From Bacteroidaceae bacterium (GTDB lineage: Bacteria; Bacteroidota; Bacteroidia; Bacteroidales; Bacteroidaceae), in the NCBI GenBank assembly GCA_024688885.1, contig JAILDV010000030.1:1-64000 (forward strand): DNA of 64,000 bases, in the 5' to 3' direction. Shown piece by piece: positions 1 through 64,000 of this stretch; the first letter of the stretch is position 1, and each line of letters opens with the position of its first letter. A program made the translations under genes and the position numbers. The notes below the pieces were generated by a model. That model did not search any database. It saw nothing but the letters and a program-made list of their open reading frames with translations, and was not told where the DNA came from.

Positions 1-48
1 GGCTTGGACGAAAAGGCCGGACTTAACCTCAAGGCATCAGCCTTTTAA
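1..48 (+). CDS. argC: C-terminus of N-acetyl-gamma-glutamyl-phosphate reductase (partial)
   Basis: Frame 1 is open from the window edge to a TAA at 46-48 and encodes 15 residues ending GLDEKAGLNLKASAF. ArgC proteins typically finish with a GLDE/GLPE-x-x-GL segment, and argC commonly lies directly before argD in arginine clusters. Only the tail is visible, so the call rests on this short resemblance plus the argD neighbour. It would reduce N-acyl-glutamyl phosphate to the semialdehyde. Confidence 0.5.
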   Translation, partial: GLDEKAGLNLKASAF

Positions 49-63
49 CAGACCTAACGCCCA

Positions 64-110
64 ACACCCCGTATGGCGTCCCTCCCCTTTTGGGGGAGGT
101 TAGGAGGGGG
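64..110. repeat. G/C-rich hairpin repeat supplying the argD ribosome-binding region
   Basis: Bases 81-99 form CCTCCCC-TTTT-GGGGGAGG, followed by TTAGGAGGGGG ending at 110, seven bases before the argD ATG. The repeat is preceded at 64-77 by the motif ACACCCCGTATGGC, which recurs twice near 61.3-61.5 kb. A related set of hairpins sits inside the GH95 gene at 2932-3012. The purine-rich TAGGAGGGGG may act as Shine-Dalgarno for argD, and the stem could mask it. Confidence 0.6.
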
Positions 111-117
111 CTACATC

Positions 118-1257
118 ATGAACTTATTTGACGTATATCCATTATTCGACATCGCCATCCAGCGCGGCAAGGGTTGCCACGTGTGGGACGAGAACGGCCA
201 GGAGTATCTTGACCTTTATGGCGGTCATGCTGTCATCAGCATCGGTCACTGCCATCCTCACTATGTAGAAGCCATGGCTCGACAGCTGAACCAGTTGGGC
301 TTTTACAGCAATTCTGTACAGAATCCTTTGCAGAAGGAACTCGCCAAGCGTCTGGGCAAGGCATCGGGCTATGAGGACTACCAGCTGTTCCTCATCAACT
401 CAGGTGCTGAAGCCAACGAGAATGCACTGAAACTCGCATCTTTCTACAACGGCAGGACTCGTGTGCTGTCGATGGAGAAAGCTTTTCATGGCCGCACATC
501 GCTGGCCGTGGAGGTGACCAACAATCCCAAAATCATCGCCCCCATCAACGATAACGGTCATGTGACCTATCTGCCCATCAACGACATCCAACCATGGAAG
601 AAGGAAATCGAGAAAGGCGATGTGTGCGCCGTCATTATTGAGTGCATTCAAGGTGTAGGTGGCATTCGTTGCGTCACCAAGGAGTTCATACAGGAACTGC
701 GCACCCTCTGCGACCAGCACAACACCGTGCTCATCTGCGATGAAATTCAATGCGGTTATGGTCGAAGCGGCAAATTCTTCGCCCATCAGCACTTAGATGT
801 GAAGCCTGACATCATCACAGTAGCTAAAGGCATCTGCAACGGTTTCCCTATGGGTGGTGTACTTATTTCACCCAAGTTTACACCCGTGTATGGTCAGTTG
901 GGCACAACCTTTGGCGGCAATCATTTGGGTTGCGCAGGCGCCATTGCTGTACTTGACGTGATGGAAGAAGAACACCTCGTAGAGAATGCCGCTCAAGTCG
1001 GCACGTATCTCATTAATACACTCAAGGCTGAGCAAGCCGCTGGCAATCTGCCTCACGTAGTGGATGTGCGCGGTGAAGGCTTGATGATTGGTATTGAGCT
1101 TGACATTCCTTATAAAGGTCCACGCTTACGCCTCATCAAGGAAGAGCATTGTTTCACAGGCTGTTCCGGCACTAACGTCATTCGTCTCTTGCCACCACTT
1201 TGCCTGTCAATGGAAGAAGCCAAGCAATTCATTGAGAAATTCAAGAGAGTCTTATAA
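118..1257 (+). CDS. argD: Acetylornithine/succinylornithine aminotransferase
   Basis: A 379-residue class-III PLP-dependent aminotransferase. It converts N-acyl-glutamate semialdehyde to N-acyl-ornithine in arginine synthesis; in several Bacteroidota the acyl group is succinyl. Visible features are the substrate region GGHAVISIGHCHP, the phosphate-binding INSGAEANE, the aspartate in ICDEIQCGYGRSG that contacts the pyridine nitrogen, and the Schiff-base lysine in TVAKGICNGFPMGG. The ATG at 118 is preferred over the in-frame ATG at 73 because the extra 15 residues are translated repeat DNA, and a purine-rich TAGGAGGGGG lies just before 118. It follows the argC tail after 69 bp, so co-transcription is likely, and a terminator follows. 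Acetyl versus succinyl specificity cannot be told from sequence by eye. Confidence 0.9.
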   Translation: MNLFDVYPLFDIAIQRGKGCHVWDENGQEYLDLYGGHAVISIGHCHPHYVEAMARQLNQLGFYSNSVQNPLQKELAKRLGKASGYEDYQLFLINSGAEANENALKLASFYNGRTRVLSMEKAFHGRTSLAVEVTNNPKIIAPINDNGHVTYLPINDIQPWKKEIEKGDVCAVIIECIQGVGGIRCVTKEFIQELRTLCDQHNTVLICDEIQCGYGRSGKFFAHQHLDVKPDIITVAKGICNGFPMGGVLISPKFTPVYGQLGTTFGGNHLGCAGAIAVLDVMEEEHLVENAAQVGTYLINTLKAEQAAGNLPHVVDVRGEGLMIGIELDIPYKGPRLRLIKEEHCFTGCSGTNVIRLLPPLCLSMEEAKQFIEKFKRVL

Positions 1258-1280
1258 AATCGTATAGCAAGCTATAGCAC

Positions 1281-1314
1281 AAAAAGGGAGCATCCAATTG
1301 GATGTTCCCTTTTT
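1281..1314 (+). terminator. Rho-independent terminator after argD
   Basis: AAAAAGGGAGCATCC, loop AATT, then GGATGTTCCCTTTTT: a long stem (one G-T pair) with a T-run, 24 bp after the argD stop. The A-run on the left makes it potentially bidirectional, so it could also end minus-strand transcription coming from the GH95 gene. Confidence 0.88.
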
Positions 1315-1328
1315 ATTGTGCATCCTCT

Positions 1329-1430
1329 TCACGCTGATTGGATGCAGCCGTAAACAACTTCGATGCCAATGAGGATAAGAAGACCTACCCACGGATCCAT
1401 ATAGTCGCCGAGGGCGTCGAGCAAGAGCAT
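1329..1430 (-). other. Possible small membrane peptide or gene remnant
   Basis: The minus strand reads a 33-residue frame, MLLLDALGDYMDPWVG then LLILIGIEVVYGCIQSA, with one hydrophobic stretch that looks like a transmembrane helix. The open frame extends seven codons upstream of the ATG, then meets a stop. No clear ribosome-binding site is seen. It lies between the GH95 stop and the argD terminator, so it could be a genuine small ORF, the tail of a lost membrane-protein gene, or chance. Confidence 0.2.
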
Positions 1431-1460
1431 GAGGGAACTGATGAATGTGCTTCAGGAAGA

Positions 1461-3968
1461 TTAAAGATTCACCTTGTTCTTTCCTTTCTTCAGTTTGACA
1501 ATACGTTGCTGACCATTCATGAGGAGTTTTAACTTACATGCCTTTTTTGCAGTGAGGGTGAGATTCGTGACACAGCTGTTCTGCCAAGACATCTCGACAG
1601 TGATGCCACCACGAGCACGAATGCCAGAGACAGAACCGTCCTTCCACTGCTCGGGCAAGGCGGGCAGCAGCTCCATAGTGATGTATGGTTGTGCATTGAG
1701 AGATTTAGCGTTAACGTGATGGTTGAGATCATACTCACTCTGCATCAACATTTCCACTACACCTGCGCACCCACCGAAGTTGCCATCGATTTGAAAAGGT
1801 GAATGGGCATCAAGCAGGTTGGGATATGTGCCTCCACCTCTCCGGGCATCAGGTCCTTTATATCCATCTGGACTCACGTAAGAAAGCAGTTTGCGATAGA
1901 TATGATAAGCGTTCTTGGCATCATGCAGTCGGGCATAGAGATTTACACGCCAGCCCGTACTCCAACCTGTTGTCCTGTCACCTTTCAGTTCAAGTGTTCG
2001 GGATGCAGCACGATGGATGGTTTCCTTCGAGTTCACACCATCGTCAATGTTATGTCCTGGATAAATGCCAAAGAGATGGCTCTGGTGGCGATGGTGAGGG
2101 TCTTCATCTTCCCAATCGTAGAACCATTCTTGCAGATTGCCTTTCTTTCCTATCTTGTAGGGCTGTAAACGTGAAAGAGCCTCGTCTGCTTCTGCCACAA
2201 AGCTGGGGTCAGCATGTAAGACAAGGGCTGCATTTCTGGCATCGGTAAGACATTCACGAATCATGGCAAGGTCTGCAGCACCACCATAACATGTACGTCC
2301 GTGATAACCGTCATCAGTGATGAAACTATTTTCGGGAGAGGTGGAGGGTGCTGTTATCAGATAATCTGTTCCCTCCACACCCATATCTTTTGTGGAGACA
2401 AGCCAGCCCAGACAAAACTCCGCAGCCCCTTTCAACACAGGATAGTATTCACGCAGGAAATCCTTGTCAAGCGAAAAGGTGTAATGTTCCCAGATGTGGG
2501 TGGAGAGCCATGCACCACCCATGTTCCAGTTCGCCCACATGGGGTCACCCGTATGGAGACCCACAGGACATGTCATAGCCCAAATGTCAGTATTATGGGC
2601 AAGACACCAACCTTTATCCACACCATAGTACGCCTTAGCTGTCAGTTCACCAGACCCTTGCAGTTCCTTCATATAAGTGAAGAGCGGCTGGTGCATCTCA
2701 GGCAAGGCTGCCGTTTCAGCAGCCCAATAATTCTCTTCCACATTGATGTTGCTGGTATAGTTACATGACCAAGGTGGCAGAATCGATTCGTTCCAAAGTC
2801 CCTGCAGATTGGCGGGCACATTGGGTGTGCGAGAACAAGAGATGAGCAAATAACGACCATATTGGAAATACAAGGCTTCCAGCGCCGGATTGAAAAGGGA
2901 CTCGTCCACATACTCGCGGAGCACCTCGTCAAGCCCCCTCCCATCCTCCCCCAAAGGGGAGGTGTTGCCATCCGGATGGTTCTTCCCCCCCTGGGGGGAT
3001 GAGAGGGGGGCTAGGGTGAGTTTCACCCGATTGTAGATGCTCTTGTAGTCGTTCATGTGACGATTCAGCAAGTCGTTATAAGACACAGCCATTATATGCT
3101 CCATCCTTTTGTCCGCTATTTCTTGATAAGGGGCACCCTCCTTCACCGGGTCTTTATTATAGCCATTGAATGAAGTGGCATTAACTATATACAACGTCAC
3201 CTCCTTGTCACCATCCACCAAAACATTTCCCTCTTTTGCCTCTACATGGGCAGCACCTACCTTCACTTTCGTACGAAAATGAATGCCACGACCGGGGTCG
3301 TAAGCGAATTTCTCATTAGCATTATAATAACTGGGCAAAGAGGTATATGCAGCATAACCATCTGTCACCAACATACCATCCTCCGCCACAGAGGTTTTCC
3401 CCCGTAGTTGAGTGGTCAGCGACACACGAGCATGGAGTCCTTGGGGATTGTCGGTTGTAAGACGAACCACAATGCCTGTGTCAGGGTGTGTAGCGAAATA
3501 CTCCACCGCATACTGATATTCCCCTCGATGCCACACTGTATGTGCAGTTGAATTGCCAATATCGAGCCAACGACGGTAGTTGCTCACCTGCCCCACTGTA
3601 TCCAAATACTCTATCGTCAGTTGTCCCAGAGGCTGATAATTCTGTGAAAAATGTCCCTGAACATCTCGTTGCAGACGATCCGCTTCTCGATAATCATTCT
3701 TCTTCAATGCCTCACGAATGGTGGGGATAGACTTATGTGCCTCTGGTGAATAGACGTTCATGTTGCAAGGTTCGCCTGTCCACAGAGTGATGTCGTTCAA
3801 AGAGATGCGTTCCACTTCCGTTCCGCCATAAATGATTCCACCCATCGTGCCATTACCGATGGGCAATGCCTCCTCAAAATAGTCGGCAGGACGATGATAG
3901 TACAGTGTCTGTGCCTTCATTGTCATCATGACAAAGAAAGAAACAGCCATTATCAGGTATCTTCTCAT
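1461..3968 (-). CDS. GH95 alpha-L-fucosidase (or alpha-L-galactosidase), secreted
   Basis: An 835-residue protein beginning [20 protein letters not shown], a signal peptide with probable cleavage after KAQ. GH95 enzymes remove terminal alpha-1,2-linked L-fucose (some act on L-galactose) by inversion. Family signatures: [13 protein letters not shown] near residue 35, [26 protein letters not shown] with [11 protein letters not shown] near 390-415 (the Asn pair of the active site), the acid in PSTSPENS near 540, and FQIDGNFGG near 728 carrying the catalytic Asp. The start at 3968 is chosen over 4040 because it begins the signal peptide and lies downstream of a good promoter. About 27 residues near 319-345 ([16 protein letters not shown]...) are encoded by a hairpin repeat inserted in frame between two family-conserved segments. 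No SusC/SusD pair is nearby. Confidence 0.9.
2932..3012. repeat. Multi-hairpin G/C repeat inserted in frame in the GH95 gene
   Basis: About 81 bp with near-inverted ends (AGCCCCCTC at 2932-2940 and GAGGGGGGCT at 3003-3012). Inside are CCTCCCC-CAAA-GGGGAGG, the 12-nt palindrome CCATCCGGATGG, and CCCCCC-TGGGGGG. It resembles the spacer hairpin at 81-110. Its length is a multiple of three, so the reading frame stays open and it adds a Pro/Gly/Ser-rich loop. Confidence 0.75.
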
Positions 3969-3988
3969 ATTTGTAGCTTTTCCGAGGG

Positions 3989-4020
3989 CAAAGATAACAA
4001 ACAATTGCCAACCATGCAAA
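3989..4020 (-). promoter_or_regulatory. Bacteroidota-type promoter for the GH95 gene
   Basis: On the minus strand TTTG (4017-4020), 20 nt, then TATCTTTG (3989-3996). This matches the -33 TTTG / -7 TAnnTTTG pattern known for Bacteroides primary sigma. The predicted start of transcription lies a few bases downstream, close to the ATG at 3968. Confidence 0.7.
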
Positions 4021-4138
4021 CACCACCTCAATAATATCACGACAAATCAGACATTTGGGGGATGAATGCATGGAAAAGCTCAAGAAGAGGAGTCCCGACA
4101 AGCAGATAATGGGCATTGCCCACACTCAAAGGGGAAAG

Positions 4139-4687
4139 CTATGCCACCATCTGCAAGAAGTACCGATGGAGGCGAAGGTCGGAATCAAGTTCGGGATGGA
4201 AGGAGGTCACAAGCTGGTTGCCCTGACGGGCAGCAACGATGTGACCATTCACCTCTGCCAGTATCTCACTGCGCGAGGAGAGAATCTCTTCAATGTATGG
4301 TGCACGAATGAAGGTCATCGGAATGTGGTCGCCCAAACCCACGACCTGACCCTCTGTGTGAAAACTGCCCAACTGCCTACCATAGGCGTTGCGACGTACA
4401 CGGATGTCCATCGTGGCAAGACGCCCCTCGGAGAGGAGAATCATACCGGCACAGGTGCCGAAGACAGGAAGTCCATTCAATATCGCCTCACGCACTGGTC
4501 CGTGAAGGCCCAACTGACTGAGCAGACGCATCTGCACGGTACTTTCTCCACCAGGAAGAATCAGAGCGTCCTTGTGTTGCTGCCAATCGGCAAGCTGTCG
4601 CACCTCAAATGTCTCAACACCCAAGCGTTTCAGCACTTGCTCATGTTCAATAAAGGCTCCTTGCAAAGCCATCACTGCTACTCTCAT
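4139..4687 (-). CDS. pdxT: Pyridoxal 5'-phosphate synthase glutaminase subunit
   Basis: A 182-residue class-I glutamine amidotransferase that supplies ammonia to PdxS for ribose-5-phosphate-dependent PLP synthesis. Visible are the oxyanion segment ILPGGEST near residue 44, the nucleophile Cys in [10 protein letters not shown] near 79, and the His/Glu pair in TSFHPEL near 165. The length matches the family. It begins 32 bp after the pdxS stop on the same strand and is the last gene of the unit. A long antisense frame across it is only a shadow. Confidence 0.95.
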
Positions 4688-4719
4688 TGCTTATTCATTA
4701 AAATGATGCATGAATCTTC

Positions 4720-5595
4720 CTATTTCCCCCTCTCTGCCATCAGGAGCTGGATTTCCTGTTCATTAATGCCGACCATCGCCTCACCGAGATCTTCACTGAG
4801 CTCAGCCAACAATTTAGCATCCTTATAATTGGTGACAGCTTGCACAATAGCAGCCGCACGCTTGGCAGGGTCTCCACTCTTGAAGATGCCACTACCCACA
4901 AACACACCCTCTGCGCCCAACTGCATCATCAGTGCAGCATCAGCAGGTGTGGCGACTCCTCCTGCAGCAAAGTTGACCACTGGCAGTTTACCGTTTTCGT
5001 GCACGAAACGCACCAATTCATAAGGGGCTTGCAATTGCTTAGCAGCCTCAAAAAGTTCATCCTCACTCATAGAAACCAAACGACGAATCTCACTCTGCAT
5101 CAGGCGCATGTGACTCACTGCCTGCACCACGTCACCCGTGCCAGGCTCGCCTTTCGTACGGATCATTGTGGCGCCCTCGGCTATGCGTCTCAGTGCCTCA
5201 CCCAAGTTTTTCGCACCACAAACAAAAGGCACATCGAATTTCGTCTTGTCAATATGGTAGATGTTGTCGGCAGGGCTAAGCACCTCACTCTCGTCGATAT
5301 AGTCAATCTCGATGGCTTGCAGAATCTGCGCCTCTGCGATGTGACCGATGCGACATTTTGCCATCACAGGAATGCTAACCGCCTCCTGAATACCACGAAT
5401 CATTTTAGGGTCGCTCATGCGGCTCACACCACCCGCGGCACGGATGTCTGCTGGAATACGTTCAAGTGCCATCACGGCACAAGCACCTGCTTCTTCAGCA
5501 ATGCGTGCCTGTTCTGGGGTGGTCACATCCATAATCACTCCGCCTTTCAGCATCTGAGCCAACTGGCGGTTCAAATTTGTTCTTTCATTTACCAT
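4720..5595 (-). CDS. pdxS: Pyridoxal 5'-phosphate synthase, synthase subunit
   Basis: A 291-residue (beta/alpha)8 PdxS, which with PdxT makes PLP from ribose 5-phosphate, glyceraldehyde 3-phosphate and glutamine; the family forms a 12+12 complex. Visible are [13 protein letters not shown], the first catalytic Lys in [14 protein letters not shown], the second in [14 protein letters not shown], and the phosphate-binding [13 protein letters not shown] and FVGSGIFKS. The start [11 protein letters not shown] at 5595 gives the family length. The longer frame from 5661 would overlap the upstream regulator gene and adds non-conserved residues. No TAnnTTTG box was seen in the 34-bp gap before it, so transcription from the regulator gene's promoter is likely. 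Confidence 0.95.
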
Positions 5596-5629
5596 TGTCG
5601 TATTTAATTTTGTTTTTGCAAGTTTTTCA

Positions 5630-6517
5630 TTATTGACGCCTGAATTGTATCGGTGAAACACCCTTTTGTTTCTTGAAGAACCGAGAGAGATGAGCCTGCG
5701 ATGAGAACCCCAGGCGATGAGCGATTTCTTTCAACGGATAGGTGGTCGTGGTAAGCAGCGTGACAATCTCAGCCGTGATGCGTTCATCAATGATGGTTTT
5801 GGGCGAACGTCCGGCTATGCGGCGAGTCACCTGTCCCAGATAGGGTGCCCCCACATTGAGCTGCTCAGCATAAAATGCCACATCAGCGTAGCGATGATAG
5901 AACCGCTCGACTGCATCGAGGAATTGGTTGTACAGTTCACCGCTGCGTCCTGTGGGTTCCACGTAGCCCGCAGGCAATTCTGTAAGCAGTTCACGTGCAT
6001 GGCGCAACGCATCATCTGGATGTTCGCCCCGATTGAGCAGCACTGCAACTGCCGAGGAGAGCCGGTTCGCCTGTCCGTGAGCACCCTCATGGCACGTCTC
6101 CAGCACCACGGTGCAGAGAGGCAATATCAGCCGTTCTATAGCCTCATAGACTTCAGGAGACAACAAACGTTCGCCATAGGCAGATTCCTGCACGGGAGCA
6201 TAAATAACATGACGAGGACGGTAATGCCGAAGCACATCAGCCACCGCCTCCACGACATCGATGCGTCGCAACATACCCACTTTCACCACCTGTGGCTGCA
6301 AGTCGTTGATGATCGCTTCCACCTGCTGGCGCACTGCAGAGGCAGGCAGATCGTAAAATTCCTGAATACCTAGCGTGTTCTGTACGGTGATAGAGGTGAT
6401 GGCAGATGCCGCCACACCACCCAACTCATGAATGAAGCGTATGTCCGCCTGCACTCCCGAGCCACCCGTTCCATCACTACCCGTGATAGTCAATATTGCT
6501 TTCGCCTGTCGCATCAT
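5630..6517 (-). CDS. ThiD-like (degenerate kinase) domain fused to AraC-type HTH; probable PLP-operon regulator
   Basis: A 295-residue fusion. Residues 1-~190 match the hydroxymethylpyrimidine/pyridoxine kinase fold: [18 protein letters not shown], then [13 protein letters not shown], then VVKVGML. The region after [10 protein letters not shown] is missing compared with ThiD: the usual TPN...PEA segment and following ATP-binding part are gone, and the anion-hole GTGC/GTGD motif appears as [11 protein letters not shown] without the catalytic Cys/Asp. The C-terminal ~100 residues are a double helix-turn-helix of AraC type, ending [20 protein letters not shown] then [14 protein letters not shown]. 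The gene lies 34 bp upstream of pdxS on the same strand. I infer a non-enzymatic ligand-sensing domain (pyridoxal, pyridoxine or HMP) controlling B6 synthesis, comparable in logic to archaeal ThiN-HTH regulators. Residual kinase activity cannot be excluded. Starts at 6517 and 6514 are equally good. Confidence 0.8.
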
Positions 6518-6543
6518 TTGCGTCTGTCTATAGAAATCAACTG

Positions 6544-6575
6544 CAAAGGAACACAAAAAAAAGGGAATGTCCAAA
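6544..6575 (-). promoter_or_regulatory. Promoter for the regulator-pdxS-pdxT unit
   Basis: Minus strand TTTG (6572-6575), 20 nt, TTCCTTTG (6544-6551): full -33 box and one mismatch in the -7 box, about 30 bp before the regulator ATG. Confidence 0.5.
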
Positions 6576-6758
6576 CAACTGTTCCATTTCTGACAAAAGA
6601 AAATACACTTTGGGCAAAAAGAATCCAGCCTTGATGTTCAGATTCACTCGAACGATACCAGTCCTGAGGTTCCCATCCTTTTGACAACAACGAAGACTAC
6701 ACCCTCTTAAAAGAACGGTTTCTATGGCTAAAACGTCAGAATTCCCGAAATAAATTCG

Positions 6759-6766
6759 TAACTTTG
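6759..6766 (+). promoter_or_regulatory. -7 box for the GNAT gene
   Basis: TAACTTTG matches TAnnTTTG, 37 bp before the ATG at 6804. No TTTG is seen at the expected -33 distance. The 240 bp between this gene and the divergent B6 regulator otherwise hold no gene that I can support. Confidence 0.4.
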
Positions 6767-6803
6767 CCCCCAATATTTATTTCATCATCTTTCGAAAAGA
6801 ATC

Positions 6804-7358
6804 ATGAGAATTAGACCTGCAACCCCCAACGACGCGGTGAAACTGCTTGACATCTACGCCCCCTACGTGACAGACACAGCCATCACGTTTGAGTACGAGG
6901 TGCCAACATTAGAGGAGTTCCGCCAACGCATTGAACACATCAGCAGGAAACACCCGTATTTGGTGGCAGAAGAGGACGGGGACATTGTGGGATATGCTTA
7001 TGCCAGCTCCTTCAAGGAAAGAGACGCTTACCAATGGGCTGTGGAAACCTCCATCTACGTGGATAGAAACAAAAAAAGAAAAGGCATCGGCAGAAAACTC
7101 CACGATGCCTTGGAGGCAGCACTGAAGCAGCAGGGCATTCTCAACCTCAATGCCTGCATTGCTTTTGTGCCAGACGACAGATTACAGGCAACGGGAAATG
7201 AGCAATGGACCTCTGACCCATATCTCACCCTCGACAGTGTTCGTTTCCATGAGCACATGGGATATCAGAAAGTTGCCCATTTTCACCAGTGTGGCAAAAA
7301 ATTCGGGAAATGGTATGACATGATTTGGATGGAGAAGATTATCGGAGAACATTTGTAA
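6804..7358 (+). CDS. GNAT N-acetyltransferase, phosphinothricin/amino-acid type
   Basis: A 184-residue single-domain GNAT. MRIRPATPNDAVKLLDIYAP at the start and ITFEYEVPTLEEF are typical of the Pat/MnaT group that acetylates the alpha-amino group of amino acids and analogues such as phosphinothricin or methionine sulfoximine. The acetyl-CoA loop is KKRKGIGRKLHDAL near residue 93. A late SVRFHEHMGYQKVAHFHQ segment also fits the family. It is cytoplasmic with no signal peptide. An AEC-type transporter follows after 15 bp on the same strand, suggesting an operon. The substrate is not deducible. Confidence 0.8.
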   Translation: MRIRPATPNDAVKLLDIYAPYVTDTAITFEYEVPTLEEFRQRIEHISRKHPYLVAEEDGDIVGYAYASSFKERDAYQWAVETSIYVDRNKKRKGIGRKLHDALEAALKQQGILNLNACIAFVPDDRLQATGNEQWTSDPYLTLDSVRFHEHMGYQKVAHFHQCGKKFGKWYDMIWMEKIIGEHL

Positions 7359-7373
7359 AGACAGACAGAACAC

Positions 7374-8315
7374 ATGGCGATTGGACAAGTAATGCTAACA
7401 TTGTTTGCTATTGTGGTAGTGGGGTACATCGCGGGCAAATGGGGATATATGGGTGGTACTTTCGACAAAAAGCTGTCGAAAGTAGTCATAGACATCACCT
7501 GCCCCGCACTGATTCTTTCATCAGCAATGACAGGCGAACTGCCTGACCGCCGCTACATTCTTCCATTACTGGGCATCAGCGTCCTCACTTATGTCCTGCT
7601 GACAGGTGTTGCACTCCTGCTGCCCCGTTTCTTGACCAAGAAAAAAGATGATGAGGGAGTCATCGGCTTCGCCATGATGTTTGGCAATGTAGGGTTTATG
7701 GGGTATCCTATCGTCGCTTCCATCTTCGGACACGAAGCTGTGTTCTATGCCGCCGTACTCAACGTTGTCAACACCTTTACAGTCTTCACTGTCGGCACTA
7801 TGCTGATTGTTGGAAAGAATCAGGAGTCAACGGTAGAAGAAAAAGAAATGAGCCGGAAGAAGATGCTTAGGAAGGTACTCTACAGCACTCCCATGCTGTC
7901 CGCTTACCTGACCATGCTGATTGTGGCATTGGAAATCAAAGACATCCCTGAATTCATCAGCCAACCTCTCACCATGATTGGCAACATCACGGTTCCTGCC
8001 GCTTTGCTCATCATCGGTTCGTCGATGTCACAATTGCCCTTGCGTGCGCTGCTCGGCAATGGCACCATCTATGCCACAACGCTCATGCGCCTTGCCATCC
8101 TGCCCGTAGGCATCCACTATCTGATGACGCTCTTAGGCTTTTCCCCGTTTGTGGTCGGAATTAATACGGTGGTCATTGCCATGCCTGTCGCTACCTACGG
8201 CACCATCCTCTGCCTTCGACATGGAAAGGACACCACTCTCATTACGGAGGTCACATTCATCACCACCCTCCTTGCCATGATTTCCATTCCCCTGTTGGTC
8301 ACATGGCTTCTATAA
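7374..8315 (+). CDS. AEC (auxin efflux carrier) family transporter
   Basis: A 313-residue inner-membrane protein with about ten hydrophobic segments and the AEC family pattern: VVGYIAGKWGYMG early, DITCPALILSSAM, MFGNVGFMGYPIVASIFG, and in the second half NITVPAALLIIGSSMSQLP and MPVATYGTILC. Characterised relatives move organic or amino acids such as malate, malonate or branched compounds. The central loop (KNQESTVEEKEMSRKK) is charged and cytoplasmic-like. It sits 15 bp after the GNAT gene and ends 13 bp from the convergent GH106 gene, with no obvious terminator between them. Confidence 0.85.
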   Translation: MAIGQVMLTLFAIVVVGYIAGKWGYMGGTFDKKLSKVVIDITCPALILSSAMTGELPDRRYILPLLGISVLTYVLLTGVALLLPRFLTKKKDDEGVIGFAMMFGNVGFMGYPIVASIFGHEAVFYAAVLNVVNTFTVFTVGTMLIVGKNQESTVEEKEMSRKKMLRKVLYSTPMLSAYLTMLIVALEIKDIPEFISQPLTMIGNITVPAALLIIGSSMSQLPLRALLGNGTIYATTLMRLAILPVGIHYLMTLLGFSPFVVGINTVVIAMPVATYGTILCLRHGKDTTLITEVTFITTLLAMISIPLLVTWLL

Positions 8316-8328
8316 GAGAGATATTGGG

Positions 8329-10944
8329 CTATTCGACCTTACAGGAGATAATCCGTACAGGGCTGTTCAAACCAGATGACATAGGTTTCCACTGGTCGTA
8401 AAGCGTGTTTTTGTAGTTGAGGTCAACCACATTGATTTCTTTGAACTTGCGCCACTCAACACCATCGCGGTCAAGCTGAGCAATACGGTTGGCTGGAAGA
8501 TTTGCCACCTCGACTTCAAGAGTGTTCTCACCATCTACGAGGTAGTCGGTGATGTCGAGACGGAATGGCACAGCAAATAGCATGCCAGCGTCCGTACCAT
8601 TGACGAGGAGATGTGCCGTTTCACGCACATCGCCAAGGTCAAGAACATAAGCTGTATTTGGCTGCTTCTTGGGGAAATTGAACGTAGTCTTGTAAACGCC
8701 AGTAGCCATCGTGGCATTGAGGACCGAGTCACCAAGTTCTGTCCAAGGTTTCGGGGAACCCTTCATGCTATAGGTCTGAGTTATCTTAACTGGGGCGGAC
8801 TCTTTGAACGAAAGGGTCCAATCTACCAATTGCATGGCGCTCTCGTTCTTCGGCTTCAGATACTTGTGGACCTTCAACTGTGCAGGAGTGCCATCGGTAA
8901 AGGTGCGGAGGATGATGCTCTCGCCACTTTTGAGTTGCAGGCGGACACGTCCCTGTGCATCGGTCTTGGCAAGGTCTATCTGACCATTCATGGGATTGTA
9001 GAACACCACTTGCTTGGCTTTCACACCAAGAGTGATGAAGGCATCAATGTCCTTACCCTGTAGATTCGACACAAAGTAATGATACCCCTCGGGATTGCTA
9101 CGGCGAATGCAACTCAATTCCAGTTTGGTGCGCATGGGTTCGCGCCGAGCTGAGGAGAATTTGAGTCCTGCCGCATAATCGGGCGAAGTGACGATGGAGC
9201 CCTGCCCCCAACGGATGGACATGGCTTGCTCTGGATGGAAGGAAGCCTTGCCCTGAAGTTCCTGAATGAGAGTCAAGAACTCTTGTTGCTCCACTGCTTT
9301 CCCATATCCAGGAACAGACACAGGGAAAGACCTGACGAACATCACCTGACCACCTTGCTCGGCAATCGACAACAAACGTCTCAAGGTCGCTGCTGGCATA
9401 AAGCGAACATCAGGCGCGATGATGGTGGCGTAACGACGAGTCACATCATCGGAAAGAAGGTATCTATCGGACACATAATCGACATCGTAACCGCTCTTGA
9501 TAATGGTCTGCACAGTCTCAATGAATTTCGGTGCACGTTTCTCCATCGAGTGGATGTCAAAAAGGGCAACAGTGCCAGGCTGGTCGTAGAGCATATCATA
9601 ATATGGCAAATAAACAAGCACATCGTTGTCGGGGTCTCCCCACTGGAGGAAGGACTGGCAACGTTGAATGTAGCGAGAGAAGGCAGGCATAGCTGTCCAC
9701 CAGTTGTTATAGGGTGTCATGTCCACGCTGGCATAGAAACGCCACCCTGGCCACGCTGCATCCTTGGGAGAATAGCAAGAACCATGGAAAAAGATGTGGT
9801 TCACACCAGACAAAAACATAAGATCGAGGTCGGGTTTACACTGCGAGAGGGATGTGCGGAAGTGCTCAGTGAGCCATGTGAAAGTCTCACTGGAAGTGAA
9901 CTTCTTTCCTGAGATGTGAGCAGCTGAAGAGGCATATTTCAGCATGGATATATCTGAGTCATTCTTCTTCGTGAAACCAGCATCTTTGCGAAGTCCGAGA
10001 ATGCCAAAATCACTGAGTCCAAAACCTTCACATTCAGGAATATCAACAGCAGCATAGATATCCAGCAAGTTGGCAGGACTACCATGCGCCTGATTGCGCG
10101 TGATGCTTCCATGTTTGTGTGCCCAATCAGTCCATTGGGTGGTGAAGTTCTCTAAAAGCAATTCACCCAACGTTTCACGGTAGTCACTGACAATGCGACG
10201 ATCTGCATCAGTACGAAGCGAGTCTTTCTTATTCAATATATAGGTGAAGGGACGAAGATCATAACCACGCCGCTTCTGAAACTCTTCATATAACTTGGGT
10301 GTCCAGTCAGCACCATACACTTCATAGGAATCATTAAACATGGTATGAGGGAAGGGCACTTGCTGATGGGCAAAGGCTGTGTCAAAACGCTCAAGGTAAC
10401 GAGCTACAGCATTGCGGTTGAAGTGATCAATCACAAACCCTTCGCCACCAAGAGCAGCACGTTTCACTTTCTGCTTCGTAAGTTCCATGGTGGCATCCTG
10501 ATTGGCATCAAATACAATCTTCTTCGCAGCATCCTCTTCCTGCACCAGAGGTCCGCCGAATGGCCAACCCGTACCTGTTGCCATATTGGTCTCAACACCC
10601 AATTCTGCACCTCGTTTCTCCACATACTTTAACATCTGCATCCATTGCGGTGAAAGGTATGGGATGTCATTGGCATCGTTACCCTTCACACCATAAATCG
10701 GGGTGATTTCCACACCACCGATACCCGCCTTAGCAAACTCCGTAAGGTTGTAGTCAATACCTACCGAGTCAACCGCACTACCCAACCACCACCAACGAGT
10801 ATATGGCTTCGCCTCTTGGGAAACTGGAATTTTCAATGCACTTGGTCCCGACCACTCCTGAGCATCAACGTTCCATGAATAGAGAAAGAAAGAAAAAAAC
10901 AAGAATGCCCTAATTAGGCAAGAAGCGTTAGTTAATTTGTCCAT
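8329..10944 (-). CDS. GH106-type alpha-L-rhamnosidase, secreted
   Basis: An 871-residue protein: signal peptide (ASCLIRAFLFFSFFLYSW to VDAQ), then RWWWLGSAVDSVGIDYNLTE and the AGIGGVEITPIYGV segment characteristic of PF17132/GH106 catalytic barrels. The C-terminal ~130 residues look like a galactose-binding-type beta-sandwich (VLDLGDVRETAHLLVNG, GENTLEVEVANLPANRI). GH106 enzymes hydrolyse alpha-L-rhamnosides in pectin side chains and glycosides by inversion with calcium. It begins either at 10944 (MDKLTN) or 10953. The gene is single and divergent from the NusG-like gene, sharing a short promoter region. No SusCD partner is nearby, although other pectin-type enzymes occur at 46.7-53.7 kb. Confidence 0.8.
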   Translation of the reverse strand: MDKLTNASCLIRAFLFFSFFLYSWNVDAQEWSGPSALKIPVSQEAKPYTRWWWLGSAVDSVGIDYNLTEFAKAGIGGVEITPIYGVKGNDANDIPYLSPQWMQMLKYVEKRGAELGVETNMATGTGWPFGGPLVQEEDAAKKIVFDANQDATMELTKQKVKRAALGGEGFVIDHFNRNAVARYLERFDTAFAHQQVPFPHTMFNDSYEVYGADWTPKLYEEFQKRRGYDLRPFTYILNKKDSLRTDADRRIVSDYRETLGELLLENFTTQWTDWAHKHGSITRNQAHGSPANLLDIYAAVDIPECEGFGLSDFGILGLRKDAGFTKKNDSDISMLKYASSAAHISGKKFTSSETFTWLTEHFRTSLSQCKPDLDLMFLSGVNHIFFHGSCYSPKDAAWPGWRFYASVDMTPYNNWWTAMPAFSRYIQRCQSFLQWGDPDNDVLVYLPYYDMLYDQPGTVALFDIHSMEKRAPKFIETVQTIIKSGYDVDYVSDRYLLSDDVTRRYATIIAPDVRFMPAATLRRLLSIAEQGGQVMFVRSFPVSVPGYGKAVEQQEFLTLIQELQGKASFHPEQAMSIRWGQGSIVTSPDYAAGLKFSSARREPMRTKLELSCIRRSNPEGYHYFVSNLQGKDIDAFITLGVKAKQVVFYNPMNGQIDLAKTDAQGRVRLQLKSGESIILRTFTDGTPAQLKVHKYLKPKNESAMQLVDWTLSFKESAPVKITQTYSMKGSPKPWTELGDSVLNATMATGVYKTTFNFPKKQPNTAYVLDLGDVRETAHLLVNGTDAGMLFAVPFRLDITDYLVDGENTLEVEVANLPANRIAQLDRDGVEWRKFKEINVVDLNYKNTLYDQWKPMSSGLNSPVRIISCKVE

Positions 10945-10974
10945 TTTTATCATTGCACGATTCTTTTTATGCTG

Positions 10975-10982
10975 CAAAGATA
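10975..10982 (-). promoter_or_regulatory. -7 box for the GH106 gene
   Basis: Minus strand TATCTTTG, 31 bp before the ATG at 10944. It lies 23 bp from the divergent box for the NusG-like gene, so the two promoters are back to back. Confidence 0.5.
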
Positions 10983-11005
10983 AAGATTTTAAGTGAAAAA
11001 ATCAT

Positions 11006-11013
11006 TACCTTTG
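11006..11013 (+). promoter_or_regulatory. -7 box for the UpxY/NusG-like gene
   Basis: TACCTTTG fits TAnnTTTG, 24 bp before the ATG at 11038. No TTTG is seen at -33. Confidence 0.45.
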
Positions 11014-11037
11014 CAGCGTTTTCACATAAACACACTC

Positions 11038-11604
11038 ATGGAAAGCTTAGCAGAGAAAAAAGCACCTGTATCATCAATAAAGGACGAACCCCAATGGTTC
11101 GCCCTAAAAGTTAGCAGGAAAGAGACATTAGCAATATCAGTCATGGAGAAAGCAGGACTGCGCACCTATTGTCCTATGGCTGCGACCGACACGACCATAC
11201 AGGGAAAGAAAGTGATTGTGGAACGTCCACTTATTCCAAACACCGTCTTTGTCCATGCACCATTCCGCCAACTGAATGCTCTGAAGAATACACACCCTTT
11301 CATCACCTATTGTTATAAGAAAGTGGATGGAAAATTCAAAATACTACAAGTGCCAACACGAGAAATGGAACTATTCATCGACTCCTCCACCAAGATGAAA
11401 GAAGATATCACCTACTTTCACCCCGATGAAGTGGAACTAAAGCAAGGGGACAAGGTGAAGATTGTGGGTGGCCTATTTGACGGCTACGAAGGAACACTTC
11501 TGAAAGCGAAGGGACGTGCCAAACGCATGTTCCTCATCAACTTTGAAATGCTCGGCGCTATTGGCACGCATATTGAACCACAATACATTCGAGTCATCAA
11601 ATGA
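11038..11604 (+). CDS. UpxY-family transcription antiterminator (NusG paralogue)
   Basis: A 188-residue protein with an N-terminal NusG-type domain (PQWFALKVSRKETLAIS, RTYCPMA, ERPLIPNTVFVHA) and a C-terminal KOW motif (KQGDKVKIVGGLFDGYEGTL). In Bacteroides, UpxY proteins allow RNA polymerase to read through the leader of capsule operons and are normally the first gene of that operon. Here it is on the opposite strand, with about 35 kb between it and wza, the head of the polysaccharide operon. It must therefore act in trans, or serve another target. The start at 11038 is chosen over the in-frame ATG at 10993 because the latter lies upstream of the -7 box. Confidence 0.85.
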   Translation: MESLAEKKAPVSSIKDEPQWFALKVSRKETLAISVMEKAGLRTYCPMAATDTTIQGKKVIVERPLIPNTVFVHAPFRQLNALKNTHPFITYCYKKVDGKFKILQVPTREMELFIDSSTKMKEDITYFHPDEVELKQGDKVKIVGGLFDGYEGTLLKAKGRAKRMFLINFEMLGAIGTHIEPQYIRVIK

Positions 11605-11631
11605 CTTGGCATACTCTTGGCATAGTGTTTG

Positions 11632-11741
11632 AGTATGGTTAGAAGCAGCCTGCAGTATAGCTAGAAGCAGCCTAGAGTATGGCTAGAAGCAGCCTAGAGT
11701 ATGGCTAGAAGCAGCCTAGAGTATGGCTAGACCGAGGCTGG
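11632..11741. repeat. 22-bp tandem repeat, five units
   Basis: Units of AGTATGGCTAGAAGCAGCCT plus two bases run at exact 22-bp steps from 11632. The first, second and fifth copies are diverged. Each contains GGCT-AGAAGC-AGCC, a small inverted repeat. The 17-nt core GGCTAGAAGCAGCCTAG and the preceding GGCATACTCTTG (11608) recur together at 33267-33300. Confidence 0.9.
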
Positions 11742-11763
11742 AGAGATTCGGTATGGCAAGAAA

Positions 11764-11803
11764 GAAGCTTCGGAGAAGGAAGAAGGAAGCTTCGGAGAAG
11801 GAA
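11764..11803. repeat. Second 22-bp-period direct repeat
   Basis: GAAGCTTCGGAGAAGGAA occurs at 11764-11781 and 11786-11803, again a 22-bp step, and each copy contains GAAGCTTC. It may reflect the same slippage or helical-turn preference as the adjacent array. Confidence 0.8.
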
Positions 11804-11810
11804 TATCAAA

Positions 11811-11849
11811 GAAGAGGGCGACCAAACGTTATCGTTGGCCGCCCTCTTC
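11811..11849. terminator. Strong hairpin between convergent NusG-like and LRR genes
   Basis: GAAGAGGGCG (11811-11820) pairs perfectly with CGCCCTCTTC (11840-11849); an inner CCAAACG...CGTTGG extends the stem. No T-run follows on either strand, so termination is inferred from position between convergent genes. Confidence 0.6.
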
Positions 11850-11876
11850 GTATAGGGTAACATTGGCTGTCTTGTT

Positions 11877-12668
11877 TTATGGGAGTTTCACAGTCCAATA
11901 ACTATGCGTTGGGGTGATACGTCCGAACTTACCCCACTTAGGATCTTTCTTAAAATTCTGAAGACCAGCAGAAGGAACATTCAAACGAGTGACATGAATC
12001 TCGCTGAACACATTCTCGCCCAATGCAAAAGGTTGTGTCACACGAAGGTTCACCTCAACAAGGCTTGTGTTAATGAAAGCCTCATCATCAATGTATTCCA
12101 TGGTGGTGGGCATATTCATTTTCTGAACAATCGTACCATCAAATGCATGCTTGCCTATACGTTTCAATCCTTGTGGGAGGTTTATCTTCTCCAAACCCCA
12201 GCATCCCATGAATGCACCATCAGGAATCTCCGTGATGCCCTCGGGGAGAACGATGGAGGTGATTTTCTTACAAGTACGGAAAGCATAAGGAGCAATGGTT
12301 GTTGCCTGTGCTGGAATAACAAACTCGCCAGTCTTACCAGGAGGGCACAATATCAAGGTTTTGCCATCCTTTGAATAAACAACACCACCCACCGACTTGA
12401 AGTTTGGATTCTCCGCATCAACAGTAATGTACACAAGTTTGAAACAATGGTCAACCACATTGTTACCAATTGTCTCAACAGATGCAGGAATTGTGAGGGA
12501 TGTCATCTCCGTATTCTTATAATAAGCTGAATCGGGGATAGATGTTTGACCTGCAGGGATGATTACATCGCCATTAATCGCAGCCTCCTCGACCACCACC
12601 TCTTGCTCTTCCTGGGCTTTTACACAGGAAAACGTAATGCATGCTAATGCCAATAATATATATCTCAT
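11877..12668 (-). CDS. BspA-like leucine-rich repeat surface protein
   Basis: About 263 residues from MRYILLALACITFSC (an upstream in-frame ATG at 12680 is possible). The signal peptide ends near VKAQ; FSC is a weak lipobox alternative. The body has LRR_5/BspA-type repeats of about 23 residues: TSIPDSAYYKNTEMTSLTIP, ETIGNNVVDHCF, TTIAPYAFRTCKKITSIVLP, TEIPDGAFMGCWGLEKINLP, KRIGKHAFDG. Such repeats in Bacteroidota often mediate binding or adhesion at the surface. It starts a few bases after the stop of the OmpA-like gene at 12693, so it belongs to the same transcript. Function beyond this is unknown. Confidence 0.8.
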   Translation of the reverse strand: MRYILLALACITFSCVKAQEEQEVVVEEAAINGDVIIPAGQTSIPDSAYYKNTEMTSLTIPASVETIGNNVVDHCFKLVYITVDAENPNFKSVGGVVYSKDGKTLILCPPGKTGEFVIPAQATTIAPYAFRTCKKITSIVLPEGITEIPDGAFMGCWGLEKINLPQGLKRIGKHAFDGTIVQKMNMPTTMEYIDDEAFINTSLVEVNLRVTQPFALGENVFSEIHVTRLNVPSAGLQNFKKDPKWGKFGRITPTHSYWTVKLP

Positions 12669-12692
12669 TGCTTTGTCCATTTATTTGATTCG

Positions 12693-14027
12693 TTATTCAT
12701 TACTTGTTTCAGACTCAAGAACCTGACTCTTACCGCCGTCCCTATCAAGGAAGAAAATAACGGCACGGTTCCATTCGTTCACAGATGTATATGGCTGAAC
12801 GGTATCACCCTTATAGTCAATACGCAGACGGTTGGTTGGAACATGGTAATCATTCACGAGCATGTCATATACAGCCTGAGCACGTTTCTGAGAAAGACGA
12901 AGGTTATAAGCTGGGTATGCCGTTTCAATATCAGCATAACCCGTGACAATCAGGTTGATGTCTGGATGTGTCGCCAAGAATGTTGCCACACTCTTGATAT
13001 TCTTCTTCTGTGCATCGGTGATATAATAGCGGTCCACATAGAAAGAAACGGTAGTCTGCAAGGCTTCATTGAATCGAATCTTTTCAAAGATTTCAGGAAT
13101 TGCCATATTTGCCTCATTGAGTCTTTCGTTCTCATCATCCTGCATCTTTGCCAAACGATCCAGTACAGCCGCACTCAAATTCTTCACATAGTGGAATCGA
13201 CGACGTCCATGACAATCCTTGAAGTGGAATTGAGCACCAACCAATATATCGAAGTATGTATCATACACTCGGTCGTATTCGTGACCATTATACTTGTCAT
13301 CCGTACCATTAAATGTCACTTCACCAATGATATCCCAAGCGGCATTCACTTTCCAACGTCCCTGAAGACCCACATGAGCAGCAAAGAAGTTGCCTGGGTC
13401 GGTATTGACATCATAACCCATAACTCGTTCACCTGCTTCGGGATTGTTGTACCGAGGTTTATAGTTCTTATCAAGACCTGCAGCCATAATCGCACACTTT
13501 GTCTTATCAAAACCAAACGTATGATTAAAGCCAAATCCCACGATCCCAATCAAATTGAACACACGATCCTCTTTATATTTCAACAGGATGTTAGTAAGAT
13601 TCACCAAACCATCAAAATATGCCGAGAACATATTATAGGTATAATTACCAAACGTTTCCGGGTATGCATCACTGATTTCCCATTCTGCTCGACCCACTTG
13701 AGGGTGCAAACCAGCTGTGATTCGGACACCGAATGACGGATATATCCATTTACCGACACCTACATTGAAACTCAGTTTCTCATTGTCAAAGAAATTACCA
13801 AAACGGGTGTTCTCTGACATAGAGTGGCTAAAGCCAAGCTGTCCTAGCACAAAGATATTGTCATGAAAATGATAGTCATCGAGATACGCCATCTCATCAT
13901 AATACAAACTATCTTGATCCAGTTTGGTCTGAGTAAAAGTGGAGTCAACGAGTTGGAAGCCTTGACCATATACTGCGATGCTTAACAGCAGTGCAGTCAT
14001 GAATATATATAATTTCTTTGTCATCAT
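12693..14027 (-). CDS. OmpA-family outer-membrane protein (paralogue 1)
   Basis: 444 residues: signal peptide (MMTKKLYIFMTALLLSIAVYG), an N-terminal barrel-like region rich in alternating aromatic/polar strands, then a C-terminal OmpA domain (TVSFYVDRYYITDAQKKNI, VTGYADIETAYPAYNLRLSQ, KRAQAVYDMLV) that normally binds peptidoglycan. The overall plan and the phrase SFYVDR are shared with the genes at 14064 and 15567, marking a tandem paralogous set. It is 37 bp downstream of the second paralogue and just upstream of the LRR gene. The usual OmpA DxxxxxxxxxLSxxRA motif is present as an NLRLSQKRAQ variant. Confidence 0.8.
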   Translation of the reverse strand: MMTKKLYIFMTALLLSIAVYGQGFQLVDSTFTQTKLDQDSLYYDEMAYLDDYHFHDNIFVLGQLGFSHSMSENTRFGNFFDNEKLSFNVGVGKWIYPSFGVRITAGLHPQVGRAEWEISDAYPETFGNYTYNMFSAYFDGLVNLTNILLKYKEDRVFNLIGIVGFGFNHTFGFDKTKCAIMAAGLDKNYKPRYNNPEAGERVMGYDVNTDPGNFFAAHVGLQGRWKVNAAWDIIGEVTFNGTDDKYNGHEYDRVYDTYFDILVGAQFHFKDCHGRRRFHYVKNLSAAVLDRLAKMQDDENERLNEANMAIPEIFEKIRFNEALQTTVSFYVDRYYITDAQKKNIKSVATFLATHPDINLIVTGYADIETAYPAYNLRLSQKRAQAVYDMLVNDYHVPTNRLRIDYKGDTVQPYTSVNEWNRAVIFFLDRDGGKSQVLESETSNE

Positions 14028-14063
14028 ATCCTAATAAACAATATTTACGCTATTATTAAACAA

Positions 14064-15296
14064 TCAATCGTTCACAATCAATTCGATATAATCACCCACC
14101 GGTTGTATATCTTTTTCACTTGCTATCACTCGTATCCTTGAAGCAGGAATCTCATAGCGCTCAAGAAGAATGTCACGGATGGCTTCAGCACGTTTACGGA
14201 ACAGTTTATCATCCACAGCCGTACTATTCGTTATATAAATATAACTTCTGGGATTCTTTGCCCATGCATATGCTGTTGTATAAATATTCGTCTGTTGCAG
14301 ACGGTCAATAGCTGTATCATTTTCATCAAAAGCAATCAAAGTGTACATCACTTGTGCATCCACGTCAATCGTATCGGTCATTTCCTCCAATTCTTGTCTT
14401 CTTCTCCTCGTCTTATCGCGGGTGTCATTAATATCATTCATCTGTCGAACATATTCTGTCATATCGTGGCGAGGGTAATAGAAACCTGGAGCCTGACCGC
14501 CTCTATTATTGAAACGGTAACTCACACCAACCAGATAATCAATATGACCATCCCATGTATTCTTAGTAGTAGGATTACTATCGAAAGAGTTATCCAAAAC
14601 ATGGCAAACAGCTTCCACATTCAAATTCCAGTTACGTGCAATCATAAAAGTTCCTGCCACGCCTCCACGCAAATGAATAAGAGAGTGCTGGCGATTTTGG
14701 TATTTATCCTTGTTTGCTAATTGTGCGCCATGACTATTGTCTATGGACTGGGCTACCGCAAATTGTTCTGTGGTATAATTTCTTGACACAGATCCACCAA
14801 TACCAATAATACCTTGTAAATAGAATTTGCGATTCTCGCGGAATCCCATAATTAAGTTCGTGAAGTTCAACATATAATCAATGCTTAACCCATACGAATT
14901 CCACTTAAAGCGATTGTGTTCCATCCAACTATAATCCAATCCGTCTTTTCCCACACCAAACTGATCATCGGTCACACCTGTATTACGTCCATAACTAAGC
15001 TGAAAACGAACCGTACTAACTGGCGTCATTTCTTTTCCGGCTGCTATGACTGCAGCTGGTCCCATCAGTCGGAAGAAACCTGAATGTGAATCATCACTAC
15101 CAAAGTTTGAAACCACACCTCCATACAAACTGATAAACCAGTTATCCTGGAAGTTGGTATTTGCCACATATTTCTTTTCCACCAAGGGTACCCTCAGATC
15201 ATCAAACAACGTAACAATTGAGTCACTTGAATTCTGTGCATAAGCTGCTATGCTCACAAGCACCGCAACCATTGAAATTACAATCTTTTTAGCCAT
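14064..15296 (-). CDS. OmpA-like outer-membrane protein (paralogue 2, degenerate OmpA domain)
   Basis: 410 residues from MAKKIVISMVAVLVSIAAYA (signal peptide). The N-terminal barrel region shares the pattern NWFISLYGGV and GVSYRFNN with its neighbours. The C-terminus has a shortened OmpA-like segment (SYIYITNSTAVDDKLFRKRA, EAIRDILLERYEIPASRIRV) lacking the long GHTD-type loop, so peptidoglycan binding is less certain than in the two flanking paralogues. It probably has its own promoter at 15444-15451. Confidence 0.7.
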   Translation of the reverse strand: MAKKIVISMVAVLVSIAAYAQNSSDSIVTLFDDLRVPLVEKKYVANTNFQDNWFISLYGGVVSNFGSDDSHSGFFRLMGPAAVIAAGKEMTPVSTVRFQLSYGRNTGVTDDQFGVGKDGLDYSWMEHNRFKWNSYGLSIDYMLNFTNLIMGFRENRKFYLQGIIGIGGSVSRNYTTEQFAVAQSIDNSHGAQLANKDKYQNRQHSLIHLRGGVAGTFMIARNWNLNVEAVCHVLDNSFDSNPTTKNTWDGHIDYLVGVSYRFNNRGGQAPGFYYPRHDMTEYVRQMNDINDTRDKTRRRRQELEEMTDTIDVDAQVMYTLIAFDENDTAIDRLQQTNIYTTAYAWAKNPRSYIYITNSTAVDDKLFRKRAEAIRDILLERYEIPASRIRVIASEKDIQPVGDYIELIVND

Positions 15297-15443
15297 GCCC
15301 AAATTATTTGTCTTATATTGAATTATAAATCCTATTATTTAACATCCAATTCCCATCCAGCATCCCCACATTCCGCTTTATGATTTCCGCACTTCGGCAC
15401 AATCATTTCACTGTCAACACCAATTCCACAACAAAAAACGCTG

Positions 15444-15451
15444 CAAAATTA
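15444..15451 (-). promoter_or_regulatory. -7 box before the OmpA-like/LRR genes
   Basis: Minus strand TAATTTTG, giving a leader of about 140 nt to the ATG at 15296. The rest of the 264-bp gap between paralogues 2 and 3 is A/T-rich with no recognisable gene. Confidence 0.35.
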
Positions 15452-15566
15452 CAAAAAAGATGCTCTTTACGGAAATAAAACACTGTTTTTTCAATCAATT
15501 TTCTCTGATTTTCATAAAAATGCACTCAATTTGTACTTATAGCACACAACTAACGCGCACTTTTTA

Positions 15567-16805
15567 TTATCTCACCATCTCAAACACTACGCCATCAATC
15601 CATTCTCCTTTCATGGGAAAAGGCGCTGTCGCTTCTTCATCAAACCACGTTTCAAAACGAGACGAATCCACATGGTAGTATTTCACCAATGCCTTCTTAA
15701 CTGACGCCACCCTTCTTTCAGCTAAATGCATATCTGGTGACTCACTTTTCGAAGAAGCGCCACAATATCCACGGACAATAAGATTGACATCGGGATTTTT
15801 CTTCAAGAAATCCGCCACTATGCGAATATTATCCATCTGATAATCATTCACGAAAGTTCTGTCCACATAAAAAGAAATGTGAGTTTTCATCAGTTCTCCA
15901 TAAGCAACAACTTCCGCAGCTTCCCGTGCTTCATATTCCTTCGTTCGTTCATCTTCCAACAAATTAGCCACCTTGCTTTCCGCGGTTCTCAAAGACGTGG
16001 CCTCCCATCGACGAACCTTATAATATCGGTTATTCCCATAATGGTCTGCCAAATGGAGTCGCACCCCCAACACCACGTCGGTGTATGAATCCAGCGCAAA
16101 CCGATTCACATGCTTCACGCCATTGAAATTATCATTCACGATGTTATACGAACCTTGCAATGACAAATCTGCTGTTTCACTCACCTTCCACATTGCCAGC
16201 AAACCAGCCCGTGCTGCCCAGTTCACGTGATCACTTCCATCCACGGGATAGCCATATCTTGCCCAACGGTCCACTTTGTCATCAAAATTCCACGAATAAT
16301 TAACACCTGCACCTACAAACATTTGTACATCCAGTTTACGCATCTCATTGTAGGGGAAGAACATCTTCGTGACACTCATCAGTTCATCCACATAAAAAAC
16401 CAACACTTGATACGTATAGTCACCATCGCCCAGCAACGTACTTGCCGCTATCGCCTGCTTACTGGCCCAACCTTTCTGGTTCTTATATCCAAACGTGAAT
16501 CGCGTGCTCCACACATTGGAGAATTGTTTCCCAAGACCAAAATCAAACATAGGACGGCACAACTTCCCGAAGTCATGTCCTGCCATATTTTCAGCCAGAG
16601 AAAGGCTCACGCCACCATAAAAGTCCAAGAACCAATTATCCGAAACATTATATGGTCTCCAAACATCTATCACTTCAGGAGCCATCTGTTTAGGAGCCTC
16701 CCACTTAGGTCGTTTGGGCCTTTTAGGAGCCTTCCATTTCTGCTGTTGTGCATATCCCGTTAAGAATAGGAATGACAATGTCAATAGCAAATAGAGTCGT
16801 TTCAT
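15567..16805 (-). CDS. OmpA-family outer-membrane protein (paralogue 3)
   Basis: 412 residues from MKRLYLLLTLSFLFLTGYAQ; the longer frame from 16922 overlaps the aminotransferase gene and is rejected. Directly after the signal peptide lies a basic proline-rich stretch, KAPKRPKRPKWEAPKQ, then DNWFLDFYGGVSLSLAENM, a barrel-like region, and an OmpA domain (HISFYVDRTFVNDYQMDNIR, NLIVRGYCGASSKSESPDM, LAERRVASVKKALVKYY). It begins 17 bp after the DegT gene stop, so it is probably co-transcribed with it. Confidence 0.75.
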   Translation of the reverse strand: MKRLYLLLTLSFLFLTGYAQQQKWKAPKRPKRPKWEAPKQMAPEVIDVWRPYNVSDNWFLDFYGGVSLSLAENMAGHDFGKLCRPMFDFGLGKQFSNVWSTRFTFGYKNQKGWASKQAIAASTLLGDGDYTYQVLVFYVDELMSVTKMFFPYNEMRKLDVQMFVGAGVNYSWNFDDKVDRWARYGYPVDGSDHVNWAARAGLLAMWKVSETADLSLQGSYNIVNDNFNGVKHVNRFALDSYTDVVLGVRLHLADHYGNNRYYKVRRWEATSLRTAESKVANLLEDERTKEYEAREAAEVVAYGELMKTHISFYVDRTFVNDYQMDNIRIVADFLKKNPDVNLIVRGYCGASSKSESPDMHLAERRVASVKKALVKYYHVDSSRFETWFDEEATAPFPMKGEWIDGVVFEMVR

Positions 16806-16821
16806 TCTATATTTCCTATAA

Positions 16822-17970
16822 TCACAAATTATCAACAATGCTCTGTACAATATAATTAATCTCCCGTTCTCCAACATATGGACCACTCGGCAAACAAAGT
16901 CCACAAGAGAAAAGATGTTCACTTACTCCATTCACATAGGCTGGAGCATCCTTATACACAGGCTGCAAATGCATTGGCTTCCACAATGGGCGCGTCTCTA
17001 TGCCCATTTTACTCAGCCTTTCTATCAAAGGCAGCAACTTTCCATCAATTGTGTGCTTATTATCTTCGAATCTTATTGTGGACAGCCAATAGTTGGATTC
17101 CATATAACGTTCCGGAGCACTCTGAAGTACTATATCATCGTATCCTCTCAGCTTTTTATGATAGTAATCATGAACCCAACGATGATGCTCAATATGTTCA
17201 CCCACAATCGTCATTTGTCCTCTTCCTATACCAGCACAAATATTAGACATACGATAATTGTATCCAATCTGTTCATGTTGATAGTAAGGATATGCTTCAC
17301 GTGCCTGAGTGGCATAAAACATCACATGCTTCTTCGCCTCTTCGTTAGGACAAATCAATGCACCTCCACCGCTGGTTGTTATTAACTTATTTCCATTAAA
17401 CGACATCACGCCATAATCTCCAAATGTTCCACAGATTTGTCCCTTATACTTGGATCCAAAACCTTCAGCAGCATCTTCCAGAACAGGAATCTCATAACGT
17501 CTTGCAATCTCCATGATTTCATCAATCCTCGCCGGCATACCATACAAATATACAGGAATAATCGCTTTGGGCTTCTTACCAGTCTTGGCAATTCGATCTT
17601 TAATCGCCTCCTCCAGCAACTGCGGATCCATATTGTAAGTACTATATTCACTATCTACAAACACAGGAGTGGCACCCTGATACATAATAGGATTAGCACT
17701 TGCCGCAAACGTGAAAGACTGGCAAATCACCTCGTCGCCCTTACCAACCCCTAACATAATCAGTCCCAAATGAATCGCAGCTGTACCTGCACTCAATGCC
17801 ACCACTTTCTTATCCAACGCGCCATTATCATTCACGAAATCCTCCAGATCCTCTTCAAAAGCATTCACGTTTGGGCCAAGTGGTACGACCCAATTCGTAT
17901 CAAAAGCTTCTTGAATGTATTGCATTTCGTTGCCGCTCATGTGAGCAAGACACAAATTGATCCTATCCAT
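16822..17970 (-). CDS. DegT/DnrJ/EryC1/StrS nucleotide-sugar aminotransferase (PglE-like)
   Basis: 382 residues. PLP enzymes of this family transfer an amino group from glutamate to a 4-keto (or 3-keto) nucleotide sugar. Visible: ALSAGTAAIHLGLIMLGVG, FTFAASANPIMYQGATPVFV, the cofactor Asp in VLEDAAEGFGSKYKG, and the PLP lysine in SFNGNKLITTSGGGA. The SFNGNKxITTSGGG form and MHLQPVYK are typical of the PglE/WecE-like branch, which in Campylobacter works beside a PglC-type transferase such as the one at 19268. A matching 4,6-dehydratase is not in this window. It has its own -7 box and is separated by 174 bp from the rest of the locus. Confidence 0.88.
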   Translation of the reverse strand: MDRINLCLAHMSGNEMQYIQEAFDTNWVVPLGPNVNAFEEDLEDFVNDNGALDKKVVALSAGTAAIHLGLIMLGVGKGDEVICQSFTFAASANPIMYQGATPVFVDSEYSTYNMDPQLLEEAIKDRIAKTGKKPKAIIPVYLYGMPARIDEIMEIARRYEIPVLEDAAEGFGSKYKGQICGTFGDYGVMSFNGNKLITTSGGGALICPNEEAKKHVMFYATQAREAYPYYQHEQIGYNYRMSNICAGIGRGQMTIVGEHIEHHRWVHDYYHKKLRGYDDIVLQSAPERYMESNYWLSTIRFEDNKHTIDGKLLPLIERLSKMGIETRPLWKPMHLQPVYKDAPAYVNGVSEHLFSCGLCLPSGPYVGEREINYIVQSIVDNL

Positions 17971-17989
17971 ATAATATCAATAATTTTTG

Positions 17990-17997
17990 CAAAATTA
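17990..17997 (-). promoter_or_regulatory. -7 box for the DegT gene
   Basis: Minus strand TAATTTTG, 19 bp before the ATG at 17970. It suggests an internal promoter for the aminotransferase and the OmpA-like gene behind it. Confidence 0.4.
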
Positions 17998-18144
17998 GCA
18001 CTATTTTTTCAAACTTACACATTTCTATATTAAAAAGGATACTTTTCCCTCAAAAACTTTTTCATCAAAGCATCCACTAAAACACACAAATATCAAAAAC
18101 TTCACGATACGATTATTGAGCATTTTGTTGAAAGCACCTCATTA

Positions 18145-19275
18145 TCACAACAGATTGGTCTTATCCTCAAGAACACTCTTATAATATTCTTTGAGACACT
18201 TCCTCACGAATCCTTGTTCAAAACGATTTGCAACCATTGGACGGGCATTCTCTGCCATCCTTTTCCTCGCATTAGGATGCTCCACCATCCATTTCATCGC
18301 ATCATATAAAGCATGTTCGTCATATGGGGGAACAATCAATCCATTTCTTTCATTTTCAACAATCTCTCTCGACCCATTGATGTCTGTCACAATGCTTGGA
18401 AGGTCCATCGCCCCTGCCTCTATCACCACATTGGGGAATCCTTCGCGATAACTGGGAAAGACCAGCACATCGCTCCGTTCGTAGAAGGGACGCACGTCCG
18501 TCTGACTGCCCACCGCCTCTATGGCCTCACACTCGTCTATCAACCGCATGGTTTCGGGCATGAGGGGGTCAATCTTTTCTTCATAGGGACCGACCAGCAG
18601 GAGCCGCGTTTGAGGGTATCGTTTGTTCAACCGTACAAAAGCAGACACCAACTCATTAATGCCCTTTTCCCTCACTATTCGCCCAACAAAGACAAATGTA
18701 AACTTCTGCGAGTCCACAGCACCCAATGTCCGCTTCCAATAATCCAAATTCACTCCCTTCACATTACCATAGCCAAGCACTTTCAATGGTTTTCTAGTGA
18801 TACAGCGCTGCAAATCCTGCTTTACCCCCTCTCCTTCAGGCACAACATGAGTAGCACATGCACAAGTGATTTTGTCTGTCATCATCAAAATCTTCCTAGA
18901 CAGTCCTGATGCGGTAGGCCAAACAAGACCCGTGAACGTATGCACTCGAACTGGCACATTTGCCATCCTTGCTGCCATCATACAGAGCAGCCCTGCCTTC
19001 GGAGTCATCGAATGCACCATATCCGGACGCTCTTTCTTCATCACAGAAACTAGTTTGATGAGCGAAAGCAAATCTTTCAGCGGACTCACTCGGCGTTCCA
19101 TTGCCACACCGACAGTTCTCACTCCCTCACGCTCACCCAGTTCCTTCAAATCCGCATCTGGGCTGGAGAGAGCCACCACATCGTAACCTTCTTGTTGAAG
19201 TTCCTTCAGCAGTCCATTGCAGAAGATATTCAGAGACATGCCAATGGTCGCAGCACGTATAATTTTCTTACCCAC
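18145..19275 (-). CDS. GT4 glycosyltransferase (PglA-like)
   Basis: 376 residues, GT-B fold. N-terminal acceptor half with DMVHSMTPKAGLLCMMAARM and VRVHTFTGLVWP; donor half with FTFVFVGRIVREKGINELV and an intact EX7E motif in SYREGFPNVVIEAGAM. Close in pattern to PglA/WbpT-type enzymes that add the second sugar to an undecaprenyl-linked first sugar. It overlaps by 8 bp the initiating phosphoglycosyl transferase just upstream, which supports that role. It is the last gene of the main transferase run. Confidence 0.85.
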   Translation of the reverse strand: MGKKIIRAATIGMSLNIFCNGLLKELQQEGYDVVALSSPDADLKELGEREGVRTVGVAMERRVSPLKDLLSLIKLVSVMKKERPDMVHSMTPKAGLLCMMAARMANVPVRVHTFTGLVWPTASGLSRKILMMTDKITCACATHVVPEGEGVKQDLQRCITRKPLKVLGYGNVKGVNLDYWKRTLGAVDSQKFTFVFVGRIVREKGINELVSAFVRLNKRYPQTRLLLVGPYEEKIDPLMPETMRLIDECEAIEAVGSQTDVRPFYERSDVLVFPSYREGFPNVVIEAGAMDLPSIVTDINGSREIVENERNGLIVPPYDEHALYDAMKWMVEHPNARKRMAENARPMVANRFEQGFVRKCLKEYYKSVLEDKTNLL

Positions 19276-19846
19276 AGACAGTCTGTATAATTAGTTTTAT
19301 ATCCCCCATCAATGAATGATGGTAATAATACTCCAAATTAATCTTTACCTTATCAGGATAGATTACCTCATCATTATATTTTTGAGGGTCTTCAACCTGT
19401 GCAAGAATCTCCTCTTCATTTTTATACTTTAGCGATGCAGGGCCTGTGATTCCTGGTCTCAAGTTCAATATCAGCCTGTCTTCACCGACCAACTTGTCGG
19501 CATACCCTGGCACATCGGGACGAGGTCCCACAAAACTCATATCTCCAATCAGCACGTTCCACAACTCGGGCAACTCATCCAATTTATACTTTCTCAACTT
19601 AGCCCCCAACGGCGTTATGCGGCTCTCACCTGCCACCGAAACAGAACTGCCACCATGTCCAACTGTCATACTACGAAACTTATACATGGTGAACAGCTTT
19701 CCATCCCTTCCGACTCTTTTCTGCTTAAAGATGGCTGGTCCTCCAGGCATCTTCACACGAATCAACACCCATACCACCAATAATACTGGCCAGAGGAAGC
19801 ATAAGCCCACAAATGCTACCGTTCTATCAAATAACCACTTCAGCAT
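19268..19846 (-). CDS. Initiating phosphoglycosyl transferase (PglC-type sugar transferase)
   Basis: 192 residues. MLKWLFDRTVAFVGLCFLWP forms a re-entrant membrane helix, followed by the monotopic PGT signatures: GGPAIFKQKRVGRDGKLFTM, YKFRSM, LDELPELWNVLIGDMSFVGP, RPDVPGYADKL and LRPGITGPASL. It transfers a phospho-sugar from UDP-sugar to undecaprenyl phosphate, starting repeat-unit assembly at the inner membrane. The ORF stays open upstream to 19921, but that part is translated iteron DNA and is rejected. No extra N-terminal domain of WcaJ kind is present, so this is the small PglC form. Confidence 0.92.
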   Translation of the reverse strand: MLKWLFDRTVAFVGLCFLWPVLLVVWVLIRVKMPGGPAIFKQKRVGRDGKLFTMYKFRSMTVGHGGSSVSVAGESRITPLGAKLRKYKLDELPELWNVLIGDMSFVGPRPDVPGYADKLVGEDRLILNLRPGITGPASLKYKNEEEILAQVEDPQKYNDEVIYPDKVKINLEYYYHHSLMGDIKLIIQTVCG

Positions 19847-19878
19847 TGTTATACCCACTTTAAATTGTTTTCTTTTCT

Positions 19879-19979
19879 CCCACGAATTGAAAGAATCATA
19901 CGAATTTTTCCATGCAGACACTATCTGATAGCAATTACAACTTATTCTCTTATTCTTTCAATTCATCTGATTCATGGGA
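19879..19979. repeat. Palindromic iteron element, diverged copy
   Basis: Left arm CCCACGAATTGAAAGAATC has iterons at 19882, 19891 and 19900. The right arm has inverted iterons (ATTC) at 19952, 19961 and 19970. Spacing is exactly 9 bp in both arms. It shares the loop text GCAGACACTATCTGATAGC with the array at 20457. A C-to-A change in the left arm (GAATTGAAAGAAT) is matched by G-to-T in the right arm (ATTCTTTCAATTC), keeping complementarity. Confidence 0.9.
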
Positions 19980-19986
19980 GAATATC

Positions 19987-20388
19987 TCATTTAACGCGGC
20001 GATGGATTGAATGAACAATGTCATCAGTATTAAAATTAACCAGAAGTCCGAGATGCTTTCCTGTCAATTTCAAATATGTGTCAATTTGCAAATAAAACAC
20101 ATCCTTCATTTCCAAAACTGATTTCAATTCCACTATTACCAAATCTTCAACCAATATATCCAACCTCAAATCAGTATCTATTCTTTTTCCATCGTAGAGA
20201 ATAGGGACTTCTATCTGCCTTTCGACTTTCAAATCTCGTTTCTTTAATTCATAAGCCAAAGCTGCCTCATACACACTTTCCAACAATCCGGGGCCAAGTT
20301 TATTATACACATCATAGATTGCGCCTATGATAGTATAGCTCAAATCATTTTCCTCCTTGTATTTTAGTCTATCTACACTATATCCCAT
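19987..20388 (-). CDS. GxxExxY protein (PD-(D/E)XK-like nuclease fold), copy 1
   Basis: 133 residues. The name motif is GLLESVY in KLGPGLLESVYEAALAYEL near residue 34; a nuclease-like D...ExK core follows in DLRLDILVEDLVIVELKSV, then FYLQIDTYLKLTGKHLGLLV and NFNTDDI. The family is widespread, small and of unproven function. The gene lies between two pieces of the palindromic iteron element (19879-19979 and an orphan right arm at 20401-20431). It seems unrelated to polysaccharide synthesis. A second family member at 32510 has the same type of neighbourhood. Confidence 0.85.
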   Translation of the reverse strand: MGYSVDRLKYKEENDLSYTIIGAIYDVYNKLGPGLLESVYEAALAYELKKRDLKVERQIEVPILYDGKRIDTDLRLDILVEDLVIVELKSVLEMKDVFYLQIDTYLKLTGKHLGLLVNFNTDDIVHSIHRRVK

Positions 20389-20399
20389 ATCACAATTTT

Positions 20400-20431
20400 T
20401 CCAATTCGTTTAATTCACCAGATTCGTAGGA
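20400..20431. repeat. Orphan right arm of the iteron element
   Basis: ATTCG, ATTCA, ATTCG start at 20404, 20413 and 20422, 9 bp apart, ending GATTCGTAGGA as in the full units. It lies just upstream of the GxxExxY start codon. Confidence 0.75.
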
Positions 20432-20456
20432 AAATCATACTTCTTCTTTTGCATCG

Positions 20457-20822
20457 CCCACGAATTGAACGAATTATACGAATTTCCCCATGCAGACACT
20501 ATCTGATAGCAATTACAACTTCTTTTCTCTTATTCGTTCAATTCGACAAATTCGTGGGAAAATCATACTTCTTCTTTTGCATCACCCACGAATTGAACGA
20601 ATTATACGAATTTTCCCAGGCAGACACTATCTGATAGCAATTACAACTTCTTTTCTATTATTCGTTCAATTCGACAAATTCGTGGAAAAATCATACTTCT
20701 TCTTTTGCATCACCCACGAATTGAACGAATTATACGAATTCATCTTTGCAAACAGCTTATCACACTAAACATAATACGCATTGAATTTCTTTATGATTCG
20801 TTCAATTCGTCAAATTCGTGGG
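20457..20822. repeat. Array of three palindromic iteron units, 128-bp period
   Basis: Units begin at 20457, 20585 and 20713, exactly 128 bp apart. Each has a left arm of three ACGAATT iterons at 9-bp steps (first unit: 20460, 20469, 20478) and a right arm of three inverted iterons (ATTCG at 20532, 20541, 20550), ending in AATTCGTGGG opposite CCCACGAATT. Units 1 and 2 share the loop; unit 3 keeps both arms but has a different loop. Short plus-strand frames across the array are translated repeat, not genes. The array fills the 438 bp between the GxxExxY and GNAT genes. Confidence 0.92.
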
Positions 20823-20826
20823 CGTA

Positions 20827-21402
20827 TCAAATCTTACGAGGCTTATCTTCTATCAACAAATCACCATTATCCAATTCCTCCACCACAATTACATCGCACG
20901 CTTTCTGACTCGCCTTCATCGACCCGATATTCTCCTTGTTGATACTCTCAAACATACGGAATCCCGTCCTTGTTGCCAAATCCATACCGACCTTGCAAAG
21001 AGTTGTGCACACCCCTTTCCCTTGATGATTCACATCCACCATTTTCCCGAGGAAACTCTTTCCATTCGCAAAGCATCTTAAAAAAGCATACCCTACAATC
21101 TCCCCATCCTCCTCTTGTACATATATTATATAAGACTTCCTCCCCAGCAACTTTCTCATCGTTTCCACATCAAACCCATGCGGTCGGAACCACTTGAAAC
21201 TCTCTTCTGGCTGACGAGCAAAGAAGTCCGCCAAGCGGCACGCGTCATTCACATCTGCAATCCTCATGCCCTCGGGTAGACAGCTTTGCAAGTCCCTTCC
21301 ATCACCAATCTTCCATCCGCACACCATGCCATTGAGAGTTTCCACGCCCTCCCATAACCACGGCATCTTCGTCTGAAGTGTATGTGCCAATTCGTACAAC
21401 AT
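20827..21402 (-). CDS. GNAT-like acetyltransferase of the polysaccharide locus
   Basis: 191 residues. The central segment YIIYVQEEDGEIVGYAFLRC followed by MVDVNHQGKGVCTTLCKVGM matches the GNAT beta4 / acetyl-CoA loop (Q/RxxGxG form). The C-terminus SINKENIGSMKASQKACDV is the usual late GNAT helix. It is probably an N- or O-acetyltransferase acting on a sugar or sugar-nucleotide, but no close family is recognised. It is 3 bp downstream of the GT32 gene, so translationally linked. Confidence 0.6.
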   Translation of the reverse strand: MLYELAHTLQTKMPWLWEGVETLNGMVCGWKIGDGRDLQSCLPEGMRIADVNDACRLADFFARQPEESFKWFRPHGFDVETMRKLLGRKSYIIYVQEEDGEIVGYAFLRCFANGKSFLGKMVDVNHQGKGVCTTLCKVGMDLATRTGFRMFESINKENIGSMKASQKACDVIVVEELDNGDLLIEDKPRKI

Positions 21403-21405
21403 ACT

Positions 21406-22218
21406 TTAAATACTAAGAACTTTCAACCAATATCCCTTTTTTGCCAGATACTTATTAGCCCAAGTGTAGATGTAATAAGCCAAATCCTTTTTACGAACAA
21501 ATTGCTTATTTTCGATGTCCGAGTTCCACGTATTCGCTTTTCTCCAAGAACCAGCCTTGCAATGTATACAAAAAACATCTTTCATACCATGATAACGCGG
21601 TTCATCAAAATAGTAAGGCGGATATACATGAATATCCTCGTCCAGCACTTCGATATCCTCCAAATTCGGAATGCGACCTTGATAACCATATTTAAGGGCC
21701 AATCGACTTTGGATGGAAGGGATCAGACGCATATCATACCGCAAACTTTGAGGCATATTAATGTCGTCCAACTGAAAAAAGTGCTTATGCATATAATAGT
21801 CTACACAATCCTTCAAGAATGGATGCCCTTTTTCAGCGCCAAAACAGTGAGAGGTCAATGTACTAACATGATGGTTTGTTTCGTCGTGTTGAAATTCAAT
21901 CACATGTTCTTTCCCTATAAACATTCGATGGCGGAGAAGAGGATCGAACGACTGATGTACAACAACGTCACCGTCCAACCATATTCCACCCTCTTTATAG
22001 ACCGCATAACACCTGATAGCATCGGCAGCAAAAGCCCATTTGCGTGCGGCAAAAGCCTCATTTGCAAAGGTTAAGTTTGCCTCCTTCAGAGCTTTTGCAT
22101 CCCATAACCTCAATTCATAATCTGGCAGTACTTTCTTCCAATCCTCCATAATAGAGATATAACTTTCTGGCATAGGATCGCCAGAGAACCAACTATAATG
22201 GACAATTTTAGGTATCAT
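21406..22218 (-). CDS. GT32-type glycosyltransferase (DXD sugar-binding family)
   Basis: 270 residues beginning MIPKIVHYSWFSGDPMPES, the standard opening of the capsular GT32/Gly_transf_sug family. The metal/nucleotide-binding DXD motif is in GGIWLDGDVVV near residue 82, preceded by KWAFAADAIRCYAVYKEGG. It is probably a retaining transferase adding one sugar of the repeat unit on the cytoplasmic face. A relative with the same opening lies at 30239. Sugar specificity is unknown. Confidence 0.85.
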   Translation of the reverse strand: MIPKIVHYSWFSGDPMPESYISIMEDWKKVLPDYELRLWDAKALKEANLTFANEAFAARKWAFAADAIRCYAVYKEGGIWLDGDVVVHQSFDPLLRHRMFIGKEHVIEFQHDETNHHVSTLTSHCFGAEKGHPFLKDCVDYYMHKHFFQLDDINMPQSLRYDMRLIPSIQSRLALKYGYQGRIPNLEDIEVLDEDIHVYPPYYFDEPRYHGMKDVFCIHCKAGSWRKANTWNSDIENKQFVRKKDLAYYIYTWANKYLAKKGYWLKVLSI

Positions 22219-22268
22219 ATCTTGGTCGTATTTCGTTTTAATAAGTCTAAATAAAGATAATCGTCAAC

Positions 22269-23180
22269 TCATGCTGAACTCAAATCAAAATCTACGATAA
22301 AATGACGTTCGCGCTTTTCCACTGGCGGAAGCTGCATATAGTTTTCACCATATAGATTGGTCAGATATTTTTCTGCCTGGCCTGGCACATTCACCTCCAG
22401 ACCTTCAAAGAAGGCTTTCCGAACAGGCAGAAAAACCTCGCAAGGCATTGTCTCTCCTTCGTACAATTTACGTCCGGTCGGTATTGACAGCAAGGCACTC
22501 TGCTCAGGATGAGCCACCAAATCATCATACCAATTCACCCAATAGCTATGCTTGATTAATCCCAAAATCTTTCCCAGCACTCTGCGAGTTGTCATCATCA
22601 AACCTCCCAATCCACTCATCTTGGTCAACCGACGTGTCGCATCACTCACAGGATAACTTGCTTCATAAACCATATTGGCGCACAACCTTAGCACATTAGC
22701 TCGATAGCCCGTCCATTTTCGGGCTAAAGGATTTCTGCTGACACCCTCTAACGGAAAGACATCGATGCTTAATCCTTTGGGAAAATCGGTGTATTCATTT
22801 CCAGCCTCAACACATCTTGTCCCCCTTTTAAATATTTTCATAAACATGCATAGAGCATCTTTTTCCTTAGAAGGGAACATATACTCATATCCATCGCCCA
22901 ATTCACCCCGTAAAAGTAATATTTTCAGCTGCTCATAATCCCCACGTGGCATACACATGTCTAAATCATCATCCCACGGAATAAAACCCTGATGACGAAT
23001 TGCCCCAAGACAACTACCTCCACAGAGCATCAGAGTCAATTGGTTCTTTTCACACAATGCAGCAATATCCTCATACATCTGCATCAGCATCTCTTTCATC
23101 TCCACAGATTCCGACTCTGTCAATTGCCTCAGTCCACTTTGGCGAGCATTCTCATTCAATAATTCCTTATATGATTTCAT
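22269..23180 (-). CDS. LicD-family phosphotransferase
   Basis: 303 residues with the LicD core LCGGSCLGAIRHQGFIPWDD followed by DLDMCMPRGDYEQL, the nucleotidyltransferase-like acidic site. LicD proteins move a phosphorylated alcohol (phosphocholine, ribitol phosphate, glycerol phosphate) from a CDP carrier onto glycans. It overlaps the SDR gene by 14 bp, and the SDR overlaps an IspD-like cytidylyltransferase by 13 bp, so the three are made together. I infer a CDP-polyol-phosphate route decorating the polymer; the alcohol itself is unknown. Confidence 0.88.
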   Translation of the reverse strand: MKSYKELLNENARQSGLRQLTESESVEMKEMLMQMYEDIAALCEKNQLTLMLCGGSCLGAIRHQGFIPWDDDLDMCMPRGDYEQLKILLLRGELGDGYEYMFPSKEKDALCMFMKIFKRGTRCVEAGNEYTDFPKGLSIDVFPLEGVSRNPLARKWTGYRANVLRLCANMVYEASYPVSDATRRLTKMSGLGGLMMTTRRVLGKILGLIKHSYWVNWYDDLVAHPEQSALLSIPTGRKLYEGETMPCEVFLPVRKAFFEGLEVNVPGQAEKYLTNLYGENYMQLPPVEKRERHFIVDFDLSSA

Positions 23181-24213
23181 CTTTCTGCCTGCATGCTTGT
23201 ATGGTAGCCTGCAACTTCTCTCTCATCGTCCCTTGGACAGACCATCCCAATGATTCCAATTTTTCCGTTGAAAATACAGACCTTGTCACCACATTAAAGC
23301 CTTGTTTCTCTATATCCGTTGGCAATTCCATCACCACTTTTTTCCCAGCCATCGCTGCTATCATTTCTGCCAAGTCCCTGATACTGATATTTGAACTGGC
23401 ATCCGCCACATTATATGCCTCGCCACTCTTTCCTTTCAATAAGATATAAAGCAGACCTTTCACACAATCCACCACGTAGCACCAACTTCTGAACTGAGCA
23501 CCCGTACTTTTCATCACAATATTTTCCCCTTTCAATACATTCCGGATGAACTGGGCATATACCCGATTGTCACCTTCTGTAAAATGAGGGCCATACGTGT
23601 GTGATGGTCTGGCTACCACAACATCCACGCCATATTCAGCCATATAAGCAGCACAAAGTGTCTCTGCAGCTCGTTTTGAGGAAGGATAACATGAACGGGA
23701 ACTCATTGGATTCACATACCCACTATACTCTTCAGAGAAGACTCTACCATCACCTTCTCCATATACTTCACCCGTCGATACATACAAAAAACGTCTCAAT
23801 CCATGCCGTCTTCCATAATCCAACAGATTTATAGTCCCCAGCACATTGGCCTTTATGACCTCTACTGGATTCTTTGCGAAGAAAGAAGGGCTCGCATTGC
23901 TGGCAGCATGAATGACATAATGAAACGAAAGGTCTGTTGAAAGAGGATTTGTCACATCATACTTCAAAAAGTGGAAAAAGGGATTATTAAGATGTTCCTT
24001 GAATAGCATTTTGGCACGTTCTTCGTTCCGTCCTGCCGCATAGACATGCAAATGATGACAGGGGCATTGCATCAACACTTCCACCAAACATGAACCCAAC
24101 AGTCCAGTAGCACCAGTAATGAGGACATTGCTCCCGTCCAACTCTTCCCAAGGAAGCGGGGATACGGCACAATCCATCACATGCTTCCGATATGCTTGAT
24201 CTATTTCATCCAT
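23167..24213 (-). CDS. NAD-dependent epimerase/dehydratase (extended SDR)
   Basis: 348 residues. Rossmann motif VLITGATGLLGSCLVEVL near residue 30, YVIHAASNASPSFFAKNPVE, catalytic Ser-Tyr-Lys set (STGEVYGEG and CYPSSKRAAE), then RPSHTYGPH and WCYVVDCVKGLLYILL. It resembles nucleotide-sugar epimerases and decarboxylases. It sits between IspD-like and LicD genes with overlaps on both sides, so it may modify the polyol or CDP-linked intermediate rather than a separate nucleotide sugar. Confidence 0.85.
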   Translation of the reverse strand: MDEIDQAYRKHVMDCAVSPLPWEELDGSNVLITGATGLLGSCLVEVLMQCPCHHLHVYAAGRNEERAKMLFKEHLNNPFFHFLKYDVTNPLSTDLSFHYVIHAASNASPSFFAKNPVEVIKANVLGTINLLDYGRRHGLRRFLYVSTGEVYGEGDGRVFSEEYSGYVNPMSSRSCYPSSKRAAETLCAAYMAEYGVDVVVARPSHTYGPHFTEGDNRVYAQFIRNVLKGENIVMKSTGAQFRSWCYVVDCVKGLLYILLKGKSGEAYNVADASSNISIRDLAEMIAAMAGKKVVMELPTDIEKQGFNVVTRSVFSTEKLESLGWSVQGTMREKLQATIQACRQKDEII

Positions 24214-24917
24214 TCTTCCTTCGAAGTATGCATCAATGCCTTCAAAATCTCAATATCCTCAACAGTCGTCACCTTAATATTCTTTTCTGACCCTGGAACA
24301 ATATGCATCTCACGTCCCCCCACTTCTGCTATTAAAGTACATGAAGCCACACTGTCCGAAATGCCCTTTCGTTTAGCATCTTCATGCACATCTATAATAT
24401 TACCTAACTTGAAAGTCTGAGGGGTTTGAGTCCTTATCAAAGTGTCACGAGGAATACTACGATTAGACGAGAATCCATCCTCACTCTCTAATATTGCCTC
24501 ACGACATTGAATTCCAGTAATGGCATAGCCATAAGCCTGACAGATGGCGATATTACTACTAATTATATCTTGACTGAGCAACGGACGCACGGAATCATGT
24601 ATCAGAACCAAGTCATCATCTACACAACCCTCACCTTTCAGCCCATAAATGCCATTGTGGATAGACTCCATTCCGGTATTTCCACCAGGGAAAATCCATT
24701 TCAGTTTAGTAATACTGAACTGGTTGGCATATGCCTGAAGTACCGTTTCCCACCCTTTCAGACATACCACTGCCATTGCATCAATATCTGGGTGCTTCTG
24801 GAAACACTGCATGGTATGGACAATTATGGGACATCCATCCACATGCAGAAATTGTTTGGGAATATCCTGTCCCATCCGATTCCCTGCGCCCCCTGCTATC
24901 AATAATGCTATATTCAT
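24201..24917 (-). CDS. IspD/TarI-like cytidylyltransferase
   Basis: 238 residues. The CTP-binding start is IALLIAGGAGNRMGQDIPKQ, with HDSVRPLLSQDII and RTQTPQTFKLGNIIDVHEDA further along, all hallmarks of the IspD/TarI family. A housekeeping IspD would make CDP-methylerythritol. In this operon, overlapping an SDR and next to LicD, a role in making a CDP-polyol (ribitol-like) donor is more likely. Sequence alone does not settle the substrate. Confidence 0.85.
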   Translation of the reverse strand: MNIALLIAGGAGNRMGQDIPKQFLHVDGCPIIVHTMQCFQKHPDIDAMAVVCLKGWETVLQAYANQFSITKLKWIFPGGNTGMESIHNGIYGLKGEGCVDDDLVLIHDSVRPLLSQDIISSNIAICQAYGYAITGIQCREAILESEDGFSSNRSIPRDTLIRTQTPQTFKLGNIIDVHEDAKRKGISDSVASCTLIAEVGGREMHIVPGSEKNIKVTTVEDIEILKALMHTSKEEWMK

Positions 24918-24932
24918 AACAAAGATATAAAA

Positions 24933-26045
24933 TTATTCGAAATTATTAAATTTATCCAAATACCACCCTTCCAAATCCTTACCGGCAGCCTTAATGTCAT
25001 ACCCCGCATTCCTTACTTTCTTTACTGCATCTACATCTCGAGCCACCCCCTGTTTTATTTTCGAAGCCAAGCACTCCGCCCATGCATTCACATCCAAAGG
25101 AAGGAAATCCACATTTCCCGTCACATCCACTTCGTGAGGTACTCCCATACTTGCAATCACAGATAGTCCATTCGTCTGAGCTTCTATCAGTGACACTGGT
25201 AATCCCTCATTGATAGAAGGCATCAGTACCATATCCATTGCCTGCAAATAACTCGGGACATCGCCGACAAGACCTGTCATCACCACAGCCTTACCCAAAC
25301 CTAATAATGTAATCCTTTCTTCAATAGCAGGTCTTAATTCGCCATCACCCACAAACAACAACTTTGCACGACAGCCTACATCCTTCATCGCAGCCAACAC
25401 AGCAAGGGCAAAAAGATGATTTTTCACAGGATGAAACCGTGACACCATTCCCAACACACATTCACCATCTGACAGTTGTAGCTTTTTACGTACTGTATTA
25501 CGAATCACTTCATTAAATCCATATTTCTCCACATCAACAGCATTGGGAACAAAACGTGCCTTGTTCAGATACTCTTTGCCATACCAACAAAGCGTGGCTC
25601 CCTCACCACATGACATAAAATCTGTTGCAACTTGTTTCAGCCACACACCAAGGCCCCAACGCACAAAGCCCTCTAAACCATGTCCAGAACTGCTGCTATG
25701 TGCATGACAAAGCCTCACTGGTACACCACATCTTTGGGCAACCCATAAAGGAATTGCACTCTTACTTGAGGTATGAGAATGAACAATTTTATACTCAGGA
25801 TGCTCCTTCAAGAAATGTTTCACCCCATTAATGTATGGAAAAGGATTGCTGAATCTCAATAAAGGCACCCGATACACACGCCCTCCCATCTCCTCTATTT
25901 CATCCTCATACTGACAATGCTTCTGCTCAGTCAATAAAAAATCGAACTGCACACGACCACGGTCAATATTCCTGTAGTAGTTCATCAGCATTGCTTCCGC
26001 ACCACCACGATTCATCGAATGGAGTATATGAAGAACACGTATCAT
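24933..26045 (-). CDS. GT4 glycosyltransferase
   Basis: 370 residues, GT-B. Opening RVLHILHSMNRGGAEAMLMN, acceptor half with IVHSHTSSKSAIPLWVAQR and LCHAHSSSSGHG, donor half with VLGMVSRFHPVKNHLFALAV and an intact EX7E in PSINEGLPVSLIEAQTNG. The EpsF-like branch fits. It overlaps the stop of the upstream GT2 by 4 bp and ends 15 bp before the IspD-like start. Confidence 0.88.
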   Translation of the reverse strand: MIRVLHILHSMNRGGAEAMLMNYYRNIDRGRVQFDFLLTEQKHCQYEDEIEEMGGRVYRVPLLRFSNPFPYINGVKHFLKEHPEYKIVHSHTSSKSAIPLWVAQRCGVPVRLCHAHSSSSGHGLEGFVRWGLGVWLKQVATDFMSCGEGATLCWYGKEYLNKARFVPNAVDVEKYGFNEVIRNTVRKKLQLSDGECVLGMVSRFHPVKNHLFALAVLAAMKDVGCRAKLLFVGDGELRPAIEERITLLGLGKAVVMTGLVGDVPSYLQAMDMVLMPSINEGLPVSLIEAQTNGLSVIASMGVPHEVDVTGNVDFLPLDVNAWAECLASKIKQGVARDVDAVKKVRNAGYDIKAAGKDLEGWYLDKFNNFE

Positions 26046-27010
26046 TTTCTATTCTTGTACTTTACATAGAAATACAGCAAAACACCCAAAGGCGCAGCCA
26101 TTATTGTCAATCCCTTGAGGGGACTCTTTTTCAACCACTCACCATCTTTACTCAAAAGACATGAAGACACATAATGAACACAAAGTCGAAACTTATTCTT
26201 CAAAGAGTTTCCATGTTTCAGAGTCATCTGATTAATTCTATACTTCGCATAGCTGTGAGGGGAACGAACATACTGTTTCCAAATACCCTGACTCATGCTG
26301 TCTGTCCCAATCTGATATTCCACCCAACAAAAATTGTCATTAGATATTAATATCGGATATTTGTCTAACACTTGAATCAGCATATAAAATGGATTAAAGT
26401 CTTTTTCTCCCCAGAATCCAATTTGCGGAGCAACTTGTCGCATCAATCCTGTTCTCATCACCTGCTTCACATCGCCAGTATGCACAATTTCTGTTTGATA
26501 AGCTTCAGATAGATGGCCAGAGAAGAATCCCCCAATAGGTTTACCATCCACCACATTGAAATCGAGCCCCACGATGCCACAGTACTCTTTGCCTCGTGGC
26601 TTTCCTGTCCATCTCTTCACAATCGTCTCCACAGCATCATCTGGCATAAAATCATCACTATCAATGCACACACACAGTTCGGTCTGAATCGTGGCATAAG
26701 CAACATTATAGCCTGTATAAAGTCCTCCATTCGGCTTATAGATGTACTCAATAATGAATTTATCCGTCTTCACCTTAAAGTGATTATCATCCTCGCCATC
26801 CAACTCGCGTCCCATCCAATCAAAGCGTTTTCCAGTACTTTCGACCATTTCGCCAAGACTCTCCACCCACGCTCTTGTACCATCAGAACTCCCATCATCA
26901 ATAATCAGCCAGTCAAAATCACTAGAAGTCTGGCGACATAATGACTCATAAGTGCGAGGCAATGTGTGTATTCTATTATATGTCGGAGTAAAAACTGTTA
27001 AAGTCTTCAT
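26042..27010 (-). CDS. GT2 glycosyltransferase
   Basis: 322 residues from MKTLTVFTPTYNRIHTLPRT; the in-frame ATG at 27058 lies in the preceding polymerase gene. GT-A motifs: WLIIDDGSSDGTRAWVE near residue 34, the DXD-like CVCIDSDDFMPDDAVETIV, and YKPNGGLYTGYNVAYA. It is an inverting transferase on the cytoplasmic side. The C-terminus ends with a hydrophobic LTIMAAPLGVLLYFYVKYK that may anchor it to the membrane. Confidence 0.88.
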   Translation of the reverse strand: MKTLTVFTPTYNRIHTLPRTYESLCRQTSSDFDWLIIDDGSSDGTRAWVESLGEMVESTGKRFDWMGRELDGEDDNHFKVKTDKFIIEYIYKPNGGLYTGYNVAYATIQTELCVCIDSDDFMPDDAVETIVKRWTGKPRGKEYCGIVGLDFNVVDGKPIGGFFSGHLSEAYQTEIVHTGDVKQVMRTGLMRQVAPQIGFWGEKDFNPFYMLIQVLDKYPILISNDNFCWVEYQIGTDSMSQGIWKQYVRSPHSYAKYRINQMTLKHGNSLKNKFRLCVHYVSSCLLSKDGEWLKKSPLKGLTIMAAPLGVLLYFYVKYKNRK

Positions 27011-27014
27011 ATAA

Positions 27015-28211
27015 TCATATTTTTCCTGATAAATACATAAACATCGTAAATGCTGCATGACCTATAAGTATCCAGCCCGCTTTCCTATCTTGATCATCCC
27101 ACAGATGCAATCGGACAACAGCATAAGCAATAATCAATGGGTACACAAACCAGCTCAAATAGGCAAAACGGTTGGAGAAGGAGGCTTTCGCAACCATCAC
27201 CCAGAAAGAATTAGTCAGCAAGTATATAGTTGAAAGCACGTTGAAAATCCGCATACTTTGAGCATCTGCTAAAATCCCAGCACCATATACCCCCGTTTCT
27301 TCTTCTTCATAACAAACTCCTCCCATTTCCACTCTCTTTTTCTCAATCTTTTTCTGCGCCTCCCAAATCAGCCATACAGGCATGGCGCTATACAGCAAGA
27401 AATCCCATCTGAAACCCGTATTGGAGAAGTTTCCATATTTCATATTGTCGCCAGACAGGTATGCTTCTGTTCGATCATCAAAACCTAAAGACATAAAAAA
27501 GTTGGATATGGGTCCACCAGCCACCAATGACACAGGAATACTAGTAAGCCAGAAAAGCAATGCCAACTTGGGTTTTTTAATGACAAACAAAGCCGTAAAT
27601 AAAGCTGCAATAGGCAATAGTGTACTTTTATGGATTGAAAATGCCGCAAACAAGAGCCCTCCCCCAATCAGATAATTTTTATCTTTAATAATGAGCGCAA
27701 AAGCAGCCAAACATATAGAACAAGCCAAACCATTCCGAATGCCATTGACGCCATATACATAAAAGGAAAACGCGCTAAAGAAGAACAATACGGCAAACCA
27801 TGTATCTTCCCACAAAAATTTTTTAAATGACACCAACATGAACCCTATATAGCCCGCCTCAATCCACAAAAGAAACGTATTAACACTAAATCCCATGGAC
27901 CTGCACCAAGTTCGATACAGAGCAAACAACCACTCTTTATGGAAATCAACATCTCCAAATTCTGGTGATGTAGCTAGATAAGTTCTAGCATAATTCACAG
28001 TATCTCCGAAAAGATAATGAGGTGGACGCAATCCTAGAAATAAAACCCAAATAAGACAAAAGACTATTGCAAAAGCAGGACTTTTCTTTTGCAATAGATT
28101 ATCGCAAGTATCAGATGATATATACTTCAATCCAAGGATAATGCAAAAAATTGAAATCCCCCAAAAGTTAACAATTGCAAAGATTTGAGGATCTAATGGT
28201 AAAGAAGTCAT
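27015..28211 (-). CDS. EpsG-family repeat-unit polymerase (Wzy function)
   Basis: 398 residues with about ten hydrophobic segments. EpsG pattern: LFLGLRPPHYLFGDTVNYA near residue 60, YGVNGIRNGLACSICLAAFA, FAAFSIHKSTLLPIAALF, and SNRFAYLSWFVYPLIIAYA. In Wzx/Wzy systems this protein joins lipid-linked repeat units in the periplasm. It is the only polymerase candidate in the locus, which supports the assignment. The gene is followed after 4 bp by the GT2 start at 27010. Confidence 0.85.
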   Translation of the reverse strand: MTSLPLDPQIFAIVNFWGISIFCIILGLKYISSDTCDNLLQKKSPAFAIVFCLIWVLFLGLRPPHYLFGDTVNYARTYLATSPEFGDVDFHKEWLFALYRTWCRSMGFSVNTFLLWIEAGYIGFMLVSFKKFLWEDTWFAVLFFFSAFSFYVYGVNGIRNGLACSICLAAFALIIKDKNYLIGGGLLFAAFSIHKSTLLPIAALFTALFVIKKPKLALLFWLTSIPVSLVAGGPISNFFMSLGFDDRTEAYLSGDNMKYGNFSNTGFRWDFLLYSAMPVWLIWEAQKKIEKKRVEMGGVCYEEEETGVYGAGILADAQSMRIFNVLSTIYLLTNSFWVMVAKASFSNRFAYLSWFVYPLIIAYAVVRLHLWDDQDRKAGWILIGHAAFTMFMYLSGKI

Positions 28212-28302
28212 GTTATCAGTTTTATGATTACGATTTTAATGACAGAAACAAAGGATTTTACAGACCTACATTATTAATAAACATTCTGTCATGTGGCCTA
28301 AC

Positions 28303-29358
28303 TTAGAGGCTATTTATACCCAACCTTACTTTCCATTTATACAAGAAACTTGTTTGCATCAAATGTTGATGAATGAGCACAAACAATTTATCTATATCTT
28401 TATTTTGTATGGCTTCAAATAAAAGTTGGTCTTTATACTCCATCGTTGACAGCAATTGAACCTTTTCTGCAAATCCATGCGCTTGAAATTCTTCGCGCAA
28501 GATAACCTTACGTTTCTCTATATGCTTCGCGTCATACAATAAACTATTCCTCACATAAGTTTTCATATAGTTTACATATTCTATCAATTGCCATTTAATG
28601 GCCTTGTCGTAATGCAGTTCCTTTATTTGTTGCATTTTAGAGTCAAACAACAATCTTGCATTCTTGAGCCAATTATCCAAATATTTTGGAGAAGTTCCCC
28701 AACTTCCCCTTCTATAATTATAAACTATTTTATCTATCATATAATACTTCTGCACGTATGGCATCAATTTCATATTAAAAACCAAATCTTCGCCAAAACT
28801 AATACCACATGGCCGTAATCGTGCTTCTGTTATGACCGAATGCCTATACAAAGTAGCCCACATAGATACAGGCAATATATTAATACCAAAAAAAGAAAGG
28901 TAGTAATTCTCCATCATCTCGTCATGAAAAATTAGTTTATTTGAATGTTTGGGAATTATTTTTCGTCTATCACAAAGATAGAAACACCCCACATTATACA
29001 CATTGCGCTTCAGCCCCACCACAACATCTGCATCCAACTCAATCATGGGCTTCAACAAATCTTCCAATGCATTCTTTTCCAACCAGTCATCAGCATCCAC
29101 AAACGCCACATAATCACCCTTTGCATTTGTTAATCCATCAAATCGAGCCTTATCTACACCTTCATTCTTCTTATCTACAACATGCACACGCGCATCCATC
29201 CTGGCAAATGATTGGCACAATTTCAAACTCTTATCGTTCGAGCCATCATTGACCAATATACATTCCCATTTTGTATATGTTTGGGACAATACAGAATTGA
29301 CACATCTGCAAAGATATCGCTCTGCATTATATACCGGTATTATTATGGTAATCATCAT
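28303..29358 (-). CDS. GT2 glycosyltransferase
   Basis: About 351 residues from MMITIIIPVYNAERYLCRCV. GT-A signatures are WECILVNDGSNDKSLKLC, NEGVDKARFDGLTNAKGDYV and AFVDADDWLEKNALEDLL. A long C-terminal extension with GISFGEDLVFNMKLMPYVQK and YNYRRGSW is typical of capsule GT2 enzymes in Bacteroidota. Its ATG overlaps the stop of the fucosyltransferase gene (ATGA type). It is followed by a 91-bp A/T-rich gap before the polymerase gene. Confidence 0.87.
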   Translation of the reverse strand: MMITIIIPVYNAERYLCRCVNSVLSQTYTKWECILVNDGSNDKSLKLCQSFARMDARVHVVDKKNEGVDKARFDGLTNAKGDYVAFVDADDWLEKNALEDLLKPMIELDADVVVGLKRNVYNVGCFYLCDRRKIIPKHSNKLIFHDEMMENYYLSFFGINILPVSMWATLYRHSVITEARLRPCGISFGEDLVFNMKLMPYVQKYYMIDKIVYNYRRGSWGTSPKYLDNWLKNARLLFDSKMQQIKELHYDKAIKWQLIEYVNYMKTYVRNSLLYDAKHIEKRKVILREEFQAHGFAEKVQLLSTMEYKDQLLFEAIQNKDIDKLFVLIHQHLMQTSFLYKWKVRLGINSL

Positions 29359-30218
29359 CCTTCTATTTTTATCCATTCCTTTGGAAACAAGTTTGGAGAA
29401 TCACCTCTATTCGTCAATTTAGGTGGACATACTACCAGCTTCTGCTTATCTCTATTAAGATAGGCTCCCCACCAACTAAATGTGCTATTGGCAATGATAT
29501 GATGCTTACACTTGCTCATCAGATACATATCTTGCCACGAATCTGCACCTTGATTATGTGTCACATAAACAGCATTTGGAATTTTCAAATTCACTCGAAC
29601 CCACGAAATATCATTTGAAAAGACGTAAAAAACAGGTTCCTGTACGTGTTCACACATATAACGGATAGCTTCTTCATAATAATGGGGGGTACATATGCCT
29701 CCATATAAATTCAAATTTCCTGATGAAACATAATCGCCACGTCGAACATGCAAAGACACGCTATTACACGATTCCGCACATTGTTGGATTATCTTTGTTT
29801 TTTCAGAAAGCAGTTCTTCTTTGAAGTTAAAGATAGAAATATCACAAACAATCTTCCACGATTGCCAATACCCTAACACAAAACGGTTTCTTGATGTTGA
29901 TGTTTCCAAGTCTTTTTCCACCATCACAAAGTCCCATGACAGAGCTCTCAGCAACGTCTTGCAGACTGAGCATTTATATATATATATCAGATAATACAAC
30001 ACACGAACAATGTACGTAGCCAGAATCATCCGTTTGGCTTTAACACCTTCAAAAACTCTATCCAGCTCGTATCCATTATGCGTCTTTCGTTTTTCCAACA
30101 GTCCATAACAACACAACACTTTATGTCCTTCACGCTCTTCTTTATTGGCGTAAGCATACTGAAACATTTGATTGCCTAAACCTCCGTCAAGAAATACCAG
30201 TTCGCGTTTCATCTTCAT
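29355..30218 (-). CDS. GT11 alpha-1,2-fucosyltransferase
   Basis: About 287 residues from MKMKRELVFLDGGLGNQMFQ. GDP-fucose-binding motif HVRRGDYVSSGN near residue 155, FYVFSNDISWVR, and HIIANSTFSWWGAYLN near 245 are the three standard GT11 motifs. It places fucose alpha-1,2 on a galactose-like acceptor, so the polymer probably carries fucose. GDP-fucose synthesis genes are not in the window. The ORF extends upstream to 30323 over the end of the GT32 gene, but conservation begins at MKMK. Confidence 0.92.
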   Translation of the reverse strand: MKMKRELVFLDGGLGNQMFQYAYANKEEREGHKVLCCYGLLEKRKTHNGYELDRVFEGVKAKRMILATYIVRVLYYLIYIYKCSVCKTLLRALSWDFVMVEKDLETSTSRNRFVLGYWQSWKIVCDISIFNFKEELLSEKTKIIQQCAESCNSVSLHVRRGDYVSSGNLNLYGGICTPHYYEEAIRYMCEHVQEPVFYVFSNDISWVRVNLKIPNAVYVTHNQGADSWQDMYLMSKCKHHIIANSTFSWWGAYLNRDKQKLVVCPPKLTNRGDSPNLFPKEWIKIEG

Positions 30219-30238
30219 CAATACATTATTTAGCTTAG

Positions 30239-30928
30239 TTATTTCAATATCCACCGATGAAATGGTCTTGTGATTTTCATCTTCCATGCAGACCATTTTC
30301 CATGAGGTGACTTGCTGAACCAATGAATGGATATGGTATTCTTCGTCTTATTTAATTTCCCTGTTGCGTCCTTAAATGGGCACAAATAATCGATTGGCAG
30401 AATCATGGCATCACAAACTTCCTGCTGCGAACCGTCTCGTTTCAATCCAAATGGCAACAACGCTTGTGTATTCAGTTGGGGACATCCTTGCATCCTCTCA
30501 TACATATACTTTCCATTCACCACTAAACCATCGTACATTGCCAACATAGCTCGAGCAGCAGGATGATGAGCTTCTGCGGCAAACCCCAAACCCGTATTAA
30601 TGTATTCAGGCGTTTCCCAACCGAAATAGGCACGACACGAATCCAGCATGTCAACAGGCTTCCTTACCACCTCAACATCTGTATCAAAATACAAACCGCC
30701 TTCACGTTCCACTACATCCAACCTCACATAATCACTCAAATAAGCCCACAAACGATGCTCATAACAATATTTTGTGTATGGTACTGCATTCACATCATAA
30801 TTCCCCTCATTCCATTCTTTAATCTCATAATCAGGAAAAAATTTTTCCCAACTATTGACACATTTTACCGCTGATTTTGGAAGGGGATTCCCGCCAAACC
30901 AACAATAATGAATAATTTTAGGTATCAT
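30239..30928 (-). CDS. GT32-type glycosyltransferase
   Basis: 229 residues from MIPKIIHYCWFGGNPLPKSA, the canonical opening; the longer frame from 31039 is rejected because the extra 37 residues come from spacer repeat DNA. DXD motif in GGLYFDTDVEVVRKP near residue 77, preceded by RLWAYLSDYVRLDVVEREGG; then NTGLGFAAEAHHP and a late ISIHWFSKSPHGKWSAWKMK. A retaining transferase for one linkage of the repeat unit. Confidence 0.87.
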   Translation of the reverse strand: MIPKIIHYCWFGGNPLPKSAVKCVNSWEKFFPDYEIKEWNEGNYDVNAVPYTKYCYEHRLWAYLSDYVRLDVVEREGGLYFDTDVEVVRKPVDMLDSCRAYFGWETPEYINTGLGFAAEAHHPAARAMLAMYDGLVVNGKYMYERMQGCPQLNTQALLPFGLKRDGSQQEVCDAMILPIDYLCPFKDATGKLNKTKNTISIHWFSKSPHGKWSAWKMKITRPFHRWILK

Positions 30929-30933
30929 ATTTC

Positions 30934-30966
30934 TCCCACAGATTATACAGATGAACACAGATTTAG
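30934..30966. repeat. Half iteron element of the ACAGAT type
   Basis: ACAGAT occurs at 30938, 30947 and 30957, steps of 9 and 10 bp, framed by TCTCCCACAG and TTTAGGAG. It looks like a single arm of the elements beside the GxxExxY genes with a different core. A poorer match (CCCACAAATGACAAACAGAT) follows near 31089. The rest of the 198-bp gap 30929-31126 shows no gene. Confidence 0.5.
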
Positions 30967-31126
30967 GAGTTATCAAATGTACTATGTATAACGCACAAAG
31001 ATACAGGACCTTTTTGATTACACAAAATGTGTAACACAAAATGTGTAATGAATCGCATCAGCATCTTTCCCCGACACTATTTTCTCCCACAAATGACAAA
31101 CAGATTTATTGTATTGCCACATCCTC

Positions 31127-32338
31127 TTATTCACAAAGTCGGTAAATTTTCTCTATTTCACCCACATTCCCGTAATCGTGTGACTGTAGATACTTCACAA
31201 TCTTTTGCTGTAATTCTACATTGCGGATAAATGCAGTCATTTCACCAGCACACACATCCACATCCATGGGAACAATTATTCCGTCCACGCCATTCTGTAT
31301 TTGCGAAGATGCCGTTGGATAATGTGTAACAATCACTGGTTTACAGAGTATCTGTGCCTCTCTCACCGTGATGGATTTACCTTCGTAGCGGCTTGGTTGC
31401 ACATAAATGTCACAAGCTTGAATATAAGGATAAGGATTGTCATGTTTACCAAGAATCACAACATTATCTTCCACGCCTTCATTCTTAGCATTGTCTCGAA
31501 CTATTTTTTCTATTTTCTCGCTTCCATATCCAATGATATACCATTTAATGGACAAACCCTTCTCTATAATCTTTCTACAAATCATAGGAATCTCTTCCAT
31601 TTTTTTGGGGGGGGAGAAACGTCCTATCGTCAGAAGGCAAACCGTCTCCGAATCATCACACAACGATACAATACATTCCTTTGCGCGCTTGCGAATAAAG
31701 TCTGCATTCAGAATATTCTCTATCAGTACCAACTTCGGTCTTAATGAAGGAAACACCTCACAAAACCGATTCCCCACTTCTTCACTAATACTGGCGATAT
31801 AATCCAAACGCTCCCACATCTTCAATTCAGCCTCCACAGCAATGAGGATTCTCGTGTAATCCGTGTGAATCCAGCCTATCTTTTTCTTTGCGCGTACATT
31901 ATTAAGCACAAAGAAATGGGGAGTGAGAAAACTAATGGCCAAGTCATATTCCACATCTGGCTGTATTTTAGGAAGCACCTTCCATGTCGCTCTTTGTTGG
32001 AAAAACGTACCGCATTCAGCAGGTTTATCAGAGTCCCGATGTTTCTTGCAAAAAGTTGCCGTATTGCAACGCCCAATCATTCTTGCCAGTGCCAGCCACA
32101 GATACCCTTTCTTGACCACTTCCGACAAAGGTTTCTCAGTCAATGAGTAGGCTTCAATTTCTGGCAAAAGATTTATCTTATCAGTCGGCAAGAACTTCAT
32201 CAGCTCACCACGATGACTATAGATGAACACATCCACATCCACCCTTGCAGGGTCAACACTCTGTAAGAGTCCGAGCAAAGCACTTTCGGCTCCACCCAAC
32301 TCCATGTAGTGCATCAGTATGAGGATTCGTGGTTTCAT
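31127..32338 (-). CDS. GT4 glycosyltransferase
   Basis: 403 residues. Opening KPRILILMHYMELGGAESAL, IGWIHTDYTRILIAVEAEL in the acceptor half, donor half LLTIGRFSPPKKMEEIPMIC and intact EX7E in PSRYEGKSITVREAQILC. The middle includes an extra basic stretch, RMIGRCNTATFCKKHRDSDK. The 5' end of this gene has a second, broken copy at 33545-33644, about 1.2 kb upstream, indicating local duplication or insertion. Confidence 0.88.
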   Translation of the reverse strand: MKPRILILMHYMELGGAESALLGLLQSVDPARVDVDVFIYSHRGELMKFLPTDKINLLPEIEAYSLTEKPLSEVVKKGYLWLALARMIGRCNTATFCKKHRDSDKPAECGTFFQQRATWKVLPKIQPDVEYDLAISFLTPHFFVLNNVRAKKKIGWIHTDYTRILIAVEAELKMWERLDYIASISEEVGNRFCEVFPSLRPKLVLIENILNADFIRKRAKECIVSLCDDSETVCLLTIGRFSPPKKMEEIPMICRKIIEKGLSIKWYIIGYGSEKIEKIVRDNAKNEGVEDNVVILGKHDNPYPYIQACDIYVQPSRYEGKSITVREAQILCKPVIVTHYPTASSQIQNGVDGIIVPMDVDVCAGEMTAFIRNVELQQKIVKYLQSHDYGNVGEIEKIYRLCE

Positions 32339-32388
32339 TGAGATAAGACCTTAACGCTAACTCTAACCTTAACTATTTTTATATTATT

Positions 32389-32425
32389 GGAGTCGTGGAC
32401 GACTCTACTCGGAAAGGACTCCGAG
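32389..32425. other. Two adjacent small hairpins upstream of the GT4 gene
   Basis: GAGTCGT-GG-ACGACTC (32390-32405) and CTCGGA...TCCGAG (32408-32425) stand side by side in the 171-bp gap between the GxxExxY and GT4 genes. Their purpose is unknown; attenuation or processing is possible. Confidence 0.5.
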
Positions 32426-32509
32426 CCTTGTCTCGCCTGAACACCTTGAAGAAATAGATAATGAGTGAAGAAATAAGAAGTAAATCCAAATCAGTAAATA
32501 TAATAAGGA

Positions 32510-32953
32510 TTAAGATTGGATGTAGTTACGATAGTTTTCTTCTTTCAGAAGAACAAAATCATCTGTTTCTTGTTGGTAGAGATAACGTTCAGCTGCAAAC
32601 TTTTTTCCGCCAAAATTCATGAGAATGCCTCGGATTTGCTTAGTTATGCGCATATAATTAAAGAGTTGCGCACGATGATCACTATCAAATGTCGAGACTG
32701 ATTTCAATTCAACAATCACTCCATCTACTACAAAATCCGCCTTGTATTGTTTCTTTAATTTCTTACCCTTATAAAATGTATCCAGCCACACTTCTCTATG
32801 AGGATTCATCCCCCGATCCATCAATTCCATATCCAATGCCTCTTGATAAATAGGTTCCTCCATTCCTCTTCCCAATACATTGTATACCTCCATTGCTGCC
32901 CCAACGATGTTATACATGACAATGTACTCATCTTTTGTAATACAAGTCTTCAT
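32510..32953 (-). CDS. GxxExxY protein (PD-(D/E)XK-like nuclease fold), copy 2
   Basis: 147 residues. Motif GMEEPIY in VLGRGMEEPIYQEALDMEL, nuclease-like core in KKQYKADFVVDGVIVELKSV, then HRAQLFNYMRITKQIRGILM and NFGGKK. Only distantly like copy 1 (19987), so the two were probably acquired separately rather than duplicated here. Upstream (minus-strand sense) lies a symmetric eight-iteron element at 33022-33171. It interrupts the polysaccharide operon between an acyltransferase and a GT4. Confidence 0.85.
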   Translation of the reverse strand: MKTCITKDEYIVMYNIVGAAMEVYNVLGRGMEEPIYQEALDMELMDRGMNPHREVWLDTFYKGKKLKKQYKADFVVDGVIVELKSVSTFDSDHRAQLFNYMRITKQIRGILMNFGGKKFAAERYLYQQETDDFVLLKEENYRNYIQS

Positions 32954-33021
32954 TTAAAGATGGAATCGATTTAAAATTGGAACATGAACTATTAGGTTTG
33001 TGCGCACATTGCGCAGTCTCG

Positions 33022-33171
33022 GAAAGTAAATTTCATGTAAATGCGGAGTAAATTTTAACCAGTAAATAAACTTTTAGTACAATGTACAATCAATAATCAG
33101 ACACTGGAAGACAAAACCTCATTATATTTACTCGAATAAATTTACTTCGTATTTACTCCACATTTACTTTC
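33022..33171. repeat. Mirror-symmetric iteron element of the GTAAAT type
   Basis: GTAAAT starts at 33026, 33037, 33048 and 33062; the inverted form ATTTAC starts at 33126, 33140, 33151 and 33162. Spacings are 11, 11, 14 on the left and 14, 11, 11 on the right, exact mirror images. The ends GAAAGTAAAT and ATTTACTTTC are also complementary. The centre contains GTAC-AAT-GTAC. Confidence 0.9.
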
Positions 33172-33266
33172 AGTATCATTCGTCCCACGAATTGATAAAA
33201 ACCTGACAGACAACACATATCTCACATATTCCTGGTTCGTTCTTCCTTCGCTTTATCCATACTGTA

Positions 33267-33310
33267 GGCATACTCTTGAGCAAGGCTAGAAGCAGCCTAG
33301 AAGCTGGCTA
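33267..33310. repeat. Copy of the 11.6-kb repeat core
   Basis: GGCATACTCTTG at 33267 and GGCTAGAAGCAGCCTAG at 33284-33300 match the sequence starting right after the NusG-like stop codon (11608) and the 22-bp tandem units. A further AAGCTGGCTAGGAGC looks like a decayed next unit. Confidence 0.75.
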
Positions 33311-33374
33311 GGAGCATTTCCCATTAACCATAACATCAACTATTTTTATCTGAGCCGAGCAAGGCTCAAATCCG

Positions 33375-33471
33375 CCCCTATGTCGGCACGGTGCGGATAT
33401 CATTTCGCGCACTAAGCACATAATATCTCGTTCTTACAGCGCATAATATTTCGCGATGTAAGGCGAGAAAT
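33375..33471. repeat. Direct repeat copy A beside the acyltransferase
   Basis: Contains CCCCTATGTCG (33375) and a 43-bp block at 33429-33471 identical to 34728-34770 in copy B. The block holds CTTACA...TGTAAG and begins CGTTCTTACAGCGCATAATA. Confidence 0.9.
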
Positions 33472-33544
33472 GAGACATAATGAAGAATGTGAGCTGCAAC
33501 TTACTCAAAACAAGTGCATACCTTGCCAAAGTACGTAGTCAGTC

Positions 33545-33644
33545 CATAATCTTCATGCTGTGATGTTTGAACACATATCGTATTGGCTGACTTTCTGCCC
33601 CACCTAACTGCATGTAATGCATCATTATGAGAATTCGTGGTTTA
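33545..33644 (-). pseudogene. 5' remnant of a GT4 gene
   Basis: The minus strand reads KPRILIMMHYMQLGGAES, almost the same as the start of the intact GT4 at 31127-32338 (KPRILILMHYMELGGAES), then diverges (QPIRYVFKHHSMKIMD) and stops. The start codon is lost (ATA-AA in place of ATG-AAA). It begins a few bases after the acyltransferase stop. It is a scar of recombination or of insertion into the 5' end of the GT4 gene. Confidence 0.8.
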
Positions 33645-33650
33645 TTTATC

Positions 33651-34625
33651 TCAATAACCTATCACCGCCTTGACGTATTTTATCTTTGATATGCCCCAAC
33701 TAATCAGCGCACTGATAGTGAACGTCAAAATCGTACACACCACAATCTGGACTATGCCATTCATTCCTTGCATCCACTCAGTTTTCCACAAAACATTCCT
33801 CATCACTAATATATGAATCAGATAGATGCCGAAACTCAACTTGGACAATTCCACAACGAAACTTGGCAACTTCGGCACATTTCTCATCAATCGCTTGACA
33901 ATAATCCACCAAAGAACACATTGAAGGGCAACCGTAAGACTTAGATACCAAAATAGACTATAAAAATCCACTTCCACATTCCACATCAATAATGCAATAG
34001 GCAGCATAACGGAAATACACACAAACACCAATGAAAACATCAATTTTCTTCCCATGGATATCCGCCGCTCCATATAGTTCTGTAAATAAAACCCTAACAC
34101 ATAATACCCCACATATCCATGAAAATAGTATAACCAACTCGCATCGCTTTCGTTTACAATTGTGAATAACTTCACAAACGGGACACACAATGTCACGAAC
34201 CATAGCAACAAGTAAAACTCAACATCCTTTATTCTCGCCACACTCAACCAACTTGACAATATTGGAGTAAGCAAATACAATCCAGCAAGGCAATACATAA
34301 ACCACAGAATGCCCAACTCCGTATTTTTAACACCATATTGTTCCAATCCCCATCCGACAATACTCCAAAACACAAGAGGAACAAGTATCTTGGTGAACCT
34401 CCTTCTTAGAAAACTCTGTGTGCCAAAAGGATGTCCGGCATTTACCTTCAACAATAATGCCCCGCTAACCATAAAAAACAATCCTATTCCAGGAGCTGTC
34501 AAATAGCTGATTCCACATAAGACAAAACCAAAAGTACCCAATCCTGACATGGGAGAATGCATCAGCACTATCATCAAGCATGCGATAACACGAATAATAT
34601 CAAGTGAATAGTCTCTTTTTCCCAT
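33651..34625 (-). CDS. Acyltransferase family 3 membrane protein (O-acyltransferase)
   Basis: 324 residues from MGKRDYSLDIIRVIACLMIV, with about ten hydrophobic segments. The conserved Acyl_transf_3 features are the early Arg/His part (DIIRVIACLMIVLMHSP), FFMVSGALLLKVN, LRRRFTKILVPLVFWSI and LSFGIYLIHILVMR. WecH/OafA-like proteins move acetyl or succinyl groups onto sugars across the membrane. The gene is bracketed by the direct repeats at 33375-33471 and 34697-34770, suggesting a movable decoration cassette. Confidence 0.87.
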   Translation of the reverse strand: MGKRDYSLDIIRVIACLMIVLMHSPMSGLGTFGFVLCGISYLTAPGIGLFFMVSGALLLKVNAGHPFGTQSFLRRRFTKILVPLVFWSIVGWGLEQYGVKNTELGILWFMYCLAGLYLLTPILSSWLSVARIKDVEFYLLLWFVTLCVPFVKLFTIVNESDASWLYYFHGYVGYYVLGFYLQNYMERRISMGRKLMFSLVFVCISVMLPIALLMWNVEVDFYSLFWYLSLTVALQCVLWWIIVKRLMRNVPKLPSFVVELSKLSFGIYLIHILVMRNVLWKTEWMQGMNGIVQIVVCTILTFTISALISWGISKIKYVKAVIGY

Positions 34626-34696
34626 TATACAAGAATCATTCACAACTTGTTGAGTTTATCTTCAATATATATTCGCAAAAATCATGTTCTACTACA

Positions 34697-34770
34697 CCCC
34701 TATGTCGTCACGGTGCGCATAATATTTCGTTCTTACAGCGCATAATATTTCGCGATGTAAGGCGAGAAAT
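34697..34770. repeat. Direct repeat copy B beside the acyltransferase
   Basis: CCCCTATGTCG at 34697 and the 43-bp block 34728-34770 match copy A. Here the element has a tandem CGCATAATATTTCG on both sides of TTCTTACAG. Weaker similarity continues to about 34805. The rest of the gap 34626-34842 shows no gene. Confidence 0.9.
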
Positions 34771-34842
34771 AAAACAAAATGCAGCGTATGTTCTGTAACT
34801 CACTTAAGTTTGGCGAACAGATGGTCAAAGTCCTTGGTTTCT

Positions 34843-36006
34843 TCAACTTACGTTCTTAGAAATGCCTAAGATGGTTCGAATCTGGTACACCTTTTCAATA
34901 TAGTTGGGCATCATCTCTGCATAGTGTGCCTTAATGTCCGCCTCATGATCCATCATCCACATAAACCCTTTCATCAATTCATCTCCATGTGTCAACGACT
35001 GCACTGGTATCACATAATTATCTTCTGTTCCAAAGATGTCCTTCGCAATACCACGAGCTTTAACAGAATACCCCACGACCAATGTGGGTACTTGTGTAGA
35101 ATAAGCGGCAATGCTGGCATGGGTACGAGCTACCACCATAAATCGACAACGAGCAATATACCCCTTCAGCTCCATCGCATTATGATCCTTTATTATCACC
35201 ACTCGACCAGTATCCTTAAACATATCATATAGTTGTGTTAGAGGCTTTCGATCATCATTATGGCTCCACACCACATGAGGAATCAGCGCCACTTGCATGT
35301 CAGTTCCCTCAATAATATATTTCAATAGATTCACATAGTTCTGCAATGCCATACCTTGATTCTTCTCATACCCAATAATCATAGGACTGACATTAATGCC
35401 CACTGTATTCCCTTCCACGAAACCATTTGGCAAAGGTAAATCTTTTCTATCAAGCACAAAGGCTGGATCTGGTAGCAAAAATGTCTGGGTTAATCCCTTT
35501 GCTAATAGAGCCTCATACGTCAGTGACTCACGTGCCCAAATTTTATGATAGCCACGCAAATCCCGTATCATCCGTTCATCTATAGCATTTGGCTCCACAG
35601 ACGCGCCCCACAAAATACGTTTTATCTTAGCTTCATCTACCATTCGATTCACCAAATAGATGAACTCTGGTGTGTTATAACAATAGTTATCGCCACCGAT
35701 TCCTAACACATAATCAGCGTTTTTTGCAGATTCAACAATATGTTGAAAAACAAGCCTATCGAAAGCATCAGTTCTTGTCAAGACTTTGTTACGGAATATT
35801 GCAAACAAATGAGACAAACTACCAGAACTTATCGATTTCTCTGCCACATCCAACTTACACAAGTCTTGCAATCCCACCTTACAGTCTTCCTCCATCTTAT
35901 TGGTAAACAATGTCGTTTCATTGCCCACCAACTTGACAGTGCTCCGCACAATCGCTTCACAGCCATGGTTTCCCGAACCACCATGAGGACACATCACATA
36001 TTTCAT
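34843..36006 (-). CDS. Polysaccharide pyruvyl transferase family protein
   Basis: 387 residues, PF04230 pattern: opening CPHGGSGNHGCEAIVRSTVK, VLGIGGDNYCYNTPEFIYLV, WGASVEPNAIDERMIRDLRG, LPDPAFVLDR, and MVVARTHASIAAYSTQVPTL followed by VVGYSVKARGIAKDIFG. These enzymes use phosphoenolpyruvate to ketal-link pyruvate to a sugar, adding negative charge. Its start overlaps the stop of the GT2 upstream by 4 bp (ATGA). Confidence 0.87.
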   Translation of the reverse strand: MKYVMCPHGGSGNHGCEAIVRSTVKLVGNETTLFTNKMEEDCKVGLQDLCKLDVAEKSISSGSLSHLFAIFRNKVLTRTDAFDRLVFQHIVESAKNADYVLGIGGDNYCYNTPEFIYLVNRMVDEAKIKRILWGASVEPNAIDERMIRDLRGYHKIWARESLTYEALLAKGLTQTFLLPDPAFVLDRKDLPLPNGFVEGNTVGINVSPMIIGYEKNQGMALQNYVNLLKYIIEGTDMQVALIPHVVWSHNDDRKPLTQLYDMFKDTGRVVIIKDHNAMELKGYIARCRFMVVARTHASIAAYSTQVPTLVVGYSVKARGIAKDIFGTEDNYVIPVQSLTHGDELMKGFMWMMDHEADIKAHYAEMMPNYIEKVYQIRTILGISKNVS

Positions 36007-36923
36007 CTAAACGCAAATGGAATTCTATACAATATGCACCACTTTATCCACTTGGAACAATGGAACACATGCTGAAAATCTTTCAAATCATCTATTTCTT
36101 GGATAGACAAGATTTGCTTGTTACTCGTCGCAGTACTAAAGATTCCATCATATATAATTCCCCATAGCCGTTTGTATAGTAACTCTTTGGATAGCTGCGA
36201 CCATAGGTCGCGCTTTTCATAAAAAGCTCTTAACATTTGCCATTGCTCATAATCTTGAAAAAACTGATTAGGACGTGCTTTGGTGGACAACGTCTCTGTT
36301 CCTCGCCTATAAAAATAGCTGACATCATCCACTTGAGTAATGGTCTTCACATACTCTAAATATTGAAGATTAAACTGCAAGTCTTCTCCATAATTACAAC
36401 CCACAGGAAAACGAATTGCATGTTTTTTCAAAGTGGATGTCTTATACAATTTTGCGACAGGACCATAAAGCAAGAACTTGTCATTTAAATCCACAAAATC
36501 AGTCAAAGAATCTTTATTCAAAACAAAATTCTTATTTGTTTTCGGCTTCATCTCATCAGTTTGTTCATCCTGACAAATTTGCCGAATACCAGATACCACC
36601 AAATCCGCATCCGCAGCATTAGCCAACCGCCACAAATGCTCAGCACCAATCGTATCATCACTATCCACAAACACTATAGATTCACCTCTGGCTTCTTCAA
36701 CACCTTTATTTCTTGCATTCGACACACCACCATTTTCCTGATGAACCACTCGAATGCGCCCGTCTTTCTTTGCCCACTCATCACAAATGTCACCTGAGCC
36801 ATCTGTACTTCCATCATCCACAAGGATACATTCCCATGCCTTATACGTCTGTGCGACAATTGATGCCACACATTCACCCAAATACGGGAGGACATTATAA
36901 ACAGGTATAATAACTGAAATCAT
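36003..36923 (-). CDS. GT2 glycosyltransferase
   Basis: 306 residues from MISVIIPVYNVLPYLGECVA. Motifs WECILVDDGSTDGSGDICDE, HQENGGVSNARNKGVEEARG and IVFVDSDDTIGAEHLWRL define the GT-A site; NYGEDLQFNLQYLEYVKT and YFYRRGTETLS are typical of the capsule branch. It is coupled by ATGA-type overlaps to the acetyltransferase before it and the pyruvyl transferase after it. Confidence 0.9.
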   Translation of the reverse strand: MISVIIPVYNVLPYLGECVASIVAQTYKAWECILVDDGSTDGSGDICDEWAKKDGRIRVVHQENGGVSNARNKGVEEARGESIVFVDSDDTIGAEHLWRLANAADADLVVSGIRQICQDEQTDEMKPKTNKNFVLNKDSLTDFVDLNDKFLLYGPVAKLYKTSTLKKHAIRFPVGCNYGEDLQFNLQYLEYVKTITQVDDVSYFYRRGTETLSTKARPNQFFQDYEQWQMLRAFYEKRDLWSQLSKELLYKRLWGIIYDGIFSTATSNKQILSIQEIDDLKDFQHVFHCSKWIKWCILYRIPFAFR

Positions 36924-37492
36924 ACGACAAATTCCCAACCGCTCTTTTCAAGAGCTGCTATCATTTCCTCTTTCTTTTCCTGCGTTATGCCTCCACCTAA
37001 AGTATAAGACCAATCATAACAAGGACTCTCCATCATCTGGCTCTTCCGTTTAGAAACATATTCATCATACGTACATATCACACAAGCAGGACATCCAACA
37101 GCAACAGAATTAGACGGAATACTTCTACTTACCACACTTCCAGCCCCTATTACAACATTATCACCAATTTCGACATTGGGCAGTACTATAGTTCCAGCTC
37201 CAATAAAAACATCATTACCTATTTTCACCCCCCCCAATGCCGTATATCCCAACGGACGTTTTGTGGAAGCATCATGTGCCAAGATATGCACCCTAGGAGC
37301 AAACGTTACACGGTCACCAATTTCAATCAACCAGCAATGACTCCAATCTATAATACTCTCAAACTGAATATCACAATCCTTGCCAATCTTCAATCCATTA
37401 GAGATGGCTATTTCCAATTGGCTACGGTCATCTATATGCAATATCTTATGACGAATAAACGCACGAATCAACAAATACAATCTTGCAAACAT
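36920..37492 (-). CDS. Left-handed beta-helix (hexapeptide) O-acetyltransferase
   Basis: 190 residues. Hexapeptide turns include VKIGNDVFIGAGTIVLPNVE, IGDNVVIGAGSVVSRSI and PSNSVAVGCPACVICTYDEY, the WbbJ/MaaT pattern. HILAHDASTKRPLGYTALGG carries the usual catalytic His region. It acetylates a sugar hydroxyl, or possibly an amino group. It overlaps the following GT2 by 4 bp and starts 12 bp after the truncated GT4. Confidence 0.88.
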   Translation of the reverse strand: MFARLYLLIRAFIRHKILHIDDRSQLEIAISNGLKIGKDCDIQFESIIDWSHCWLIEIGDRVTFAPRVHILAHDASTKRPLGYTALGGVKIGNDVFIGAGTIVLPNVEIGDNVVIGAGSVVSRSIPSNSVAVGCPACVICTYDEYVSKRKSQMMESPCYDWSYTLGGGITQEKKEEMIAALEKSGWEFVV

Positions 37493-37504
37493 ACCGTTAT
37501 TCTT

Positions 37505-38077
37505 CTATGATACATCTTTTGACTTCTGAATGATTTCCTGTGAATCAATAGGATTATACAAGCAAATGGATTCTTTCAGATGTGGGAACAATCTCTCATT
37601 AGCTTTTCGTACTGTTTCCGAAACAGCTATTACGCAATCAAATCTCTTGTAACATTCTATCTCTTCTTCCCTACTCTTATATGCGTTATCCGTCCAATGA
37701 TTGTTCTCCAAGTCAATATGCACCCATGCTATCTTTTTAGACTTCCGATTGGTAGAACCGCTTATAATACGTGTAGAATAACCCTCTATAAAAGCGACTT
37801 CCGTATCATACTTCCCATGAATAAACAGGCGATAGAACAATGACGGAGAAAAGAATTTATAGATGAACGTCTTCAAATAATCGCTCATCTTCCCATGTCC
37901 ATAAATATATCGAAAATTGATATCAGATGGATAATGTTCATTCAAGACAGCCTTGTGGAGTGAATATAACGTCACATCAAACTTAGTCTTATCTATATTC
38001 TTCAACAATGTTTGAAGCACCTTCTCCGCTCCTCCGCCATACAAGGAATTGATTAAAAACACAACCCGTCTTTTCAT
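37505..38077 (-). pseudogene. GT4 acceptor-domain fragment (donor domain missing)
   Basis: 190 residues: MKRRVVFLINSLYGGGAEKV, IAWVHIDLENNHWTDNAYKS, FDCVIAVSETVRKANERLF, LYNPIDSQEII, then a stop. This is only the N-terminal half of a GT-B enzyme. The nucleotide-binding half with the EX7E motif is absent, in contrast to the full 379-residue paralogue immediately upstream (38074-39213), which shares GGGAEKVL, WVHTDLENNHWT and LYNPINSQEI. It still has a proper start (4-bp overlap with the paralogue) and no internal stop. It may be a 3'-deleted gene or a free-standing acceptor domain. Confidence 0.7.
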
Positions 38078-39213
38078 CCCAGAAGAATATTTTCAATCGG
38101 TTTCATCAAACTTTCGATAGTGAAATCGTTGCCTCGTTCAACAGCCTTTTCTCTATAATATTCTAATAATGCTGCGTCTTTCAATAAGCGTTTCACTCCC
38201 TCATAAAACGCCCCTTCATCATTCTCCGTGATTATACCACACTCGCCATCCTTCAACAATTCAGCCATACCACTACAATCCGTGGTTATCACGGGAAGCC
38301 CTAAGATAAGTGCTTCGGTTACAGCGGTACTATAGCCTTCACTCCGAGAAGAACAGACAAAAAGGTCGCCTTGTACAATATATTTATAAGGATTGGTATG
38401 GAATCCCAACAATTTCACACATTCTTCAAGATGGTTCTCCTGAATATATTGTTTCAAATCTGCCTCTTGAGAACCAACACCCAATATCCAGAGTTCAAAC
38501 TTAAGCCCATCATCCACCAGATGTTTGGCAATCCGCACCAAACGATCATATCCTTTCTGATGTTCCAAACGACCAACAGTCACGAGAAGCGGTCGTACAT
38601 GTTCCACACGCGTTCCTTCTGATGCCATATTCCTAATCTCTTGTGAATTTATTGGATTATACAAGGTACCTCTTTTAACTCTCACCCCCATAATGGTCTT
38701 CTCAAATCCTTTCACCGCTGTATTTGAGACACAAAACACTTTATCATACTTGTTATATGCATTAACCTCTTCATCAAATGATGCATACACAGAAGTAGTC
38801 CAATGATTGTTCTCCAAGTCAGTATGCACCCATGCATACTTTCTCGCCTTTTTGTTGATTGAGTGGCTCAACAGTTTCGTTGTGAACCCCTCCACATATG
38901 CCACCTCCACGTCATTACCTTGGGGGACAAACCATCGATACGCCATAGACAATGGCAACCATTGATAAACCAAATGATGTTTCAACACATAAAGCCACTT
39001 CTTCCACGCATTCCCTTCTTTTGGATTATTTAGAATCGCACGATAGTCAACCTGTTTCTTGATGGCATCTTCATACTTTCCACCACCGCTAATAGCACAA
39101 ACCGTTACATCAAATCGTTCCTTATCAATGTGCTGCACCAAAGTAGTTAAGACCTTCTCTGCGCCACCACCAGATAATGACTCTATTAGAAAAAGAACTT
39201 TTCGCCTGTTCAT
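38074..39213 (-). CDS. GT4 glycosyltransferase
   Basis: 379 residues, complete GT-B. Opening RKVLFLIESLSGGGAEKVLT, YAWVHTDLENNHWTTSVYAS, LYNPINSQEIRNMASEG, donor half LVTVGRLEHQKGYDRLVRIA, LLGFHTNPYKYIVQGDLFVC and intact EX7E in SSRSEGYSTAVTEALILG. Paralogues are the fragment just downstream (37505) and the degenerate copy at 41855, so this is probably the functional member of a local GT4 expansion. Confidence 0.9.
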   Translation of the reverse strand: MNRRKVLFLIESLSGGGAEKVLTTLVQHIDKERFDVTVCAISGGGKYEDAIKKQVDYRAILNNPKEGNAWKKWLYVLKHHLVYQWLPLSMAYRWFVPQGNDVEVAYVEGFTTKLLSHSINKKARKYAWVHTDLENNHWTTSVYASFDEEVNAYNKYDKVFCVSNTAVKGFEKTIMGVRVKRGTLYNPINSQEIRNMASEGTRVEHVRPLLVTVGRLEHQKGYDRLVRIAKHLVDDGLKFELWILGVGSQEADLKQYIQENHLEECVKLLGFHTNPYKYIVQGDLFVCSSRSEGYSTAVTEALILGLPVITTDCSGMAELLKDGECGIITENDEGAFYEGVKRLLKDAALLEYYREKAVERGNDFTIESLMKPIENILLG

Positions 39214-39252
39214 CTTTTCAAGACTTACTTCTTGACAATGACACTTGTTTCA

Positions 39253-40773
39253 TCATCGGCAATATGATATAACATTTTTCACATACATCAATAATTGGGC
39301 ATATTGTTCTGTACGATAAAACAATATACAATAGATTCCTATAATAGTCATGATTGAAATAATGCCATTGCACAAGGTCTGCAACAGAGCATAATCTATA
39401 GAAACAAAACCACAAATATAATATGAAAGAAACAATGTTAATCCTCCAACCAGTGTATAGATGAAATATCTCCAAAAGTAGTTCCATAAAGACTTATGAA
39501 AGATGAATTTATAGCACAGTCTCGGAAACTGCCAAAAGCCTATAGACAAGATGCTAATGGATGTCGCAAATAAAACACCTGGCAATCCCCAGTACTGTAC
39601 AAAAACAAAGGAAAGAATAAGATTAATAATGCCTTGTAACAATGGGGTAAATCTATCTTTCACAAAGATTCCTGCTTTTGTCTTAAAGGTCAAAGATGTG
39701 CTTCGCATCAAATCAATGTAGAAATTCAACAATATAATACAAAGAGTTGTGTACCCTAACAGATACTGTTCACCAAGCCACCATGAAATGAATGGGGTGA
39801 TTGTATTATGTAAAATAATCACAGGAACTGATGCCAACAAGAAATTTACAAAAAAAGTTGTCTTAAAAACCTCATAAACTTTCTCCGAAGACTCAGATGC
39901 AATCAAGTTTCCAACACTTTCCGAGAAACTATCAAGTGCCTGACTGACGATACTTCGTACCGTACCTGTCAGCAATGTATAGTTAGAATAAAGTCCAATA
40001 CTAGCAACGCCCACAAAAGTAGAGATAATAATATTATCTGTACTGTGCATAAAGTAGCCTCCTATTTTATGAATAAAAAGCGCCTTCATGTTGGTAATAA
40101 TATTTGACTTCGTTGCAGCATCAAGCAAATAGCGATCCTTTGTTTTGATATATGGGAAGAGTTGGTTAGCTTTCATCACAATGGCAATATTGAGGCCTAC
40201 ACCAAAGAGAGCCTCAACAATCAAATAAAGGATATAGTTCTTCGTATAATAGAGAATTGCTAGTTTAGTCAGATTCAACCCGACTTGGTAAGTTAGGTTG
40301 ATTGTTGTAAGTTTATAGACTTGTTGGCTGGCATTAATGATAGACCATTTATATGCTGTAAAATAACCTACTACAGAATTAAACAAGAAAATGAAATATA
40401 CGATGGAAACATATTCCAAGTTTTCACTATCTTTTATAAAGAAGTCTATGAAAGGATAAAGACAAAGTGCAAAAACTATAATGCCCAAAGCTATATACCG
40501 ATAAACTTTGCGATATAGTTGAAGGAGAGCAAGAATTCTTGGACGATCATCTTCTGCAAGGGGTTTGTACAGATTATAGACCACGCTAGCTGCAAATCCA
40601 CCTTCCAGCAATGTCATCACACCCAAGATATTTGACAACAAACCATTGAGACCAAGATATTCCACACCAACATTATCCACAAAGACTTTTCTAGTAAAAA
40701 AGCCTAGCAATGTCATAATGAGTGTTATACCAAGGCTTGATGCCAAATTTTTTGCAGAATTAAGCGTTCTCAT
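39253..40773 (-). CDS. Wzx-type oligosaccharide flippase
   Basis: 506 residues with about fourteen hydrophobic segments, MOP/RfbX-like: SAKNLASSLGITLIMTLLGF, FVDNVGVEYLGLNGLLSNIL, IHKIGGYFMHSTDNIIISTF, VGVASIGLYSNYTLL, and LLNFYIDLMRSTSLTFKTKA. It flips the undecaprenyl-linked repeat unit to the periplasm for the EpsG polymerase. Its start overlaps the end of the GH88/GH105-like gene by 14 bp. Confidence 0.88.
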   Translation of the reverse strand: MRTLNSAKNLASSLGITLIMTLLGFFTRKVFVDNVGVEYLGLNGLLSNILGVMTLLEGGFAASVVYNLYKPLAEDDRPRILALLQLYRKVYRYIALGIIVFALCLYPFIDFFIKDSENLEYVSIVYFIFLFNSVVGYFTAYKWSIINASQQVYKLTTINLTYQVGLNLTKLAILYYTKNYILYLIVEALFGVGLNIAIVMKANQLFPYIKTKDRYLLDAATKSNIITNMKALFIHKIGGYFMHSTDNIIISTFVGVASIGLYSNYTLLTGTVRSIVSQALDSFSESVGNLIASESSEKVYEVFKTTFFVNFLLASVPVIILHNTITPFISWWLGEQYLLGYTTLCIILLNFYIDLMRSTSLTFKTKAGIFVKDRFTPLLQGIINLILSFVFVQYWGLPGVLFATSISILSIGFWQFPRLCYKFIFHKSLWNYFWRYFIYTLVGGLTLFLSYYICGFVSIDYALLQTLCNGIISIMTIIGIYCILFYRTEQYAQLLMYVKNVISYCR

Positions 40774-41833
40774 CTACAAACTCGTTCAATTTTTTTGAAA
40801 AAAGCAATGCTAACCCCTCAGCAAATGGCATGACGGAAAACAAATGAGAATAATAGCCAATCCCATAAGTATCACCTTGACAATAATCTAAAGCGCCATC
40901 ACGGCGCGTTGCTTTCATCAAAGCCTTCTCTATACGAAACGCAGCAGTTAGGAACCGTTTATCTTGAGATATTTGATAAGCCGCCACAAATAAAAGCCCA
41001 ATCAAAACTGTTCCAGAAGATTCCATCCTTTCTTGTTGATTAAATACAAAGCAAGAGAAACCTCCGTCCACATTCTGGTGTTGCAGCATCGCCTCCGAAA
41101 GATGTATTATACGTTCTTTATTTCCTGGCAAAGTGGCAGCTTCTACAAGGCCCAAGGTGTACCAACCAATACCACGGCTCCAATCATGTACTCCCAAAGG
41201 CAACTTTTTCTCCAAATCATATGCATGTGCTGGATATATACCATGAAGTAAAGCGTCATCATACTCTTTCAACTGTCGTATAGCCAACTCATCCCAACCA
41301 CACGCATGAAAAAAAGGAAGCACCATACCGATAGTATCAACAAAACGAACCTTTTTCAACCATGGACGATAAGCTATAGTTCCTACATCTTTCAAGTCAT
41401 CATAAAAACTCAATATAATATGCTGTTGTTCGTCTGTTAGACAATGATGCTTCAGCAAGACATAAGCAAGCAACAAATCTTCAGGCTCTAATTTCTTAAA
41501 ATCGAAAAGAATCTGATGATGCTGAGTATATTTCCTGGCATCTACTTCATTAAGTCCCAATAAAAGACCTGCATCTTGCCATTTCTGTATTGTTGAACTA
41601 CAAAACGCACCTCTAACCATGTCCCACAATAATAATCTTGTGTTCGATGTTTTCCTCACTACAGGAGTATGCTTGAGCCATCTTCTTGATGTACGCTCAA
41701 GAGCTTGTTGCCATTCAATTCTGTCTTTCCATCTTCCTATGTGAATACGACTTTGCCATTCTTGCAAATAAACAAAGATATCCACAAGGACAAAAGACAA
41801 GGCAGCCCCTGTCAACAAATACAGAATAATCAT
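40760..41833 (-). CDS. Membrane-anchored GH88/GH105-like protein in the polysaccharide locus
   Basis: 357 residues. An N-terminal transmembrane helix (MIILYLLTGAALSFVLVDIF) is followed by an (alpha/alpha)6-type domain: RFVDTIGMVLPFFHACGW with the Asp position of unsaturated glucuronyl/rhamnogalacturonyl hydrolases, GVHDWSRGIGWYTLGLVEAA (family form RGxGWY), HQNVDGGFSCFVFNQQ, and SSGTVLIGLLFVAAYQIS. Family members hydrate the unsaturated uronic acid left by lyases. In this operon a trimming or processing role on the nascent polymer is more likely than catabolism. It overlaps wzx by 14 bp, so it is tightly coupled to export. Confidence 0.65.
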   Translation of the reverse strand: MIILYLLTGAALSFVLVDIFVYLQEWQSRIHIGRWKDRIEWQQALERTSRRWLKHTPVVRKTSNTRLLLWDMVRGAFCSSTIQKWQDAGLLLGLNEVDARKYTQHHQILFDFKKLEPEDLLLAYVLLKHHCLTDEQQHIILSFYDDLKDVGTIAYRPWLKKVRFVDTIGMVLPFFHACGWDELAIRQLKEYDDALLHGIYPAHAYDLEKKLPLGVHDWSRGIGWYTLGLVEAATLPGNKERIIHLSEAMLQHQNVDGGFSCFVFNQQERMESSGTVLIGLLFVAAYQISQDKRFLTAAFRIEKALMKATRRDGALDYCQGDTYGIGYYSHLFSVMPFAEGLALLFSKKLNEFVDENA

Positions 41834-41854
41834 CAGATTAGGCTAAAATAGCCA

Positions 41855-42964
41855 TTAAGCACTCATCAAATTTTCGTAGGGCGCCATGAGGGCTTCTATA
41901 TCAAAGTCCCAACCACGTGCCTCGCCTTTCTGCCTATATTGCTCCAAAAGATTGGGATCATCGAGCAGACTCTTGATGCCTTTATACAATGCCTCTTCGG
42001 TATTGGGTGTCATCAAGCCACTATCACCATTCTTGAGAATTTCCTTCAATTCAGGCGTTTCTGTTGCCACCACAGGCAGTCCCAAAATCAATGCCTTCAT
42101 CACGCTTGAATGGTAAGCAGAACAAACGAACAGCTGCCCCTGAATCATGAAGCGATAGGGGTTGGGGTGAGAACCAAATAACTTCACACGCGTCTGCAAG
42201 TCATTCTCCTGGATATAGCGATCAAGTACTAAACGTTCCACACCGTCGCCAAACACCCAAAGTCCAACGTCATAACCTTCCTTGACAAGACGGTTAATAA
42301 CACGAAGCATACGAGCATACTGGTACTGTGGTTCCAAGCGTCCTTGTGAAACCAAACGAACCTTTACCGGATTCTCGTCCGGGTTGCTGACATTTAATGA
42401 TTTGAGGCGCACAGACAGTGAATCAATCGGGTCATATACCGTCTCAACCGGTACTTTTACATCTGGGAATTGCTTCTTAAAAGCTTCTGTAAGAAGGTTC
42501 GTTGTACAAGCCACCTTATCAAATTTGTTATATGCTTCAGTCTCCTCTTTGATGCTGCTAAAGAAATCACTCGTCCAATGATTCTTTGCTAAATCTGTAT
42601 GAACCCAAGCATATCGTTTTGTCTTTCCCTTCGAAGCACGACTTAACAATTTCGTCACAAAACCTTCTGAATATGCAAACTCAACGTCATTCCCCTGTGG
42701 CACATAGAACTTATAAACCAATGACAATGGAAGGTTGCGATAGACCATCGTACGCTTTATTCCATCAGGGTCAGTCAAGATTGCTTTGTAATTGGCATTT
42801 TCCCTAATGATGGCTTCGTACTGTCCGCCACCATTGATGGCACATACTGTGACATCATACTTGCTTTTGTCAATATACTGCACCAATACAGATAAGGCTT
42901 TCCCTGCATCACCAGAATCCAATGATTCGACAAGGAAAAGAATTTTACGCTTAGAATTACTCAT
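41855..42964 (-). CDS. Degenerate GT4 paralogue, probably non-catalytic
   Basis: 369 residues, aligned along its length with the GT4 at 38074 (ILFLVESLDSGDAGKALSVL, YAWVHTDLAKNHWTSDFFSS, YDPIDSLSVRLKSLN, LFGSHPNPYRFMIQGQLFVC). The functional parts are damaged while the frame is intact: GGGAEK has become SGDAGK, and the EX7E segment SSRSEGYSTAVTEAL is shortened to SAYHSSVMKAL, losing both glutamates. That pattern suggests a retained pseudo-enzyme, perhaps a partner or regulator of the active paralogue. It is the first gene after wzc. Confidence 0.75.
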   Translation of the reverse strand: MSNSKRKILFLVESLDSGDAGKALSVLVQYIDKSKYDVTVCAINGGGQYEAIIRENANYKAILTDPDGIKRTMVYRNLPLSLVYKFYVPQGNDVEFAYSEGFVTKLLSRASKGKTKRYAWVHTDLAKNHWTSDFFSSIKEETEAYNKFDKVACTTNLLTEAFKKQFPDVKVPVETVYDPIDSLSVRLKSLNVSNPDENPVKVRLVSQGRLEPQYQYARMLRVINRLVKEGYDVGLWVFGDGVERLVLDRYIQENDLQTRVKLFGSHPNPYRFMIQGQLFVCSAYHSSVMKALILGLPVVATETPELKEILKNGDSGLMTPNTEEALYKGIKSLLDDPNLLEQYRQKGEARGWDFDIEALMAPYENLMSA

Positions 42965-43038
42965 AGTACTATGTTATTTTATGTTGTTCGAAAAAAGTTT
43001 GTTTGTAACGTTAACCTTAGCCCTAACCTTAACTAAAA

Positions 43039-45534
43039 TTAATCATCATCTTTTGTGTATCCTCCATAAGCAGAACCACCATAATATCCATAACGGGCAC
43101 CATAACGATGAGAACCGTAATAAGAGAAGGAGTCGGTAGTACCATTGAGGATAATGGACATCTTGGGCAAACGTTTGTCATCGTAATATTTCTGTACATC
43201 AGGAAGAAGGTTACGATCAAAATGTTCCGCACGAATAATGAACAATGTAGAATCCGTGCAACGGCCGACGATTGTAGCATCTGCAACAATCTCAACTGGC
43301 GGACAGTCAAGAAGGATGTATGCATATTGGTTACGCAATTCATCCAGTAACTTGCCAAGACGATCATCAAACAGCAGTTCTGTCGGGTTGGGCGGAATTG
43401 TTCCAACAGGCACTACATCCAAATAGTCATGCGTCGCGTTACGAACCACAATATCATCAAAACTATCCGTCACACCCGAAAGGTAGTCTGCAATACCAAT
43501 CTTAGGTTTGTCAACCATGGCGGAAAGAGATGCCTTACGGAGGTCAAGGTCTATCGCCAAGACTCGTTGCCTCTTGATAGCGAAAGAGGTGACGAGGTTT
43601 GTCACGACAAACGTCTTTCCCGAGTTTGGAGAGAAGGAGGTCAACATGATGACCTTACCTCGACTACCCTTTGCCGTCATAAACTCAATATTCGTACGAA
43701 TCACTCGGAACGCCTCATTGATGACATTTCGTGAATGATCTTTCACCAATATATGCAATGATTTATCTTCCTCTTCTTGAGCCAGTCTCAACATTATCAA
43801 AATATTGTTCCACAACTTCTTCCAAGGACCAAATACCTTTTCTTTCAAAGTACGATGACGACGGTGAATTGGAATCTCACCAATAAATGGTATAGAGAGC
43901 TCGTTCAAATCTTTGCGACCACGTACTTGATTGTTAATTGCCTCCAAAAGGAAGATAATCAAGGCAGGAACGGCAATACCGACGATAGCACCAATCATCC
44001 ATACCATACTGGGGACAGGGAATGTTGGGACATTTGAGCCAGAAGCAGGAGTAATCACCCTGTTGTTGTAAGCAGTAAAAGCTTGGGAAAGCTCGTTCTC
44101 CTCACGTTTCTGAAGAAGATACAGATAAAGGTTTTCCTTCACCTTCTGTTGACGTTCCTGATTCAACAGATATTTGGATTGTGAAGGGGATGATGCAATT
44201 TTACTATTTGCCTGTCCACGAATAGATTGGGCGGAACTCAGTTCCACATTCAAGGAAGCAATATGATTATCGACAGAGGCGATCAAAGCATTTCTTAGTT
44301 CTGCCAACTGCAAATCCTTCTCCTGAATGATGGGGTTCTGCAAGGAGCTGGCGCTCAACAGATTGTTACGAGACAAAAGCAATGCGTTGTATTCTGCGAT
44401 TTGTCCACTGATATTCGGACTATTCACGCCTTGATTGGCAGGAATCAAAGTGAATTTATTCGCCTCATTCGTCAAATAATTACGCACATACCGAGCCATG
44501 TGCAACTGGTTACTTATTTCTGTTGATTGAGCTGTCGCTGAGGTGGCTTGACTGATATAAATGCTCGCAACGTCACTTTGACCTGCAGGAATCAAGTTCT
44601 CAGATTTGAAATTTGAGATATCAGTTTCCACATTACCCAATTCCTTCTCAATCACGTCCAATCGTTCGCCTATAAATTCGGAGGTTGACACAGAACGTCG
44701 ATTGCAATCCTTCACCCAATTCTCATTATAAACGGCGATTATGGTAGAGAGGACATCTTCCGCCCGCTGAGGGCTTTCATCGTTGTATGTAAGCTTGATA
44801 ATTGTGGACATATCACTAACCGCACTCACATCCAAACCGGATGTGATTTTGTTCACAGCCGCATGAATTGGCGTACGTTCCACTCGAAGGGTTATCTCCT
44901 GCGGAGCATAATTCACGGATTTATTCACTTCAATTTGTCCTATCGGGGTTCTCACCGTCCTACCAACTTTTCCCGTAATGGAACCTGAGACCTTTTCACC
45001 ACCACGAACAAAATCGCTCATCACATAAGTACCATCATTCTTCAAATCAAACATGAATTCTGCAGATTCAGAATCATTCAAATCCAAAGGAATAATTTGT
45101 ACACTTAAGTTCGTACCATAGATGATTTCTTCATGAAAACGTCCTTGCGCATAACAATTCACCTCGAGATGAAGGTTACGCACGGTGGATTCTGCCAGAC
45201 TGGATGAACGGAGGGTGAACAACTCGTTCTGGACGTCCACACTTCCTCCAAACATATTGATGGCAGATCCGCCACTTGCTCCACCACCTGATTGCAAATC
45301 ATTCTTAATCAGGATGGATGCAGAACGAGTGTAAATCGGAGGTGTTGCTTGTAAATAGAAATACGAACCTGCGAGCCCTAAGGCAAGACATAAAAGGAAC
45401 CAATACCACTTAGAGGCGAAAACCATCAACATTTCGATGACCTTCGCATAGGCAGATCCACCTTTAGGTGCTGATGAGGCAGCATTTACCATTGGATAGC
45501 CACCATTCACGGGTTGATTATTAAGAGGCAACAT
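43039..45534 (-). CDS. wzc: Polysaccharide co-polymerase with BY-kinase domain (Wzc-like)
   Basis: 831 residues. First membrane segment WYWFLLCLALGLAGSYFYL near residue 44, periplasmic Wzz domain with coiled-coil, second membrane segment MVWMIGAIVGIAVPALIIFL near 507. Cytoplasmic kinase follows: Walker A as FSPNSGKTFVVTNLV, Walker A' RVLAIDLDLRKASLSAMV, Walker B YILLDCPPVEIVADATIVG. The tail ends in a Tyr-rich cluster, YYGSHRYGARYGYYGGSAYG, for autophosphorylation. It controls chain length and export together with Wza. No separate Wzb-type phosphatase was seen in the window. Confidence 0.92.
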   Translation of the reverse strand: MLPLNNQPVNGGYPMVNAASSAPKGGSAYAKVIEMLMVFASKWYWFLLCLALGLAGSYFYLQATPPIYTRSASILIKNDLQSGGGASGGSAINMFGGSVDVQNELFTLRSSSLAESTVRNLHLEVNCYAQGRFHEEIIYGTNLSVQIIPLDLNDSESAEFMFDLKNDGTYVMSDFVRGGEKVSGSITGKVGRTVRTPIGQIEVNKSVNYAPQEITLRVERTPIHAAVNKITSGLDVSAVSDMSTIIKLTYNDESPQRAEDVLSTIIAVYNENWVKDCNRRSVSTSEFIGERLDVIEKELGNVETDISNFKSENLIPAGQSDVASIYISQATSATAQSTEISNQLHMARYVRNYLTNEANKFTLIPANQGVNSPNISGQIAEYNALLLSRNNLLSASSLQNPIIQEKDLQLAELRNALIASVDNHIASLNVELSSAQSIRGQANSKIASSPSQSKYLLNQERQQKVKENLYLYLLQKREENELSQAFTAYNNRVITPASGSNVPTFPVPSMVWMIGAIVGIAVPALIIFLLEAINNQVRGRKDLNELSIPFIGEIPIHRRHRTLKEKVFGPWKKLWNNILIMLRLAQEEEDKSLHILVKDHSRNVINEAFRVIRTNIEFMTAKGSRGKVIMLTSFSPNSGKTFVVTNLVTSFAIKRQRVLAIDLDLRKASLSAMVDKPKIGIADYLSGVTDSFDDIVVRNATHDYLDVVPVGTIPPNPTELLFDDRLGKLLDELRNQYAYILLDCPPVEIVADATIVGRCTDSTLFIIRAEHFDRNLLPDVQKYYDDKRLPKMSIILNGTTDSFSYYGSHRYGARYGYYGGSAYGGYTKDDD

Positions 45535-45577
45535 GTTTAGTTTAGAGTTTAGAGTTTAGAGTTTAGAGACAAGAGTT
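45535..45577. repeat. GTTTAGA heptamer tandem between wza and wzc
   Basis: Repeated GTTTAGA, with one interruption (GACAA), fills the 49-bp spacer between wza and wzc. The same heptamer is repeated at 53733-53761 upstream of the GH105 gene. Confidence 0.8.
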
Positions 45578-45583
45578 TAGAGC

Positions 45584-46354
45584 TTATTTGAACCACGCTA
45601 TTGCACTCACAATAAAGGTCGCCATACTAATCCAGAACGACGGCTGAACAGTGGAATTACCCATAACCGTTGCATTGCGCTTTTCTTTGTTGTTCATCTC
45701 AACATATATCACATCATTCTGCTGCAAGTAATACACTGGAGATGAATACAGATCTTCTGCAGAACAAAGGTTCACCTCATACACTGTTTTTTTTCCATAA
45801 TTCTCACGAATCACCTTCACATTGGTACGCTGACCATTAATATTCAAATCGCCACGTGAACCGATGGCGTCAAGAATCGTAAATTTATCCCTATCTATTT
45901 GAATGCGTCCCGCACCTGCCGCACCCAAGACGATTACATACAAGTTTGAATAATCAACGGTCACTATTGGATCACGAATCAATCCTTTCTCCATAATCTG
46001 TTCTCGTATTGTTTCCTGAAGCTCCTGACGATTCAAACCAGCTACATGAATCTTACCTAACATGGGGAAACGAATACTGCCTTCCGAATCTATCGTATAT
46101 CGGGAGCCTTCATTTCCGCCACTGCTTCCAGAAGACAAACTGAACTGATCAGCAAGTTCTTTCTTATCCGAACTCACCATAATTCTAATTTCGTCATCCG
46201 CCTTAAATTTGATTTCCACCGGATTCTGAACGACGATAGATTTGCCTGGATTAAAATCTTGGAAATAAGCAATGTCTTTAGGCACTGAGCAAGAACTCAA
46301 CATTGCGAGAGCAACCACTAAAGTGATTCCAAGAAACAAATGCGCTTTTTTCAT
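45584..46354 (-). CDS. wza: Wza-like polysaccharide export lipoprotein
   Basis: 256 residues. Lipoprotein signal MKKAHLFLGITLVVALAMLS followed by the lipobox Cys (LSSC). The Poly_export domain contains FKADDEIRIMVSS, YTIDSEGSIRFPMLGKIHVA and GLNRQELQETIREQI; an SLBB-like part has YVIVLGAAGAGRIQI and PVYYLQQNDVIYVEMNNKEK. The C-terminal hydrophobic SFWISMATFIVSAIAWF resembles the outer-membrane helix of Wza. It is the first gene of the locus, behind a leader of about 200 nt. Confidence 0.92.
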   Translation of the reverse strand: MKKAHLFLGITLVVALAMLSSCSVPKDIAYFQDFNPGKSIVVQNPVEIKFKADDEIRIMVSSDKKELADQFSLSSGSSGGNEGSRYTIDSEGSIRFPMLGKIHVAGLNRQELQETIREQIMEKGLIRDPIVTVDYSNLYVIVLGAAGAGRIQIDRDKFTILDAIGSRGDLNINGQRTNVKVIRENYGKKTVYEVNLCSAEDLYSSPVYYLQQNDVIYVEMNNKEKRNATVMGNSTVQPSFWISMATFIVSAIAWFK

Positions 46355-46672
46355 ATTTAATATTTTTTAACTTTCAAAAATCCTTACATTCTCCCAAAAT
46401 GTCTCTTTGAAGGGCATTTAATGATTTTTCGTTTCCGAGCACACCCTTACTTCACCCCATCCTCTACAACAGGGTGTCTTTCAAAGTGTTAGAAACAAAC
46501 TTGTGATTAATTAGCCTCGCTAAAGTCACAGATTCAGGTTGTATTTATACAAACTAACGTCAAATGTACGCATTTCTTAAATAATAAAAAAGAATTTTAA
46601 CAAAAAAAATTGCATGCGTAATCATGAGAAAACAACGTATAATAAGGCATCAAATAGTATCAGGATGGCATT
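46355..46672 (-). promoter_or_regulatory. Leader and promoter region of the polysaccharide operon
   Basis: The 318-bp gap contains no gene. A minus-strand TACATTTG (46561-46568) fits the -7 box with a T-rich stretch near -33, predicting a 5' leader of about 200 nt. Inside the leader ACACCCT (46441-46447) and AGGGTGT (46471-46477) form a stem. Long leaders of this kind are where UpxY antiterminators act in Bacteroides; a link to the NusG-like gene at 11038 is inference. Confidence 0.5.
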
Positions 46673-47974
46673 TTAGTTGCCATCTGGTTTCACTATGTCG
46701 ATGAAAGGGCCGTCATTCCAATGGAAAGATTTCCAATCATCTGGTTGGGACGGATTAAATGGAATGTAATCTTTTTGAACATATTGAACGATGGGCATAT
46801 TCAGAGCTTTCATCCCCTCCACCATCATTTTTGAAATCTCATATGCTCCATAAGGATTAAAATGCGTGTTGTCTTCAAAGGCTTTCAATTGCCCCGGATA
46901 TGTACGTGCTGGGTAGTGAACAAAAGCATGTTTGCTACCTTCCATCCCAAGTTTTTCATAAAAAACGCGAGTCATGTCATGAAGTTCTATGAGCTGAACT
47001 CCTAAATCTTTTGCCACCCATCGCATTGCTTCTGGATAATTGGCATGTGTCTCCAGAATTTTTCCGTTGCTATCAAAAGAACGTCGTTGTGTGGGGGTGA
47101 CAAAGATGGGAGTCACCCCTTTGGTGCGAGCCTCATCAATAAAATGTTTCAGCGCATATGCATAATTATAGAAAGCCCCGCTACCTGGACGTTTCTCCTT
47201 CTGGTCATTATGACCAAATTCCATCAATAGATAGTCACCCTTCTTCATCAAAGACACAATCTTTTTCAAGCGTCCTGCTGCAATGAAAGACGTGGCAGTC
47301 TCACCACTTTCCGCATAATTGGCAATAGCCACCTTATCCGTAAACCAACGAGTTATCATCTGTCCCCACGATGCCCAAGGTTCATAGTCCTGATCTACAA
47401 CCGTGGAATTACCACATAGCCATAGTGTTGGGACATCATTAGCTGGTTCAATCATAATTGAAGACACCGTCGGTAAATCGCCATTCACCTCTATTGTCAA
47501 CTTATCATCCCAATTCATCTTACCCTCTTCACGCTTCTTAATACGTACATAGTCGCTTTTCCCATCAGGAAGCTGTATGGTTGTGTTTCGCTTGTTAACG
47601 ACGAAGGAGCATGTTTTGAATTCGCCCTTCTTCGTTTCCACATTTTGAACAAAAAGACGTCGTGACTCAGCCCTAACAGTGGTGTTTCCTTTCGTCTTTT
47701 TAGATCCTAACGTAACTGTCACTTTATAATTTCCATCTGGCAATGCCACAGAGAAATAGAAAATACCATCTGACAGATGATAGGTCTCGTTTTGTGCTTT
47801 TCGTGCCTCTGCTATTACCTCTTGAAAATCATAGCCGTAGCCACTTTCCATGGTAAAGACATCAGTGGGTTTCACTTGAATAGCAGATTTGTCGCGACCA
47901 TCAAAGGAAAATGTTTGGGCACTGGACACTAAAATGGAAAAACTAAAAACTAATAATAAATAAAACTTTTTCAT
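46673..47974 (-). CDS. CE12-type rhamnogalacturonan acetylesterase (SGNH hydrolase), secreted
   Basis: 433 residues with signal peptide (MKKFYLLLVFSFSILVSSAQ). Residues ~22-165 form a galactose-binding-like sandwich (YHLSDGIFYFSVALPDGNYK). The SGNH part has the nucleophile Ser in LWLCGNSTVVDQDYEPWASW (GNS in place of GDS), ANYAESGETATSF, MEFGHNDQ and the catalytic Asp-His pair in DNTHFNPYGAYEIS. It removes acetyl groups from rhamnogalacturonan. Its start overlaps the GH2 stop by 4 bp, so the two are co-expressed. Confidence 0.88.
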   Translation of the reverse strand: MKKFYLLLVFSFSILVSSAQTFSFDGRDKSAIQVKPTDVFTMESGYGYDFQEVIAEARKAQNETYHLSDGIFYFSVALPDGNYKVTVTLGSKKTKGNTTVRAESRRLFVQNVETKKGEFKTCSFVVNKRNTTIQLPDGKSDYVRIKKREEGKMNWDDKLTIEVNGDLPTVSSIMIEPANDVPTLWLCGNSTVVDQDYEPWASWGQMITRWFTDKVAIANYAESGETATSFIAAGRLKKIVSLMKKGDYLLMEFGHNDQKEKRPGSGAFYNYAYALKHFIDEARTKGVTPIFVTPTQRRSFDSNGKILETHANYPEAMRWVAKDLGVQLIELHDMTRVFYEKLGMEGSKHAFVHYPARTYPGQLKAFEDNTHFNPYGAYEISKMMVEGMKALNMPIVQYVQKDYIPFNPSQPDDWKSFHWNDGPFIDIVKPDGN

Positions 47975-50900
47975 TCTGTTTGTTCTGGTTTTGTCGGACT
48001 CACAAGTGCTGGTTTTAGTTCATCAGGAGAATCCGACGTGTACATATCTATTTCTCCCGCCACTTTGGTGAAGAGGTCTGAAACCAACTGCAAATCGAGT
48101 GTCCATTGAGGTTTAAATTTATCCGACTGCATATAGTGGAGAATGGACTCTCTCATTTGTCGGGCAACAATTCGTTTGTTTAAGTTATTAGTGATGTCCA
48201 TCGTTGTCATCACCAATTTTCCTTTACCCACATTGGCTTCGAAGAGCATGCCTATCTTACGAGAGACAAACCATGTGTCTATACTCTGTACCAATGGTTG
48301 GAAAGTTGTTGGAAAATCCGTAAACTGCATGACTTGAGCACGGTTCACCAATTCCCACCACTGCATGTCTGAATGGTAGTCAGTGGGGAAAAGGTCAAAG
48401 ATAGAATGGGTATTCTCCACAAAAATGCCTGTAGTATGCGGTGGACGCATCTTGAACCACGAGGTGTTCCAGAAGACAGGAGTGAACTGCTGCACCACCT
48501 CTTTGCCATAGCTAACCTTACCAGCAGCGCAAATGAGTACGTTACCACCTTTATTCAAGGTTTTGATGGCTTTTTCATCCAAGGATTCCGTCACATATAT
48601 TCCCTTGGGCACAAGGTTCTGATCATAGTGTACAGCATCCTCCATGGAAGTGGGATAAACCCAGAAGTCCCAATGGTTCTGCGCTTCCGTACCTGGAATA
48701 GTCACAGTGAGGGTCATCTTCGCAGGTTCCTTCACATCCGTCAATGGCACAGAGATCTTGCCCAATTCAATATTGCCGCCAACAGGGAGAGTGCTGGTGG
48801 GGAAACTCCCCGAGGCAAAAGGAACGTCTGAAGGTTGGTCTGCATTGGTGGAATGAGAACTAGAAGCCTTGCTGATTACCCATTGGGGCGACACATTCTT
48901 CAGTTCCCCTTCCGAGAACTGGCTCAACTCCACTTCCGCCTCAAAGGTCTCGTCGCTCTGATAGGTGAACTTTGGCAGTTTTGCCAATGGTACAATGGGT
49001 GAACAGAATTCACGGAACTCACGATCTGTGATATAGCCCTTATCATCAAAAAACACGTCGGTCACGCCCACCAACGCTGTACCTTGTCCAGAATAGTCAT
49101 TGAGTGAAAGCAACTGGAAACCCGCATAGTTAGGGGTTCGCAGGGTGCGTTCCACCTCTGCTTTATAGCATAGTGCCTGCAACTTTCCCGAAGCCATCAT
49201 GAAATCGTGTCCCCTTGATTCCATTCCATTATCTCTCAGCAAGTCACGGAAGATTTCGAAGTTCTTTGCCTTGTTCACCCCCGTATATTTACCGATTTCA
49301 TCAAAATTCGGGAAAGCGCACCACTGTCCGGTTTCATGGCTGACAAAAGGCATCGTAATAGGAGTGTTCGGCATATCCTTTCCATTATAAGTTGTGATGT
49401 TCTGTTCAAAAGTCACCACAGATTCCGGAGCAGTTCTTGCCCATTCGTTCAAGCCGCGAGCACCTGCCTTCACTGCAAATTCGCTACCTGGTTGCCATGC
49501 CCATCCTCCTCCAACACTGAAACCACAATACAGATGTCTCGGGTCGTATGCCTTCATCTGCGCCACATGCTCAGTTGCCCATGGCACCCAATTACCCGCA
49601 GGTTCATTGCCAAAAGCATAGAACGTGAATGATGGGTGATTACCATATTCGTTAGCAATAGCCATGCTTTCTTCCATCAAGTATTTGTCAATCGGTTCGC
49701 CCCTTCCCAATCGCACACCATGATTAGGCCACGACGGACCTTCGGGTTGAAGATAGAAACCCGTCAGGTCAGCAGCCACAAAAGCCGCTTCAGGGGGACA
49801 ATAGCTATGGAAACGCATATGGTTGAGCCCATACGATTTGCAAGTCTTAAACACCTTCATCCACGACTCCACATCGGTTGGAGGGTAGCCCGTGTTGGGG
49901 AAGTCGCAGTTCTCTACCGTACCACGTAAGAGAATCTCTTTACCATTCAGATAGAACATCTTATCTTTTATTTCCATCTTACGCATGCCAAACATGGTTT
50001 CTTTTCGATAAGTCTTCCCATCCGAAGTCCTCACTTCCACCTCCAATCTATACAATTGAGGATGGAACTCATCCCAAAGAAGCATGCCTTCCCCCATCTG
50101 AAGAGCGATGTCACAATCTACTGTCTTCACGTCACTCAGAACCACCTCTTTCAGCTTACTTTCCACCACATGTTGCTTGTCCGTATTGAATGCCGTCGCC
50201 TTCATCGTCACCGTTGCTTTCTGGTTCGGTTTGCAATCCAACATCTCCAGATGAACTCGTGCCGTCTTACTGTCAATGTCCGGATAAACCGCCACATAGT
50301 CAATCACATTGAAAGGGCGTAATTCCATCTTACCGACGATTCCATTCCAGTCACCCTGCGTTTGGTCAGTCACTGAATGTGAATCCTGCCCCACCTTCAC
50401 TGTTTCCGGGTCGTTATCCACACAAATGGCAATTGTATTCTCACCAGGCTTCAACAAACCATACAAATAAAATACATGAGGCACCGACAACGACTTTTGC
50501 ATACGGTCCACCTTCTCACCATTCACCCATACTTCCGTTGTAATATGTGGACGCTCTAAATACAGCGAGTACATTGGCACCGACTCATTCTCTGGCAATG
50601 TTACACGTTTCTTATACCACGCCTTCCCCACATAATGTTTGTCTGGTGTCAGGAAAAATTGTAATTTCATATCTTTTCCTGGCTGACGGTATTTCGCCAT
50701 ATAAGGATTATAGAAATAACTGGAGTCATATAATGAACCCACCCATTTCGTATCCACGCTGATATCATCGCCCTTCAGTTGCTGTGGCATTGATGCCGGC
50801 AAGGTAATGACATCGTTCATCTGATAGTCAGGTTGATACCACTTTTCTTCTACGCCCTTTCCTTCACGGTCAATCTGGAACTGCCATGTTCCGCTCAAAT

Positions 50901-50988
50901 CTATTGACTGAGCGAAACTCGTCAAGTAAAGAGATAAAACGAGGACACAAGTCCCCAAGCGTTGTAAAACAAATAGGTTATTTCTCAT
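47971..50988 (-). CDS. GH2-family glycosidase, secreted
   Basis: 1005 residues with a signal peptide ending TSFAQ. Domain order: sugar-binding sandwich (IDLSGTWQFQID, AWYKKRVTLPENE, LYLERPHITTEVWVNGEKVD), immunoglobulin-like domain, TIM barrel starting FYLNGKEILLRGTVEN with the acid/base Glu in FYAFGNEPAGNW and the nucleophile Glu in PFVSHETGQWCAFPN, then a long C-terminal beta-rich region. Pairing with CE12 and the nearby GH105 suggests a beta-galactosidase or beta-glucuronidase acting on pectin side chains. The exact sugar cannot be read from sequence. Confidence 0.85.
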   Translation of the reverse strand: MRNNLFVLQRLGTCVLVLSLYLTSFAQSIDLSGTWQFQIDREGKGVEEKWYQPDYQMNDVITLPASMPQQLKGDDISVDTKWVGSLYDSSYFYNPYMAKYRQPGKDMKLQFFLTPDKHYVGKAWYKKRVTLPENESVPMYSLYLERPHITTEVWVNGEKVDRMQKSLSVPHVFYLYGLLKPGENTIAICVDNDPETVKVGQDSHSVTDQTQGDWNGIVGKMELRPFNVIDYVAVYPDIDSKTARVHLEMLDCKPNQKATVTMKATAFNTDKQHVVESKLKEVVLSDVKTVDCDIALQMGEGMLLWDEFHPQLYRLEVEVRTSDGKTYRKETMFGMRKMEIKDKMFYLNGKEILLRGTVENCDFPNTGYPPTDVESWMKVFKTCKSYGLNHMRFHSYCPPEAAFVAADLTGFYLQPEGPSWPNHGVRLGRGEPIDKYLMEESMAIANEYGNHPSFTFYAFGNEPAGNWVPWATEHVAQMKAYDPRHLYCGFSVGGGWAWQPGSEFAVKAGARGLNEWARTAPESVVTFEQNITTYNGKDMPNTPITMPFVSHETGQWCAFPNFDEIGKYTGVNKAKNFEIFRDLLRDNGMESRGHDFMMASGKLQALCYKAEVERTLRTPNYAGFQLLSLNDYSGQGTALVGVTDVFFDDKGYITDREFREFCSPIVPLAKLPKFTYQSDETFEAEVELSQFSEGELKNVSPQWVISKASSSHSTNADQPSDVPFASGSFPTSTLPVGGNIELGKISVPLTDVKEPAKMTLTVTIPGTEAQNHWDFWVYPTSMEDAVHYDQNLVPKGIYVTESLDEKAIKTLNKGGNVLICAAGKVSYGKEVVQQFTPVFWNTSWFKMRPPHTTGIFVENTHSIFDLFPTDYHSDMQWWELVNRAQVMQFTDFPTTFQPLVQSIDTWFVSRKIGMLFEANVGKGKLVMTTMDITNNLNKRIVARQMRESILHYMQSDKFKPQWTLDLQLVSDLFTKVAGEIDMYTSDSPDELKPALVSPTKPEQTE

Positions 50989-51021
50989 TATTAGTTAGCA
51001 TATTTGGTGTGCGAAGGTACA

Positions 51022-51054
51022 TAAAAAGCGGCAAACTCACAAGAGTATGCCGCT
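51022..51054 (-). terminator. Rho-independent terminator after the ferredoxin gene
   Basis: Minus strand AGCGGCA, an inner ACTC-TTGT-GAGT, TGCCGCT, then TTTTAT. It is a clean stem-loop with T-run 42 bp past the ferredoxin stop, insulating the GH2 gene behind it. Confidence 0.85.
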
Positions 51055-51095
51055 AAAAATCATAAAATATGTGTAAATATCTACAGAATCGAGCC

Positions 51096-51269
51096 TTACT
51101 CACCTGGAGCAATAGCACCTGCAGGACAAGCATCAGCGCATGTACCACAATCTACACATGCATCTGCATCAATAACATACTTGCCATCACCTTCGCTGAT
51201 AGCACCTGATGGACACTCACCTGCGCAAGTTCCACACATTACACAATCGTCACTAATTACGTAAGCCAT
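51096..51269 (-). CDS. 2[4Fe-4S] ferredoxin
   Basis: 57 residues, MAYVISDDCVMCGTCAGECP and later CVDCGTCADACPAGAIAPGE. Two CxxCxxCxxxCP motifs bind two [4Fe-4S] clusters, as in clostridial-type ferredoxins used by anaerobes for pyruvate oxidation and other low-potential electron transfer. It is a single-gene unit with a good promoter (51312-51344), an AAAAGGA ribosome-binding site and its own terminator. High expression is likely. Confidence 0.95.
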   Translation of the reverse strand: MAYVISDDCVMCGTCAGECPSGAISEGDGKYVIDADACVDCGTCADACPAGAIAPGE

Positions 51270-51311
51270 AATTTTCCTTTTATTTTCAATTACTAATATT
51301 TATTCGCGATG

Positions 51312-51344
51312 CAAATGTAGGAAAACTTTTAATTAACTACCAAA
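51312..51344 (-). promoter_or_regulatory. Promoter of the ferredoxin gene
   Basis: Minus strand TTTG (51341-51344), 21 nt, TACATTTG (51312-51319), 43 bp before the ATG. One of the best matches in the window to the Bacteroidota consensus. Confidence 0.75.
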
Positions 51345-51403
51345 TTTTAGGTAGAGAAAATGCGGTTCCCACATGAAAATCATACCTAAAAGTAAGTATA
51401 GGA

Positions 51404-52372
51404 CTATTTTCCGTCTTCAAATGTCACCGTTTGCAATGCAGCTTCCAATTGTCGCATGATGGGGCGTTTTTTCTTGTCTGGAGCAAAGACGAAGCCTTCA
51501 ACCACGAGGAAACGGTTTCGTACAGTGTCAGCATAGACATAGCTGACAAAGGGACCTCCCATCGCATCGTTCCGCATGTCCCAAAGTCCACGAACAACAA
51601 CCAAGTCTTTTCTGGTAATATCATCCACATTCACCGTTCTCCTATCTGTTTCCATCCACCGGTCATCTCTATCTCCAGGGATGTTCACCTTCATCACCGA
51701 ATCACGCATATCCTCAAAGGAATATGTTTCTGACAATGGTAGGGCATATACACAAACATTCTGCTGAAAATCCCTCTTGCTTGCTGACGCCCACAAGAAA
51801 TCCTTACCCACCTTCATATCATCCACATCTTGTGGAACTTTAACACTCACACCAAACTGTTTCCTCACTTGCGCCAATACCGCTCCATTATAATTCTTCT
51901 CCAACAATCTCCTTTCACGGGCAAACTCATTCTCATTAAATTTTCTGAGAATATCTTTTTGATGCTCCTCCAATAATTTGACAAACTCCTCATTAGTCGG
52001 AGCATACAATCCCTCCACCACCTGCGGCTTGGCATATAAATCTTTCTCCAGCGTCATTTTCGGTTCTGTAAATTTTCTCGCCACGTCCACAAACAAGATG
52101 TTGGCATATACTTTGAACGTGCCATTGAAAGCATGTGGGTTGATATACGTCACACGAAAGTTGCTTTCCCGCTGAGGGAGTCCCCCAATGGGTGCCTCTA
52201 CAACTTCCACCAGTTTCTGTCCCGTCTCAGTCTTCAGCCACTCCTTGTCAGCCACCACCAACAGTTCGTATGGTGCACTCTGCACCTTACCGACGGTCTT
52301 ACCTTTCTTTTTATCCGATGTACATGACACCAACAGCATCATACACATTATTATATATATACAATATTTCAT
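51404..52372 (-). CDS. DUF4837 lipoprotein
   Basis: 322 residues. Signal MKYCIYIIMCMMLLVSC with lipobox Cys followed by TSDKKKGK, then SAPYELLVVADKEWLKTETG and GLPQRESNFRVTYINPHAFN, which are typical of the DUF4837 family restricted to Bacteroidota. Later GKDFLWASASKRDFQQNVCV and the late GPFVSYVYADT segment also fit. Function is unknown. Its ATG overlaps the GH105 stop (ATGA). Confidence 0.85.
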   Translation of the reverse strand: MKYCIYIIMCMMLLVSCTSDKKKGKTVGKVQSAPYELLVVADKEWLKTETGQKLVEVVEAPIGGLPQRESNFRVTYINPHAFNGTFKVYANILFVDVARKFTEPKMTLEKDLYAKPQVVEGLYAPTNEEFVKLLEEHQKDILRKFNENEFARERRLLEKNYNGAVLAQVRKQFGVSVKVPQDVDDMKVGKDFLWASASKRDFQQNVCVYALPLSETYSFEDMRDSVMKVNIPGDRDDRWMETDRRTVNVDDITRKDLVVVRGLWDMRNDAMGGPFVSYVYADTVRNRFLVVEGFVFAPDKKKRPIMRQLEAALQTVTFEDGK

Positions 52373-53688
52373 TTCTCTAACATTCTAAAGATTTCTGAAC
52401 CGCACAACAAGAAGCATCCCAATCCGTAATCGTCAAAGTCTGGTTCTTTCGTATAAGTCACAGGTTGCGAGTCCTTCGGTTCCTTGCCCGTTCCTTGTAC
52501 ATAACCCAAGAACCCATTTGCATGTAAGCAGGTTTTAACCATTGCCTCCCATGTACGACAAATCATTGGGGCATATTTCTTTTTAGGCAGATAGCCATGA
52601 CGCACACCCCAAGCCATACCGTAAATGAACAGAGACGTGCCTGACAACTCCACACCGCCATAGTTGTTCTCGTCATGCAACGACACATTCCAGAACCCAT
52701 CGGCACGTTGACATTTCACCAATGCCTTTGTCATGGCCAGATAGTCCTTCTTATAATCATTGAAATGGACATCCAAACCTATGTCCGTCCACTTCTTTGT
52801 ATCCAAAGGTTCCCAATATTGTGGCACTTGAGCACCATTTGCCAGCAACATGGCATCCATTGCACGCACCAAGGCGGCATACACCCATCCGTTGCCACGA
52901 CTCCAATAACAATTCGCCCCGTTCGGTTCCTGATAAGGTGGAACAAAATCCTTGTCACGCCACCACAATCCTTCACTCGCATTGAACAAACCTCCGCCAA
53001 TCGTGTTGCGCGTTGTCTCATACATCTTCCACCCCTGTTCCGTATATCGTGAAGCCTCCTTGTCACCTTCAAAATGGCGCAATCTAGCCAATTTAGAAAA
53101 CACAGGAAGACCCATCTGGATAGCATCAATCCATGTCCAGTCACCTGCACTGCCAGCAGACTTTTCTTGACCGCCAACCATCCAAGGGATGCTACCCGCA
53201 GCAATCACGTTGTCCATACACTCCTTCGTAGGTGCAATAAGCAGTTCTGAACCGCGAATCTTATCCTCTCGCTTTCGTTCTGCCGCACTTGTCGAAGCTG
53301 AACGAACATACTGATAGATATCAAGATAAGTCTGACAACAGCAATAATCGTCCGCATCACGTGTGGTCACGCCATTACGTGGCAGCCACTTGTGTGCTTC
53401 TCCCCAATCATAGATGTATTTCTTATAGATTTCGTGCTTGGTGCTTCCCGTCAATCGTTCTACCTCTGCCAAAGCCATCAATCCTTCAAAATACACACCC
53501 CTCGTCCAAAGATTAGACGGGCGTTCCTTCTTCACAAATGTAGGTTTCCCCGGGTCAGGATATTTCTTAAGAAAATAATCATTTGCTCGCTCCATTGCGG
53601 TGACGACATCTTGCCTTTGTAATTGAGCCTTTCCTTCCTGTCCTGACAAGAGAAGCAGGACAAGAAACAGATGCATGTATCGTTTCAT
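52369..53688 (-). CDS. GH105 unsaturated rhamnogalacturonyl hydrolase, secreted
   Basis: 439 residues from MKRYMHLFLVLLLLSGQEGK (signal peptide ending GKAQ). GH105 features: NLWTRGVYFEGLMALAEV, WTWIDAIQMGLPVFSKLARL with the catalytic Asp, YWSRGNGWVYAALVRAMDAM and GVELSGTSLFIYGMAWGVRH. It hydrolyses the unsaturated galacturonyl-rhamnose made by rhamnogalacturonan lyases. It is first in a two-gene unit with DUF4837. A C-rich DADDYCCCQTYLDIYQYV segment is a little unusual. The -7 box TACCTTTG lies at 53718-53725. Confidence 0.9.
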   Translation of the reverse strand: MKRYMHLFLVLLLLSGQEGKAQLQRQDVVTAMERANDYFLKKYPDPGKPTFVKKERPSNLWTRGVYFEGLMALAEVERLTGSTKHEIYKKYIYDWGEAHKWLPRNGVTTRDADDYCCCQTYLDIYQYVRSASTSAAERKREDKIRGSELLIAPTKECMDNVIAAGSIPWMVGGQEKSAGSAGDWTWIDAIQMGLPVFSKLARLRHFEGDKEASRYTEQGWKMYETTRNTIGGGLFNASEGLWWRDKDFVPPYQEPNGANCYWSRGNGWVYAALVRAMDAMLLANGAQVPQYWEPLDTKKWTDIGLDVHFNDYKKDYLAMTKALVKCQRADGFWNVSLHDENNYGGVELSGTSLFIYGMAWGVRHGYLPKKKYAPMICRTWEAMVKTCLHANGFLGYVQGTGKEPKDSQPVTYTKEPDFDDYGLGCFLLCGSEIFRMLEK

Positions 53689-53717
53689 TGTCATATATGT
53701 TCCATTTGTTTCGGAGA

Positions 53718-53725
53718 CAAAGGTA
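53718..53725 (-). promoter_or_regulatory. -7 box for the GH105-DUF4837 unit
   Basis: Minus strand TACCTTTG, 29 bp before the ATG at 53688. The heptamer GTTTAGA tandem (53733-53761) occupies the -33 region, so no TTTG is present there. Confidence 0.45.
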
Positions 53726-53732
53726 CGGAAAA

Positions 53733-53761
53733 GTTTAGAGTTTAGAGTTTAGAGTTTAGAG
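53733..53761. repeat. GTTTAGA heptamer tandem, second site
   Basis: Four copies of GTTTAGA in a row, identical to the heptamer in the wza-wzc spacer. About 75 bp further, TTCATTCTTTCATTCTTTCA (three TTCATTC-type units) forms another simple repeat at 53837-53860. Confidence 0.85.
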
Positions 53762-53873
53762 AATTGTTACTTTCCCATAGAAAAAGCATACCGAAAGTCC
53801 AATAATTCTTGTTTCCTGATTCCCAAGTCCTAATTTTTCATTCTTTCATTCTTTCATTCTTTGTTTTTTTCAT

Positions 53874-53881
53874 TACCTTTG
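53874..53881 (+). promoter_or_regulatory. -7 box for the nucleobase permease genes
   Basis: TACCTTTG, 49 bp before the ATG at 53931; a TTTG is present but too close (53860-53863) for the usual spacing. Confidence 0.4.
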
Positions 53882-53930
53882 CAAGACATTCGCCCCGATA
53901 CCGAAATTTTCACTCAAAACGACCACATCC

Positions 53931-55232
53931 ATGGTGCTTCAAAAACTCTTTGGCTTCGACCCTTCGAAGCACAATGTCAAGACGGAGATAATGGCTGGCT
54001 TGACATCATTTCTGACAATGGCGTACATCCTCGCCGTCAACCCCAATATTTTCTCAGCGCTCGCTGACCAAGGAATGGACACACAAGCTGTGTTCACCGC
54101 CACCATCATTGCTGCAGTCATCGGCACACTGGTCATGGCCATCTACGCCAAATTGCCGTTTGGACTTGCTCCAGGCATGGGTTTGAATGCTTTCTTCGTC
54201 TATAACGTGTGCCTTCAGCTTCACTATTCGTGGCAATTTGCCTTAACAGCCATCCTATTGGAGGGCATCATCTTCATCATTCTAAGCATCACCAAAATAC
54301 GTGAAAAGATTGTCAATGCCATTCCCCGACAATTAAAGGCATCCATTTCTGTAGGCATCGGTGTGTTCATTGCTTCATTGGGGTTAAAGAATGCAGGGCT
54401 CATTGTTGCTGACAAAGCCACTTTTATCACTTTGGGTAACCTCACATCAGGTTCTGCCCTACTCTGCTGCATCGGTATCATCCTGACTGCATCACTGCTC
54501 ATGTACAGAATCAAAGGTGCCATGCTCATTGGCATATTTCTCACCACCCTCATTGGCATTCCATTTGGCGAAACCGAGTTTAACGGCATCTTGGGCATAC
54601 CCCCAGACGTATCACCATTATTCTTGAAATTTGAGTGGCACAACATCTTCACCATGGACATGCTTATGGTGGTCACCACCTTTCTCTTCATCGATTTATT
54701 CGACACCATCGGAACCGTGATTGGGGTAATGAGCACTGCCAACATGGTGAAACCCGACGGAAAGATAGACAGGGTGAACGAAGCCCTGTTTGCCGATGCC
54801 ATTGCCACCACATTGGGAGCTTGTGTAGGCGCATCCACCACCACCACTTATGTTGAATCAGCATCAGGTGTGAGCGAAGGTGGTCGCACAGGACTCACTG
54901 CGGCTTCCATTGCCTTCTTCTTCGCCATCTCTCTGTTCTTCGCGCCGCTCTTCCTTTCCATTCCATCTGCAGCCACAAGTCCAGTGCTCATTCTTGTGGG
55001 TTTGTTGATGTTCACACGTGTGGCTCACATCGACTTCAATTCATACGAAGAGGGGCTTCCTAATTTCATCACCCTCTTCGCCATGGTCATGACCAGTTCC
55101 ATCTCTGATGGTATCCTATTGGGTATCATTTCCTATGTTCTGCTTAACACCATCGCTCGTAAATGGGAGAACCTCAATTGGACAATCGTTATCTTGGCCA
55201 TCATCTTCATCATCCGATATGCACTCTTGTAA
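53931..55232 (+). CDS. Purine nucleobase permease (AzgA/PbuG-type NCS2)
   Basis: 433 residues, about twelve to fourteen membrane segments. Signatures: EIMAGLTSFLTMAYILAVNP near residue 19, LPFGLAPGMGLNAFFVYNVC, LFIDLFDTIGTVIGVMSTAN and CVGASTTTTYVESASGVSEG with GRTGL, all diagnostic of the adenine/guanine/hypoxanthine branch of nucleobase-cation symporters. It is followed after 14 bp by a uracil-xanthine-type permease, so purine and pyrimidine base salvage are linked. Confidence 0.9.
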   Translation: MVLQKLFGFDPSKHNVKTEIMAGLTSFLTMAYILAVNPNIFSALADQGMDTQAVFTATIIAAVIGTLVMAIYAKLPFGLAPGMGLNAFFVYNVCLQLHYSWQFALTAILLEGIIFIILSITKIREKIVNAIPRQLKASISVGIGVFIASLGLKNAGLIVADKATFITLGNLTSGSALLCCIGIILTASLLMYRIKGAMLIGIFLTTLIGIPFGETEFNGILGIPPDVSPLFLKFEWHNIFTMDMLMVVTTFLFIDLFDTIGTVIGVMSTANMVKPDGKIDRVNEALFADAIATTLGACVGASTTTTYVESASGVSEGGRTGLTAASIAFFFAISLFFAPLFLSIPSAATSPVLILVGLLMFTRVAHIDFNSYEEGLPNFITLFAMVMTSSISDGILLGIISYVLLNTIARKWENLNWTIVILAIIFIIRYALL

Positions 55233-55246
55233 CTCAATCTAACAAC

Positions 55247-56566
55247 ATGGAAACGCCATCGTTACAACAGGGTATTCACGATGCCCGCACCTTAGGTCCA
55301 GTCAAATTCGGCATCTTGGGCATCCAGCACCTCTTTGCCATGTTTGGCGCCACCATCCTCGTACCTGCCATTACAGGCTTGAATACATCTGCCACCCTAC
55401 TTTTTGCAGGTGTCGGCACCCTACTATTCCACTTCATCTCCAAATGGAAAGTGCCCGCATTTCTTGGCAGTTCCTTCGCCTTCATCGGGGGATACCTGTC
55501 CATCAAGCAACTTGGCATGGACAAAGGACTTCCAGCATATCTATCACTCGACTATGCCTGCATAGGCGTGGCATGTGCAGGACTCTGCTACTTCATCATG
55601 GCAGCCCTCATCAAAGGGTTCGGTTCCGAACGCGTCCTTAAATACTTTCCCCCAGTCGTGACAGGTCCCATGATTATCTCCATCGGTCTTTGTCTCTCGG
55701 GGTCAGCCATCACCAATGCAAGCGAAGATTGGCTCATCGCGCTGGTCGCCATTTTTGTAGTCATCATCAGTAACATGTGGGGAAAGGGCATTGTGCGCAT
55801 CATACCCATCTTGCTCGGCGTAGTCACATCATATGGATTAGCAGCTTGCATGGGGCAGGTCGATTTCTCCCCCTTGCAAGAGGCTGCATGGATTGGATGG
55901 CCCGTGGCACGTGAAAACACCGTGCTCGCCGTGTTCGACCATCCCAACTACAACCTCATCATGTCCAGCATTATTGCCATCATGCCCATCGCCTTTGCCA
56001 CCATCATGGAGCACATCGGTGACATGTGTGCCATTTCTGGCACTGTAGGGAAACTCTTTCTCGCTGACCCAGGACTGCACCGTACACTCACAGGGGATGG
56101 TGTTGCAACAGCCCTCTCCTCCCTCTTTGGCGCACCAGCTAACACCACTTATGGCGAAAACACAGGTGTGCTCAGCATCACAAAAGTCTATGACCCACGC
56201 GTCATACGTTTGGCAGCCATTTTTGCCATCCTGCTGAGTTTCTGTCCTAAATTCACCTGCCTTGTCAGCATGATGCCAGCAGCCACCATAGGCGGCGTTT
56301 CACTCATCCTCTACGGCATGATTTCCTCTGTCGGTATCCGCAACATAGTGGAAGCAAACATCGACTTTATGGAGATGCGAAACATTATCATTGCTGCACT
56401 TATCCTCGTCATCGCCATAGGTGTGAAATATGGTGCCAACGACTCCATCGCAATCGGTTCCATACATCTTTCAGGCTTGGCATTGGCTGCCATCATTGGC
56501 ATCCTACTCAATGCCATCCTACCACATCGTTTAGACATTGATATAGATATAGAAGAATATAAATAA
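55247..56566 (+). CDS. Uracil/xanthine permease (UraA-type NCS2)
   Basis: 439 residues from METPSLQQGIHDARTLGPVK; the longer frame from 55163 lies inside the preceding gene. Features: LGIQHLFAMFGATILVPAIT, LGSSFAFIGGYLSIK, PPVVTGPMIISIGLCLSGSA, IMPIAFATIMEHIGDMCAIS and APANTTYGENTGVLSITKVY, with the substrate-contacting Glu residues in EHIGD and GENTG. About fourteen membrane segments are visible. It is probably a uracil-proton symporter. The gene ends directly at a MITE-like repeat. Confidence 0.9.
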   Translation: METPSLQQGIHDARTLGPVKFGILGIQHLFAMFGATILVPAITGLNTSATLLFAGVGTLLFHFISKWKVPAFLGSSFAFIGGYLSIKQLGMDKGLPAYLSLDYACIGVACAGLCYFIMAALIKGFGSERVLKYFPPVVTGPMIISIGLCLSGSAITNASEDWLIALVAIFVVIISNMWGKGIVRIIPILLGVVTSYGLAACMGQVDFSPLQEAAWIGWPVARENTVLAVFDHPNYNLIMSSIIAIMPIAFATIMEHIGDMCAISGTVGKLFLADPGLHRTLTGDGVATALSSLFGAPANTTYGENTGVLSITKVYDPRVIRLAAIFAILLSFCPKFTCLVSMMPAATIGGVSLILYGMISSVGIRNIVEANIDFMEMRNIIIAALILVIAIGVKYGANDSIAIGSIHLSGLALAAIIGILLNAILPHRLDIDIDIEEYK

Positions 56567-56757
56567 TTCAACTTTCGGAAGTGACGAAGTAATCGAAGTT
56601 GAAGGAGTTAACGACAATACCTTAAAAAGAAAGAATGAGGAATGAGGAATTGAATCTGTCAATTGTCAACTAAGCAAAGCGCTCACTTCGGTAACTTCAT
56701 TAACTTCAAATAAATAAAACTTGCAAACCTTTAGCTCGACGAAGTCAAACTTTAGTA
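56567..56757. repeat. MITE-like spacer element, copy 1
   Basis: Begins TTCAACTTTCGGAAGTGACG and ends near CTTGCAAACCTTTAG...CTTTAGTAA. The first 54 bp are the reverse complement of 61314-61367 with two mismatches, and AATGAGGAATGAGGAATTG, TCAATTGTCAAC and GCTCACTTCG follow in the same order as in the inverted copy. It occupies the whole gap between the uracil permease and the DUF5020 gene. Confidence 0.85.
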
Positions 56758-56776
56758 AATAATACAATCAATCATC

Positions 56777-57505
56777 ATGAAGAAAGTTTTTTTCATCGCG
56801 ATGGCATTTGTTGCCGCCATCAGTACAAATGCACAGAACATTCAGTTACATTACGACTTTGGTCGTCACCTCTATTCTGATGAAGAGGGAGGACGTCAAG
56901 ACATGACTGTCACCCTCGAACAATTCAAGGCAGACAAATGGGGCTCTTGGTTCTACTTCGTCGATATCGATTTCAGCAGCAAGTTCACCGAAGGTGCATA
57001 CACTGAGATTTCGCGCGAGTTCAATCTCGGCAAGCAATCCCCCTTTGCCGCTCACATCGAGTACAACGGAGGTCTTAACCGCTTCGGTAGCTTCCAGCAG
57101 TCAGCCCTTTTCGGTCCAGCATGGAACGGACACAGCGCTGACTTCTCCAAAACATACTCCGTGCAACTCATGTACAAGCAGTTCTTCAAGAGTTACGACA
57201 ACACCAAGGCCTATGCCAGCTGTCAACTCACGGGTGTGTGGAGCACAACCTTTGCCCATAAGGCATGCACCTTCAGTGGCTTCATTGACCTTTGGCGTGG
57301 CGAGAAAGCAGAGAATGGTCACGGACAGCTCGTTCTCCTCTCCGAGCCCCAATTCTGGTACAACTTCAACAGCATTAAAGGGTTGGAAAACACCAACCTA
57401 AGCATTGGCACCGAAGTGGAAATCAGCAACAACTTCATCTTCAACACCTGCAACGACAAGTCCTTCTTCATCAATCCGACCTTGGCAATGAAGTGGACAT
57501 TTTGA
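56777..57505 (+). CDS. DUF5020 outer-membrane protein, Tsx-like
   Basis: 242 residues. Signal peptide MKKVFFIAMAFVAAISTNAQ, then a beta-rich chain: IQLHYDFGRHLYSDEEGGRQ, WGSWFYFVDIDFSSKFTEGA, YTEISREFNLGKQSPFAAHI and a final ...FFINPTLAMKWTF with the aromatic C-terminus of barrels. WGSWFYFVDIDF recalls nucleoside-specific Tsx channels. With two nucleobase permeases directly upstream, outer-membrane passage of nucleosides or bases is a reasonable inference, not proven. Confidence 0.75.
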   Translation: MKKVFFIAMAFVAAISTNAQNIQLHYDFGRHLYSDEEGGRQDMTVTLEQFKADKWGSWFYFVDIDFSSKFTEGAYTEISREFNLGKQSPFAAHIEYNGGLNRFGSFQQSALFGPAWNGHSADFSKTYSVQLMYKQFFKSYDNTKAYASCQLTGVWSTTFAHKACTFSGFIDLWRGEKAENGHGQLVLLSEPQFWYNFNSIKGLENTNLSIGTEVEISNNFIFNTCNDKSFFINPTLAMKWTF

Positions 57506-57515
57506 TGAAGAATTA

Positions 57516-57548
57516 GAAATGAGGGGAGATATTTGTTTTCCCCTCATT
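57516..57548 (+). terminator. Terminator after DUF5020
   Basis: AAATGAGGGGA (57516-57526) pairs with TCCCCTCATTT (57538-57548), loop of about 11 nt. The T-tract is short, so strength is uncertain. Confidence 0.65.
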
Positions 57549-57615
57549 TAATTGTACCTAAGGCTTTGCCGAAGGTACTCTCGTTCGACAACAAAAAAGA
57601 AAAAGGGGTTTTCTT

Positions 57616-57646
57616 TTTGTATTGTTCTCACTTAGTCGTACCTTTG
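57616..57646 (+). promoter_or_regulatory. Promoter of prfB
   Basis: TTTG (57616-57619), 19 nt, TACCTTTG (57639-57646), giving a leader of about 70 nt. A stem of AAAAGAAAA with TTTTCTTTT overlaps the -33 region. Confidence 0.7.
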
Positions 57647-57660
57647 CACACAAAAATCAG

Positions 57661-57723
57661 TAACTCAACTTTCGCAAGTATGAGTTTATTAGAGTTAAGC
57701 TTGCGAAACTTTAATCAGTAATT
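57661..57723. repeat. MITE-like spacer element, short copy in the prfB leader
   Basis: ACTCAACTTTCGCAAGT at the left and CTTGCGAAACTTTAAT at the right are near-inverted and match the ends of the long copies, with the middle deleted. It would fold into a hairpin immediately before the prfB ATG. A 13-codon frame (57680-57721, MSLLELSLRNFNQ) lies inside it and ends 3 bp before prfB. Confidence 0.7.
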
Positions 57724-57724
57724 T

Positions 57725-58837
57725 ATGATCACAGCAGAACAACTGAAAGACATTAAGGATAGAACAGAGGCGCTGCACCGCTATTTGCAGATAGACCACA
57801 AGCAGATGGAAGTAGAGGAAGAGGAACTGAGGACTCAGGCACCAGGTTTTTGGGATGACCAGAAAGCTGCTGAGGCGCAGATGAAGAAGGTGAAGGCCTT
57901 AAAGAAGTGGATTGATGGTTACAATGAGGTGAAAGCGGCAACAGATGATACAGAAGTGGCATTCGATTTCTACAAAGAAGAGATGTCCACAGAACAGGAG
58001 GTGGATGATTATTATACGAAAGCATTGGCGCTCATTGAGGACTTGGAGATGAAGAACATGCTGCAAGGTGAAGCAGACAACATGGACGCCGTGTTGAAAA
58101 TCAATGCAGGCGCAGGTGGCACGGAAGCACAAGATTGGGCACAGATGCTGATGCGCATGTATCAGCGATATGCTGAACAGCATGGATACAAGGTGACAAT
58201 CAGCAACTTCCAAGATGGTGAAGATGCTGGTATCAAGACGGTGACAATGGAGATTGTGGGCGATATGGCATATGGCTATTTGAAGGGAGAGAGCGGTGTG
58301 CATCGCTTGGTGCGTGTAAGCCCCTACAATGCACAGGGCAAGCGCATGACTTCGTTTGCGAGTGTGTTTGTCACCCCGCTGGTGGATGACACCATCAATG
58401 TAGAGATTGAACAGGCACGCATTTCATGGGACACCTTCCGTTCGAGTGGTGCAGGTGGCCAGAATGTGAACAAGGTGGAGTCGGGTGTACGTCTGCGATA
58501 CCAATACAAAGACCCTTACACGGGTGAGGAAGAGGAAATCCTCATTGAAAACACAGAAACGCGTGACCAACCCAAGAACAAAGAGAATGCCTTGCGACTC
58601 TTGCGTTCCATGCTCTATGACAAGGAGTTGCAGCACCGTATGGCTGAACAGGCAAAGGTGGAAGCCGGCAAGAAGAAGATTGAGTGGGGCAGCCAAATTC
58701 GTTCCTATGTGTTTGATGACCGTCGTGTGAAAGACCACCGCACAAATTACCAGACAAGTGATGTAGGTGGTGTGATGGATGGTAAATTGGATGAATTCAT
58801 CAAGGCATACCTCATGGAATTCTCTACTGAAAGTTAA
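57725..58837 (+). CDS. prfB: Peptide chain release factor 2
   Basis: 370 residues, full length in a single frame. Visible are the peptidyl-transferase GGQ motif in RSSGAGGQNVNKVESG, the codon-recognition loop in HRLVRVSPYNAQGKRMTSFA, and the N-terminal RTEALHRYLQIDHKQMEVEE. It terminates translation at UAA/UGA. Two oddities: the programmed +1 frameshift with in-frame UGA found near codon 26 in many bacteria is absent (RYLQIDHK reads through), and the tripeptide usually SPF is SPY. Confidence 0.95.
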   Translation: MITAEQLKDIKDRTEALHRYLQIDHKQMEVEEEELRTQAPGFWDDQKAAEAQMKKVKALKKWIDGYNEVKAATDDTEVAFDFYKEEMSTEQEVDDYYTKALALIEDLEMKNMLQGEADNMDAVLKINAGAGGTEAQDWAQMLMRMYQRYAEQHGYKVTISNFQDGEDAGIKTVTMEIVGDMAYGYLKGESGVHRLVRVSPYNAQGKRMTSFASVFVTPLVDDTINVEIEQARISWDTFRSSGAGGQNVNKVESGVRLRYQYKDPYTGEEEEILIENTETRDQPKNKENALRLLRSMLYDKELQHRMAEQAKVEAGKKKIEWGSQIRSYVFDDRRVKDHRTNYQTSDVGGVMDGKLDEFIKAYLMEFSTES

Positions 58838-58883
58838 AAACTAAAAACTAAAAGTAATAGTTTCTGAAGGAAATAGTTTGAAC

Positions 58884-59375
58884 ATGCAGGAGATTGAAAG
58901 GAAGTTTTTGGTCAAGGATGATTCTTACAAATCTTTGGCTTTCAGTAAGACACATATTGAGCAAGGGTATTTTGCCACAGAACCAGGAAGAACGGTGCGG
59001 ATACGCATTCGTGACAACAAGGGTTATTTGACCATCAAGGGTGCTCCGAAAGAAGGAGGGTTCGGGAGGTATGAATTTGAGCGTGAGATACCGATGGAGG
59101 ATGCCCGTGAGATGATGGAGTTGTGTATGCCTGGAAGAGTGAACAAAGACAGGTATTTAGTGAAGAGCGGCAAACACACGATTGAGGTGGATGAGTTCTT
59201 TGGCGACAATGAGGGTTTGATACTGGCAGAGATAGAGTTGGCAAGTGAGGATGAACCGTATGAAAAGCTTGATTTCTTAGGAAAGGAAGTGACGGGAAAC
59301 TATCATTATTACAACAAATACATGCTTCGTCGTCCTTACAAATTGTGGAAGGACGAAGTGGAGTTTGAAAAGTGA
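58884..59375 (+). CDS. CYTH-domain triphosphate tunnel protein
   Basis: 163 residues from MQEIERKFLVKDDSYKSLAF. The ExExK-type EIERKF start, RTVRIRIRDNKGYLTIKGAP, GRYEFEREIP, HTIEVDEFFGDNEGLILAEI and ELASEDEPYEKLDFLGKEVT supply the acidic/basic residues of the tunnel. Relatives hydrolyse inorganic triphosphate or thiamine triphosphate, or act as class-IV adenylate cyclases. It follows prfB by 46 bp; co-transcription is possible. The start at 58884 is preferred over an upstream TTG. Confidence 0.85.
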   Translation: MQEIERKFLVKDDSYKSLAFSKTHIEQGYFATEPGRTVRIRIRDNKGYLTIKGAPKEGGFGRYEFEREIPMEDAREMMELCMPGRVNKDRYLVKSGKHTIEVDEFFGDNEGLILAEIELASEDEPYEKLDFLGKEVTGNYHYYNKYMLRRPYKLWKDEVEFEK

Positions 59376-59403
59376 CATTGTGTCAACATAAAAAAACGCA
59401 TCA

Positions 59404-59796
59404 ATGAAGCTGAAACAATACATAGTGACTGTGCTTGCCACATTCAGTATCATCGTGCTGAGCACCCTTCCCATCCCAGAGGATGCACCGATGAATGATG
59501 TACCCCTGATTGACAAGTGGGTACATATGGTGATGTATATGGGATTGGTGTTAGCAATGTGGTTTGACCATGTGGTGAGGAGCGAGAAAAAAGCCAAAGG
59601 GAAGCATTTCCTGTTCATGTTTCTGTATGCCACGTTGTTGGGAGGATTGATGGAATTGGTACAGGCATACATGACCACATGTCGATCAGGCGATTGGATA
59701 GATTTTGAAGCAGATGCCATTGGCGCAGCAATAGGTGTCGGTTTAAGTTCATTAATTAATAAATTATGGGCAGAGAAAACTTCGGTTCAAAATTAG
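59404..59796 (+). CDS. VanZ-like membrane protein
   Basis: 130 residues with four hydrophobic segments: YIVTVLATFSIIVLSTLPIP, VPLIDKWVHMVMYMGLVLAM (the family's DKxxHxxxY core), FLFMFLYATLLGGLMELVQA, and SGDWIDFEADAIGAAIGVGL (the DxxxNxxG-like end). The VanZ family is linked to teicoplanin resistance in enterococci, but most members have unknown roles. It overlaps the next gene by 31 bp. Confidence 0.8.
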   Translation: MKLKQYIVTVLATFSIIVLSTLPIPEDAPMNDVPLIDKWVHMVMYMGLVLAMWFDHVVRSEKKAKGKHFLFMFLYATLLGGLMELVQAYMTTCRSGDWIDFEADAIGAAIGVGLSSLINKLWAEKTSVQN

Positions 59797-61142
59797 GAGC
59801 CATCCTTGCAGCAGCAGGTTCTGCTGTAGGTTTAGGTAATGTTTGGCGTTTCCCCATTGAGACCGGACAGAATGGTGGTGCGGCATTCATCATCATCTAT
59901 GTGTGTTGTATCATCGTTTTCGGATTGCCTATCATGACCAGCGAATTCATGATTGGGCGTTACACCCATGCCAACACGGCAGGGGCATTCCGAATTGTGT
60001 CAAACGGTTCCATCTGGAAATGGGTAGGACGTATGGGTGTTTTCACGGGTTGGTTCATTCTCTGCTATTATGTGGTGGTGGGAGCATGGACATTGCATTA
60101 CACTTACCTCTCCGTCACCAACGCATTTCATGAAGTGCCTGCCAAGCAATATGAGAACATCTTTGGCGATTTCGTTGCAAATCCTTGGATTCCCACCTTA
60201 TGGCTCTTCCTTTTCATTGGTGTCATCCATTTTGTCATCACGAGGGGTGTGCAATCTGGCATAGAAAGGTCAGCGAAGTTGATGATGCCCACCCTCTTCA
60301 TCATCACCATCTTCCTGGCGGTATGTTCCATTTCCCTTCCTGGCGCTTCCAAAGGCTTGGAGTTCCTGCTCAAACCCGATTGGAGCAAGGTGGACAGCAC
60401 CACTGTGTTGGAAGCAATGGGACAGGCATTCTATTCGCTCAGTTTGGCAATGGGTTGCCTGTGTACCTATGCCAGTTATTTCGACAAAAAGACCCCATTG
60501 GCAAAGTCAGCTATCAACGTGTCGATGATTGACACACTCATAGCCATCATGGCAGGTTTCATCATTTTCCCCTCCGTCTTCAATATTGGCATGGATCCTA
60601 ATGATGTGGGTGTGGGTGCAGGTCTTACGTTTGTCTCTTTGCCAAACGTATTCCAACAAGCATTGGGCGATGGAAGCATCTTAGCAGTCATCTTCTCCAC
60701 AGCGTTTTATTTTCTCCTTTTCGTGGCAGCATTGACAAGTGCCATTTCCCTGCATGAGGTAGCAACAGCATACGTGACTGAGGAATTCAACATGTCACGC
60801 AAAAAGGGAGCCACATTGGTCACCTCTACCATTCTTGTGTTGGGTACCCTGTGTTCTCTCTCATTTGGACCTCTGAGCCATGCGACCTTGTTTGACCGCA
60901 ACATCTTCGAGATGTTCGACGATTTGTCTGGTCGTTTCCTTCTGCCAATAGGCGGCATGCTCATCAGCATCTTTGCCGGATGGGTGCTTGACCGCAAGCT
61001 TTATCGCGATGAAATCAGCAATGGAGGCGACTTGAAGACTCCTTACTTCAAAATGCTCATCTTCTCCTTGCGCTACATCACACCTTTGGCAATAGGTCTT
61101 GTATTCCTTGACCAAATGGGAGCGTTTAACTTCCTGAAATAA
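59766..61142 (+). CDS. Neurotransmitter:sodium symporter (NSS) family transporter
   Basis: 458 residues, about eleven or twelve membrane segments, LeuT/MhsT fold. SKLGAILAAAGSAVGLGNVW then RFPIETGQNGGAAFI holds the first sodium/substrate site; GIERSAKLMMPTLFIITIFL, EAMGQAFYSLSLAMGCLCTY and FVAALTSAISLHEVATAYVT hold the rest. It carries a hydrophobic or aromatic amino acid with sodium across the inner membrane. The start lies within the VanZ-like gene (31-bp overlap). The stop is followed directly by MITE-like copy 2. Confidence 0.92.
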   Translation: MGRENFGSKLGAILAAAGSAVGLGNVWRFPIETGQNGGAAFIIIYVCCIIVFGLPIMTSEFMIGRYTHANTAGAFRIVSNGSIWKWVGRMGVFTGWFILCYYVVVGAWTLHYTYLSVTNAFHEVPAKQYENIFGDFVANPWIPTLWLFLFIGVIHFVITRGVQSGIERSAKLMMPTLFIITIFLAVCSISLPGASKGLEFLLKPDWSKVDSTTVLEAMGQAFYSLSLAMGCLCTYASYFDKKTPLAKSAINVSMIDTLIAIMAGFIIFPSVFNIGMDPNDVGVGAGLTFVSLPNVFQQALGDGSILAVIFSTAFYFLLFVAALTSAISLHEVATAYVTEEFNMSRKKGATLVTSTILVLGTLCSLSFGPLSHATLFDRNIFEMFDDLSGRFLLPIGGMLISIFAGWVLDRKLYRDEISNGGDLKTPYFKMLIFSLRYITPLAIGLVFLDQMGAFNFLK

Positions 61143-61143
61143 A

Positions 61144-61372
61144 TTAACTAAAGTTTCGCAAGTGCTCAACTTTTTTGGAGTTAAGGAGTTATAGGAGTTA
61201 TCGCTTCGCTCGAAGTGAGCGACGTTTGTTATGCTGATAATTGATAGTTTAGGGTGGAGAGTCACACCCCGCATGGCAATTCCTCATTCCTCATTCCTCA
61301 TTTTCATTGACTGGGTATCGTCGTTAACTCCTTTAACTTCGATTACTTCGTCACTTCCGAAAGTTGAGTAAA
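61144..61372. repeat. MITE-like spacer element, copy 2 (inverted)
   Basis: Reverse complement of copy 1 at 56567-56757 over its length with indels: starts TAACTAAAGTTTCGCAAGTG, ends ACTTCCGAAAGTTGAGTAAA. It contains TCGCTTCG...GAAGTGAGCGA, three TCCTCATT units and a CACACCCCGCATGGC motif at 61263. The 439-bp gap 61143-61581 holds this element and the long hairpin that follows, and no gene. Confidence 0.85.
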
Positions 61373-61470
61373 TTAAATTTATTCAGAGTGAATAGTGAAA
61401 GAGGCGATTAAGCGAGTGAATGGTCAAACAGGTTTGAACAATGCCAAGCGCAAGCATCTTTGACAAAGCA

Positions 61471-61549
61471 AAGAGTGAAAAATCCAAGTTACTTTTACCG
61501 ATAGGGGTTTGACACCCCGCATGGCAGGTAACTTAGATTTTTCACTCTT
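61471..61549. terminator. Long hairpin downstream of the GH98-like gene
   Basis: Left arm 61471-61492 (AAGAGTGAAAAATCCAAGTTAC) and right arm 61528-61549 are complementary over 22 bp with one mismatch. Inside is a second stem, GGGGTTTGACACCCC, followed by CGCATGGC. It lies 32 bp past the stop of the minus-strand GH98-like gene, so it may end or stabilise that transcript; a T-run is not evident. Confidence 0.6.
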
Positions 61550-61581
61550 CCTTTTTCACTTTTGGCTCACCGAGCCAAAAC

Positions 61582-64000
61582 CTACTTCACATACACTTTT
61601 CGTGTCTTGCCGTCAGCTGTTCTGATGATGTTCACACCTGGTTGCAGTGCCGGTATGCGTACACCTGCGGTGTTGTAGATTTCAACAGATTCAGATACTT
61701 CGCCATCTTTGGCTTCTATGGCCATGATGTCGGTGGTGTCGTGCTGTTTTCTCACTCGGCATTCAGCCAACATGAATTCTTGCATACCACTGCCAATTTC
61801 GGCAAACTGGATGATATAATTGCCCTTGGTCTTAATTTCGAATTCCAGCGTATTACGTGTGGCAGAAGTGATGTCACCTGCAGAGTTTCCATTGACATTG
61901 GGCTTTGCCGTCTGTGTGGTCGAAGCCTTTACGGTGGTGCCACTGCTGTTGAGAATCTTGGCCTGATAAGTAGGCGTACCCTTCCATGCTGCCATCGCAT
62001 AGATGAGTTGGTACGTGCCAGGTTCAAGCGACAACTTGTAATTGCTCAGACGACCATATTCTGCACTGGTTGTACGCCAATAGAGCGTCTTTCCCTGATA
62101 GCCGGTCAAACCCGTGAAGGTGCGAGGGCCTGAGCCGTTTGACGTTGGATAGTTACGCACGCTGGTACCATCTGTGGTGCGCCAACCTTCAGGGAATGCT
62201 CCAGCAGCCACATTCGTAAAGTCGAGGTTGTAGATAGCCTGTGTGTCGGTGAAAATGGGCTGGATGGTCATGTTTTCATCTGCCATGGCGAAGGTTACCT
62301 CTTTGGCACCTTCCTTAACAGGGATGGTCAGTCCTTGCGTGAAGAAAACAGAGTTGGTGACCTTCAGAGCCTTGATGGCATAGCCTTCTTCAGGATTGAT
62401 GGAGAGGGTCACCTCTTGACCTGCTGCAGCAGCATCCACATCTGCTGTCACTTCTCCGAAATCAGCATCGAGGATGTTCACATCGAACTCCTCAGCAGGT
62501 GTGCCTTCAGGTTCGTAGGTCACTTGGTCGATATACATGCTGATGGCATTTGGATTCGTGATGATGAGTGTGTTGCTGCCTGTCTTCATAGTAACAGGAA
62601 CGACAGTTTCCAACCAGTCGCTCGCGCCAGTCTTCTGAATGGCCGCGTTTTGACCGACTCCGTTGACACTCACTCTCAGGTTACCAGCCTTGCTGCTGCT
62701 GGCATAGCGAATACGGACATTATATTTGCCCCCTTCAGCAGTTTTCTGCTGATGACGCAGAGCGCTGCCCGAGTTTGCCTTCATCTCCACATATCCCATG
62801 CCCGCAAAGTTCTTGGTGTGCTGTGCCCACCAACCCGAGTTGGTCAGTTTGCGGTCAGCACTCTTGGTGTCCATATTCTCAGCTTCGATGATGATGGGAC
62901 CATGGTAAGGTTCTGGCTGCTTGGGCTTGGGAAGAGCTGCGGATGGCAGACCTTCATCAGCACCTGAGCGATCTTGTTCGCCAGTACAATTGATGGTGAC
63001 ATCTGCGGCACCAAGATGACGGACAATGACGGTGTAAGTCTTTTTGTCTGCATCATAGCTGGCAGCAGCGGAGGCTGACTGTCCATTGGCACCTGTGCTG
63101 TGTTTTTTCAAGGTGTAGGAAGGCACGTTTGTCACGCCTGTGACAATGAGTGTGTCGGCACGCACAGTGGTGGTGTCGTTGCGGTAGTTGTTCAGATAGA
63201 AGTCGATATGGTCAGCATACTCACGAACGACACCGCTGGAGAGGCGGTAGTAGTTGAGTTTGAGCGAATCGCAGGTGTTGTACTGCAAAGGAAGTTCAGC
63301 ACGTGCGCCCTTCTTCTTGTTCAAGTAGGTGTAAGGTGTGTAGGTGACGAGCTGGTTCTTGTAGCGGTTCACATAGAGGTCGCCCTTCGACACCTCGGGA
63401 TAGAGATTGTTGAACTCCTTCACCTTGTTGGTTTCGTTACCCCAACGAGAGTTGTAAGCAGTCTTCTTCACCTGAACCTGAATGGCTTTGGCAGCATCAT
63501 CGTAGAGTCCAGGAACCATAGGAATGGCACCGTAGCGTCCTGTCTTCTTGAAGTAGCAGAGGTTATTCTGCAATTGTCCATAAGCCCATGCGCCTTCCTT
63601 CTTCTGGTTGGCAGGGTCGGTTTGCAGGTAAAGCCCATTGAAGAGATTGTCTGGCACCTTAAAGTCGTCGTTGGTGTCATGCACAATGACTGCCTTGGTC
63701 TTTGCTAGCACTTCCTCACGGGTAGGGATGTACATGGTGCCATCAATGACCTTGCGCCACATGTCCAGCCAGATGCCCTTGAAATCATCAAACTGTGACC
63801 ATCTGCGGCATGAATAGCCATCCACAGTGGCATCCCATTCATTCCTGAAACATGCTCCATCCCAAATAAGTTCAGGACCATCCCACACGGCTCCACCATT
63901 CACACACGTCTGCTCCATCACTGTGCCGATACCAGCAGCACCAGGATATTTACACTTATTGGAACCGACAAGTTTAGCAGTCATGTCATTCCATCCACAG
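61582..64000 (-). CDS. GH98-like secreted glycosidase with carbohydrate-binding module (5' end outside window)
   Basis: The frame stays open to the window edge, so at least 806 residues of C-terminal sequence are seen and the start lies beyond 64000. Order: catalytic-barrel part (WDGPELIWDGACFRNEW), KKTGRYGAIPMVPGLY and LVTYTPYTYLNK with DHIDFYLNNYR, which resemble the GH98 catalytic and C-terminal domains; a CBM35/6-type module (IIIEAENMDTK to MYIDQVTYEP); a beta-sandwich with EVTLSINPEEGYAIKALKV; another sandwich (LDFTNVAAGAFPEGW); and an end VEIYNTAGVRIPALQPGVNI then KVYVK that looks like a type-IX secretion sorting tail. GH98 enzymes are endo-acting on blood-group galactans or on glucuronoarabinoxylan. 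Confidence 0.6.
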   Translation of the reverse strand, partial: CGWNDMTAKLVGSNKCKYPGAAGIGTVMEQTCVNGGAVWDGPELIWDGACFRNEWDATVDGYSCRRWSQFDDFKGIWLDMWRKVIDGTMYIPTREEVLAKTKAVIVHDTNDDFKVPDNLFNGLYLQTDPANQKKEGAWAYGQLQNNLCYFKKTGRYGAIPMVPGLYDDAAKAIQVQVKKTAYNSRWGNETNKVKEFNNLYPEVSKGDLYVNRYKNQLVTYTPYTYLNKKKGARAELPLQYNTCDSLKLNYYRLSSGVVREYADHIDFYLNNYRNDTTTVRADTLIVTGVTNVPSYTLKKHSTGANGQSASAAASYDADKKTYTVIVRHLGAADVTINCTGEQDRSGADEGLPSAALPKPKQPEPYHGPIIIEAENMDTKSADRKLTNSGWWAQHTKNFAGMGYVEMKANSGSALRHQQKTAEGGKYNVRIRYASSSKAGNLRVSVNGVGQNAAIQKTGASDWLETVVPVTMKTGSNTLIITNPNAISMYIDQVTYEPEGTPAEEFDVNILDADFGEVTADVDAAAAGQEVTLSINPEEGYAIKALKVTNSVFFTQGLTIPVKEGAKEVTFAMADENMTIQPIFTDTQAIYNLDFTNVAAGAFPEGWRTTDGTSVRNYPTSNGSGPRTFTGLTGYQGKTLYWRTTSAEYGRLSNYKLSLEPGTYQLIYAMAAWKGTPTYQAKILNSSGTTVKASTTQTAKPNVNGNSAGDITSATRNTLEFEIKTKGNYIIQFAEIGSGMQEFMLAECRVRKQHDTTDIMAIEAKDGEVSESVEIYNTAGVRIPALQPGVNIIRTADGKTRKVYVK

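Follow-up and report, generated by a model that had tools for sequence, protein, structure and literature searches.

Inverted arrays of short words flank a GxxExxY gene of a Bacteroidaceae bacterium and recur at GxxExxY genes within and outside Bacteroidota

Results

Organization of the locus

The window, that is, the whole 64-kb stretch of DNA analysed here, contains a GxxExxY gene surrounded by nine 27-bp arms, four left and five right, one of the right arms being an orphan (Table 1). Each arm comprises three ACGAATT-type words at 9-bp steps (ACGAATTnn), and the right arms are the reverse complement of the left ones. The gene is localized between the complete unit 1 and the orphan right arm, outside any loop. 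The left arms of units 2 to 4 are identical and spaced exactly 128 bp apart, so that the exact 128-bp period of the original prediction holds for these left arms. The last right arm lies 136 bp past the preceding one because the loop of unit 4 differs; this is the full unit that had been described as keeping the same arms around a different loop. A loop resembling that of unit 4 is present at locus L231 of genome G228.

Table 1. Features of the window.
Feature	Position	Strand	Description
Unit 1, diverged	19879..19978	.	left arm 19879-19905, loop, right arm 19952-19978
GxxExxY gene	19987..20388	-	133 aa, compact PD-(D/E)XK nuclease fold
Orphan right arm	20404..20430	-	15 bp upstream of the GxxExxY start codon
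Unit 2	20457..20558	.	arms 20457-20483 and 20532-20558
Unit 3	20585..20686	.	arms 20585-20611 and 20660-20686; left arm exactly 128 bp past that of unit 2
Unit 4	20713..20822	.	arms 20713-20739 and 20796-20822; loop differs from other units
Second GxxExxY gene (L004)	32510..32953	-	147 aa, different sequence type
Facing AGTAAAT then ATTTACT words	33025..33168	.	upstream of second gene

Within the window, tandem ACGAATTnnACGAATT words (up to one mismatch) are confined to the array at 19879-20826. Searching the whole 3.03-Mb genome for the triple word with up to three mismatches gave 43 matches, some of them overlapping and 24 of them exact, against none for the reversed control pattern; the array is therefore far beyond chance. 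The original description of inverted arms of 9-bp iterons around the GxxExxY gene is confirmed. The same words occur at about a dozen other places in the genome where no GxxExxY gene was found.

The genome (G000) carries five GxxExxY matches, including the window gene and L002 to L005. Upstream of L004, exact words are 11-22 bp apart within each of the facing arms, and extra AGTAAAT words are found at 32479 and 32493 on the other side of this gene. L002 (G000:C26) is tightly bracketed, with a left arm overlapping the stop codon and a right arm beginning a few bases ahead of the start codon. L003 has long inverted arms with GAATAATT-type words on both sides. L005 (G000:C8:55843-56082) matches the profile at positions 3-82 only and has no visible arms; it is probably a decaying, truncated-looking cassette.

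Gene-less ACGAATT units with an arm, loop, arm arrangement are present at C7, C22, C31, C38 and C61, and elsewhere. L024 holds a gene-less unit whose ends match, by eye, those of the L003 cassette. Composite units were seen at L019, L021, L022, L024 and L029, with ACGAATT arms beside or inside ACGGATT-type words; they share a hairpin-rich loop.

The GxxExxY protein

The window protein matches TIGR04256 (E 1.4e-40, 138.3 bits against a curated cut-off of 35) and PF13366 (E 5.5e-40, 136.8 bits against a curated cut-off of 22). Its structure, predicted with AF2, has a pLDDT of 94.3. A search of the PDB by sequence gave no match up to E 1, and the nearest PDB folds to the predicted structure are SSO0001, which we take to be a Cas4, LHK-Exo and lambda exonuclease, the similarity to the best of them, SSO0001, being modest (E 2.8e-3, TM-score 0.55). 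Among 38 sequences, E37, D77, E87-x-K89 and Y105 are invariant and Q101 is kept in at least 90%. GxxExxY thus has the E, D, ExK, QxxxY pattern that is presumably the motif of the Cas4/lambda-exonuclease group, in which its best fold matches also lie. It differs from Cas4 in size, with 133 residues against 202-206 for the SSO0001 chains, or about two thirds. Omega is 0.06 between the window gene and L231 of G228, and its median is 0.055 over 20 gene pairs of the genus. Together with the invariant catalytic residues, an omega of about 0.05 suggests that the enzyme is probably active and maintained by selection.

GxxExxY proteins form a common, functionally uncharacterised family, with TIGR04256 matches in 101 of 198 sampled genomes of the phylum Bacteroidota. 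The gene is rare on plasmids (8 of 72,556 records), no match was found in 50,697 phage records, and a scan of viral contigs gave one relative. The accessible parts of the literature mention GxxExxY in passing, in a reverse transcriptase classification and for an algal virus. In full-text searches, whose coverage leaves out most subscription papers, TIGR04256 was absent, PF13366 was barely named, and the results on REP, MITE and IVS elements contained no link to a GxxExxY gene.

GxxExxY genes are paired with inverted arms

Within the genus, 35 of 45 genomes have a GxxExxY match, for a total of 113 matches. From these, 93 loci were drawn, and 91 gave a gene with its flanks (L217 and L235 were dropped). 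A strict detector, requiring an identical word three times in succession, was tried and rejected: it found near matches at only 7 of 35 genes and also matched elsewhere. The arms being too degenerate for it, we used an arm score that compares the upstream flank with the reverse-complemented downstream flank, and set it against control pairs. The inverted flanks exceed the 99th percentile of 2217 control pairs at 68 of the 91 genes (68 of 90 without the mis-called L229) and lie above every one of these controls at 64 (64 of 90 without L229), and 23 of the 91 genes fail the arm test. The window gene, with an arm score of 10.5, is just over the 99th percentile, probably because it sits between units and not in a loop.

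In a wider set of loci, mostly from Bacteroidota, 111 of 119 gave a gene with flanks, the other eight being dropped for want of a gene call or at a contig edge. At 66 of these 111 genes, the inverted flanks score above the 99th percentile of 5064 control pairs drawn from these loci. In the direct orientation 30 of 111 do so, an excess that tandem units could explain. Facing words of the form C[AG]C[ACGT][AG]AG, counted where each side has two or more, are found at 53 of 107 genes versus 3 of 5950 control pairs; this motif was picked post hoc, after viewing the flanks, and the controls were scored with the same motif (110 of 114 loci used, 107 with full flanks). On the proper strand, the word density is 1.5-1.8 per gene in the adjacent 50 bp versus roughly 0.06 further off. 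Word-to-word distances are most frequent at 9-10, 21 and 31 bp, which is nearly a whole number of DNA turns.

In a scan with the protein pattern, the best 80 of 575 loci were named, survey loci being in general the best-scoring ones, and group names were assigned from record titles, many of which denote metagenome bins. By title these best 80 of 575 are mostly from Bacteroidota, and the others include Planctomycetota, Chloroflexota, Acidobacteria, Verrucomicrobia, Gammaproteobacteria, Omnitrophota, Cyanobacteria and two archaeal bins. Compared with other ORF boundaries, 39 of 75 genes in this best-scoring set exceed the control 99th percentile. Facing words, of the same post hoc motif, are present at 33 of the 75 genes versus 1 of 278 control ORFs; for groups outside Bacteroidota, again among the best 80 of 575, the count is 12 of 25, or 8 of 19 without Ignavibacteria, Melioribacter and Chlorobi. 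GxxExxY genes of Planctomycetota, Chloroflexota, Neomarinimicrobiota and Gammaproteobacteria are among those with facing words. Neither of the two archaeal loci has at least two words on both sides; a Methanosarcinales locus has inverted flanks, with a score of 16.5.

GxxExxY genes are therefore truly and generally paired with inverted word arrays, as seen at 68 of 91 genes of the genus and 53 of 107 of the wider set. As evidence against such a link, the original prediction had named the same arrays being as frequent far from these genes. This applies in part: such arrays are found at a distance, but as gene-less units with the same words.

At L048 (G162:C30), a GxxExxY gene is enclosed in a long array in which ATCTGTG words are repeated every 47 bp to either side.

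Words follow the protein clade

The words assigned to protein clades by eye include ACGAATT, ACGGATT, CGATAATT/CAATAATT, AATAATTAG, CACAGAAA and others, and a further clade word, AAATATAAA, adjoins a GCGGC hairpin. The expected co-variation of word and protein clade was examined by comparing the left arm of one cassette with the right arm of another, at non-homologous sites. The share of pairs with alike arms rises with protein identity, from about 1% or less below 45% identity to 5% at 45-60%, 50% at 60-80% (n=131) and 92% above 80% (n=13). The correlation between identity and likeness is 0.15, a value reached in 0 of 2000 permutations, in which the mis-called L229 was still included. Word and protein thus travel together, in agreement with that expectation. 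Since the cassette may move as one piece, the correlation between arm and protein is by itself no proof of recognition.

In one protein clade (L281-L283, L287, L288 and L290), AT-rich word arms stand beside a GCGGCAAGCCGC-type hairpin, so that hairpin and word array are combined.

Cassettes and units are present or absent at fixed sites

Both anchors of the window's site were found in 16 of 18 fetched loci. The window and G228 carry units plus gene, 12 loci are empty, G231 has exactly one gene-less unit, and G207 (L479) has a gene-less AGTAAAT-type array instead. With filled, single-unit and empty states at this site, the window array looks like a single unit that multiplied, the gene being gained or lost.

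The site of L002 on C26 is matched in 42 of 45 genomes. Thirty fetched loci comprise 9 GxxExxY cassettes, that of the window's genome included, 20 empty loci with 81-83 bp between the anchors, and one further locus, L074, described below. The words of these cassettes are ACGAATT, ACGGATT, ACAGATT or a degenerate ACGAAT. At four gene-less sites of the window's genome, relatives are filled, lack the unit or have other sequence.

Gene-less units are dispersed and one family has jumped

Gene-less units are dispersed, and in one family, defined by ACGGATT arms, they have clearly jumped. This family of about 165 bp is the clearest mobile one, with five near-identical complete copies in G227 and more in G204, G238, G240 and the window's genome. 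Partial copies also occur, many at contig ends, where some may be halves of one copy; five of them share a longer left flank. Flanking direct repeats with a score of at least 9 border 5 of 11 complete copies versus 1.8% of 110 mispaired flanks, and the duplications are about 9-13 bp long. For two of the G227 insertions, empty sites are found in G238. One insertion is clean, with a 13-bp duplication (12 of 13 alike), and the other has a less exact duplication. This evidence of target duplication concerns the ACGGATT family only, to which the window's own units do not belong. At the C26 site, the left arm of the G227 cassette is like that of the ACGGATT family at 29 of 31 positions.

Gene cassettes show a weak excess of flanking duplications with a score of at least 10 (6 of 110 versus 7 of 1095 mispaired). 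As target duplications, those at L242, L232, L228, L248 and L251 were rejected by eye, these loci looking like arrays with the gene between units, the window's own layout; the sixth such cassette, L061, falls outside that by-eye reading.

Genomes that have a cassette with a given word hold more gene-less arms of that word (one-sided p of 4e-4, 4e-3 and 2e-4 for three words). These values are optimistic because the species are related; the ACGAATT and ACGGATT labels overlap, two substitutions being allowed, and the CRATAATT set includes G207 as a manual addition. Many ACGGATT arms without a matching cassette among the genes read are found in G204 and G232, and many such CRATAATT arms in G204, G233 and G240. 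G201 and G241 have no GxxExxY match and yet 15 and 12 CRATAATT arms. Several of the genomes having arms without a matching cassette are incomplete assemblies. In the loci read, where contigs often end inside repeats, no autonomous partner sharing these ends and encoding a transposase was recognised.

In G227, a longer repeat (ACGTCAGTTCGATGAATTCC...) is joined to an ACGGATT unit at L358, L361, L365, L367 and L368, four of these five places being at contig ends. It is possibly a larger mobile element that carries the unit. A larger composite repeat of G227, inside which contigs end, was considered as a candidate autonomous partner.

The original interpretation is supported in part: a role of the arrays as a mobility signal, one of its readings, is backed by the dispersed units, by presence and absence at fixed sites and, for the one family, by duplications and empty sites.

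PF05635 genes in the same architecture

Genes matching TIGR02436 (PF05635) are present in 114 of 148 genomes. Of the 30 best-scoring PF05635 loci, 16 have flanks that score above the 99th percentile of 1311 control pairs, and at seven the score is above all controls. At L074 (G233:C12), on the reverse strand around 1927-2400, a PF05635 gene lies between inverted AAGAATTA-type words; this is the C26 site, where relatives carry GxxExxY cassettes. The PF05635 protein is presumably a four-helix bundle. Since PF05635 genes occur in arms of the same kind, this architecture does not depend on a nuclease. The two proteins may act on such ends in different ways, or the ends may be moved by something else.

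Classical IVS elements lie inside 23S rRNA and are cut out of the RNA by RNase III. In the accessible text of one report, the Coxiella IVS is a 428-nt selfish element with an S23 ORF (PMC4990558). The elements described here resemble the 23S rRNA IVS (S23/PF05635) in being short inserts with a single small ORF, and in Bacteroidota many S23/PF05635 genes sit between inverted word arrays. They differ in their protein, S23 being unrelated to GxxExxY.

Discussion

The finding is real and much wider than first described. GxxExxY genes are paired with arms within and outside the phylum, the words depend on the protein clade, and gene-less units carry the same words. To this pairing are added the duplications and empty sites of one family, cassettes that are present or absent at fixed sites, and an encoded protein under strong purifying selection. 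The reading that we favour, at about even odds, is that the window belongs to a widespread minimal mobile-DNA system operating in the manner of REPIN-RAYT (REPtron). Such a system would comprise two parts. The first is a short GxxExxY gene for a putative PD-(D/E)XK nuclease like those of the Cas4/lambda-exonuclease group. The second is a pair of inverted arms on both sides, each with about 3-4 copies of a 5-8-bp word spaced one DNA turn or a little less apart. These arms are also present as gene-less palindromic units at other intergenic places, sometimes as tandem arrays like that of the window. GxxExxY molecules would bind the words along one arm, the two arms would be brought together, and the nuclease would make or process ends at the element. 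The unit would then be inserted at a staggered cut, giving a duplication of roughly 9-13 bp. We infer that GxxExxY may bind the words and may move the units, alone or with a host or trans-acting enzyme.

Among known systems REPIN-RAYT is the closest, and in layout and behaviour the present one is REPIN-RAYT-like but made from unrelated parts. According to the accessible parts of two papers on REP/REPIN-RAYT, a small nuclease-type gene lies beside palindromic repeats, which also form dispersed gene-less doublets, clusters and tandem arrays; repeat types go with the enzyme, and arrays also occur beside the gene (PMC3116915, PMC8266576). The GxxExxY gene is likewise bordered by palindromic repeats that also exist as dispersed gene-less doublets. 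The window gene, in contrast, is of the PD-(D/E)XK type and not an HUH (Y1) tyrosine transposase TnpA-REP, and its arms are word arrays, versus the GTAG-tagged hairpin of REP. Flanking duplications are found here in one family. A given tnpA-REP is mostly in single copy, without evidence of mobility in the accessible text (PMC8266576), whereas GxxExxY occurs in several diverged copies per genome, with presence and absence at sites. Two other repeats from the literature were considered. In BrickBuilt of Porphyromonas gingivalis, tandem repeats of 23 nt are combined with small inverted-repeat ends (PMC4596501). The TAACTGA repeats of Beggiatoaceae were rejected as an instance of the present arrays, being direct heptamers before start codons in an account whose accessible text does not mention a nuclease (PMC4679880).

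The strongest alternative, which we regard as rather unlikely though deserving of weight, is that the units are MITEs moved in trans by an unrelated transposase, with GxxExxY and PF05635 as passengers, as regulators or as indirect helpers. The units resemble MITEs and IS elements in being short, intergenic and gene-less, with inverted ends and many copies, and the ACGGATT family also has flanking duplications and empty sites; their ends differ in being iteron arrays. An ordinary DDE transposase working in trans would equally produce duplications of about 9-13 bp, and movement by an unrelated transposase would fit the PF05635 genes in the same architecture, the genomes with units and no GxxExxY match, and the gene cassettes without clear duplications. 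Against passenger genes stand the words that follow the protein clade at non-homologous sites, the invariant catalytic residues and an omega of about 0.05. Facing words in at least four other groups are not explained by a passenger of one local transposon either, and no third type of gene was noticed between such arms in the loci read.

The arms could also be operators or bidirectional terminators, GxxExxY or another protein binding the phased words near the start codon and autoregulating its gene, and the gene-less units being decayed remnants. This would suit the arms, whose ends are often no more than a few tens of bp away from start and stop codons, and a word spacing that fits one face of the helix. 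We find it improbable, since arms far outnumber GxxExxY genes in genomes such as G000, G212 and G234, one family consists of near-identical copies with flanking duplications, and an operator has no need of an inverted copy after the stop codon.

Slightly less probable still is recruitment of GxxExxY by the host, for repair or recombination at repeats that would be chromosomal binding sites and not mobile DNA. Strong purifying selection, the near absence of the gene from plasmid records and the lack of a match in phage records argue for such a role, against which stand its patchy presence within the genus, its several diverged copies per genome and its presence or absence at fixed sites.

Finally, the arms might encode a structured RNA, as had also been suggested, or a cruciform, base pairing being what is selected. 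Word conservation is imposed by the search pattern, so that the spacers, of 2 nt in the ACGAATT family, are the only fair test. In 26 ACGAATT units, the spacers are complementary across the arms in 43 of 104 cells (41%) versus 38% in mispaired units. In 23 ACGGATT units, the figure is 60 of 92 cells (65%) versus 49% in mispaired units, inflated by the close kinship of these copies; GATAATT words gave no unit for this test. A search of Rfam gave no match at gathering scores. Base pairing is thus probably not what maintains the arms, and words that are conserved between spacers that are not fit protein-binding DNA better than an RNA stem. Palindromic units, GC-rich hairpins in some loops and flanks and the ACGGATT spacers speak for selected base pairing, which the ACGAATT spacers and the Rfam result make the least credible of the readings considered here.

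Returning to the REPIN-RAYT-like reading, a bolder version of it, which we put forward tentatively and rate below the reading itself, is that GxxExxY and its arms may form a new class of minimal transposon. Its sole protein would be a Cas4-like nuclease recognising an iteron code specific to each clade, and the class would extend across many bacterial phyla, the gene being found also in two archaeal bins. It would seed many of the palindromes of Bacteroidota that have a 9-11 bp period. The PF05635 cassettes would be a sister class with a non-nuclease protein, so that one kind of iteron-bounded end would serve two unrelated proteins.

The bracketed genes and the scattered gene-free arrays indicate an undescribed kind of minimal mobile DNA. 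The link to inverted iteron arrays suggests a role of the GxxExxY family that can be tested, and a candidate enzyme for a large class of intergenic repeats. Should the nuclease read the words, the many protein-word pairs of natural clades would be a ready data set on the recognition code of this very small DNA-binding enzyme. Should it move the units, GxxExxY and its arms would have arrived independently at the way of life of REPIN-RAYT, as a second such system.
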